Of a DNA stretch of 41,574 nt, positions 1 to 41,574 are shown one piece after another. The stretch lies in assembly GCA_019118505.1 (NCBI GenBank), contig DWYU01000155.1, forward strand, positions 1 through 41,574, in the 5' to 3' direction. How positions within the stretch are numbered: position 1 is the first letter of the stretch; every line of letters starts with the position of its first letter. Source of the stretch: Candidatus Oscillibacter excrementavium. GTDB lineage: Bacteria > Bacillota > Clostridia > Oscillospirales > Oscillospiraceae. The position numbers and the translations under genes are program-made. The notes beneath the pieces were generated by a model that did not search any database, had not been told where the DNA came from, and saw only the letters and a program-made list of their open reading frames with translations.

Positions 1-16
1 GCCCGGATTTCCGGGC
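1..16. terminator. hairpin, probable terminator remnant of an upstream gene outside the window
   Basis: GCCCGG-ATTT-CCGGGC perfect 6-bp stem at the window edge. Confidence 0.4.
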
Positions 17-39
17 TCCGGCGGGGAGAGATCGGGGGC

Positions 40-68
40 TTGACAATTCGGAGCGGGTCTGTTATCAT
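40..68 (+). promoter_or_regulatory. sigma-70-type promoter of the T-box operon
   Basis: TTGACA (40-45), 17-bp spacer, TATCAT (63-68). Confidence 0.75.
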
Positions 69-74
69 CAAATA

Positions 75-352
75 CAATCAATGCGATGACGCAGAGTAGT
101 AAGCGGGAATGGACTTTCAGAGAAGTGCCGGGTGGTGCGAGGCACAGAGCTCCCAGACCCGCCGAACTGGCTGCACCAGCAGCCGCGCTGAACAGGAGTA
201 GGCGCGGACGGGCGCTCCCGTTACAGGGCAGGGATATGATGGTATCCCGGTGAGTGTGTCCCCCTTGCGGGGGCAAAGAAGAGTGGTACCGCGGAAGGTT
301 TTCATCCTTTCGTCTCTTCTGCCAAGCGGCAGGAGCGGCGAAGGGATTTTTT
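75..352 (+). promoter_or_regulatory. T-box riboswitch leader
   Basis: Specifier loop AGUA/GAA S-turn (GCAGAGUAGUAAGCGGG ... CCCGCCGAACUGGCUGC); stem II GCGCUGAACAGGAGUAGGCGC; CGGGCGCUCCCGUUACAG stem IIA/B; T-box GAGUGGUACCGCGG at 281-294; terminator hairpin CCUUUCG...CUGCC-AAGC-GGCAG...CGAAGGG then T6 (304-352). Confidence 0.92.
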
Positions 353-398
353 GTTGCCCTGCCAAGACCATCATCTATTTTTGCAGGAGGAAACCAGA

Positions 399-1634
399 AT
401 GAAAACCAAGATTCCAAAGACCCCGTTCCTGGCCGCGTTCTCCGTGGGCGCGGTGCTGTTCTCCGCCCATGCCGGCGGCGGCTTTGCCACCGGCAACCAG
501 GCCAACACCTACTACGTGGGCCTGGGCTGGGCCGGCGTGGCCTCCGCCATCGTGGCCATGCTGCTGCTGACGCTGACCATGCGGGAGGCCATGATCATGT
601 ACAACTCCCGGGGCCTCACCGGCCACAAGGAGCTGTTTGAGACGCTGTACCACCCCTTCGACAAGCTGGTTTGGCTGTTTGAGATCTTCTTCTACATCAT
701 GGTGCTGATGGCCGTGGCGGCCGCCATCTCCGGCGCCGCCTCCACCCTGACCACCTATTTCGGGCTGAATTACTACATCGGCGTGGTGGCGGTGGGCGCC
801 CTGGTGCTGGTGCTGACCATCTTCGGCGCCGGCCTGGTCCGGGCGGCCTCCACCTACATGGGCATCGCCATTCTGGTCACCGCCATCACCATCTACGCCG
901 TGGGCATTTTCAACAGCGACCGGTCCATCCTGGACGTGCTGGCCGCCGACTTCCAGACCACCGGCTTTGCCGATGTGCCCACCGCCATCCTCAACGCCTT
1001 CACCTATGCCGGGTTCCAGTGCGTGACGCTGCCCACCATGGTGGCCTGCGGCACCACCATGCGCAGCAAGCAGGGCTGCGCCAAGGCCATGTGGATCTCC
1101 TTTGTGATGAACGCCGTGGCCCTGGTGCTCTCCGTGTTCATGCTGCTGTGCTGGGAGGATGTCTACACCGCCGTGGACGGCGGCACCACCATCCCCACCC
1201 TGACGGTGTGCAACACCATGGGCATCCAGGGACTGACCGTCATCTACGGCGTCTGCCTGCTGCTGTGCCTGATCTCCACCGGCGTCACCACCATCTTCGG
1301 CTTTGTGGCCCGGTTTGAGAAGCTGCCCCTGTTCCGCAGCATCCGGTCCGCTCCGGTCCGCAGCGCCATCGTCTCCGCCTTCATCATCATCCTGTCCATG
1401 TCCATCTCCATGGTGGGCCTCAGCAACATCATCAAGTACGGCTACGGCTACTGCGGCTACCTGGGCATCCTCGTGGTGGTGATCCCGTTCCTGACCGTGG
1501 GCGTCTACAAGAACCGGAAGTATCTGAAGGCCCACAGCGGCGTCTTTGCCGAGGTGCCCCAGGCGGAGGCGGCGCCGGAGAAGCCCGCCGCCCGTCCCGC
1601 GGCCCGTCCCGCCGCTCCCGCAGAGGCGGAGTGA
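399..1634 (+). CDS. YkvI-family (COG3949-like, APC superfamily) membrane transporter
   Basis: AGGAGG SD; hydrophobic multi-TM protein with GGGFATGNQ N-terminal motif resembling the YkvI GxGFAxGxE region. Confidence 0.75.
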   Translation: MKTKIPKTPFLAAFSVGAVLFSAHAGGGFATGNQANTYYVGLGWAGVASAIVAMLLLTLTMREAMIMYNSRGLTGHKELFETLYHPFDKLVWLFEIFFYIMVLMAVAAAISGAASTLTTYFGLNYYIGVVAVGALVLVLTIFGAGLVRAASTYMGIAILVTAITIYAVGIFNSDRSILDVLAADFQTTGFADVPTAILNAFTYAGFQCVTLPTMVACGTTMRSKQGCAKAMWISFVMNAVALVLSVFMLLCWEDVYTAVDGGTTIPTLTVCNTMGIQGLTVIYGVCLLLCLISTGVTTIFGFVARFEKLPLFRSIRSAPVRSAIVSAFIIILSMSISMVGLSNIIKYGYGYCGYLGILVVVIPFLTVGVYKNRKYLKAHSGVFAEVPQAEAAPEKPAARPAARPAAPAEAE

Positions 1635-1685
1635 GAGAAAGCCCCATCCCAGCAGTTATACCAACACCAAAAGGAGTTTTGCAAT

Positions 1686-2765
1686 ATGGAAAAATCGCTC
1701 TTTCCCGGCTATACCATCGGGCCGGACGCCTATGAGGACATCAAAAACGTCTGCCCGGCATACGGCCGCAAGGTGGCCATCATCGGCGGCGAGAAGGCTC
1801 TGGCCGCGGCCAAGGACAAGATCCTGAAGGCCATGGAGGGCTCCGGCCTGGAGGTCCTGGGCGTGTTCTGGTACGGCGGCGAGGCCTCTGTGGAGAACAT
1901 GGAGATGCTGCGGCCCCAGGTGGCGGAGGCGGATATGCTCTTCGCCGTAGGCGGCGGCAAGGCCATCGACACCTGCAAGGTCCTGGCCCACAGCACCAAC
2001 CGGCCCTTCTTCACCTTCCCCACCATCGCCTCCACCTGCGCGTCCTGCACATCCCTGGGCATCGTCTACCATCCGGACGGCAGCCTGCGGGAGTACTCCT
2101 TCTCCAAGATCCCCCCCAACCACATCTTCATCGACACGGAGATCATCGCCAACGCGCCGGTGCGGTACCTCTGGGCCGGCATGGGGGACACCATGGCCAA
2201 GCACTATGAGTGCACCATCTCCTCCCGGAACGACATCCCCGCCCACTCCGACGCCATGGGCATCGCCCTGAGCTCCATGTGCGCGGAGCCCATCGTCCGC
2301 TGGGGCAAGAAGGCCATGGAGGACTGCGAGGCCCACCGGGTGACCATGGAGCTGACGGAGATCATCCTGGCCATCATTGTGTCCACGGGCTTCGTGTCCA
2401 ACTTCGTCCAGGTGGACTACACCACCGGCATGGCCCACGCCATGTACAACGGCTTCACCATCCTGCCCAGCACGGAGGCCAACCACCACCTCCACGGCGA
2501 GGTGGTGTCCTACGGCATCCTGGTGATGCTGACCGTGGACAAGCAGTACGCCGAGCGGGACAAGCTGTTCGCCTTCAACAAGTCCATCGGCCTGCCCACC
2601 TGCCTGGCGGACATCCACGCCCGGGAGGAGGATCTGCCCGCCGTGACAGAAAAGGCATTGCAGGGCATCGACGTGCGGATCTGGCCCTATCCCGTGGACC
2701 AGCAGATGCTGATCGACGGCGTCATGGAGCTGGAGGCTTACAACCGGCAGCAGGCAGCAAAATAA
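1686..2765 (+). CDS. iron-containing alcohol dehydrogenase family, HcxA/YbdH-like hydroxycarboxylate dehydrogenase
   Basis: GGGKAIDTCK; PTIASTCASCTSLGIVY; AGMGDTMAKHYE; AHAMYNGFTILP...HGEVVSYGILV motifs resemble E. coli YbdH (HcxA). Confidence 0.8.
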   Translation: MEKSLFPGYTIGPDAYEDIKNVCPAYGRKVAIIGGEKALAAAKDKILKAMEGSGLEVLGVFWYGGEASVENMEMLRPQVAEADMLFAVGGGKAIDTCKVLAHSTNRPFFTFPTIASTCASCTSLGIVYHPDGSLREYSFSKIPPNHIFIDTEIIANAPVRYLWAGMGDTMAKHYECTISSRNDIPAHSDAMGIALSSMCAEPIVRWGKKAMEDCEAHRVTMELTEIILAIIVSTGFVSNFVQVDYTTGMAHAMYNGFTILPSTEANHHLHGEVVSYGILVMLTVDKQYAERDKLFAFNKSIGLPTCLADIHAREEDLPAVTEKALQGIDVRIWPYPVDQQMLIDGVMELEAYNRQQAAK

Positions 2766-2791
2766 GAGGGGGAGCTCCCTGGTATAAACAC

Positions 2792-2825
2792 AGGAGGGGA
2801 CAAGCGGATTCGCTTGTCCCCTCCT
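2792..2825. terminator. bidirectional terminator-like hairpin
   Basis: AGGAGGGGACAAGCG-GATT-CGCTTGTCCCCTCCT, perfect 15-bp stem between convergent genes. Confidence 0.7.
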
Positions 2826-2834
2826 GCTTTGCAT

Positions 2835-4139
2835 TTAGGCGGCGGAGCCGGCCTTTCCCCGGCGGATGGCGGCCAGCAGATCCCGCACCTGCTCCCGGGA
2901 GAGCTGGGGCGGCAGGCCGCCGTACAGACTCCTGTCCACGTCGCCCATCAGGGTGTCATAGCGGCGGCGCAGGGACGATCCCAGCAGCGGCCCCAGGGGT
3001 CCCTCCGCCAGCCGCGTCAGATATTCCCGGGGAGTCTCCTGCCTCTGGCGGCGGCAGTGGTGCCCGGCGCCCCACCGCTCCAGCTGGAGCAGGGCGGCCC
3101 GGGGCGTTCCGGCGTATCGGACCAGATAGACCCGGATCCGCAGGCGCTGCCGCAGACGGGCCAGCAGCCCGGCGCGGCGGAGAGACGTGCGGACCACGTC
3201 CTCTCCGAACGCCTCCTCCAGAGACCGGACCCGGCGGCGATTCCGCCAGATCCACCGGATCAGCGCCGCAAGGCCCAGCAGCACCAGGGCGGCCAGAGCC
3301 AGAAGCAGCAGAACCCCCAGCAGCTGGGGATCGATGGCGCGGGCGGCGGTCTCCTCCTGAGTGGGGCCTCCGCCGCTGCTGCCGGCCGCGGCGGAGGCGG
3401 CGGAATCGCTGACGGTGGAGGAGCGGCCCCAGAACAGGGACATCAGGAATCCCACCAGGGCCCGCAGGCCGCTCTGGAGACACGCACCCGCTGCCTGCAC
3501 CAGGGGGATCAGCGTCCCCCGGACGGACAGCAGACCCAGACACGCGGCGGCCGCCCCGGCGATCAGCGCCGCCGGCACCAGCAGGGCCGGGAGCCGGCTG
3601 AGGGGAGAGCCGGCCCGGATGGTGTTCCGGCCGGAGGTGCGCATTCCCACCACCGCCAGCAGATCCAGCAGCAGCACCGCCAGCAGCACGGGGACCCGGC
3701 TCAACAGCTGGGGGACGAAGGAGGCCACAGTCAGATAGAAGAGACCGTACAGGCCCATGTACTCCCCGGCACTGCGGAGCGCCCGGATGGAGACGGATGT
3801 CACGCCCCAGTGATACCCCCGGCAGAGGGGGAAGAGATACAGCGGGAGCTGGAGCACCAGTAGCGGCGGATAGGTGCGCTCCAGGGTGAGGCTCAGCAGG
3901 GGGACCCAGACGGCGCACAGGCAGACATTCAGCAGGAGGACCTGCCAAAAGAGCCTGGGCCGCCGGAGAAAGGCGTGATTGGCGGCGGTCATCAGTCCGC
4001 CGGAGAGCAGAAAGCCCACCAAGGAGAAGGGCGGACGGCCGCAGAGGAGCTGCCACAGGATGTCCGCCGTCAGAAAGACGATCAGCAGCTCACTGACCAG
4101 GGGAAGGCATTTGGCCGCAATGGCGCGGAGATGTCTCAC
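2835..4139 (-). CDS. membrane protein with C-terminal DUF4129-like domain
   Basis: GTG start overlapping the upstream stop (GTGA); multiple TM segments; C-terminal TPREYLTRL... motif typical of DUF4129; in MoxR/DUF58 operon. Confidence 0.65.
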   Translation of the reverse strand: MRHLRAIAAKCLPLVSELLIVFLTADILWQLLCGRPPFSLVGFLLSGGLMTAANHAFLRRPRLFWQVLLLNVCLCAVWVPLLSLTLERTYPPLLVLQLPLYLFPLCRGYHWGVTSVSIRALRSAGEYMGLYGLFYLTVASFVPQLLSRVPVLLAVLLLDLLAVVGMRTSGRNTIRAGSPLSRLPALLVPAALIAGAAAACLGLLSVRGTLIPLVQAAGACLQSGLRALVGFLMSLFWGRSSTVSDSAASAAAGSSGGGPTQEETAARAIDPQLLGVLLLLALAALVLLGLAALIRWIWRNRRRVRSLEEAFGEDVVRTSLRRAGLLARLRQRLRIRVYLVRYAGTPRAALLQLERWGAGHHCRRQRQETPREYLTRLAEGPLGPLLGSSLRRRYDTLMGDVDRSLYGGLPPQLSREQVRDLLAAIRRGKAGSAA

Positions 4140-5359
4140 AGGTGTCCCCCTTCCTGAAAATCGCGCAGATCCAGAACTGTCAGCAGGGGATGGGCCTGCT
4201 GTCCCCAGGCCAGCAGGGGCACGTGGTGCCGGGCCAGCAGGGTGCAGGTGCCGGCCTCCAGCCGGCGGACGTCGCCGCAGACCAGGAACGTGCTGGAGAG
4301 GCCGGGCAGCCGGGCGAGGATCTCCTCCTCCGTCAGGGCGGCGGAGGGATCCGCGGCGGCCAGCAGCAGGAGCGGAGCAGACAGCTCCCGCCGGTTCCGG
4401 CAGGCCGCGAACTGCTCCGGCCATCCGGCGGCCCGTGAGATCAGAAGGGAGACCGCCACCTCCTCCCCCGCCAGCTGGGCCATCAGGGAGGCCAGGATCT
4501 CCAGGGCGGATTCCAGCGCCTCTGGCGGCAGCGGGGAGAAGGAGGCGCCGTCCAGCAGAAAGCAGGCCCGCCGGGGGGCGATCTTCTCGTAGACGTTCAC
4601 CATGGCCCCCTGACCCCGGGCCATCAGGCGGAAGTTCAGGGCGCGGGCGTTGTCCCCGGGCTGATAGGCCCGGACGTTGCGGATGACGGTCTTGTCATCG
4701 CGAAAGCCCCGGGAGCCGGTCTCCGCCTCCCAGCTGCGGCGGCGGAACCACCGGGTGGAGACGGGGACCAGACGGGGAAAGACCGCCAGCGTCACGGGCC
4801 GGGGCAGGGGGACCTCCTTCTCCCGGACGCACAGGCACAGCCCGTCACCGGAGAGGAGCCGGAGCCGGTCAAAGGTCAGCAGGCCCCGGTGGGCCGCCTG
4901 GAGATGGACGGAGACGGCCGCCTGCTGATGCCACATGAGGAAGGAGACGTTCTTTTCAAAATAGCGCCGCTGGATGGGGCCCTCCGGCACCTCCACCGTC
5001 TCCCAGGAATGCTCCGGCGCCAGGGCACCGCCCTGCCCCAGGGGAAACCGCACCGTCAGCCAGATGAGGGGGAGCGCCTTGGGATTGTCCAGCGTCATCC
5101 GGAGGGGGCAGGACTCCCCGGGGAAGAGAAAGCTCCGCTCCGCCCGGAGAGAGGCGGTGACGCCGTCCAGCACATGGCGGGCCCAGAGCCGGGCGCCGGC
5201 GGCCACCGCCGCAGCCGCCAGGAAAAAGAGGGCGGCAGGCAGGCGGCCGTACAGGCTGAAGCCCACGCCGCAGGCCAGCAGGGCCAGAATGGTGAACCGC
5301 CCGGTGAAAAGGCTGGACTCGGAGAAGTCCAGGGCGGAGGACTCAGGTTTTCTGGCCAT
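4136..5359 (-). CDS. DUF58 domain-containing protein
   Basis: Two N-terminal TM segments; RGFRDDKTVIRNVRAYQPGDNARALNFRLMAR motif; adjacent to MoxR ATPase. Confidence 0.85.
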   Translation of the reverse strand: MARKPESSALDFSESSLFTGRFTILALLACGVGFSLYGRLPAALFFLAAAAVAAGARLWARHVLDGVTASLRAERSFLFPGESCPLRMTLDNPKALPLIWLTVRFPLGQGGALAPEHSWETVEVPEGPIQRRYFEKNVSFLMWHQQAAVSVHLQAAHRGLLTFDRLRLLSGDGLCLCVREKEVPLPRPVTLAVFPRLVPVSTRWFRRRSWEAETGSRGFRDDKTVIRNVRAYQPGDNARALNFRLMARGQGAMVNVYEKIAPRRACFLLDGASFSPLPPEALESALEILASLMAQLAGEEVAVSLLISRAAGWPEQFAACRNRRELSAPLLLLAAADPSAALTEEEILARLPGLSSTFLVCGDVRRLEAGTCTLLARHHVPLLAWGQQAHPLLTVLDLRDFQEGGHL

Positions 5360-6317
5360 GGACAAGGACCTCACCGGTCTCGCGGCAGGGGATCTGGGCC
5401 AGGAGCTCCTCCACCACGGCGGCGGCCTCCCGCCCCGCCAGGGCGGCCTGGCTGGACAACAGCACCCGGTGGGGCAGGACATACCGGGCCAGATACTTCA
5501 CATCGTCCGGCGTGGCGTAGTCCCGGCCCTGGAGGGCCGCGTAGGCCTTGGCGGCCCGGAACAGGTCCCGGGACACCCGGGGGCTGGCGCCGCAGGCCAG
5601 GTCCGGCTGGCCACGGGTGACCTGCACCAGGTCCACAATGTAGGACACCACCGGATCGGACAGACGCACGTGATGGATCTCCTCCGTGATCCGGTTGATC
5701 CGCTCCGGGGAGAGCAGGGGGCGGAGGGTGTCAAAGGCCGCCCCATCCCCCACGGTCCGCAGCATGGCCGCCTCCTCCCGGGGGGTGGGGTAGCCCATGG
5801 AGAGCTTGAAGAGGAAGCGGTCCAGCTGGGCGGCGGGCAGGGGGAAGGTGGTCTCGGTCTCCACCGGGTTCTGGGTGGCCAGGACGATGAAGGGCGGGGC
5901 CAGGGGATAGGTCACGCCGTCCACAGACACCTGCCGCTCCTCCATGGCCTCCAGCAGGGCGGACTGGGTCCGGGGAATGGCCCGGTTGATCTCGTCCGCC
6001 AGCAGGATGTTGGTCATGACGGGGCCGGGGGTGAACACCATCTCCCCGGTCTTCTGATGGTAGATGTTCATGCCCACGATGTCCGAGGGCAGCAGATCCG
6101 GCGTGAACTGCACCCGCACCATGCCGCAGCCCAGCACCGCGGCCAGGGCCTTTACCAGCGTGGTCTTGCCCACGCCGGGGATGTCGTCGATCAGGACGTG
6201 GCCGCCGGCAAACAGGCTGGTGAGCACCAGCCGGATCTGCTCCCGCTTCCCGATGATGACCTTGCCGCACTCGGCCTCGATGTCCTCCGCCAGACGGCGG
6301 AGCTCCGTGTAATCCAT
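5343..6317 (-). CDS. MoxR-family AAA+ ATPase
   Basis: GVGKTTLVKALA Walker A; LLADEINRA Walker B; MEERQVSVDG; FIVLATQNPVE. Confidence 0.95.
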   Translation of the reverse strand: MDYTELRRLAEDIEAECGKVIIGKREQIRLVLTSLFAGGHVLIDDIPGVGKTTLVKALAAVLGCGMVRVQFTPDLLPSDIVGMNIYHQKTGEMVFTPGPVMTNILLADEINRAIPRTQSALLEAMEERQVSVDGVTYPLAPPFIVLATQNPVETETTFPLPAAQLDRFLFKLSMGYPTPREEAAMLRTVGDGAAFDTLRPLLSPERINRITEEIHHVRLSDPVVSYIVDLVQVTRGQPDLACGASPRVSRDLFRAAKAYAALQGRDYATPDDVKYLARYVLPHRVLLSSQAALAGREAAAVVEELLAQIPCRETGEVLVHGQKT

Positions 6318-6352
6318 AGCGGTGTCTCCTTGCGTCTCATGAAAGTACCTCT

Positions 6353-6381
6353 ATTATAATGCGTGCCGAACAAAGCCGCAA
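6353..6381 (-). promoter_or_regulatory. promoter of the moxR operon
   Basis: Minus strand TTGCGG (6381-6376), 17-bp spacer, TATAAT (6358-6353). Confidence 0.65.
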
Positions 6382-6424
6382 GTCTTGAAAGCCGGGGCCT
6401 TCAAGGCCAAACGGCTTTGTTCGG
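6366..6424. repeat. 13-bp perfect inverted repeat with a nested 6-bp inverted repeat
   Basis: CCGAACAAAGCCG (6366-6378) / CGGCTTTGTTCGG (6412-6424); inner CTTGAA (6384-6389) / TTCAAG (6400-6405). Confidence 0.85.
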
Positions 6425-6571
6425 GCGCAAGGGGACGGGCGGGGCTAGGGCGTCGGCCTCCGGAACAGATTTGTCAGATAGCCGAATCAAAAAAAGGAAA
6501 GGGATGTTTCTCTGTCAATTATTCATAAAAGTGGCTGAGAATGCGAGAAAACCGAACAAAAAACGACGGAT

Positions 6572-6588
6572 TTTACACAGACTTTACA
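6572..6588 (+). promoter_or_regulatory. candidate PhoP box (two TTTACA hexamers, 11-bp period)
   Basis: TTTACA-N5-TTTACA about 90 bp upstream of pstS. Confidence 0.6.
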
Positions 6589-6675
6589 TAGAACTGGTAT
6601 CGGATTTTACTTGGGGCTGTTTATACTAAGACCGTCCCTTGAGCAAAGACATCGGAAAAAGGAGTAATCTTCAAC

Positions 6676-7557
6676 ATGAAAAAAGTATTCTCTCTCTTGC
6701 TGTCCCTGACCATGGTCATGGCCCTGCTGGCCGGCTGCGGCGGCGACACCTCTTCTGACGAATCCACCGCTGCGGACGACACCGCTTCCGGCGATACCGC
6801 ACAGGAGGAGACCACCGAACTGAGCGGCACCGTCAACACCAACGGCTCCACCTCCATGGAGGATGTGATGGGCACCCTGATCGAGGCTTTCAAGGAAGTG
6901 CAGCCCGGCGTGACCGTGAACTACACCGGCAGCGGCTCCGGCGCCGGCATCACCGGCGCCCAGGAGGGCACCTGCGACATCGGTCTGGCCTCCCGCGACC
7001 TGAAGGAGGACGAGACCGGCGTCAGCCAGATCACCGTTGCCAAGGACGGCATCGCCATCATCGTCAACCCCGAGAACCCTGTCTCTGACCTGAGCCTGGA
7101 GCAGATCGCCGCCCTGGCTACCGGCACCACCGCCAACTGGTCCGAGGTGGGCGGCAACGACGCCCAGGTCGTGTTCATGGGCCGTGAGGCCGGTTCCGGC
7201 ACCCGGGACGGCTTCGAGTCCATCACCGGCACGGAGGATGCCTGCAAGTATCAGAACGAGTACACCTCCACCGGCGAGGTCGTCGCAGGCGTCGCCTCCA
7301 ACCCCAACGCCATCGGCTATGCCTCCCTGTCCGCTGTCACCGGCGACGACACCGTGAAGATCCTGACCGTGGGCGGCGTGGCTCCCTCTGAGGACACCGT
7401 TCTGGACGGCTCCTACGCCATTCAGCGGAACTTCAACTTCATCATCAGCGACAGCACCCCGCTGTCTGATGCCGCTCAGGCTTTCGTCGACTGGGCTACC
7501 TCCACGGAGGCCTCTGACCTGATCGCCGGCGCCGGCGCTGTGCCCGTGGCCGAGTAA
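6676..7557 (+). CDS. pstS: phosphate ABC transporter substrate-binding lipoprotein PstS
   Basis: Lipobox LLAGCGG; GSTSM; GSGSGAGI; GREAGSGTRDGFES; followed by pstCAB. Confidence 0.95.
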   Translation: MKKVFSLLLSLTMVMALLAGCGGDTSSDESTAADDTASGDTAQEETTELSGTVNTNGSTSMEDVMGTLIEAFKEVQPGVTVNYTGSGSGAGITGAQEGTCDIGLASRDLKEDETGVSQITVAKDGIAIIVNPENPVSDLSLEQIAALATGTTANWSEVGGNDAQVVFMGREAGSGTRDGFESITGTEDACKYQNEYTSTGEVVAGVASNPNAIGYASLSAVTGDDTVKILTVGGVAPSEDTVLDGSYAIQRNFNFIISDSTPLSDAAQAFVDWATSTEASDLIAGAGAVPVAE

Positions 7558-7580
7558 TTCAAAATTCGTACATGACCGAC

Positions 7581-7612
7581 GGAGTGCCCCCTTGGCTTCG
7601 AGGGGGCACTCC
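7581..7612 (+). other. intercistronic hairpin between pstS and pstC
   Basis: GGAGTGCCCCC-N10-GGGGGCACTCC, perfect 11-bp stem, no U-tract downstream. Confidence 0.85.
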
Positions 7613-7656
7613 GCCTGTAGGAGTCAAGACCCGTTTGAGAAAGGCCGGTATTTACC

Positions 7657-8532
7657 ATGAATGCCACAAAACAAAAAATCCGACCGATGGAATGGATCAT
7701 GAACGCCGTGTTTTTCATCTGCGGCTTCGTCGCCATCGTGTTCGTGCTCTTCATCAGCATCTATCTGATCATCTCCGGGCTGCCCGCCATCCGGGAGATC
7801 GGCCTGGTGGACTTCCTGTTCGGCAGGGAGTGGGCCTCCACGGCATCGGATCCCAAGTTCGGGATCCTGCCCTTTATCCTGACCTCCATCTACGGCACCT
7901 GCGGCGCCATCATCCTGGGCGTGCCCGTGGGCTTCATGACGGCGGTGTTCCTGGCAAAAGTGGCCCCTCCCAAGCTGGCGGCCGTGGTCCGGCCGGCGGT
8001 GGACCTGCTGGCGGGCATCCCCTCCGTGGTCTACGGCCTGATCGGCATGATGGTGCTGGTCCCCGCCGTGCGCAGGGCCTTTGACCTGCCGGACGGCGCC
8101 AGCCTCTTCTGCGCCATCATCGTCCTGGCCATCATGATCCTGCCCTCCATCATCTCTGTGTCCGAGACCGCCCTGAAGGCCGTCCCCCCGGAGTACGAGG
8201 AGGCCAGCCTGGCCCTGGGCGCCACCCACATTGAGACCGTGTTCCGGGTCAGCGTGCCCGCGGCCTCCAGCGGCATCGCCGCGGCGGTGGTGCTGGGCAT
8301 CGGCCGCGCCATCGGCGAGGCCATGGCCATCATCATGGTGGCCGGCAATGTGGCCAATATGCCCTCCCTCTTCTCCAGCGTCCGGTTCCTGACCACCGCC
8401 GTGGCCAGCGAGATGGCATATGCCTCCGGCTTGCAGCGCCAGGCGCTGTACTCCATCGCCCTGGTGCTGTTCATCTTCATCATGATCATCAACATCGTTC
8501 TGAACACGCTGCTGAAGCGGAAGAAGGGGTGA
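7657..8532 (+). CDS. pstC: phosphate ABC transporter permease PstC
   Basis: Multi-TM permease; EEASLALGATHIETVFRVSVPAASSGI EAA-loop; operon position. Confidence 0.93.
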   Translation: MNATKQKIRPMEWIMNAVFFICGFVAIVFVLFISIYLIISGLPAIREIGLVDFLFGREWASTASDPKFGILPFILTSIYGTCGAIILGVPVGFMTAVFLAKVAPPKLAAVVRPAVDLLAGIPSVVYGLIGMMVLVPAVRRAFDLPDGASLFCAIIVLAIMILPSIISVSETALKAVPPEYEEASLALGATHIETVFRVSVPAASSGIAAAVVLGIGRAIGEAMAIIMVAGNVANMPSLFSSVRFLTTAVASEMAYASGLQRQALYSIALVLFIFIMIINIVLNTLLKRKKG

Positions 8533-8539
8533 GCGGAAT

Positions 8540-9421
8540 ATGGAAGAGAACAAAATCACCGTGCAGCCCCTCTCCGGCCGGCGCAAGGCCTATGACCGGG
8601 TGCTCCGGTTCCTGCTGTATTTCTGCGCCGGGCTGACCTGCGCCCTGCTGATCTTCATCATCGGCTATATCTTCATCCGGGGCCTGCCCCATGTGACCTG
8701 GGAGTTCCTGAGCACGGAGCCCAGCTACATCAACGACACCATCGGCATCCTGCCCAACATCGCCAACACCATTTACATCGTGGTGGTGACGCTGATCATC
8801 ATCCTGCCCCTGGGCGTGGGGGCCGCCGTGTACCTGACGGAGTACGCCAAGAACCAAAAGCTGGTGGCAGCCATCGAGTTTGCCACGGAGACCCTGACCG
8901 GCATCCCCTCCATCATCTTCGGCCTGGTGGGTATGCTGTTCTTCTGCGAGCTGCTGGGGCTCCAGGCATCCCTGCTGGCCGGCTCCCTGACGCTGGTCAT
9001 CGCCACCATCCCCACCATCATCCGCACCACCCAGGAGTCTCTGAAGACGGTGCCCCAGTCCTACCGGGAGGCCTCCCTGGGCCTGGGAGCCGGCAAGTGG
9101 CACATGATCCGCACCGTGGTGCTGCCCTCCTCCATCGACGGCATCGTCACCGGCTGCATCCTGGCCATCGGCCGCATCGTGGGCGAGAGCGCGGCCCTGC
9201 TGTTCACCGCCGGCATGGGCATGAGCATGAACAACTTTTTCGGCTCCGTCAGCAACTTCATGCATTCCTCCGGCTCCAGCCTGACAGTGGCCCTGTATGT
9301 GTACGCCCGGGAGCGGGCGGAGTTCGACGTGGCCTTTGCCATCGCCGCCATTTTGATGCTGCTGACCCTGATCATCAACCTGGCCGCCAGCCTGGTGGGC
9401 CGGAAACTGAAGAAAAAATAA
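8540..9421 (+). CDS. pstA: phosphate ABC transporter permease PstA
   Basis: Multi-TM permease; [42 protein letters not shown]. Confidence 0.93.
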
Positions 9422-9435
9422 TAGGAGTGTGCCAA

Positions 9436-10191
9436 ATGTCCGCCATCATTGAAGTGAAAGATCTGAATCTGTGGTACGGGGCACACCATGCCCTGCACAG
9501 TGTGAATATCGACATCCCCGAGCATGAGATCACCGCCCTGATCGGCCCCTCCGGCTGCGGCAAGTCCACCTTCCTCAAGACCCTGGACCGGATGAATGAC
9601 CTGGTGCAGGGCGTCAAGATCAAGGGCACGGTGGCCTACCGTGGGCAGGATATCTACGCCCCCGGCGTGGACGTGACCTGGCTGCGCAAGCAGATCGGCA
9701 TGGTGTTCCAGAAGCCCAATCCCTTCCCCATGAGCATCTATGACAACGTGGCCTACGGCCCCCGGACCCACGGCATCCGCTCCCGGGCCAAGCTGGACGA
9801 GATCGTGGAGAACTCCCTCCGCGCCGCCGCCATCTGGGACGAGGTGAAGGACCGGCTGAAGAAGAGCGCCCTGGGCCTCTCCGGCGGCCAGCAGCAGCGG
9901 CTGTGCATCGCCCGGGCCCTGGCGGTGGAGCCGGAGATCCTGCTGATGGACGAGTCCACCAGCGCCCTGGACCCCATCTCCACCTCCAAGATCGAAGACC
10001 TTGCAGTGGAGCTGAAAAGCAAGTATACTGTAATCATGGTGACTCACAATATGCAGCAGGCGGCCCGTGTCTCCGACAACACGGCGTTCTTCCTGCTGGG
10101 GGATCTGGTGGAGTACGGCAAGACCGAGGTCCTGTTCTCCACCCCCACAGACAAGCGCACCGAGGATTACATTACCGGCCGGTTCGGCTAA
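9436..10191 (+). CDS. pstB: phosphate ABC transporter ATP-binding protein PstB
   Basis: [54 protein letters not shown]. Confidence 0.95.
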
Positions 10192-10203
10192 GGAGGATGT
10201 CAG

Positions 10204-10851
10204 GTGAGAAACAAGTTCAGTGAGCAGCTGGAGAAGCTGCACGTGGAAATGATTCAGATGGGCGCCCTGTGCGAGGACGCCATCTCCGCCGCGGCACAGG
10301 CCCTGATGAAGGGCGACGAGGATCTGGCCCAGGCGACGGAGGACGCGGAGCGGGAGATCGACCAGAAGGAGCGGGAGGTGGAGAACCTCTGCCTGAAGCT
10401 GCTGCTGCAGCAGCAGCCGGTGGCCCGGGACCTGCGGGAGATTTCCTCCGCCCTGAAGATGATCTCCGACCTGGAGCGGATCGGCGACCAGGCGGCGGAC
10501 ATCGCCGAGCTGACCCGGTTCGTCCGCCTGCCGGAGGGCCCCGGCCGCCAGCGGATCGAGGAGATGTCCAAGGCCGTCATCCGCATGGTGACGGGCAGCG
10601 TGGACTCCTTCGTCAAGCGGGATCTGGAGCTGGCCCGGGAGGTCTGCCGGGAGGACGACCAGGTGGACGAGCTGTTCAACCAGGTGAAGAAGGAGCTGAT
10701 CGCCCTGATCGCCGCCGACGCCTCCTCCGGAGAGCTGTGGCTGGACATGATCATGGTGGCCAAGTACCTGGAGCGGATCGGCGACCACGCCACCAATGTG
10801 GCGGAGTGGGTGGAGTACTCCATCACCGGCAACCATCCCTCCAACAACTGA
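10204..10851 (+). CDS. phoU: phosphate signaling protein PhoU (GTG start)
   Basis: ERIGDQAADIAEL and ERIGDHATNVAEW repeats; downstream of pstB. Confidence 0.95.
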   Translation: MRNKFSEQLEKLHVEMIQMGALCEDAISAAAQALMKGDEDLAQATEDAEREIDQKEREVENLCLKLLLQQQPVARDLREISSALKMISDLERIGDQAADIAELTRFVRLPEGPGRQRIEEMSKAVIRMVTGSVDSFVKRDLELAREVCREDDQVDELFNQVKKELIALIAADASSGELWLDMIMVAKYLERIGDHATNVAEWVEYSITGNHPSNN

Positions 10852-10946
10852 GGCAGGCGACCTGCCCGGCACACACCGCCGCTTCCGCGGCGGCTGTGCC
10901 CTATCCGGCGCCGCGGGCGCAGTACGATTTGGAGGGGGGAACCGCC

Positions 10947-11606
10947 ATGCTCACCTATGAGGATGTGAAAAAGGACCCGGCGGTCCGGACCTATATCCAG
11001 CGGGCCGACGAGTCCCTGGTTGCCCTGGGCTATACCGAGCACAGCTTTGCCCATGTGACGCTGGTGGCGGAGAATGCGGCCTACATTCTCTCCACCCTGG
11101 GGTATCCGGAGCGGACGGTGGAGGTGGCGAAGATCGCCGGCTTCCTCCACGACATCGGCAACCTGGTGAACCGCATCGACCACTCCCAGTCCGGGGCCGT
11201 CATGGCCTTCCGCATCCTGGACAACATGGACTGCGACCCGGAGGAGATCGCCACCATCGTCACCGCCATCGGCAACCACGACGAGGGCACCGGGATGCCG
11301 GTGAACGCCGTGGCGGCGGCGCTGATCCTGGCGGACAAGTCCGACGTCCGCCGCAGCCGGGTCCGGAATCCGGATCCGGCCAGCTTTGACATCCATGACC
11401 GGGTGAACTACTCGGTGAAAAAGTCCAGGCTGAAGATCAACGAGGAGCACTCGCTCATCAAGCTGAAGCTGTCCGTGGATACCAAGTACGGCTCTGTCAT
11501 GGAGTATTTTGAGATTTTCATGGACCGGATGATCCTCTGCCGGAAGGCGGCGGAGCGTCTGGGCCTGCAATTCAAGCTGATGATCAACGAACAGCAGCTG
11601 ATCTGA
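10947..11606 (+). CDS. HD-domain metal-dependent phosphohydrolase
   Basis: H..., FLHDIGN, GNHDEGTGM, LADKSDVRRSR motifs; SD GGAGGGGG. Confidence 0.85.
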   Translation: MLTYEDVKKDPAVRTYIQRADESLVALGYTEHSFAHVTLVAENAAYILSTLGYPERTVEVAKIAGFLHDIGNLVNRIDHSQSGAVMAFRILDNMDCDPEEIATIVTAIGNHDEGTGMPVNAVAAALILADKSDVRRSRVRNPDPASFDIHDRVNYSVKKSRLKINEEHSLIKLKLSVDTKYGSVMEYFEIFMDRMILCRKAAERLGLQFKLMINEQQLI

Positions 11607-11666
11607 GCGGCCGGAGCGGCCGCCCCTCCGCCCTTCCAGTGGGGCGGGAGACTGAAATTTGGAGGG

Positions 11667-12341
11667 ATGACTGTGATCTATCTGCTGGAGGATGACGACA
11701 GTATCCGGGATTTTGTGATCTACACCCTGAACAGCCAGGGCATGGAGGCCAAGGGCTTTCCGCTGCCCTCCCTGTTCTGGCAGGCCGTGGGGGAGCAGCT
11801 GCCCTCCCTGGTGCTGCTGGATATCATGCTGCCGGAGGAGGACGGCCTCTCTGTTTTGAAAAAGCTCCGCGCCGCTCCCCGCACCGCAAAGCTGCCGGTG
11901 ATCATGCTGACGGCCAAGGGCACGGAGTACGACAAGGTGATCGGCCTGGACGGCGGCGCCGACGACTATGTGGCCAAGCCCTTCGGCATGATGGAGCTGC
12001 TCTCCCGCATCCGGGCGCTGCTGCGGCGGACGGAGACGGAGAACGGCATTCTCCGCTGCGGCATTCTGGAGGTGGATCCGGGCCAGCACATCGTCCGGGT
12101 CCGGGGACAGGAGACCACCCTGACCCAGAAGGAGTTCGAGGTGCTGTGCCTGCTGCTGCGGAACCCGGGGCAGGTGCTGTCCCGGGAGCAGCTGATCGAA
12201 AACGTCTGGGGCTACGCCTTCACCGGCGAGAGCCGGACGGTGGACGTCCATGTGCGGACCCTCCGCCAGAAGCTGGGAGAGGCCGGGGCATACATCGAGA
12301 CCGTCCGGGGCTATGGCTACAAGATCAGCACGGTGAGCTGA
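11667..12341 (+). CDS. phoP: OmpR/PhoB-family response regulator (PhoP-like)
   Basis: EDDDSIRDF, LLDIMLPEEDG, MLTAKG, winged-helix C-terminus RTVDVHVRTLRQKLG; operon context. Confidence 0.88.
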   Translation: MTVIYLLEDDDSIRDFVIYTLNSQGMEAKGFPLPSLFWQAVGEQLPSLVLLDIMLPEEDGLSVLKKLRAAPRTAKLPVIMLTAKGTEYDKVIGLDGGADDYVAKPFGMMELLSRIRALLRRTETENGILRCGILEVDPGQHIVRVRGQETTLTQKEFEVLCLLLRNPGQVLSREQLIENVWGYAFTGESRTVDVHVRTLRQKLGEAGAYIETVRGYGYKISTVS

Positions 12342-12359
12342 CCGGGGGCTGGAGGCGAC

Positions 12360-14021
12360 ATGACGAAACGGATTTTTCGGTCCATCCTGGCGGTGTCCCT
12401 GGCGGTGCTGCTGGCCAGCCTGGTGCTGATCGTGGGAGTGCTCCACGGCTATTTCCAGGACCGGGTGGCGGACGAGCTGGAGAGCCTGGCGGAGTACATC
12501 GCCCACGGCGTGGAGGAGACCGGCGCGGATTATCTCTCGGAGGATCTGCCCGGCAGCTACCGGGTCACCTGGGTGGACGCGGACGGCGCCGTGCTCTTCG
12601 ACAACCGGGAGGACCCGGCCAAAATGGAGAACCACGCCCAGCGGGAGGAGATCCGGGAGGCGATGACCCTGGGCAAGGGCCAGGCGGCCCGCTATTCCGA
12701 CACCCTCTCCCAGCAGACGCTGTATGTGGCTCAGCGGCTGGCCGACGGCACGGTGCTGCGGGTGTCCAGCACCCAGTACTCCGTCTGGATGCTGGTGCTG
12801 CAGGCGCTGCAGCCGGTGGCGCTGATGATGCTGCTGGCCTTCGTCCTGGCCATGGCGCTGGCCTCCCGGGTGTCCCGGCAGCTGGTGGAGCCCATCAACA
12901 ACATCGACCTGAATGACCCCGCCGGCGGCGAGACCTATGAGGAGCTGACGCCGCTGCTGTCCAAGCTCCGGAGCCAGCAGCGGCAGATCCAGCGGCAGAT
13001 GCGGGATCTGAAACGCCGGCAGGAGGAGTTCGTGGCCATCACGGAGAACATGAGCGAGGGCTTCCTGGTGATCGACCAGGAGACCCGGGTGCTGACCTAC
13101 AACTCCGCCGTGCTGCGGCTGCTGTACGCCCAGCCCCCCGCCGAGGAGGGGGAGAGCGTCTACGCCCTGGACCGGGAGGCGGGCTTCCGCCACTGCGTGG
13201 AGGAGGCCCTGGCCGGCCGGCGGTGCGAGCAGCTGCTGGAAAAGGACGATGACTGCCGCCAGATCATCGTCAGCCCGGTGGAGCAGGACGGCCAGATCGT
13301 GGGCGCGGTGCTGGTGATCCTGGACGTGACGGAGAAGGAGCAGCGGGAGCGGCTGCGGCGGGAGTTCACCGCCAACGTGTCCCACGAGCTGAAGACACCT
13401 CTGACCTCCATCCTGGGCACGGCGGAGATCCTGCAAAACGGCCTGGTGAAGCCGGAGGACATCCCCCACTTTGCCGGGAATATCCACCGGGAGACGGAGC
13501 GGCTCATCGGGCTGGTGAACGACATCATCAAGCTGTCCCGCCTGGACGAGGGCGGCGGCCTGGGCCAGTGGGAGACCGTGGACCTGTATGAGGAGGCGCG
13601 GGCCGTGCTGGAACAGCTGGCCCCGGCGGCCCGGCGCAAGCAGGTGACCACCCGTCTCCAGGGCGGCCAGACCCTGGTGCGGGGAGTGCCCCAGATCGTG
13701 GAGGAGATCGTCTACAACCTCTGCGACAACGCCATCGCATACAACCGACCGGACGGCAGCGTCACCGTCACGGTGGAGGACACCGCCTCCGGCCCCCGGA
13801 TCACAGTGGCGGACACCGGCATCGGCATCCCCCGGGAGGCCCAGGGCCGGGTGTTCGAGCGGTTCTACCGGGTGGACAAGAGCCACTCCTCCGGCGGCAC
13901 GGGGCTGGGGCTCTCCATTGTCAAGCACGGGGCCGCTTACCTGGGGGCCCAGGTGGAGCTCCACAGCGAGCCGGGCCACGGCAGCACCTTCATCCTGACC
14001 TTTCCCAAAATCGAGGAATGA
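12360..14021 (+). CDS. phoR: PhoR-like sensor histidine kinase with PAS domain
   Basis: ANVSHELKTPLTSILG H-box; NLCDNAIAYN; GIGIPREAQGRVFERFYRVDKSHSSGGTGLGLSIVKH. Confidence 0.9.
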   Translation: MTKRIFRSILAVSLAVLLASLVLIVGVLHGYFQDRVADELESLAEYIAHGVEETGADYLSEDLPGSYRVTWVDADGAVLFDNREDPAKMENHAQREEIREAMTLGKGQAARYSDTLSQQTLYVAQRLADGTVLRVSSTQYSVWMLVLQALQPVALMMLLAFVLAMALASRVSRQLVEPINNIDLNDPAGGETYEELTPLLSKLRSQQRQIQRQMRDLKRRQEEFVAITENMSEGFLVIDQETRVLTYNSAVLRLLYAQPPAEEGESVYALDREAGFRHCVEEALAGRRCEQLLEKDDDCRQIIVSPVEQDGQIVGAVLVILDVTEKEQRERLRREFTANVSHELKTPLTSILGTAEILQNGLVKPEDIPHFAGNIHRETERLIGLVNDIIKLSRLDEGGGLGQWETVDLYEEARAVLEQLAPAARRKQVTTRLQGGQTLVRGVPQIVEEIVYNLCDNAIAYNRPDGSVTVTVEDTASGPRITVADTGIGIPREAQGRVFERFYRVDKSHSSGGTGLGLSIVKHGAAYLGAQVELHSEPGHGSTFILTFPKIEE

Positions 14022-14025
14022 GGGG

Positions 14026-14054
14026 TTGCAATCCCGGCGGGAGTGTGCTAGGAT
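14026..14054 (+). promoter_or_regulatory. promoter of the ABC-F leader
   Basis: TTGCAA (14026-14031), 17-bp spacer, TAGGAT (14049-14054). Confidence 0.65.
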
Positions 14055-14090
14055 AGCCGGAGATTGATTCAGAATTGGAGGGGTGCGCGG

Positions 14091-14102
14091 ATGCGGATCT
14101 GA
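14091..14102 (+). CDS. candidate 3-codon upstream ORF, Met-Arg-Ile-stop
   Basis: ATG CGG ATC TGA preceded by GGAGGGG (14077-14083) at 7-nt spacing, shortly after the predicted TSS. Confidence 0.5.
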   Translation: MRI

Positions 14103-14236
14103 CTTTCATTGTTTTGGTATCGGGAACTGCCGCGGCGGAGACGCCGCCGGATTCGCCGTGCCATCACAGGGAAGGCAGACCGCTGAACGCACCCAGGGGT
14201 CCCACAGCCCCGGAGACGGGGCGGGTGGCATATGCC

Positions 14237-14275
14237 CGGCCGCGGGAGAGGTCTGCTCTCCCGCGGCCGTTTTTT
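14237..14275 (+). terminator. intrinsic terminator within the ABC-F 5' leader (attenuator)
   Basis: CGGCCGCGGGAGAG-GTCTG-CTCTCCCGCGGCCG-TTTTTT, perfect 14-bp stem plus T6, 117 nt before the CDS start. Confidence 0.9.
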
Positions 14276-14391
14276 GCTGTGCAAACGCGTGCCGCATCGC
14301 AAAAACAGAGAGGACACGCCTGCGTGGTGGCCCAGCCGGAGTTCCCGGCGGACCGGGTTCCACGCGGAGCTGTGGAAAGGAGGAATGCGAC

Positions 14392-15885
14392 ATGTCGATG
14401 ATCGACGTCTCCAATCTGACGTTTGGATATGAGGGCAGCCCGGAGCTGGTCTTTGACCATGTGAGCTTCCAGATCGACACAGACTGGAAGCTGGGCTTTA
14501 CCGGCCGGAACGGCCGGGGAAAGACCACCTTCCTGCGGCTGCTCCAGGGGAAGTACCCCTACAGCGGAACCATCTCCGCCTCCGTGGCGTTTGAGTACTT
14601 CCCCTATGAGGTGACGGACCTGTCCCGGCCGGGGCTGGAGGTGGTGCGGGAGATCGCACCGGAGGCGGAGGACTGGGAGATCCAGCGGGAGCTGGGCCTG
14701 CTGGACCTGGCGGAGGAGGCTCTGGAGCGGCCATTCGGCCAGCTCTCCAACGGGGAGCGGACCAAGGTGCTGCTGGCGGCCCTGTTTTTGAAGGAGAACG
14801 CCTTTCTGCTGATCGACGAGCCCACCAACCATCTGGACCTGGAGGGGCGGCGGAAGCTGGGGCACTATCTGGCCCGGAAGCGGGGCTTCCTGCTGGTGTC
14901 CCATGACCGGGGGTTTCTGGACCAGTGCGTGGACCACATCCTGGCCATCAACCGGACCCATATCGAGATCCAGCGGGGGAACTTCTCCTCCTGGTGGGAG
15001 AACCGCCAGCGGCAGGACGCCTTTGAGCTGGCCCGGCAGGAGAAGCTGCAAAAGGACATCGGCCGGCTGACGGCGTCCGCCCGCCGGGCTTCCGGCTGGT
15101 CAGACCGGACGGAGAAGAGCAAGTTCGGCGTGGACAAGACCGGCGCCAAGGCGGCGGACCGGGGGTTTGTGGGCCACAAGGCCGCCAAGCTGATGCAGCG
15201 GTCCAAATCCATCCAGCGCCGCCGGGAGGAGGCGGTGGAGGAGAAGCGGCAGCTGCTGCGGGATCTGGAGCGGCAGGAGACCCTGGCGGTGACGCCCCTG
15301 CCCTGTCGGCCGGGGACCCGGCTGGCGGAGTTCCGGGACGCGGCGGTCTATTATGACGGCCGCACCGTCTGTCAAGGCGTCACCTTTGAGGTGCTGGCGG
15401 GGGAGCGGATCGCCCTTCAGGGGGGAAACGGGTGCGGCAAGTCCAGCCTGCTGAAGCTGCTGCTGGGGGAGGACATCCCCCACAGCGGCACCGTGGAGAC
15501 CATGAGCGGCCTGGTGATCTCCTATGTGAGCCAGAGCACGGATCACCTGCGGGGCAGCCTGACGGACTTCGCCCGGGACCAGGGCCTGGACGGCAGCCGG
15601 TTCCGCACCATCCTGCGGAAGCTGGACTTCCCCCGGGAGCAGTTTGAGCGGAATCTGGAGGACTACAGCAGCGGCCAGAAGAAAAAGGTGCTGCTGGCCG
15701 CCAGCCTCTGCGCCCAGGCCCACCTGTATGTGTGGGACGAGCCCCTGAACTTCATCGATGTCATCTCCCGGATGCAGGTGGAGGACCTGCTGCTGGCCTG
15801 CCGGCCCACGCTGCTGTTCGTGGAGCACGACGCCTGCTTTTGTGAGAAGATCGCCACCCGGCGGATCCAGGTGACCCGGGCGTGA
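14392..15885 (+). CDS. ABC-F ATPase, Lsa-like (ribosomal protection type)
   Basis: Two ATPase domains: GRNGRGKTTFLRLLQGKYPYSG, LSNGERTKVLLAALFLKENAFLLIDEPTNHLDLEGR, GNGCGKSSLLKLLLGE, YSSGQKKKVLLAASL...YVWDEPLNFID; DTDWKLGFTGRNGRGKTT strongly resembles Lsa proteins. Confidence 0.88.
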   Translation: MSMIDVSNLTFGYEGSPELVFDHVSFQIDTDWKLGFTGRNGRGKTTFLRLLQGKYPYSGTISASVAFEYFPYEVTDLSRPGLEVVREIAPEAEDWEIQRELGLLDLAEEALERPFGQLSNGERTKVLLAALFLKENAFLLIDEPTNHLDLEGRRKLGHYLARKRGFLLVSHDRGFLDQCVDHILAINRTHIEIQRGNFSSWWENRQRQDAFELARQEKLQKDIGRLTASARRASGWSDRTEKSKFGVDKTGAKAADRGFVGHKAAKLMQRSKSIQRRREEAVEEKRQLLRDLERQETLAVTPLPCRPGTRLAEFRDAAVYYDGRTVCQGVTFEVLAGERIALQGGNGCGKSSLLKLLLGEDIPHSGTVETMSGLVISYVSQSTDHLRGSLTDFARDQGLDGSRFRTILRKLDFPREQFERNLEDYSSGQKKKVLLAASLCAQAHLYVWDEPLNFIDVISRMQVEDLLLACRPTLLFVEHDACFCEKIATRRIQVTRA

Positions 15886-15892
15886 GCACGTG

Positions 15893-15927
15893 AAAAAAAG
15901 GGCGCATCCCACAGATGGGATGCGCCC
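15893..15927 (-). terminator. terminator of the rlmA-MATE transcription unit
   Basis: GGGCGCATCCCA-CAGA-TGGGATGCGCCC 12-bp stem; T7 tract on the minus strand. Confidence 0.85.
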
Positions 15928-15985
15928 TTGAATGGATAAAAGACGATTTTGCAGAAAAGGGAAATTACTTGTCAGCCATTCTGCA

Positions 15986-16810
15986 TCAAGACTTTTGAAA
16001 AATATGGATACGGAAGGAGATGCGGGTGGTGAGGCGGTCCAGGGCCGCCAGCCGCTCCGCCCCCGCCTTCGGCGTCTTCCAGTAGTAGGGGGTCATCTGG
16101 AACAGGGCGTGGATGTCCGCCTGACAGGGGAGGGTGATGGTATCCTCTACCGGCACGATGGCCTGATAGACGAAGCCCTCATAGGGCGTCTCCTTCTCCT
16201 CGTTGGGATAGGGGCGGTCGTAGAGGATCTGCTTCAGCTCCCACAGGTGGTCCGCCCCAGGGACCACGTAGAGGAAATACCCGCCCGGCTTCAGCACCCG
16301 GCGGAACTCCTCCAGCGCCAGAGGGGAGAAGCAGTCCAGCAGGATGTCCGCCATCCCGTCCGCCACCGGCAGGTGATAGGAGGAGGCCACCGCCCACTCG
16401 ATGCCGCTCTCCCGCCTGGCGGCGGACCGGAGGATGGCCTTGGAGATGTCCGTCCCCGCCATCCGGGGCGGTTTGCCGGCGGCGGTCAGGGCCCGATAGA
16501 TGCCGGCGGTGTAATATCCCTCGCCGCAGCCCGCGTCCAAAATCACCGGGGAATCGCCGGAACGGGACAAAATCTGACAACAAAGCGTATTCAACAGCAG
16601 CTCATAATACCCTTTGGAGAGAAACTCCCGCCGGGCGGCGGCCATGCCCCGGTCATCTCCCGGCGCGGCGGAGTGCTTTTGATTGGGCGGCAGCAGGTAG
16701 GTGTAGCCCTCCCGGGCGATGTCATAGCTGTGGCGGCTGGGGCAGCGGTAAGTGTGCTCCTCCCGGGTCAGGGGGGCGCCGCAGACGGGGCAGCGGAAGA
16801 GGCTCTCCAT
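15986..16810 (-). CDS. rlmA: 23S rRNA (guanine-N1)-methyltransferase RlmA family
   Basis: N-terminal zinc site FRCPVCGAPL...YRCPSRHSYDIAREGYTYLL; SAM motif [31 protein letters not shown]. Confidence 0.92.
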   Translation of the reverse strand: MESLFRCPVCGAPLTREEHTYRCPSRHSYDIAREGYTYLLPPNQKHSAAPGDDRGMAAARREFLSKGYYELLLNTLCCQILSRSGDSPVILDAGCGEGYYTAGIYRALTAAGKPPRMAGTDISKAILRSAARRESGIEWAVASSYHLPVADGMADILLDCFSPLALEEFRRVLKPGGYFLYVVPGADHLWELKQILYDRPYPNEEKETPYEGFVYQAIVPVEDTITLPCQADIHALFQMTPYYWKTPKAGAERLAALDRLTTRISFRIHIFQKS

Positions 16811-18195
16811 CACGCGCCCTCTTCCGTCACGTTGTTGATCCACTTCCGGCTCCGCAGCCGCAGCAGGCCCCAGGGACACTTGCACACGTTTTCCGACTGG
16901 ATGCACAGGCACACCACCGCCACCGGCGCGTGGAACACCAGGGCCGTCAGGAAGGTCAGGGGCACGGCAATGACCCACTGGCAGCTCAGGTCGATGATGG
17001 AGGCCATGCGGGAGTCGCCGCCCGCCCGCAGCAGACCGGTGATATTGTTGATGTCAAAGGATTTCAGGGGCAGCATGAAGAGGTAGATCACGCACATGGT
17101 GATGGCGATCTCCAGCGCCAGACCCTCCAGGTGGAACAGGGGGTAGAGGTAGGGGATGAACACCGTGGGCAGCAGCACCGCCAGACACACGGACACCACC
17201 AGCCCCACGCCGAAGGACACCGCCAGCAGGCAGCAGCCCAGGGAATAGACCTCTTCCCGGTCGGCGCCCTCGCCGATCCGCTTGCCCACGATGACGGCGG
17301 TGGCACCCGCCACGCCGAAGCAGGCCACGGTGGAGAACTTGTCGATGTTGCCCATGATGGCGTAGGCCGCCAGGATGTCAGTGCTGATGGCCATATGCCC
17401 CATAATGGCGGTCATGACGCTGAGGCCCAGGCCCCACAGAACCTCGTTCACCAGCACAGGGGTGGCGTATTTCAGAAAACTGCGGACCATGTCCCAGCCC
17501 GGCCGCAGCAGCAGCCGGGGCATCAGGGGCACCCGGCGGTAGCGGGGGGCGCAGAAGGCCACGATGACCACCTCCACCACCCGGGAGATCAGCGTGGCGA
17601 TGGCGGCGCCGGTGATGCCCAGCGCCGGGGCACCGAACTTGCCGAAGATCAGGATGTAGTTCAGGCAGGTGTTGGTCAGCATGGAGCAGCCGAACACCAC
17701 CATGCCCAGGGCCGGGTTCTCCGTGCTGCGCTGCATGCCGATGTAGACGGAGCTGATGCTGTTGAAGATATAGCTGATGCCCACGATCCGCAGATAGGGG
17801 GCGCCCAGCTGGATCAGCAGGTCGTTGTTGGTCACCAGGGCCATGACGGGGGTGGGGAAGAAGAACAGCACCGCCGCCACCGGGACGGAGATCAGGAGCC
17901 CGGCGTACAGGCTGACGCCCATACAGCGGTTGATGCTCTTGGTGTCGCCCTTGCCCCAGTATTGGCTGGCCAGGACGGAGAGGCCGCTGAGCAGGCCCAG
18001 GATGATGATCTGGATCATATAGATGGGGGTGTTGGCGGCGGTGACGGCGGACAGCTCATTCTGACCCAGCATTCCCACCATGAAGGTGTCCACAAACCCC
18101 AGGGAGGTGGTGATGAGATTCTGCAGGATCAGCGGCAGGGCCAGGCGGAACAGCCGCTTGTAGAAACCGGGCTCCCGGTGAAGATGACGAAGCAT
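16810..18195 (-). CDS. MATE family efflux transporter
   Basis: 12-TM pattern; GFVDTFMVGMLG; PIYMIQIIILGLLSGLSVLASQYWG; ATG of rlmA overlaps this stop. Confidence 0.92.
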   Translation of the reverse strand: MLRHLHREPGFYKRLFRLALPLILQNLITTSLGFVDTFMVGMLGQNELSAVTAANTPIYMIQIIILGLLSGLSVLASQYWGKGDTKSINRCMGVSLYAGLLISVPVAAVLFFFPTPVMALVTNNDLLIQLGAPYLRIVGISYIFNSISSVYIGMQRSTENPALGMVVFGCSMLTNTCLNYILIFGKFGAPALGITGAAIATLISRVVEVVIVAFCAPRYRRVPLMPRLLLRPGWDMVRSFLKYATPVLVNEVLWGLGLSVMTAIMGHMAISTDILAAYAIMGNIDKFSTVACFGVAGATAVIVGKRIGEGADREEVYSLGCCLLAVSFGVGLVVSVCLAVLLPTVFIPYLYPLFHLEGLALEIAITMCVIYLFMLPLKSFDINNITGLLRAGGDSRMASIIDLSCQWVIAVPLTFLTALVFHAPVAVVCLCIQSENVCKCPWGLLRLRSRKWINNVTEEGA

Positions 18196-18234
18196 AGAAA
18201 CGAAACCTCTTCCATTCTGAAAAGTGAAACTGCC

Positions 18235-19371
18235 TTACAGCATCGGCATCCGGGTGGCGTGATGCTGCCGAAGGGCGGCCGCGCAGCCGTCGATGTCGGC
18301 CTTGGTGGTCTCCGGGCCGAAGCTCAGGCGGATGACGCCGCCGGAGACCTTCTTCGGCAGCTTCAAAGCGGCGATGACGTGGCTGGGCTTGCCCTGATGG
18401 CAGGCGGAGCCGGCGGAAATGCAGATGCCCTGCTGCCCCAGGTCGTTGACGATGTTCTGGCTGGGCCAGCCCACCAGGGAGACAGAGAGCACGTGGGGCG
18501 CCCCGCCGGGGGCGGAGAGGATCTTCAGATCCGGGATGGCGGAGAGCAGTTCCACGGCGTAGTCCCGGATCTCCGCCATGTGGCGGAGTTTGTCCTCCAG
18601 GTGTTCCAGCCGCAGCTCCACGGCCTTGGCGAAGCCGGCGATCTGGGCCGTGGCCTCGGTGCCGGCCCGGAGGCCGCTCTCCTGCTCACCGCCGGCCAGC
18701 AGGGGCTTGGGGTTCTTTACCCGCTGGCCGATATACAGGGCACCGATGCCCTTGGGTCCGCCGATCTTGTGGGCGGAGATGGTGATGAAGTCCGCCCCCA
18801 GGGCTTTGGCGGAGCAGGGGACCTTCAGAAAGCCCTGGACCGCGTCAGTGTGGAGCAGGGTCTGGGGATTCCTGGCTGCAAGACCCTTGGCGATCTCGGC
18901 GATGGGGTAAATATTGCCCAGTTCGTTGTTCACCAGCATACAGGACACCAGCGCCGTATCCGGCCGGACGGCGGAGAGCACCTGCTCCGCGGTGATGGAG
19001 CCGTCCTGGGCCGGAGCCAGGTAGGTGACCTCGTACCCCTGCCGCTCCATCCAGCGGCAGGCCTCCAGCACGGCGCTGTGCTCCACGGCGGTGGTGACGA
19101 TGTGCTTCCCGAGATGGCGGTTCTGCCAGCAGGCGGCAGTGACGGCCCAGTTGTCCGCCTCCGTACCGCAGGAGGTGAAGAACAGCTGTTTGGCGTCGCA
19201 GCCCATGGCGCCGGCGACGGTGCGGCGCCAGGATTCCACCCGGCGCTTCATCTCCAGCCCCAGGGGATACTGGGAGCTGGGGTTGCCGAACTGTTCGGTC
19301 AGCACTTCATACATAGCGTCCGCCACCGGCCGGGGGACAGGCGTGGTGGCGGCGTGGTCCAGATAGATCAT
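18235..19371 (-). CDS. cysteine desulfurase (NifS/IscS family)
   Basis: IYLDHAATTP; EHSAVLE; DAVQ; ISAHKIGGPKGIGALY; ISAGSACHQGKPSHV catalytic Cys loop. Confidence 0.93.
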   Translation of the reverse strand: MIYLDHAATTPVPRPVADAMYEVLTEQFGNPSSQYPLGLEMKRRVESWRRTVAGAMGCDAKQLFFTSCGTEADNWAVTAACWQNRHLGKHIVTTAVEHSAVLEACRWMERQGYEVTYLAPAQDGSITAEQVLSAVRPDTALVSCMLVNNELGNIYPIAEIAKGLAARNPQTLLHTDAVQGFLKVPCSAKALGADFITISAHKIGGPKGIGALYIGQRVKNPKPLLAGGEQESGLRAGTEATAQIAGFAKAVELRLEHLEDKLRHMAEIRDYAVELLSAIPDLKILSAPGGAPHVLSVSLVGWPSQNIVNDLGQQGICISAGSACHQGKPSHVIAALKLPKKVSGGVIRLSFGPETTKADIDGCAAALRQHHATRMPML

Positions 19372-19398
19372 GCAAAACAATCTCCTTGCAGTTAGGCC

Positions 19399-19427
19399 TT
19401 GCCCAACCGTGAAAATTACAGTATAAT
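19399..19427 (+). promoter_or_regulatory. promoter of mtaB
   Basis: TTGCCC (19399-19404), 17-bp spacer, TATAAT (19422-19427). Confidence 0.7.
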
Positions 19428-19443
19428 CAAAGCGCGTCTAAAC

Positions 19444-19472
19444 ATTATATAGAGATTTTGCGGAAAGTGCAA
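19444..19472 (-). promoter_or_regulatory. promoter of the cysteine desulfurase gene
   Basis: Minus strand TTGCAC (19472-19467), 17-bp spacer, TATAAT (19449-19444). Confidence 0.7.
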
Positions 19473-19481
19473 GGAGATTCC

Positions 19482-20771
19482 ATGAAAGTTGCCATCTACA
19501 CCTTGGGCTGCAAGGTGAACCAATACGAGACCCAGGCCATGGAGCAGGAACTGCGGGCCCGGGGGCACGAGATTGTGCCTTTTACCGGCGAGGCGGACGC
19601 CTACATTGTGAACACCTGCTCCGTCACGGCGGTCAGCGACCAGAAGTCCCGGCAGGTGATCCACGGCGTCCAGCGGAAGCACCCGGCTGCGGTGGTGGCG
19701 GTGTGCGGCTGCTACGCCCAGACCCATGTGGACGACGTGCGGAAGCTGGGGGTGGACCTGATCGCCGGCACCGGCGACCGGACGGGCTTCCTCCGGCTGC
19801 TGGAGGAGACCGCGGCGGAGAAGCGCCATATCGAGGCCATCGACCAGCCCTTTGAGCGGCGGGTGTTCGAGGTGTTGCCCGCCGGCGGCCTGGAGGGCCG
19901 CACCCGGGCCATGCTGAAGGTGGAGGACGGGTGCGTCAACTTCTGCACCTACTGCATCATCCCCTACGCCCGAGGCCGGGTCCGGTCCCTGCCCATCCCC
20001 ACGGCGGCGGAGCAGACCCGCCAGCTGGCGGCGGAGGGCTACCGGGAGATCGTGGTGACCGGCATCGAGATCTCCTCCTGGGGCCAGGACCTCAAGACCG
20101 GTGAGACGCTGATCGACCTGCTGGAGGCGGTCTGCGATGCCGCGCCGGAGGTCCGGATCCGGCTGGGGAGCCTGGAGCCCCGGACCATCACGGAGGACTT
20201 CTGCCGCCGGGCGGCGGCCCTGCCGAATCTCTGCCCACAGTTCCACCTGTCCATGCAGTCCGGATGCGACGCTACCCTGAAGCGGATGAACCGGAAGTAT
20301 GACACCGCCCGGTATCTGGAATCCGTTGCACTGCTGAACCAGTATTTTGACCGCCCCGCCGTCACCACGGACCTGATCACCGGGTTCCCGGAGGAGACGG
20401 AGGAGGAGTTCCGGCAGACTCTGGACTTCCTCTGCCGGTGCGGCTTTGCCCAGATGCACATCTTCCCCTACTCCATCCGCCCCGGCACCCCGGCGGCGGA
20501 CATGCGCCAGGTGCCCAAGGCGGTGAAGGAGGAGCGGGCCCACCGGGCGGCTGCAGTGGCGGCAAAGCTCCATCAGGCGTATCTCGCGGCCTGCGTGGGG
20601 GCGGTGTATCCCGTCCTCTTTGAGCAGCCCCGGGACGGGAGGTATTTCGGCCACGCCCCCAACTACATGGAGGTGCTGGCGGAGGGCGCGGACCTGCACA
20701 ATGAGATCCGGAACGTGAAGATCACCGGCACGGACGGGGAGTCCCTGCTGGGAGAGATCCTGGAGGACTGA
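19482..20771 (+). CDS. mtaB: tRNA t6A37 methylthiotransferase MtaB
   Basis: IYTLGCKVNQYETQAME; VNTCSVTAVSDQKSRQ; VEDGCVNFCTYCIIPYARGRVRS radical-SAM CxxxCxxC. Confidence 0.95.
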   Translation: MKVAIYTLGCKVNQYETQAMEQELRARGHEIVPFTGEADAYIVNTCSVTAVSDQKSRQVIHGVQRKHPAAVVAVCGCYAQTHVDDVRKLGVDLIAGTGDRTGFLRLLEETAAEKRHIEAIDQPFERRVFEVLPAGGLEGRTRAMLKVEDGCVNFCTYCIIPYARGRVRSLPIPTAAEQTRQLAAEGYREIVVTGIEISSWGQDLKTGETLIDLLEAVCDAAPEVRIRLGSLEPRTITEDFCRRAAALPNLCPQFHLSMQSGCDATLKRMNRKYDTARYLESVALLNQYFDRPAVTTDLITGFPEETEEEFRQTLDFLCRCGFAQMHIFPYSIRPGTPAADMRQVPKAVKEERAHRAAAVAAKLHQAYLAACVGAVYPVLFEQPRDGRYFGHAPNYMEVLAEGADLHNEIRNVKITGTDGESLLGEILED

Positions 20772-20772
20772 C

Positions 20773-21348
20773 ATGAAGAGCCACTTTTTTGCCTACATCT
20801 CCCGGATGCGGTTCATCCAGCGGTGGGCCCTGATGCGGAACACTGCGCCGGAGAACGTCCAGGAGCACAGCCACCAGGTGGCGGTTCTGGCCCACGCTCT
20901 GGCGGTGATCCGCAACGAGAGATTCGGCGGGCACCTGGACCCCGGCGCCGTGGCGGTGGCGGCGCTGTACCACGACGCCAGCGAGATCCTGACTGGCGAC
21001 ATGCCCACCCCCATCAAGTACGACAATCCGGCCATCCGCAGTGCTTATAAGGACGTGGAGGCGGTGGCGGAGGGGAAGCTGCTCCGCATGCTGCCGCCGG
21101 AGCTCCAGGGGGTGTACGAGCCCATCCTGACGGAGGCGGACCCGGAGATCCGGCGGGTGGTGAAGGCGGCGGACAAGCTCTCCGCCTACATCAAGTGCGT
21201 GGAGGAGCTGAAGGCCGGCAACAACGAGTTCCGCAAGGCCGCCGCTCAGACCCGCAGGGCGCTGGAGGAATACGGCCTGCCGGAGGTGGCCTATTTTCTG
21301 GAGACGTTTATGGACAGCTTCTCCCTGACCCTGGACGAGCTGCAATGA
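20773..21348 (+). CDS. yfbR: YfbR-like 5'-deoxynucleotidase (HD domain)
   Basis: RMRFIQRWALMRNTAPENVQEHSHQVAVLAH; YHDASEILTGDMPTPIKY; KAADKLSAYIKCVEEL. Confidence 0.92.
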   Translation: MKSHFFAYISRMRFIQRWALMRNTAPENVQEHSHQVAVLAHALAVIRNERFGGHLDPGAVAVAALYHDASEILTGDMPTPIKYDNPAIRSAYKDVEAVAEGKLLRMLPPELQGVYEPILTEADPEIRRVVKAADKLSAYIKCVEELKAGNNEFRKAAAQTRRALEEYGLPEVAYFLETFMDSFSLTLDELQ

Positions 21349-21360
21349 CACGAGGAGACG

Positions 21361-21397
21361 AAAGCCTCCCCGGCGCTATGCGCCGGGGAGGCTTTTT
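21361..21397. terminator. bidirectional terminator
   Basis: AAAGCCTCCCCGGCGC-TAT-GCGCCGGGGAGGCTTTTT. Confidence 0.85.
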
Positions 21398-21409
21398 GCC
21401 AGTGCCTCA

Positions 21410-22621
21410 CTACTTGTTCAGCTTGGAGCAGATCAGCCCGCCCAGGCGGCGGACGCCCTCCTGGATCAGGTCCTCCGGCGTGTTGCCGAAGCTCATGCGC
21501 ATGCAGTTCTTCCCCTGGCCGTCCCGGTCGGAGAAGAAGCCCTCGCCCGCCACATAGGCCACATTCACGGCCGGGTCCGTGGAGGACTCCCGCAGCAGGG
21601 CGGTGGTATCGATGCCGCCGGGCAGCTCCACCCAGGTGAAGAGGCCGCCGTCCGGATTGCTGTGCTTGGTGCCGGCGGGGAAATACTGGTCGATGCTCCG
21701 CAGCATCACGTCCCGGCGCTTGCGGTAGAGGTCGCAGATCATCTTGTGATGGGCGGGGTAGTAGCCCCGCTTGAAGAACTCCGCGCAGAGGATCTGGGGC
21801 AGCATGGAGGTGTGGGAGTTGGTGGCGGACTTCACGTCCACCAGGTGCTCGATGGTCTCCGTGTCCGCCACCACATAGCCCAGCCGGGAGCCGGGGGAGA
21901 AGATCTTGGAAAAGCTGCCGGCCATCACCACATGGTCCGTGGTGTCAAAGTGCTTGATGGGGAATAGGTCCTCGCCGCTGTAGCGGATGTCCCGGTAGGG
22001 GTCGTCCTCCAGCACCAGCACATCGTACTTGGCGGCCAGCTCCGCCACGGCCTTCCGCCGCTCCAGGCTCAGGGTGCGGCCGCTGGGGTTCTGGAAGGTG
22101 GGGATGGTGTAGATCATCTTGGGGCGGAACTGCCGGATCTTCCGCTCCAGATCCCCCGGCAGCAGGCCGTCGTCATCCATGGCCACGCTGACGCACTTGG
22201 CTTGGAACATATCGAAGATCTCCACGGACTGGACGAAGGTGGGGGCCTCCACCAGGATCACGTCGCCGGGGTCGATGTACGCCTGACAGGCCAGGTTGAT
22301 GCCCTCCAGCCCGCCGGTGATGATCATGACGTTCTCCACGCCGCAGTCGATGCCCTTGGGGGCCAGCAGCTCCCGGACTACCACCTCCCGCAGGTCCCGC
22401 ACCCCGATGATGGGGCCGTACTGCAGGGCCTCCACGCCCCGGCCGTCCGTTTGCAGGACCTCGTCCGCCAGCTGGCGGATGGTGTCCACCGGCAGGGCCT
22501 CTTTGGCGGGGGAGCCGCCGCTGAAGGAGATGATGTCCGGGTTCGTCATGGCCCCGAACAGTCCTTTGACCACCTCGGCCGTAAAGGCCATATTTTCGAT
22601 GCGCTTGGCATAAGGAACCAT
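21410..22621 (-). CDS. PLP-dependent class I/II aminotransferase (2-aminoadipate/MocR-type fold)
   Basis: LQYGPIIGVRDLREVV; ITGGLEGINLACQAYIDPGD; PTFQNPSG; LEDDPYRDIRY; GSFSKIFSPGSRLGY PLP-Lys motif. Confidence 0.88.
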   Translation of the reverse strand: MVPYAKRIENMAFTAEVVKGLFGAMTNPDIISFSGGSPAKEALPVDTIRQLADEVLQTDGRGVEALQYGPIIGVRDLREVVVRELLAPKGIDCGVENVMIITGGLEGINLACQAYIDPGDVILVEAPTFVQSVEIFDMFQAKCVSVAMDDDGLLPGDLERKIRQFRPKMIYTIPTFQNPSGRTLSLERRKAVAELAAKYDVLVLEDDPYRDIRYSGEDLFPIKHFDTTDHVVMAGSFSKIFSPGSRLGYVVADTETIEHLVDVKSATNSHTSMLPQILCAEFFKRGYYPAHHKMICDLYRKRRDVMLRSIDQYFPAGTKHSNPDGGLFTWVELPGGIDTTALLRESSTDPAVNVAYVAGEGFFSDRDGQGKNCMRMSFGNTPEDLIQEGVRRLGGLICSKLNK

Positions 22622-22681
22622 TCTGTGTTGCCCTCCATTCAAAGGCGCGCGCCGCGCGCCGCGGTGTAATCGGATGTTCCT

Positions 22682-22710
22682 ACTATACCACAGAGGAGCG
22701 GGAAACTCAA
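22682..22710 (-). promoter_or_regulatory. promoter of the aminotransferase gene
   Basis: Minus strand TTGAGT (22710-22705), 17-bp spacer, TATAGT (22687-22682). Confidence 0.55.
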
Positions 22711-22762
22711 TTCCCGAAAATGGGCCGTCCCGGGGCAGCGCCCCGGGGCGGGAGGAATTCCA

Positions 22763-23905
22763 TTATTCCAGAGGAATTTCCACATCCCCCACCCGGACGG
22801 CGGTGACCTGGCTCACGTCCAGCAGGTCCTGGAACTGGCTGGTAAAGTCCGCGGAGAAGAGGAACGAATCACCCGTGTCAAGGCTGCCGCTGCCGGTAAA
22901 CCCGAAGATCAGGTCCGCCGCTGGCAGAATACTGCCATCCCGCAGCAGCAGAGAGGTGTCCGACACCAGTGCCTCCGTATCCCGATAGGCGGTGCCGCCG
23001 GAGACCTCCACATAGATGGACAGGGGGGACAGGACGGCCCGGGCGGAGAATCCGCCGTGCCGGTAGGACCCCGTCAGGGTCTGTGCGACTGCGGACGGCT
23101 GGAAGGTGAGGATAGCGGGGTGGTCTGTCACCGCTGTGTCCACGCCGTTCACCCGTAGGACGGGCGGCGTCACCAGCAGGGTCAGGGGCTGGGCGGTGAA
23201 GTCCAGGCTGTCCGCGTCTCCGGTGATATTGCAGAGATAGGAGAGTGTATGGGTCACCGGATCGTAGCCGGCCTCCCCTAGGCCGCTGGAGCCATTGACC
23301 CTGCCAAGGCGGTTCAGCGTGTTTTCTGACTTCTCGTAGAGAATACGGGTGAGCGGATCTGTCCAGTCCAGCGTTGCCCAGGTATCCTGCTCGGACGCTT
23401 TCAGTTCCTCCCAGGTAATATCGTCTGTGGCGTAATAGGTGACTACTGGAAGTTTGATGTCGTCCTTTTGGGTGTTCTCCCGGCTGTTGTAAGCCATCTC
23501 CACAGTCTCCGGATCCACCGTGTCCGGCAGCTGGTAGTCCAAGATCAGGTAGATGCTCTTTTCGTCCACCAACGCCTCCCGGATGGTCACGGTCACATCG
23601 TCGCAGACGGAGGTGACATGCACCTCCTGGAAGGCCTGCTCCGCCATGGGCGTCGTCGCTGCGCCCGGGCCGAAGCGATCGGCGAAGATGTCGTCCCAGT
23701 GCACCAGCACCGCCGCCCCGGCGGAGACGGTGAGGGCGACAATCAGCACCGCCGCCAGAAGAGCTTTCCGGAAAAAGCCCCGGGGACGGTAGACGGCGGG
23801 ACGGGCCTGGGGTTCGGGCTCCGCCGATAAGACGTTTTTCCGCAGGCGCTCCTCCAGTTCCGGCGGGGGCCCGCAGTGTTCCATAGCGTCGTGGTAGCGA
23901 TTCAT
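22763..23905 (-). CDS. membrane-anchored anti-sigma factor-like protein (DUF4179-like)
   Basis: Cytoplasmic N-terminus, single TM (LLAAVLIVALTVSAGAAVLV), large extracytoplasmic domain; start overlaps the stop of the ECF sigma gene. Confidence 0.65.
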   Translation of the reverse strand: MNRYHDAMEHCGPPPELEERLRKNVLSAEPEPQARPAVYRPRGFFRKALLAAVLIVALTVSAGAAVLVHWDDIFADRFGPGAATTPMAEQAFQEVHVTSVCDDVTVTIREALVDEKSIYLILDYQLPDTVDPETVEMAYNSRENTQKDDIKLPVVTYYATDDITWEELKASEQDTWATLDWTDPLTRILYEKSENTLNRLGRVNGSSGLGEAGYDPVTHTLSYLCNITGDADSLDFTAQPLTLLVTPPVLRVNGVDTAVTDHPAILTFQPSAVAQTLTGSYRHGGFSARAVLSPLSIYVEVSGGTAYRDTEALVSDTSLLLRDGSILPAADLIFGFTGSGSLDTGDSFLFSADFTSQFQDLLDVSQVTAVRVGDVEIPLE

Positions 23906-24378
23906 AAGCTCTCCTCCCATGTTCTACGCAGGGCGTCCCGGCCCCGCTTCAGCCGCATTTTCACCGTGGGCACCGTCACCCCCAGGAGCCGCGCGATCTC
24001 CCGGAGGGAGTAGCCCTCGTAGTAGTGGAGATGGAGAACCGTCCGCTGGGCCTCCGGCAGGGCGGCCACGTGGTCCAGCAGCCCCTGCTCCTCCGGCGTG
24101 ACGGCGGCGGAGGCGACCTCCAGCGGCAGCTCCGTCCGGCTGGAGCACTTCCAGGCGTCCCGGCACTGGTTCAATGCCACCCGGAACAGCCACCGCTGCT
24201 CGTGGTCCGGCGAGGCGAAGGCCGGCGCCCGGTACAGCCGCTTGCAGAACACCTCCTGCAGCACGTCCTCCGCGTCCACCGGGTTTTTCATCTGGAGGAG
24301 GCAGAACCGGTACAGGGACGGCCCATAGGTCCGGTATACCTGCTCAAAAAGCTGCTCCTGCTCCGTCACGGGCCTCAC
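23902..24378 (-). CDS. ECF-type RNA polymerase sigma factor
   Basis: LFEQVYRTYGPSLYRFCLLQMKNPVDAEDVLQEVF region 2; LPEAQRTVLHLHYYEGYSLREIARLLGVTVPTVKMRLKRGRDALR region 4. Confidence 0.92.
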   Translation of the reverse strand: MRPVTEQEQLFEQVYRTYGPSLYRFCLLQMKNPVDAEDVLQEVFCKRLYRAPAFASPDHEQRWLFRVALNQCRDAWKCSSRTELPLEVASAAVTPEEQGLLDHVAALPEAQRTVLHLHYYEGYSLREIARLLGVTVPTVKMRLKRGRDALRRTWEESL

Positions 24379-24433
24379 CTCCTTCTGCTTTGATTACGAG
24401 TGAGCGGGGCAAAAGGTCACAGGGAGATCCAAA

Positions 24434-24461
24434 AAAACGCCCGGCATTTGCCGGGCGTTTT
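24434..24461. terminator. terminator overlapping the recG stop
   Basis: AAAACGCCCGGC-ATTT-GCCGGGCGTTTT with A7/T7 tract on the minus strand. Confidence 0.8.
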
Positions 24462-26509
24462 CAGTTCAGCGTGTCCGCTGCCTGGGTGAACAGGGCTTGG
24501 ATCCGCTCCGCCGTGGCGGGGCAGGTGCGTAGGTCCGGGTCCTCCGCCAACAGCTTGCGGGCAGCCTCCTGGGCCTCCTGCAAGAGCTTGGTGTCGCAGC
24601 CCAGATCCGCCACCTTCAGCCCCGGCAGGCCGTGCTGCCGCTGGCCGAAGAAGTCGCCGGGACCCCGGAGCCGCAGGTCCTCCTCCGCGATTTTGAACCC
24701 GTCGGAGGTCTTGGTCATGACCTTCAGCCGCTGCCTTGTCTCCTCGTTTTGGTTGTCGGAGATCAGGATGCAGTAGGACTGGTGCTTCCCCCGGCCCACC
24801 CGGCCCCGCAGCTGGTGGAGCTGAGAGAGGCCGAACCGCTCCGCGTTCTCGATGACCATGACCGCGGCGTTGGGCACATCCACCCCCACCTCGATGACGG
24901 TGGTGGACACCAGAATGTCCGTCTCGTGGGCGGCGAAAGCGGCCATCACCGCGTCCTTCTCCTTGGGCTTCATCTTTCCGTGGACGAAGGCCACCTTCAA
25001 ATCGGGGAACACCTCTGCCTGGAGCTTTTTGGCATACTCCGTCACCGCCTTCCGCTCGTCGGGGAGCTCCTCGTTCTCCTCCACCATGGGGCAGACGATG
25101 TAGGCCTGGCGGCCCTCCCCCACCAGCTTGCGGATGAAGTTGTACACCCGCTGGTGGTACCGGGAGGTGACGGCGAAGGTCTCCACCGGCTGCCGTCCGG
25201 GGGGCAGCTGATCGATGACGGACACGTCCAGGTCCCCGTACAAAATCAGGGCCAGCGTCCGGGGAATGGGGGTGGCGGACATGACCAGGATGTGGGGGTG
25301 GTCCCCCTTGGCGGCCAGGTCCGCCCGCTGGGCCACGCCGAAGCGGTGCTGCTCGTCCGTCACCACCAGGCCCAGGTTCTGATACACCACGCTGCCGGTG
25401 ATGAGGGCGTGGGTGCCGATGGCAAAGTCGATCTCCCCGCTCTCCAGCTGGGCGGCGATGGATTTTTTCGTTTTGGCGGAGGTGGAGCCGGTCAGCAGGG
25501 CGCACCGGATGCCCAGGTTCTCCAACAGGGGGGCCAGGCCGTGGTAGTGCTGCTGGGCCAGGATCTCCGTGGGGGCCATCAGGGCCGCCTGGCGGCTGTT
25601 CTTTACGCAGAAGTACACGCAGGCGGCGGCCACCATGGTCTTGCCGGAGCCCACGTCCCCCTGGACCAGCCGGTTCATGGGGGTGCCGGAGCGCATATCG
25701 GCAAGGGCCTCCTCCACACAGCGGCGCTGGGCGTCCGTCAGGGTGAAGGGGAGCGCGGAATAGAAAGGCTCCATGTCCACGCCGCCGCAGGGAGGCACGT
25801 GGACCACCTCCCGGCGCTGGCGGAGCCGATCCAGGCCGATGGTGAAGAGGAACAGCTCCTCAAAGGCCAGCCGCCGCCGGGCCAGGTCCAGGGCCTCCGC
25901 GCTCTCCGGGAAGTGGATGTTCTCGTAGGCGTACTCGATGCGGCAGAGCTGGTGCTCCCGCCGCACCTGATCCGGCAGCACGTCCGGCAGGATGTCGGCA
26001 CAGGCGGTAAGCCCCTGGCGGATGGACCGGGACAAAATCAGCTGGCTGACCCCGGCGGTAAGGGGGTAGATGGGCACGATGCGGCCGGTGATCTCCCGCC
26101 GGCCCTCCGGCTCCACCACGGGATTGGACATCTGGCGGCGGAAGAGGGAGCCCTCCGCCCGGCCGTAGAAGACGTACGTCTCCCCCTGGTGCAGGTTGTT
26201 CTTCAGCCACGCCTGGTTGAAGAAGGTCACGTCCAGGGTGCCGGTGTCGTCCACCGCCCGGAGCTTTACCAGGTCCAGCCCCCGGCGGATATGGGAGATG
26301 GTGGGGGGAGACGCCACCATGGCCGCTACGCCGGCGGTCTCGCCGGGCACCAGGTCCGCGATGCGGCGGAGCTGGGTGCGGTCGTCATAGGCCCGGGGGA
26401 AGTAGGAGATCAGGTCCCGCAGGGTGGCGATGCCCAGCTTGCCCAGGGCTTTGGCCCGCTGCTCCCCGATGCCCTTGATATACCGCACGTCTGTGTTCAG
26501 GTCCGCCAT
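24461..26509 (-). CDS. recG: ATP-dependent DNA helicase RecG
   Basis: VRYIKGIGEQRAKALGKLGI; LVQGDVGSGKTMVA; MAPTEILAQQHY; DEQHRFGVAQR; MSATPIPRTLAL; QLRGRVGRGKHQSYC. Confidence 0.96.
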   Translation of the reverse strand: MADLNTDVRYIKGIGEQRAKALGKLGIATLRDLISYFPRAYDDRTQLRRIADLVPGETAGVAAMVASPPTISHIRRGLDLVKLRAVDDTGTLDVTFFNQAWLKNNLHQGETYVFYGRAEGSLFRRQMSNPVVEPEGRREITGRIVPIYPLTAGVSQLILSRSIRQGLTACADILPDVLPDQVRREHQLCRIEYAYENIHFPESAEALDLARRRLAFEELFLFTIGLDRLRQRREVVHVPPCGGVDMEPFYSALPFTLTDAQRRCVEEALADMRSGTPMNRLVQGDVGSGKTMVAAACVYFCVKNSRQAALMAPTEILAQQHYHGLAPLLENLGIRCALLTGSTSAKTKKSIAAQLESGEIDFAIGTHALITGSVVYQNLGLVVTDEQHRFGVAQRADLAAKGDHPHILVMSATPIPRTLALILYGDLDVSVIDQLPPGRQPVETFAVTSRYHQRVYNFIRKLVGEGRQAYIVCPMVEENEELPDERKAVTEYAKKLQAEVFPDLKVAFVHGKMKPKEKDAVMAAFAAHETDILVSTTVIEVGVDVPNAAVMVIENAERFGLSQLHQLRGRVGRGKHQSYCILISDNQNEETRQRLKVMTKTSDGFKIAEEDLRLRGPGDFFGQRQHGLPGLKVADLGCDTKLLQEAQEAARKLLAEDPDLRTCPATAERIQALFTQAADTLN

Positions 26510-26525
26510 GGAATCACCTCCCGCC

Positions 26526-26574
26526 TTGTGGACAGATATGGGTTTATTATATAATGCCCGGGGCGGAAACACAA
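26526..26574. promoter_or_regulatory. overlapping bidirectional promoter (recG minus / sigma factor plus)
   Basis: Palindromic -10 ATTATATAAT (26546-26555); plus TTGTGG (26526-26531) with 18-bp spacer to TATAAT; minus TTGTGT (26574-26569) with 17-bp spacer to TATAAT. Confidence 0.65.
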
Positions 26575-26651
26575 GAAAAGCAGGCAGAAGAAAAAGCCTG
26601 TAACAAAACTGACGCCCGTGCGTCCTATGGCAGAGAGAGGGAGGTGAGGCC

Positions 26652-27134
26652 GTGCCGGATTTTGAGGAGATCTATCAGACATACTTTGCCGACGTGTACC
26701 GCTACGCCCTGGCCCTCAGCCGGGACGCCCACACGGCGGAGGAGGTGACCCAGGAGACCTTCTTCCGGGCCCTGGCCTCCATTGATCAGTTCCGGGGGGA
26801 CTGCCAGCTGCGGGTGTGGCTGTGCCAGATCGCCCGGAACCAGTACCTGTCCCTGTGCCGGGAGCGAAAGCACCGGGGCGAGCTGGACCGGGAGCCGGGG
26901 GACGACGGCATCGAGAGCGGCTTCGCCGACCGGGACGCCGCCAGGCTGCTCCACCGGCTGCTCCACGACCTGCCGGAGCCTTACAAGGAGGTGTTCTCCC
27001 TGCGGACCTTCGGGGAGCTGCCCTTTGCCCAGATCGGGGAGCTGTTCGGCAAGACGGAGTCCTGGGCCCGGGTGACCTACTTCCGGGCCCGGCAGAAATT
27101 GAAGGAGGGATTTGATGGACCATCTGGACCATGA
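26652..27134 (+). CDS. ECF-type RNA polymerase sigma factor (GTG start)
   Basis: FEEIYQTYFADVYRYALALSRDAHTAEEVTQETFFRAL; LPEPYKEVFSLRTFGELPFAQIGELFGKTESWARVTYFRARQKLKE. Confidence 0.92.
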   Translation: MPDFEEIYQTYFADVYRYALALSRDAHTAEEVTQETFFRALASIDQFRGDCQLRVWLCQIARNQYLSLCRERKHRGELDREPGDDGIESGFADRDAARLLHRLLHDLPEPYKEVFSLRTFGELPFAQIGELFGKTESWARVTYFRARQKLKEGFDGPSGP

Positions 27135-27867
27135 CATCGTACAGGACCTGCTGCCGCTGTACCACGACGGCGTGTGCTCGGAGAAGAGCCGGGCGGCGGT
27201 GGAGGAACATCTGAAAGCCTGCGAGACCTGCCGAGCCGCCCTGGCGGCCATGGACGCGCCCCTGCCGGGGGCGAAGAGAGAGGTCGCCGCCGACGACGCG
27301 GCGGCGGTGCAGAAGATCTCGGAGGAATGGAAAAAAAGCAAATGGAAGGCCCGGCTCAAGGGTGCGGCCATCGCGGCGGCGGTGTGCGCGGTGCTGGTAT
27401 TCCTGGGGTTGGTGGCAACGCAGTGGCCCGGCTTCCCTGTGGATCCTGCGAAAATTGAGATCACGAATGTCCGACAGCTCTCCGACGGGCGGATCCTGTA
27501 TCACTTCTATATTGATGACGACCTGGGTCTGCGCAGTATCTACTTTGAGTTCAACGAGGAGGGCAATGCGTATTATGTGCCCAGGCGGGCATTGATTACG
27601 GAAAAGAGAATTCCGCACAGCCCCAATTCGGCGGATATGGATATGATCCTGGATATGCGGGAAATGCAGGATGATGCACAGGCCAATGGGATCAGCGCCG
27701 AAATCACAGCGGTCTGGTACGGCACGGGGGTAGACCGCGTCCTTTTGTGGATGGAGGGAATGGACCTGCCCGCCGCCAGCGCCGCCGATGAGGCGGAGTG
27801 GGGATTTGATGCCTCCAGCGCCGCCTATTGGGAGGCACACGATGGCCCGCTGGAGGCGGCACCATGA
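27115..27867 (+). CDS. zinc-finger (zf-HC2) anti-sigma factor with TM segment
   Basis: HDIVQDLLPLYHDGVCSEKSRAAVEEHLKACETC; one TM; overlaps the sigma factor 3' end. Confidence 0.85.
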   Translation: MDHLDHDIVQDLLPLYHDGVCSEKSRAAVEEHLKACETCRAALAAMDAPLPGAKREVAADDAAAVQKISEEWKKSKWKARLKGAAIAAAVCAVLVFLGLVATQWPGFPVDPAKIEITNVRQLSDGRILYHFYIDDDLGLRSIYFEFNEEGNAYYVPRRALITEKRIPHSPNSADMDMILDMREMQDDAQANGISAEITAVWYGTGVDRVLLWMEGMDLPAASAADEAEWGFDASSAAYWEAHDGPLEAAP

Positions 27868-28403
27868 TGCGGGCACGGCTTTTCCGCCGGGGGCTGAAGC
27901 TGCTGGTCCTCCTCACTGCCTTCGCCTTGCTCTTTACCGTGTGGTATCTCACCGCCTACCGCCCCTATGACGCCTATGCGGAGGCCCTCCGGGCGCAGCC
28001 GGGGTGGCGGGAGGACCCGGGTTTCCCGGAATGCGGCGTGGACAGTGAGGGCTTCACCTGCAACGTGGCCCGGCCCGGCTTCCTCTCCTGGACGGGGAAC
28101 CTGGGAATCGGCCTGCCAAACCTGGTGCTGGAAACCGGGGAGGAGGTGGTGTTCACGGACTCCCTGCTGATCTGGCCCCGGATGACCGGAGATCCGGAAC
28201 TGGGCGTGATTTTGTACGAGTACGACTTTCGGGAGGACGGCGTCATCTGTGCCAGCCGCCAGCTGTACATTACGGCGGCGGGGGAATACCGCCCCTATGG
28301 CGATCCGGCGGATGACACGGCCAACGAGGCGCTGCTGGAGGAACACAGAGAGAACGTGGAGGCCCTGCTGTCTCGAGCCCGGGAGATCTGGGGTCTGCCG
28401 TGA
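27864..28403 (+). CDS. hypothetical membrane-anchored/secreted protein
   Basis: ATGA overlap with the upstream anti-sigma ORF; N-terminal TM RGLKLLVLLTAFALLFTVWYL. Confidence 0.65.
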   Translation: MMRARLFRRGLKLLVLLTAFALLFTVWYLTAYRPYDAYAEALRAQPGWREDPGFPECGVDSEGFTCNVARPGFLSWTGNLGIGLPNLVLETGEEVVFTDSLLIWPRMTGDPELGVILYEYDFREDGVICASRQLYITAAGEYRPYGDPADDTANEALLEEHRENVEALLSRAREIWGLP

Positions 28404-28436
28404 TCGGCTGCCTATCTCCGTATCCATCAAACAAAA

Positions 28437-28466
28437 AGCAGCCCGCCGGCGCGCCGGCGGGCTGCT
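28437..28466. terminator. palindromic terminator downstream of folA
   Basis: AGCAGCCCGCCGGCG|CGCCGGCGGGCTGCT perfect 30-nt palindrome; T5 on the minus strand. Confidence 0.75.
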
Positions 28467-28473
28467 GGTCGAT

Positions 28474-28977
28474 TCAGCTGTCCAATTTCGTGTTCACATA
28501 CTCATAGAACCGATAGGTGAGGCCGTTCTCCGTCACCGGATCGCTGACGGAATCCACCGTCCAGCCCGGCAGCTTGTCCAGATTGGGGAAGAAGGAGTCC
28601 GCCCCCTCGGCCACGGCGTCCACCCGGGTCACATAGGCCCGCCGGCACTTGGTCAGCAGGGCGGCGTAGACGCTGCTGCCGCCGATGACCCAGATCTTGT
28701 CCGGCGGCGTGTCCGCCGCGGCCTCCATGGCGGCCGCCAGACTGGAGACCACCACGGCCCCCTCCCGGCGGAAGTCCGGGCAGTGGGTCATGACGATGTT
28801 CCGCCGCTGGGGCAGGGGCTTCCCGCCGGGGAAGGAGTCCAGCGTCCGGCGGCCCAGGATGACGGTGCCCCCCAGAGTGAGGGAGCGGAAGCGCCTCATA
28901 TCCGTGGGCAGGGAGAAGAGCAGGTTGTTGTCCCGGCCGATGGCCCAGTTTCGATCCACAACGACAATGGCATTCAC
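28474..28977 (-). CDS. folA: dihydrofolate reductase
   Basis: IVVVDRNWAIGRDNNLLFSLPTDMRRFR; VILGRRTLDSFPGGKPLPQRRNIVMT; IWVIGGSSVYAALL. Confidence 0.95.
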   Translation of the reverse strand: MNAIVVVDRNWAIGRDNNLLFSLPTDMRRFRSLTLGGTVILGRRTLDSFPGGKPLPQRRNIVMTHCPDFRREGAVVVSSLAAAMEAAADTPPDKIWVIGGSSVYAALLTKCRRAYVTRVDAVAEGADSFFPNLDKLPGWTVDSVSDPVTENGLTYRFYEYVNTKLDS

Positions 28978-28990
28978 GGCGTTGGCCTCC

Positions 28991-29821
28991 TCAAATGGCG
29001 ATGGGGATTTTCTCCTCGAAGGGAGCGGGGGTGTAGCCCTCCAGGGAGAAGCTGTCCCGGGTAAAGGCGTAGAAATCCGTCACGGTCGGGTCCATGCGGA
29101 ACACCGGCGCCGGCGTGGGCGTCTGGGCCAGCATCTTCTCGATGATGGGCACGTGGCGGTCATAGATATGGGCGTCCGCGATGACGTGAACCAGTTCCCC
29201 GGGCACCAGTCCGCTGACCTGGGCCAGCATGTGGATCAGCACCGCGTACTGCACCACGTTCCAGTTGTTGGCCGCCAGCATGTCCTGGCTCCGCTGGTTC
29301 AAAATGGCGTTGAGCACGTTGCCGGACACGTTGAAGGTCATGGACCAGGCGCAGGGATACAGGTTCATCTCGTGGAGGTCCTGATGGTTGTAGAGGCTGG
29401 TGAGGATCCGCCGGGAGGCGGGGTTGTGCTTCAGGTCGTACAGCACCCGGTCCACCTGGTCCATCTCCCCCTCGGGGTACTGGTGCTTGATGCCCAGCTG
29501 ATAGCCGTAGGCCTTGCCGATGGAGCCGTCCGCGTCCGCCCACTCGTCCCAGATGTGGCCGTTGAGATCGTGGATGTTGTTGGACTTTTTCTGCCAGATC
29601 CACAGCAGCTCGTCCACCGCGGTCTTCCAATAGGTCCTGCGGAGGGTCAGGATGGGGAACTCCTCCTGAAGGTCATAGCGGTTGATGATGCCGAATTTTT
29701 TCACCGTATGGGCGGGGGTTCCGTCCTCCCAGTGGGGGCGGACGGCCAGGTCCGTGTCCCAGACCCCGTGGTCCAGGATGTCCCGGCAGTTCTGGATGAA
29801 GAGCGCGTCTGCGCGGCTCAT
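28991..29821 (-). CDS. thyA: thymidylate synthase
   Basis: ELLWIWQKKSNNIHDL; MNLYPCAWSMTFNVSG (catalytic Cys); LNQRSQDMLAANNWNVVQYA; HIYDRHV. Confidence 0.95.
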   Translation of the reverse strand: MSRADALFIQNCRDILDHGVWDTDLAVRPHWEDGTPAHTVKKFGIINRYDLQEEFPILTLRRTYWKTAVDELLWIWQKKSNNIHDLNGHIWDEWADADGSIGKAYGYQLGIKHQYPEGEMDQVDRVLYDLKHNPASRRILTSLYNHQDLHEMNLYPCAWSMTFNVSGNVLNAILNQRSQDMLAANNWNVVQYAVLIHMLAQVSGLVPGELVHVIADAHIYDRHVPIIEKMLAQTPTPAPVFRMDPTVTDFYAFTRDSFSLEGYTPAPFEEKIPIAI

Positions 29822-30024
29822 GGCGGTCCCTCCTCGGCGCATTCTTGTTCTTTCCAGTATAGCAAATCCCGCCGGAAAAGACAATCCGCAGTTGAGAATC
29901 GCCTCCACAAATCGGGGGCGATTTTTGCGGTTTCGGTTGTGAAAACCGGCAAGATGCGGTACAATAGCCAAAACGCCCGGACCGCGGGAGGCGGCCGGGA
30001 CGCACCGGAGAGAGGAGGCGGGAG

Positions 30025-30873
30025 ATGACAGATCGGAATGAGATCAGCAAGCGGGGGTATCTGAAGGAGAACTTCCGCCTCTTTCACCTGAAGGACAGCC
30101 GGGCCCAGGAGGTGGAGTACCACTACCACGCCTTTGACAAGCTGATTCTCCTGCTGGGGGGAAAGGTCACCTATGTGGTGGAGGGCGTCACCTATTTCCT
30201 CCAGCCCTGGGACCTGCTGCTGGTGGGCCACGACCTGATCCACCGGCCCATCATCGACCCGGCGGAGCCCTATGAGCGGGTGGTGGTGTGGCTGGGCCGG
30301 GAGTGGCTGGAGCGGCGCAGCGACCCCGGCGAGGCCCTGTCCACCTGCTTCGACACCACCCGGCAGCGGGGCTTCCACCTGCTGCGGTTCGACGCGGAGC
30401 GGCGGCTCCACTACATGCAGCGCATCCAGCAGATGGAGGAGGCCCAGCGGGACAAGGGCTTCGGCGCCGCCCGGATGGCGGACACCCTCTGCCAGCAGCT
30501 GCTGATCGACGTGAACCGGGACGTGCTGCGCTCCCGCACTGCCCAGGAGGAGCGGGACAGCTATCAGGTGGACCCCAAGATGGAGGAGCTCCTCCGGTAT
30601 ATCCTGACCCACCTGGAGGAGGAGCTGACGGTGGACGCCCTGGCCAGGCGGTTCTTCATCAGCCGGTACTATCTGATGCACCGGTTCAAGGCTGTCACCG
30701 GCTACACGGTCCACCAGTACATCAGCCAGAAGCGGCTGCTGCGGGCCGGGGAGCTGATCCGCTCCGGCGTGCCGGTGATGAAGGCGGCGGAGCAGGTGGG
30801 GTTCACCGAGTACTCCACCTTCCTGCGGGCTTTCCGCAGCACCTTCCACATGAGTCCCCGGGAGTTCCGGTGA
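30025..30873 (+). CDS. AraC-family transcriptional regulator with N-terminal cupin-like domain
   Basis: YHYHAFDKLILLLGGKVTYVVEG cupin; C-terminal VDALARRFFISRYYLMHRFKAVTGYTVHQYISQKRL...AAEQVGFTEYSTFLRAFRSTFHMSPREFR. Confidence 0.92.
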   Translation: MTDRNEISKRGYLKENFRLFHLKDSRAQEVEYHYHAFDKLILLLGGKVTYVVEGVTYFLQPWDLLLVGHDLIHRPIIDPAEPYERVVVWLGREWLERRSDPGEALSTCFDTTRQRGFHLLRFDAERRLHYMQRIQQMEEAQRDKGFGAARMADTLCQQLLIDVNRDVLRSRTAQEERDSYQVDPKMEELLRYILTHLEEELTVDALARRFFISRYYLMHRFKAVTGYTVHQYISQKRLLRAGELIRSGVPVMKAAEQVGFTEYSTFLRAFRSTFHMSPREFR

Positions 30874-30888
30874 GCAAAAGAGAAACGA

Positions 30889-30917
30889 GGCGGGAGCGCT
30901 TTGCGCTCCCGCCTTTT
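30889..30917. terminator. terminator between convergent araC-like and Fe-ADH genes
   Basis: GGCGGGAGCGC-TTT-GCGCTCCCGCC-TTTT. Confidence 0.85.
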
Positions 30918-30923
30918 GGCGAT

Positions 30924-32117
30924 TCACTCCAGCACGTCTCCCGCGGCCAGGCGGAGGATGGCCTCCATATCGGCGGGCTGGATTTTCACAAAGCCGCCGA
31001 AGGGGAAGCCACCTGGTTTCTCCGCCCGGTGGGCCACCATGTCCGGGATGTCCTTGGCCTTGGCCCCCAGCTCCTCAAAGGTGATGGGCATCCCCAGGGA
31101 GTGGAAGAACAGGCACAGCTTCTCGATGCCCTGGCGGGCGGTGTCCTCCGGGTTCGCGAAGTTCATCTCACAGCCGAAGACCCGCACGGCGAACTGGGCC
31201 AGCCGGACGGGATCATGGGGCAGCACATATTCCATCCAGGCGGGCAGCACCACCGCCAGCCCCGCGCCGTGGGCGCAGTCGTAGAAAGCGGAGAGCTCGT
31301 GCTCGATCTGATGGCTGGCCCAGTCCTGCTCCCGGCCCACGCCGCAGGAGTTGTTGTGGGCCAGCATCCCCGCCCACATCAAATCCGCCCGGGCGGCGTA
31401 GTCGTTGGGGTTGGCGATGGCCTTGGGGGCCGCGTCCAGCACGGTCTTCAAAAGGGCCTCGCACAGCCGGTCCGTCAGGGCCACGTCCGGGGTGTTGGTG
31501 AAATACCGCTCCATGATGTGGGCCATCATGTCCACGGCGCCGCTGGCGGTCTGGTAGGCGGGCAGGGAGCAGGTGAATCGGGGGTTCAGCACCGCGAACT
31601 TGGGGCGGATCACGTCTGTCTTGGGGCAGCCCCACTTGAGATTCCCCTGCTCCTGGGTGATGACGCAGCTGTCAGAGCCCTCGCTGCCGGCGGCGGAGAT
31701 GGTCAGCACCACACCTACGGGCAGCGTTTGCTCAATTTTGGCTTTGCCGGTGAAGAAGTCCCAGAAGTCCCCGCCGTACAGCGCGCCGAAGCCGATGGCC
31801 TTGGCGGTGTCGATGACGCTGCCGCCGCCCACCGCCAGCAGGAAGTCCACCCCGGTCTGCCGGACCAGGTCGATGCCCTCGTAGACCTTGCCGCTGCGGG
31901 GATTGGCGTGGACGCCGGAGAGCTCGGTGAAGGGGATGCCCGCCTCGTTCAGGGAGGCGGCCACGGCGTCATAGGCGCCGTTGCGGTGGACGGAGCCGCC
32001 GCCGGTGACCAGCAGCACCCGGGTACCGCCGAACCGGCGCACCAGGGCGCCGGTGTTTTTCTCCTCCCCGTCGCCGAAGGCAAACAGGGTGGGGGCGTAG
32101 AAGGTGAAATTGTTCAT
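30924..32117 (-). CDS. iron-containing alcohol dehydrogenase (BdhA/YqhD-like)
   Basis: FLLAVGGGSVIDTAKAIG; AAGSEGSDSCVI; HQIEHELSAFYDCAHGAGLAVVLPAWMEYV. Confidence 0.9.
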   Translation of the reverse strand: MNNFTFYAPTLFAFGDGEEKNTGALVRRFGGTRVLLVTGGGSVHRNGAYDAVAASLNEAGIPFTELSGVHANPRSGKVYEGIDLVRQTGVDFLLAVGGGSVIDTAKAIGFGALYGGDFWDFFTGKAKIEQTLPVGVVLTISAAGSEGSDSCVITQEQGNLKWGCPKTDVIRPKFAVLNPRFTCSLPAYQTASGAVDMMAHIMERYFTNTPDVALTDRLCEALLKTVLDAAPKAIANPNDYAARADLMWAGMLAHNNSCGVGREQDWASHQIEHELSAFYDCAHGAGLAVVLPAWMEYVLPHDPVRLAQFAVRVFGCEMNFANPEDTARQGIEKLCLFFHSLGMPITFEELGAKAKDIPDMVAHRAEKPGGFPFGGFVKIQPADMEAILRLAAGDVLE

Positions 32118-32150
32118 AGGAAAACGCTCCTTTCATTACAGAAATTCGTG

Positions 32151-32732
32151 TCAGTCGATCGGCAAGTCTGAGAATGTCACGGTCAACGCCAGGCCAGCTG
32201 TGCAGTCGATGCTGCGGAAGTCCCCTGGGGTCACGCCGCCGACGGCGCTGCTGTCGGAGCTCGTCTTTATCCACAGGGGGATCTCTTCCCCGCAGACGAT
32301 CTCCCGGGGATCGCCCAGTTGGGTGCTGATGGTGGCACCGCTGCCGTCGAAATCTATGGGGTCCTGATAGGTGTACGTGTTGTGGCCGGTATCGGAGATG
32401 TCGAAAATCTCATAGCCGGAGGGGGTCAGGCGAAAGCCCATGCGGTATTCGCCGGGGTCGATGTTCCCGAAGACATGGCCGTATTGCTTCCAGCTGCCGT
32501 CCTCGTATTTCCAGACCTCTGTGGAGATGGAGCGGATGGGCGCCTCCACGGTGTAGTCGAAAAAGGCCAGCGTATCATCGCCGCCCAGCACATCCAGCAG
32601 GTCCTGCGCATCCTGGGAAAAGACGGTGGGGCGAATGGCGGGCGCGGTCTCCGCAGGAATGTCCTGGCCGCCGCAGGCGGTCAGCGCGGAAAGGAACAGC
32701 AGGCAGAGAGCAGCCGCAAACTTCCGTTTCAT
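32151..32732 (-). CDS. hypothetical lipoprotein
   Basis: MKRKFAAALCLLFLSALTACGG lipobox signal peptide. Confidence 0.7.
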   Translation of the reverse strand: MKRKFAAALCLLFLSALTACGGQDIPAETAPAIRPTVFSQDAQDLLDVLGGDDTLAFFDYTVEAPIRSISTEVWKYEDGSWKQYGHVFGNIDPGEYRMGFRLTPSGYEIFDISDTGHNTYTYQDPIDFDGSGATISTQLGDPREIVCGEEIPLWIKTSSDSSAVGGVTPGDFRSIDCTAGLALTVTFSDLPID

Positions 32733-32738
32733 GGCTCA

Positions 32739-33710
32739 TCAATACCCCCGGTTCCGGTCCACCAGTCCCGCCAGGGGCCGGCCGGCGGCATAGTTTTTCA
32801 GGTCCGCGCAGAACAGGTCCACGTTCCGGTCGCAGGTGTATCCCAGCGTCATGTTGCCGGAGACGTGGGGGGTGATGATCAGATTCCGGGCGTCCCACAG
32901 GGGGTCGTCCTTGGGCAAAGGCTCCGGATCCATCACGTCCAGGGCGGCGCCTGCCAGCTTTCCGGCGTTCAGGGCATCCGCCAGGGCCACCTGGTCCAGG
33001 GCGGTGCCCCGGCCCACGTTGATGACATAGGCGTCGGCCGGCAGCCGGGCGATCCGCGCCCGGTTCAGAATATGGGTGGTCTCCGGCGTGCTGGGCAGGG
33101 CCATCACCAGGATCTTTGTCTGGGGCAGCACCGCGTCCAGCTCCGAGATGGGATACACCTGATCGAAGGCAGGGTGGGGCCGGCCGCTGCGGCTGAGGCC
33201 CACGATCTTCGCGGCCCCCATGCCCCGCATCCGCTCCGCCACGTGGCGGCCGATGTCCCCGGTGCCCAGGATGGTGAATTCATTGTCCCGGATGGAGCGG
33301 ATGGACAGCTGGTTGGACCAGCTGTGGTTCCGCACCACCTCCAGGTACTCCGGCATCCGCCGCAGCAGCATCAGCGTCACCATCACCACGTGCTCCGCGA
33401 TGGTGACGCCGTAGACATTGGAGTTGGTCAGCAGGCAGTCCGGATTGGCAAAGAGGCCGGGGTTCTTGCAGTAGGGATCCACGCCGGCGAAGGAGCAGCA
33501 GTACCACTTCAGCGTGGCAGGGGCCGCCCGCAGCAAGTCGGCGGAGTGGGCGTACAGCACCTCGCAGTGCTGGAGGCAGGCCTTGGCCTCCTCAAATTGG
33601 TCCAGGGTGAAGAAGTGGGGGACAAAGCCTGTCTCCTGACAGGCGGCCTGGATTTGGGCCTTGTGGGCCTCTGTGAGGAACTCCTGATAGATACAGATGT
33701 CACGACTCAT
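32739..33710 (-). CDS. D-isomer 2-hydroxyacid dehydrogenase family protein
   Basis: ILGTGDIGRHVAERMRGMGAKIVGLSRSG Rossmann; INVGRGTALDQVALADALNAGKLAGAALDVMDPEPLP; ITPHVSGN. Confidence 0.88.
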   Translation of the reverse strand: MSRDICIYQEFLTEAHKAQIQAACQETGFVPHFFTLDQFEEAKACLQHCEVLYAHSADLLRAAPATLKWYCCSFAGVDPYCKNPGLFANPDCLLTNSNVYGVTIAEHVVMVTLMLLRRMPEYLEVVRNHSWSNQLSIRSIRDNEFTILGTGDIGRHVAERMRGMGAAKIVGLSRSGRPHPAFDQVYPISELDAVLPQTKILVMALPSTPETTHILNRARIARLPADAYVINVGRGTALDQVALADALNAGKLAGAALDVMDPEPLPKDDPLWDARNLIITPHVSGNMTLGYTCDRNVDLFCADLKNYAAGRPLAGLVDRNRGY

Positions 33711-33726
33711 ATAAATCATGCTCCTT

Positions 33727-35325
33727 TCAGATGGATCGACAGAGTTGTTCGGCGCACCGCATCCCGTCTGCCGCAGCGGAGAGGATGCCGCCGGCATAGC
33801 CGGCCCCCTCGCCGCAGGGGTACAGGCCCCGGAGAGAGGACTGGCAGGTCTGGTCCCGGGGGATCCGCACCGGGGAGGAGGAGCGGCTCTCCACCGCCGT
33901 CAGCACCGCGTCCGGGTGGTCGTAGCCCCGGAGCTTCTGCCCTAGCAGGGGCAGGGCCTGGGCAATGGTGTCTGCCACGAAGTCCGGCAGACAGTCGTGG
34001 AGGTCCGCCCAGGTGACGCCGGGGCGGTAGCTGGGCGTCACCCGGCCGGGGCCGGTAGAGGGACGGCCTGCCAGAAAATCCCCCACCCGCTGGGCCGGGG
34101 CCCGGGAGCCGCCGCCTCCCAGGCGATAGGCCGCGGATTCCAGCTTCCGCTGGAAAGCAATGCCCGCCAGGGGATCCTGGGTGCCGCCGTAGTCCTCCGG
34201 CGTCACGTTCACCAGCAGTCCGCCGTTGATGTTCTCCCTGTCCCGGGCGAATTCGCTCATGCCGTTGGTGACCACCATCTCCGCCTCGGAGGCGGCGGCC
34301 ACCACCTGCCCGCCGGGGCAGACGCAGAAGGAGTAGGCCGCCCGTCCGCTGGGCAGATGGCAGGAGAGCTTGTAGGTGGAGACGGGCAGTCCCGGATGCC
34401 CGGCGTACTGACGGTACTGGGCGGCGTCGCAGTCCGACTGCCGGTGCTCGATCCGCACCCCAACGGCGAAGGGCTTGGCCTCCATGGCCACGCCCCGGCT
34501 GTGGAGCATGGCAAAGGTGTCCCGGGCGGAGTGGCCGGGGCACAGGATCAGCTGGCGGCAGGGCAGGGAGTAAGAGCTCTCCGGCCCCTCCACCGAGATT
34601 CCGGCCAGGGCGCCGTACCGGATGTCCAGATCCGCCAGGCGGCTCTCGAACCGGATGTCCGCTCCCAGGGACAGCAGTTTTTTCCGCAGGTTCACCAGGG
34701 CGATGTGGAGATAGTCCGTGCCCACATGGGGCTTGGCGTCGATAAGGATGTCCTCCGGCGCGCCGCAGGCCGCCAGCGTCTCCAGAATGAACCGGTGGCG
34801 GAGATCCTTGGTGCCGGTGTTCAGCTTGCCGTCGGAGAAGGCGCCGGCGCCCCCCTCGCCGAACTGGACGTTGGAGGTCGGGTCCAGTTCTCCGGTGGCC
34901 CAGAACCGCTCCACATCCGCCGCCCGCCGCTCCACCGGGCGGCCCCGCTCCAGCAGGATGGGCCGCTGTCCCGCCTGGGCCAGCACCAGGGCGGCGAAGA
35001 GGCCGGCGGGGCCGGCGCCCACCACCACCGGCGGGATCTCCGGGGGCGGCAGGGGGGCCGGCGGCGCGTATGCGGGGGCCGGCTGGACCCGGCTGACCTT
35101 CCGGCTGCGGCAGCGGCGGAGCGCGGCGGCCTCCTCTTTCAGAGAGACCTCCACGGTGTAGACCAGGCGGACCTCCTCCCGGGCGTCCACGCTGCGGCGG
35201 AGTATGCGCAGGGTGAGCAGATCCTTCTCCCGCACCCGGAGGAGACGGGCGGCCTCGGCGGCCAGCGCATCCATCCCCGCCCCGGGAGGAAGCTTGATGG
35301 AATCAATTCTTAACACCTTGTTCAA
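33727..35325 (-). CDS. NAD(P)/FAD-dependent oxidoreductase (COG2509-like uncharacterized FAD dehydrogenase)
   Basis: VVVGAGPAGLFAALVLAQAGQRPILLERGRPVERR; FGEGGAGAFSDGKLNTG; LYPCGEGAGYAGGILSAAADGMRCAE. Confidence 0.88.
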   Translation of the reverse strand: MNKVLRIDSIKLPPGAGMDALAAEAARLLRVREKDLLTLRILRRSVDAREEVRLVYTVEVSLKEEAAALRRCRSRKVSRVQPAPAYAPPAPLPPPEIPPVVVGAGPAGLFAALVLAQAGQRPILLERGRPVERRAADVERFWATGELDPTSNVQFGEGGAGAFSDGKLNTGTKDLRHRFILETLAACGAPEDILIDAKPHVGTDYLHIALVNLRKKLLSLGADIRFESRLADLDIRYGALAGISVEGPESSYSLPCRQLILCPGHSARDTFAMLHSRGVAMEAKPFAVGVRIEHRQSDCDAAQYRQYAGHPGLPVSTYKLSCHLPSGRAAYSFCVCPGGQVVAAASEAEMVVTNGMSEFARDRENINGGLLVNVTPEDYGGTQDPLAGIAFQRKLESAAYRLGGGGSRAPAQRVGDFLAGRPSTGPGRVTPSYRPGVTWADLHDCLPDFVADTIAQALPLLGQKLRGYDHPDAVLTAVESRSSSPVRIPRDQTCQSSLRGLYPCGEGAGYAGGILSAAADGMRCAEQLCRSI

Positions 35326-35533
35326 ATTTCCTTTCAGATGTGTTTAAGATAAGCATACTATACTTCAGTCAAAGGTTCAAGAAAGAGACCTTGAAAAGCT
35401 TTCCAAGATTCTCCCGGCGGGCCGGGGGAAATGTAAAAAATCCGCAAACCCATTTTACCGTTTCGACACAATCCCTTGTTCTGCTCGGTTCTAAACAACA
35501 GAGGAACGGGATACATAATAGGAGGAATCAATT

Positions 35534-36898
35534 ATGTATAACGATGAACACAACCTGTATCATTACACCTACCGGAAGGACGGCAGTGAGACGGACGTGC
35601 ATCCGGCTCCCCAGGCCGCTCCGGAGCAGGACCACAACAACGGGCCCCAGCAGCCCGTGCAGGAGATGAAGCCTGTGAAGAAGAACCGCATCGGAATGAA
35701 GCTCACGGCCATGGCGCTGTGCTGTGCCCTGCTGGGCGGCGCCGTGGGCGGCGGCATTGTCTGGGGCGTGGGCAACCACTCCGGTGAAACCTCTGTCAAC
35801 GTCAGCGGCCGCACCGTCAGCCAGGTGTCCCTGAAGACCGTGGACGGCCAGACGGAGATGAGCGACGCGGAGATTTACGCCGCCAACGTCAACAGCGTGG
35901 TGTCCATCAACGTCACCGGCACCAGCGGCTACAACTTTTTCGGCCAGCCGGTGCAGTCCGCCTCCTCCGGCTCCGGCTTCGTGCTGACCAGCGACGGCTA
36001 CATCGTCACCAACTACCATGTGGTGAAGGACGCCCAGACGGTCAAGGTCACCATGTACAGCGGCGATGAGTACGACGCCCAGTACGTGGGCGGCGACGAG
36101 GACTATGATATCGCCGTCATCAAGATCGAGGCCACGGGTCTGCCCGCCGTCACCCTTGGCAACAGCGAGGAGCTGAACGTGGGCGACCACGTGCTGGCCA
36201 TCGGCAACCCCCTGGGCGACCTGACGTTCTCCATGAGCGGCGGCATGGTCTCCAGCGTGAACCGGACCATCAACGTGGACGGCACCCCCTTCAACATGAT
36301 CCAGACCGATGCCTCCATCAACCCCGGCAACTCCGGCGGCCCGCTGCTGAACAGCTACGGTGAGGTGGTGGGCATCGTGTCCGCCAAGTACTCCAGCTAC
36401 GGAACCTCCGGCGAGAGCGTGGAGGGCCTGGGCTTCGCCATCCCCATCAATGACGTCATCAGTATGATCCAGGACATCATGACCAACGGCTACGTCAGCA
36501 ACAAGGCCTATCTGGGCGCCACCGTGGGCACCCTGACCGCTCAAATGGCCCAGCAGTACCGGTATGACATCTCCGAGGGCGCCTTCGTCTACTCCGTGGA
36601 GGACGGCAGCCCGGCGGCCCAGGCCGGCCTGCAGCTGGGAGATGTGATCACCGCCATTGACGGCACGGAGATCGCCTCCATGGACGACCTGATGGCGGCC
36701 AAGAAGGGCTATGCCGCCGGTGATACCTCGGAGCTGACGGTTTACCGCCAGGGCGAGACCATCACCCTGTCGCTGACCTGGGGCGCAACGCCCGCGGATC
36801 AGCAGACAGCCAGTCAGGAGCAGGCGGAGCAGGACACCACCCAGAACGGCGGCGGCTACACCAACCCCTATGACCTCTTTGAATACTTCTTCGGCTGA
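35534..36898 (+). CDS. trypsin-like serine protease with PDZ domain (HtrA/DegP family)
   Basis: N-terminal TM; NYHVV, DYDIAVIKIE, NPGNSGGPLLN catalytic triad; PDZ GSPAAQAGLQLGDVITAIDG. Confidence 0.93.
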   Translation: MYNDEHNLYHYTYRKDGSETDVHPAPQAAPEQDHNNGPQQPVQEMKPVKKNRIGMKLTAMALCCALLGGAVGGGIVWGVGNHSGETSVNVSGRTVSQVSLKTVDGQTEMSDAEIYAANVNSVVSINVTGTSGYNFFGQPVQSASSGSGFVLTSDGYIVTNYHVVKDAQTVKVTMYSGDEYDAQYVGGDEDYDIAVIKIEATGLPAVTLGNSEELNVGDHVLAIGNPLGDLTFSMSGGMVSSVNRTINVDGTPFNMIQTDASINPGNSGGPLLNSYGEVVGIVSAKYSSYGTSGESVEGLGFAIPINDVISMIQDIMTNGYVSNKAYLGATVGTLTAQMAQQYRYDISEGAFVYSVEDGSPAAQAGLQLGDVITAIDGTEIASMDDLMAAKKGYAAGDTSELTVYRQGETITLSLTWGATPADQQTASQEQAEQDTTQNGGGYTNPYDLFEYFFG

Positions 36899-37023
36899 GA
36901 CCCTCCACAGACAGGGGAGGTAACCCCTTCACAGTCCGAGGGCGGCTCTGCGGCAGATGCTGCGGAAAGACAACAGCTGCCGGATGCGACGGGCGGTGGA
37001 GTTTCAAAATAGATATACACAGT

Positions 37024-37055
37024 AAAGGCGCACCGCTGACGGCGGTGCGCCTTTT
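37024..37055. terminator. terminator downstream of htrA-like gene
   Basis: AAAGGCGCACCGC-TGACG-GCGGTGCGCCTTTT. Confidence 0.85.
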
Positions 37056-37104
37056 CAGCACAAAAGCGGCATCCGTGCAATCGGAATGCCGCTTCTGCGC
37101 TGAA
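37054..37104 (-). terminator. second long hairpin, probable terminator of the 41-aa ORF
   Basis: TTCAGC...AAGCGGCAT-CCG...CGG-A-ATGCCGCTT...GCTGAA nested stem; T-run (TTTT) on the minus strand. Confidence 0.6.
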
Positions 37105-37133
37105 ATAAAAATGAAGGGAGAGATGGATCAAAT

Positions 37134-37259
37134 TTACTTGGTGGAGGATTCCTCCTGATGACCGGCCTGCTTTTCCTTGCGGGCCTTGATGGAGCTGTTG
37201 ATGCAGCCCAGAGCCAGGACAACGATGATAGCAAGCATCACATAACCGCCGACTTCCAT
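37134..37259 (-). CDS. 41-aa single-TM small membrane protein
   Basis: MEVGGYVMLAIIVVLALGCINSSIKARKEKQAGHQEESSTK; AAGGAGG SD about 11 nt upstream; own terminator and upstream array. Confidence 0.65.
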   Translation of the reverse strand: MEVGGYVMLAIIVVLALGCINSSIKARKEKQAGHQEESSTK

Positions 37260-37324
37260 GGAACCAGGAACCTCCTTCCCAATCAAGAAAAATAAACGGA
37301 TATTTTTCGAGAATGAAGAAATCA

Positions 37325-37363
37325 TTAACGACTTCTTAGCGATCTCTTAACAGTATCTTAACG
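37325..37363. repeat. four tandem heptamers with exact 11-bp period, candidate OmpR-family (PhoP-like) binding array
   Basis: CATTAAC-GACT-TCTTAGC-GATC-TCTTAAC-AGTA-TCTTAAC; core hexamers TTAACG/TTAGCG/TTAACA/TTAACG start at 37325, 37336, 37347, 37358. Confidence 0.7.
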
Positions 37364-37438
37364 CATGCCGGAGAAAAAAACAAGACCCTTTCACCAAAAA
37401 GGAAGGAAAAAATTCCCCCTCTTTTTTGGTGAAAAGGC

Positions 37439-38089
37439 TCAATCCAGAAAATAGCCCAAACAGTCAAAGACCTCCATCAGCCGCTGCTGGTCCAGAATCT
37501 CGATCCGGCGGTATGCCTGGCGGAGGATTCCGGCCTCCCGGAACTGCTTGAGGATCCGGGTGACGGAGACCCGGCTCATGCCGGTGATGGCGGCGATCTG
37601 CTCGTGGGTGTATGGAATGGAGGGGCCGGAGCTGGCGCAGCAGGTGTGCAGAAAATAGGCCACCCGCTTGTCATCCTCCAGGAAGTGGGAACAGCAGATG
37701 TAATCGGAGAGCAGGGTGATCCGCCGGATGAAGTGGGCCATCAGGTCCTGGGGCGGAAAGCCGCTCTCCTGCCAGTGGGTCCAGAACCGGTCCGCCGACA
37801 GCAGATAGGCCTCCGCCGGGGAGATGGCGGCCACGCTCACCATCACCTTTGGATGGTCGATCAGGGCGTTGCTGCCGAACAGGTTGCCCGGGCCCAGATA
37901 GAAGAGGGAGATCTCATCGCCGCTGGGGCCCAGACAGAAGGTGCGCAGCTGCCCCTTCACCAGGAACCCCGCCTGGGCGGACAGGGTGCCTTTTGCCTGC
38001 AGGACCTCGCCGGCATGATACTGCCGCTTGACGCCGTACTGCTCAAAGATCTCGCGGACATGGGAGCTGAGCTGGATGTCATCTGGCAT
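37439..38089 (-). CDS. Crp/Fnr-family transcriptional regulator
   Basis: N-terminal cNMP-binding-like fold; C-terminal HTH YTHEQIAAITGMSRVSVTRILKQFREAGIL. Confidence 0.9.
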   Translation of the reverse strand: MPDDIQLSSHVREIFEQYGVKRQYHAGEVLQAKGTLSAQAGFLVKGQLRTFCLGPSGDEISLFYLGPGNLFGSNALIDHPKVMVSVAAISPAEAYLLSADRFWTHWQESGFPPQDLMAHFIRRITLLSDYICCSHFLEDDKRVAYFLHTCCASSGPSIPYTHEQIAAITGMSRVSVTRILKQFREAGILRQAYRRIEILDQQRLMEVFDCLGYFLD

Positions 38090-38136
38090 AAATCTGCGGT
38101 CCTCCTCCCCCGATAGAAGAATCAATATCAACAAAA

Positions 38137-38165
38137 ATTCTATCAGATTTTCTCCCAATCCGCAA
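38137..38165 (-). promoter_or_regulatory. promoter of the Crp/Fnr-family regulator
   Basis: Minus strand TTGCGG (38165-38160), 17-bp spacer, TAGAAT (38142-38137). Confidence 0.6.
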
Positions 38166-38172
38166 GAGGACT

Positions 38173-38190
38173 TTGTATCAGCTGATACAA
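38173..38190. promoter_or_regulatory. perfect 18-bp palindrome, candidate operator of the Crp/Fnr-family regulator
   Basis: TTGTATCAGCTGATACAA between the divergent regulator and ADH genes. Confidence 0.75.
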
Positions 38191-38288
38191 TTTAGCAGCT
38201 AAAACTTCTTTTACAATAATGGGGAAAGACAGTGGGATATTTGCCCTGTCCATGATTCAGATTGCATCAATAAAAGGAGGATCTATCC

Positions 38289-39338
38289 ATGAAGGACACC
38301 ATGTGTGGTCTCGTCAAAGAGGAGAACGGCCCCAGCGGTTTGGTCTACCATACCGACTTGCCGGTTCCCCAGATCGATGACGATGAAGTGCTGATCAAGG
38401 TCCACTGCACGGCCATCTGCGGCACGGATCTGCATATCATCGAGTGGGATGACTGGTCTCAGAAGCGGATCAAGGCTCCGGTCACCCTGGGCCATGAGAC
38501 GGCCGGTGAGATCGTGGCCGTCGGCAAGAACGTCACCGAGCGCAAAGTGGGCGACCGGGTGTCCTGCGAGTCCCACATCCCCTGCGGCGAGTGCTATTTC
38601 TGCAAGAACGGGATGCCCCACATCTGCAAGAACGTGAAGCTGTTCGGCTGCACCCAGAACGGCGCCTTCGCCGAGTATGCCAAGATCCGCTGGGACTGCA
38701 CCTTCCTGCTGGAGGATGACGTCACCGACGAGGCGGCCTGCATGTTCGAGCCCATGGGCGCCGGCGTCCACGGCGTGGAGGCCGCGGAGGTCAGCGGCAA
38801 GACCGTGCTGGTCAGCGGCTGCGGCCCCATCGGCCTGACCGCCATCGCCGCCAGCAAGACCTTCGGCGCCACCAAGGTCATCGCCTGCGATCTGATCGAT
38901 GAGAAGCTGGAAGTGGCCAAGAAGATGGGCGCCGACGTGGTGCTCAACAGCGGCAAGTGCGATCTGCCGGCGGAGGTCAAGGCCCTCACCGATGGCGTGG
39001 GCGTGGATGCCGCCATTGACATCACCGGCGCGGAGCCCGCCCTGAACAACGCCCTGAAGTGCCTGCGGGCCGCGGGCCGCATGGTGTGCGTGGGCCTGCC
39101 CACCAAGCCCATCACCTTCCACGACATGACCGATGACCTGGTCTATCGGGAGATCCAGCTGACCGGCGTCTCCGGCCGGAAGATCTGGGAGACCTGGGAG
39201 GACTTCGCCAAGGTCATGAAGGGCCCCTACTTCAAGCTGGATGAGGTCATCGGCGGCCGCTTCCCCATGAAGGACTTCGAGACCGCGCTGGACCAGATCC
39301 ACAGCGGCGTGCCCGGCAAGATGATCCTGTATCCCTGA
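38289..39338 (+). CDS. zinc-dependent medium-chain dehydrogenase, L-threonine 3-dehydrogenase-like
   Basis: CTAICGTDLHIIEWDDWSQKRIKAPVTLGHETAGEIVAVG; structural Zn cysteines PCGECYFCKNGMPHICKN; VSGCGPIGLTAIA. Confidence 0.85.
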   Translation: MKDTMCGLVKEENGPSGLVYHTDLPVPQIDDDEVLIKVHCTAICGTDLHIIEWDDWSQKRIKAPVTLGHETAGEIVAVGKNVTERKVGDRVSCESHIPCGECYFCKNGMPHICKNVKLFGCTQNGAFAEYAKIRWDCTFLLEDDVTDEAACMFEPMGAGVHGVEAAEVSGKTVLVSGCGPIGLTAIAASKTFGATKVIACDLIDEKLEVAKKMGADVVLNSGKCDLPAEVKALTDGVGVDAAIDITGAEPALNNALKCLRAAGRMVCVGLPTKPITFHDMTDDLVYREIQLTGVSGRKIWETWEDFAKVMKGPYFKLDEVIGGRFPMKDFETALDQIHSGVPGKMILYP

Positions 39339-39386
39339 TTTCGCGCCTGCGGCAGATCACCCCGCATTTTGAATCATTCGACACTG

Positions 39387-39419
39387 GGACACCCCCGCCG
39401 CATTGCGGCGGGGGTGTCC
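39387..39419. terminator. bidirectional terminator-like hairpin
   Basis: GGACACCCCCGCCGC-ATT-GCGGCGGGGGTGTCC. Confidence 0.7.
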
Positions 39420-39423
39420 TGCG

Positions 39424-39618
39424 TCAGTCCGGAAGATGAAAGATGTCTTCCACGGCGGTCCCCAGCAGCCGGGCCAGCCGCATGGCCAGACCCAGGGTGG
39501 GGTCGTACTTGTTGTTCTCAATGGCGTTGATGGTCTGGCGGGTAACGCCCAGTTCCCGGGCCAGGTCCTCCTGCCGGAGCCCCGCCGCCTTCCGCAGTTC
39601 CCGGATCCGATTCTCCAT
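39424..39618 (-). CDS. XRE-family HTH transcriptional regulator (64 aa)
   Basis: IRELRKAAGLRQEDLARELGVTRQTINAIENNKYDPTLGLAMRLARLL. Confidence 0.92.
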   Translation of the reverse strand: MENRIRELRKAAGLRQEDLARELGVTRQTINAIENNKYDPTLGLAMRLARLLGTAVEDIFHLPD

Positions 39619-39621
39619 GGT

Positions 39622-39927
39622 TTACAGCCCCACGCGCAACAGCAGCAGGCCGAAGGCCAGCAGGAAGATCACCAGCAGCAGAACATACAGCAGGAGGCCC
39701 CTGACGCCCTCTCGGTCCCCGGCGCGCCATCTGCCCACCTGCAAGGCCAGAAAGTACAGCACATTCTGAAAGAGGAACAGGTACATGGGCGCGGTGAACC
39801 GGCCGGTCTGGGCGTACTCCCAGATCCCCCAGATAAACAGGGCCATCACGGTGAAGAACCAGGTCACCCGAATGGCGTTCAGGGAGAGGTGGGGCTCCAT
39901 CTCATCCATTTTCCGAAAGAATTTCAT
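39622..39927 (-). CDS. small multi-TM membrane protein paired with the XRE regulator
   Basis: 101 aa with about three TM segments, immediately upstream of the XRE gene. Confidence 0.8.
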   Translation of the reverse strand: MKFFRKMDEMEPHLSLNAIRVTWFFTVMALFIWGIWEYAQTGRFTAPMYLFLFQNVLYFLALQVGRWRAGDREGVRGLLLYVLLLVIFLLAFGLLLLRVGL

Positions 39928-39949
39928 GGCACTGCCTCCTTTTTGAATT

Positions 39950-39967
39950 TGTCAAAATCTTTTGACA
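39950..39967. promoter_or_regulatory. inverted-repeat operator candidate for the XRE regulator
   Basis: TGTCAAAA-TC-TTTTGACA perfect 8-bp arms; a second related element TGTCAAtagtatTTTACA lies at 39996-40013 over the minus-strand -35. Confidence 0.6.
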
Positions 39968-40058
39968 TTTTTAGAGTAGCACGGCTGTATAAAAATGTCA
40001 ATAGTATTTTACATTTATGGAAAGGGGCGGAAACCCGCCGGGGGCTTCAGGCTGCCTC

Positions 40059-40087
40059 TTGCGCTTTCGGCCCTGAAATGATACAAT
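40059..40087 (+). promoter_or_regulatory. promoter of ychF
   Basis: TTGCGC (40059-40064), 17-bp spacer, TACAAT (40082-40087). Confidence 0.65.
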
Positions 40088-40124
40088 AATTGTCCGAAAA
40101 TATCAGCAAGGGAGCGCTGCTTTT

Positions 40125-41216
40125 ATGAAATTAGGAATCGTGGGTCTGCCCAATGTGGGCAAATCGACCCTGTTCAACGCCATCACCAACGCCGGTGCCG
40201 AGAGCGCCAACTACCCCTTCTGCACCATCGACCCCAACGTGGGCATGGTGGCGGTGCCGGATGAGCGGCTGGACAAGCTGGCGGAGATGTATCAGCCGGA
40301 CAAAAAGACCCCGGCGGTCATCGAGTTCGTGGACATCGCCGGCCTGGTGAAGGGCGCCAGCAAGGGCGAGGGCCTGGGCAACAAGTTCCTGGCCAACATC
40401 CGGGAGACTGACGCCATCGTCCACGTGGTGCGCTGCTTTGACGATGAGAACGTCATCCACGTGGAGGGCAGCACGGACCCCCAGCGGGACATTGACATCA
40501 TCAACATGGAGCTGGTGATGGCGGACCTGGAGATGGTCCAGCGCCGGGTGGAGAAGGCCACGAAAGCCCTGAAGGGCGACAAGAAGTTCCAGCATGAGGT
40601 GGACGTGTTCACCGCCCTGCAGAAGCACCTGGACGGGGGCAACCTGGCCCGGACCTTCGAATGCGACGAGGATGACGCGGCCCTGATCGCCACCAGCGAC
40701 CTGCTGACCCTGAAGCCGGTGATCTACGCCGCCAACACCGACGAGGCGGGCTTCACGGATCTGGCCAATAACCAATACTACCAGCAGGTGAAGGAAATCG
40801 CCGACGCGGAGGGAAGCCAGGTGCTGCCTATCTGCGCCAAGATGGAGCAGGACATCGCCGAGCTGGAGGGCGAGGAGAAGCTGATGTTCCTGGAGGAGCT
40901 TGGAGTGGAGGAGTCCGGCCTGGACCGGCTCATCAAGTGCTCCTACGCCCTGCTGGGGCTCATCTCCTTCCTGACCTACGGCAAGGACGAGTGCCGGGCC
41001 TGGACCATCAAGAAGGGCACCAAGGCCCCCCAGGCCGCCGGCAAGATCCACTCCGACATCGAGCGGGGCTTCATCCGGGCGGAGGTGCTGGCCTACGACG
41101 ACATGATCAAGTGCGGCAGCGTCAACGTCGCCAAGGAGAAGGGCCTGCTCCGCAGCGAGGGCAAGGACTACGTGGTCCAGGACGGCGACATGATCTACTT
41201 CCGGTTCAACGTGTGA
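40125..41216 (+). CDS. ychF: redox-regulated/Obg-family GTPase YchF
   Basis: MKLGIVGLPNVGKSTLFNAITNAGAESANYPFCTIDPNVG; NTDE; C-terminal TGS-like FLTYGKDECRAWTIKKGTKAPQAAGKIHSDIERGFIRAEV. Confidence 0.97.
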   Translation: MKLGIVGLPNVGKSTLFNAITNAGAESANYPFCTIDPNVGMVAVPDERLDKLAEMYQPDKKTPAVIEFVDIAGLVKGASKGEGLGNKFLANIRETDAIVHVVRCFDDENVIHVEGSTDPQRDIDIINMELVMADLEMVQRRVEKATKALKGDKKFQHEVDVFTALQKHLDGGNLARTFECDEDDAALIATSDLLTLKPVIYAANTDEAGFTDLANNQYYQQVKEIADAEGSQVLPICAKMEQDIAELEGEEKLMFLEELGVEESGLDRLIKCSYALLGLISFLTYGKDECRAWTIKKGTKAPQAAGKIHSDIERGFIRAEVLAYDDMIKCGSVNVAKEKGLLRSEGKDYVVQDGDMIYFRFNV

Positions 41217-41419
41217 TGACAGACGGGGAGAGACTGGCGGCCTACGACCGGATGTACGCCGATCTCCTGCGTGAGCGGGACAAGGTGGCCGCGGATATGG
41301 AGAAGCTCCGGGCCGCCGGGAAGAACCGGGGGGCTACCTACCAGCAGCTGCTGGCCCAGAAGCTGACGGTCCAGAACCTGATCGGCCGGTTTGAGATCTA
41401 CGGCATCAAAGAGACATAA
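41216..41419 (+). CDS. small coiled-coil-like protein (67 aa)
   Basis: ATG overlaps the ychF stop (TGATG); charged helical sequence; followed by a terminator. Confidence 0.65.
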   Translation: MTDGERLAAYDRMYADLLRERDKVAADMEKLRAAGKNRGATYQQLLAQKLTVQNLIGRFEIYGIKET

Positions 41420-41420
41420 A

Positions 41421-41442
41421 GGCAGGCGCTTTTGCGCCTGCC
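41421..41442 (+). terminator. hairpin downstream of the 67-aa ORF
   Basis: GGCAGGCGC-TTTT-GCGCCTGCC. Confidence 0.6.
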
Positions 41443-41554
41443 GCAGCTTGTCGAAAAAGCCTTTTCGACAAGCTGCTTGCGTTTTCCAGAACTTTAAAAA
41501 GTTCTGGAAAACGGTTGATTGAAAACGAAAGACACCCTTCCTGGGTTTCTTTCG
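41443..41554. repeat. cluster of three consecutive inverted repeats
   Basis: GCAGCTTGTCGAAAA/TTTTCGACAAGCTGC; GTTTTCCAGAACTTT/AAAGTTCTGGAAAAC; CGAAAGAcACCC/GGGTtTCTTTCG. Confidence 0.8.
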
Positions 41555-41574
41555 TAGCTATCTTCCTTCCCGTT

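Follow-up and report, generated by a model that had tools for sequence, protein, structure and literature searches.

Which amino acid does a T-box leader sense when it precedes a YkvI-like transporter and an iron-dependent dehydrogenase, and what would these two proteins do for the cell? The question is raised by a transcription unit within the first 2.8 kb of a contig (C41) of Candidatus Oscillibacter excrementavium, which was analysed over a stretch of 41,574 nucleotides (DWYU01000155.1, hereafter the window) and in which every part of the unit lies on the forward strand. An earlier note, made from the sequence letters, had described a complete promoter, a T-box leader with terminator, two genes and a closing hairpin, and this layout was confirmed, with its coordinates right to within a few bases. 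The sigma-70-type promoter at 40-68 (TTGACA-17-TATCAT) agrees with the consensus at 11 of 12 positions and carries an extended -10 TG. The leader at 77-320 matches the Rfam covariance model RF00230 over its full length (model positions 1-219 of 219), with 105.9 bits against a gathering score of 93 (E 1.5e-22), bearing out the T-box assignment, and it is the sole Rfam match above cut-off across the window. Its antiterminator (277-320, -19.7 kcal/mol, z -2.7) contains the T-box bulge UGGU at 284-287, predicted to pair with the ACCA end (A73) of tRNA-Leu, and an intrinsic terminator occupies 304-353, consisting of a stem at 304-347 and a T run (-31 kcal/mol, z -5.7). The two structures are mutually exclusive, as the folds of 276-330 and 299-358 have 304-320 in common. 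In T-boxes, uncharged cognate tRNA switches expression on, i.e. at amino acid starvation. The ribosome-binding site AGGAGG (385-390) then leads into the transporter gene (399-1634), followed by the dehydrogenase gene (1686-2765) and the hairpin that closes the operon at 2791-2826 (16 pairs, -34.4 kcal/mol, z -9).

The specifier loop of Stem I, formed by AGUAGUA (the AGUA loop, 95-101) and GAACUGG, is enclosed by the lower helix GCAG (91-94)/CUGC (171-174). According to the TBDB rule, the specifier comprises nucleotides 2-4 counted from the 3' end of the bulge (PMC7778990), and its application to the GAACUGG side gives CUG (Leu) at 167-169, followed by the single nucleotide G170 and then the helix. 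For calibration, the rule was applied to other T-boxes of this genome, whose downstream genes were identified by eye, and it returned GUC for ValS, UAC for TyrS, CUG for both LeuS and LeuA, AUC for IleS and IlvC, UGG for TrpB and TrpE, ACC for ThrS, UUC for PheS, UGC for CysS and AAC for AsnB. The genome also encodes two tRNA-Leu(CAG) genes ending in ACCA, so that the host's own tRNA, with A73 as its discriminator base, fits both the CUG specifier and the UGGU bulge.

A protein search with the transporter yielded 64 related loci (numbered with the prefix L) from Oscillospiraceae, Lachnospiraceae, Peptoniphilaceae, Negativicutes, Erysipelotrichaceae and Lactobacillaceae, of which 52 have a T-box just upstream of a transporter copy. 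Leucine specifiers (CUG, CUC, CUA or CUU) were read in 50 loci, six of them by hand where the automatic caller missed the codon or was one base off (L044, L045, L048, L074, L075 and L104). The bounding helix changes on both sides among these relatives (GCAG/CUGC, GCGG/CCGC, GUGG/CCAC, GCAA/UUGC, GAGG/CCUC, AUGA/UCAU and others), a compensated variation that supports its pairing. A tryptophan reading of the window, GAAC-UGG, was considered and rejected, as homologues carry CUC-A, CUA-G, CUU-A or CUG-A at the same place, and a shift of one base would turn these into UCA, UAG, UUA or UGA; since stop codons would thus arise in several loci, the CUN reading is firm. The UGGU bulge, which also suits A73, does not by itself prove either reading, as the tryptophan T-box before a TrpX-like gene in the same genome has UGGU too. 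In Peptoniphilaceae-type loci, tandem transporters follow CUA (Leu) and AUC (Ile), respectively, while L071 and L084 have an Ile-type T-box only. Read in this way from its sequence, the T-box of the window is leucine-specific, and leucine T-box control of a conserved two-gene unit is well supported by sequence.

The transporter, a protein of 411 aa termed YkvI-like here after the Bacillus subtilis membrane protein YkvI (COG3949), matched no Pfam or NCBIfam family and no PDB sequence, and was therefore placed by fold search only. Its AlphaFold2 model (pLDDT 87, pTM 0.86) found LeuT-fold proteins as top PDB matches (AdiC, TM 0.64; LeuT, 0.60), which makes it a predicted member of the LeuT-fold APC superfamily. 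Relatives of the transporter adjoin three unrelated families of 2-hydroxyacid enzymes. At L096 (5001-8923), a 51% identical transporter without a T-box precedes the nickel-dependent lactate racemase LarA (543 bits against a cut-off of 460), and at L028 a 29% identical one follows a LarA-family protein; L096 also encodes a galactarate-dehydratase-like protein. EtfB-EtfA-GlcD operons end in a YkvI-like transporter at L167 (3872-8784) and on the reverse strand of L169 (4416-9094), the Etf-GlcD genes having been assigned by Pfam for L167 and L030 and otherwise by eye; these operons probably serve 2-hydroxyacid (lactate) oxidation. They resemble the known electron-confurcating lactate dehydrogenase operons (EtfAB plus a GlcD-type protein) and share with the window a YkvI-like transporter, here directly downstream of a 2-hydroxyacid dehydrogenase, but they use an FAD/Etf enzyme and have no T-box at the gathering threshold. 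Together with the dehydrogenase of the window, such gene associations point to hydroxyacids as the cargo of YkvI-like transporters.

The dehydrogenase (359 aa; PF00465 and PF13685) belongs to the Fe-ADH family and conserves the metal ligands D168, H251 and H270. The earlier note had called it HcxA/YbdH-like, a description that stands for the active-site signature and fails for membership. Indeed, all 56 dehydrogenases of its clade have C118, at the position of Asp in the STDAPC motif of GldA, and K172, at the position of a GldA Thr; E. coli HcxA has the same Cys and Lys, GldAs have Asp and Thr, and the full HcxA-type set (Asp, His, His plus Cys and Lys) is thus present in 56/56 and in HcxA itself. 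Assignment to the HcxA/YbdH equivalog (PRK10586) was rejected at 153 bits against an NCBIfam cut-off of 429, and assignment to GldA (PRK09423), the best-scoring NCBIfam subfamily though below cut-off, at 218.6 bits against 336. With 32% of its residues identical to HcxA and 30% to a GldA, the protein is best regarded as part of a separate clade, resembling HcxA at the level of its signature and standing outside its equivalog. In a maximum-likelihood tree, the dehydrogenases form one supported group (99/94), with L162 just outside and HcxA, GldA and L121 apart; the exact place of HcxA is unsure because its branch is long. Within the group, tryptophan-linked units (see below) form one clade (100/100) and most leucine-linked units another (100/98).

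The pairing of transporter and dehydrogenase recurs in 39 of the 64 loci. It is not due to chance, since the dehydrogenase is otherwise rare: among 295 genomes of the order, just 27 had a match at E 1e-40. The two genes are separated in six Peptoniphilaceae-type loci by one for the branched-chain aminotransferase IlvE (at L069, TIGR01123, 393 bits against a cut-off of 250). IlvE is part of the operon in Peptoniphilus asaccharolyticus (L071) and missing from that of P. genitalis (L085), which comprises transporter and dehydrogenase. No leuC match was found in the five Peptoniphilus genomes tested and no ilvC match, above or below cut-off, in P. asaccharolyticus and P. genitalis; with these genes missing, an IlvE induced by leucine starvation could have no part in de novo synthesis and would need carbon skeletons from outside. 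A full leucine T-box unit was also seen on a Synergistota MAG contig (L059, Candidatus Caccocola), nested in the Oscillibacter clade, reflecting either horizontal transfer or a binning error.

From gene association and active-site signature we infer the substrates and biochemical roles, and favour, with a probability of about 0.55, a salvage unit induced by leucine starvation. By the established mechanism of T-boxes, uncharged tRNA-Leu(CAG) would bind both the CUG of Stem I and the UGGU of the antiterminator, giving readthrough into the two genes once charged tRNA-Leu becomes scarce. The LeuT-fold transporter, for which we propose import of 2-hydroxyisocaproate or else of 2-oxoisocaproate or leucine, possibly more than one of them, would supply the substrate for the dehydrogenase, a proposed 2-hydroxyisocaproate:NAD(P)+ oxidoreductase, and the resulting 2-oxoisocaproate would be aminated to leucine by IlvE. 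2-Hydroxyisocaproate is leucine's 2-hydroxy acid and is excreted by amino-acid fermenters. Since it is uncharged cognate tRNA that turns a T-box on, expression of the unit should increase the supply of leucine, and induction at starvation likewise favours the direction from hydroxy acid to amino acid. An amino-acid-responsive unit coupling transport to the interconversion of 2-oxoacids and 2-hydroxyacids had been suggested before, with neither specifier nor direction of reaction given, and this suggestion largely holds in view of the leucine specifier, the six loci with IlvE and the HcxA signature. The host itself has leuA, ilvC and ilvE under T-boxes (ilvE, at L011, under a valine T-box apart from the unit), which makes leucine auxotrophy unlikely, and salvage here would spare rather than replace de novo synthesis. 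Counted against the salvage reading are these biosynthetic genes, the modest identity to HcxA, the leucine T-box transporters that lack a dehydrogenase and the isoleucine leaders read by hand.

The most serious competitor, which we consider rather unlikely, is a plain importer of leucine (or branched-chain amino acids), with the dehydrogenase in a subsidiary role, either trimming pools of 2-oxoisocaproate or recycling NAD(P)H. Some 15 leucine T-box loci (in Megasphaera, Acidaminococcus, Ligilactobacillus and others), several of them cut by contig ends, have the transporter without the dehydrogenase, so leucine itself is possible as cargo, and the LeuT fold is typical of amino acid carriers. 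There is also precedent in leucine T-box transporter genes, namely those of YvbW of Bacillus subtilis and of NSS and LIVCS/BrnQ transporters (PMC2494555), with which the window shares a leucine-specific T-box before a LeuT-fold transporter gene. Unlike these systems, the present transporter family has no Pfam or NCBIfam model, and a dehydrogenase is co-transcribed, joined by IlvE in six loci. A plain importer would leave the repeated pairing of YkvI-like transporters with three unrelated 2-hydroxyacid enzyme families unexplained, and an accessory reductase induced at starvation would drain leucine carbon.

A leucine fermentation unit of the Stickland type, with uptake and transamination of leucine followed by reduction to 2-hydroxyisocaproate as an electron sink, seems improbable. 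The dehydrogenase reaction is reversible in principle and carriers of the unit include amino-acid fermenters, e.g. Peptoniphilus and Acidaminococcus, but the polarity of the T-box, which is on at leucine starvation, speaks against it, and reductive fermentation is further disfavoured by the absence from the host genome of PF06050, the 2-hydroxyacyl-CoA dehydratase subunit. Still less credible is a GldA-type glycerol or polyol dehydrogenase with a function unrelated to leucine: the best NCBIfam score and the PDB relatives, which are glycerol dehydrogenases, speak for it, while the invariant Cys and Lys shared with HcxA, the tree position of GldA and HcxA references outside the well supported in-group and the operons with IlvE speak against it. 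Equally remote is the export or detoxification of a leucine-derived or leucine-mimicking hydroxy or oxo acid that competes for leucyl-tRNA charging. In its favour, any fall in the charging of tRNA-Leu would trigger such a T-box; against it, the unit has no resistance gene or inactivating enzyme and the biosynthetic leuA is under the same control in the genome.

Sister units suggest that the salvage reading may extend to other amino acids, the same enzyme family then serving tryptophan (through indolelactate) and, less surely, isoleucine (through 2-hydroxy-3-methylvalerate). Six genomes of the order (L153-L156, L164 and L165, loci of about 8-14 kb each) have a dehydrogenase homologue behind a tryptophan T-box (GAA-UGG), whose bulge is UGGC in five cases. 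The dehydrogenases are 43-47% identical to that of the window, the adjoining YkvI-like transporters 25-27%, and both gene orders occur; salvage of tryptophan from indolelactate is a possible role for these units. At L157 and L158, a dehydrogenase homologue lies beside a TrpX-like ABC transporter, with no T-box at the gathering threshold. For isoleucine, T-boxes read by hand as AUC stand before a 40% identical dehydrogenase and a BASS-family transporter at L043 (7500-10009), L046 (4780-7557) and L163 (5822-8658). These AUC readings, comprising the second T-boxes of L043, L046, L050, L052, L058 and L097 as well as that of L163, are tentative, as the automatic caller failed on them. The BASS-family transporters are nearest to PanS (202-204 bits, below the cut-off of 400), a ketopantoate/pantoate carrier, and a dehydrogenase gene is likewise paired with a BASS/PanS-like gene at L075 (1893-4089). 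At L162, genes for a class I aminotransferase, a dehydrogenase and a membrane protein lie in a row. Downstream of the leucine unit, the T-boxes of L050 (7630), L052 (4354), L058 (7621) and L097 (7601) precede an HTH-cupin-AMP-binding fusion whose closest match, at a score below cut-off, is MbcS (methylbutyryl-CoA synthetase), and such units may feed isoleucine synthesis from 2-methylbutyrate.

A parallel is found in enterobacteria, where hcxA (ybdH) lies beside the methionine aminotransferase gene mtnE (ybdL) and is repressed by MetJ (PMC3228920); in E. coli K-12, the two genes are divergently arranged (L166, 4390-6747), ybdL encoding a methionine transaminase. Both arrangements place an Fe-ADH-family hydroxyacid dehydrogenase of the same broad family, with the same metal ligands and signature Cys and Lys, under amino-acid-responsive control, next to an aminotransferase in the E. 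coli pair and in the six Peptoniphilaceae-type loci. They differ in that the E. coli pair has no transporter and answers to methionine through a protein repressor, whereas here leucine acts through a T-box. In the open literature, no work joining T-boxes with YkvI, or T-box riboswitches with iron-containing alcohol dehydrogenases, was found, a weak sign of novelty as subscription papers fell mostly outside this search.

A more general route can be put forward tentatively, at somewhat less than even odds: gut Firmicutes would use T-boxes to import and oxidise the 2-hydroxy acids excreted by their neighbours (2-hydroxyisocaproate, 2-hydroxy-3-methylvalerate and indolelactate), rebuilding Leu, Ile and Trp. 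YkvI-like proteins would then form a family of 2-hydroxyacid transporters, and the members of the Fe-ADH clade would be amino-acid-specific 2-hydroxyacid dehydrogenases, with the T-box upstream revealing the specificity of each. This offers a testable substrate axis for a widespread transporter group that lacks a curated family model and for an Fe-ADH clade whose best current label is glycerol dehydrogenase. If true, it would amount to cross-feeding of 2-hydroxy acids in the gut, the waste of amino-acid fermenters being a source of amino acids for others, and the T-box specifier would tell which amino acid is involved.

Two further observations concern the host genome. Two very similar T-boxes on other contigs (L014 and L019, on C88 and C161) read GCC (Ala) and precede genes for a class I aminotransferase and a PhzF-like isomerase; this combination of targets is unusual. 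In the window, 6676-14018 looks like a pst/pho region, with a gene for a periplasmic protein of the phosphate-binding type (PBP_like_2) and, farther along, a pair encoding a response regulator and a histidine kinase.
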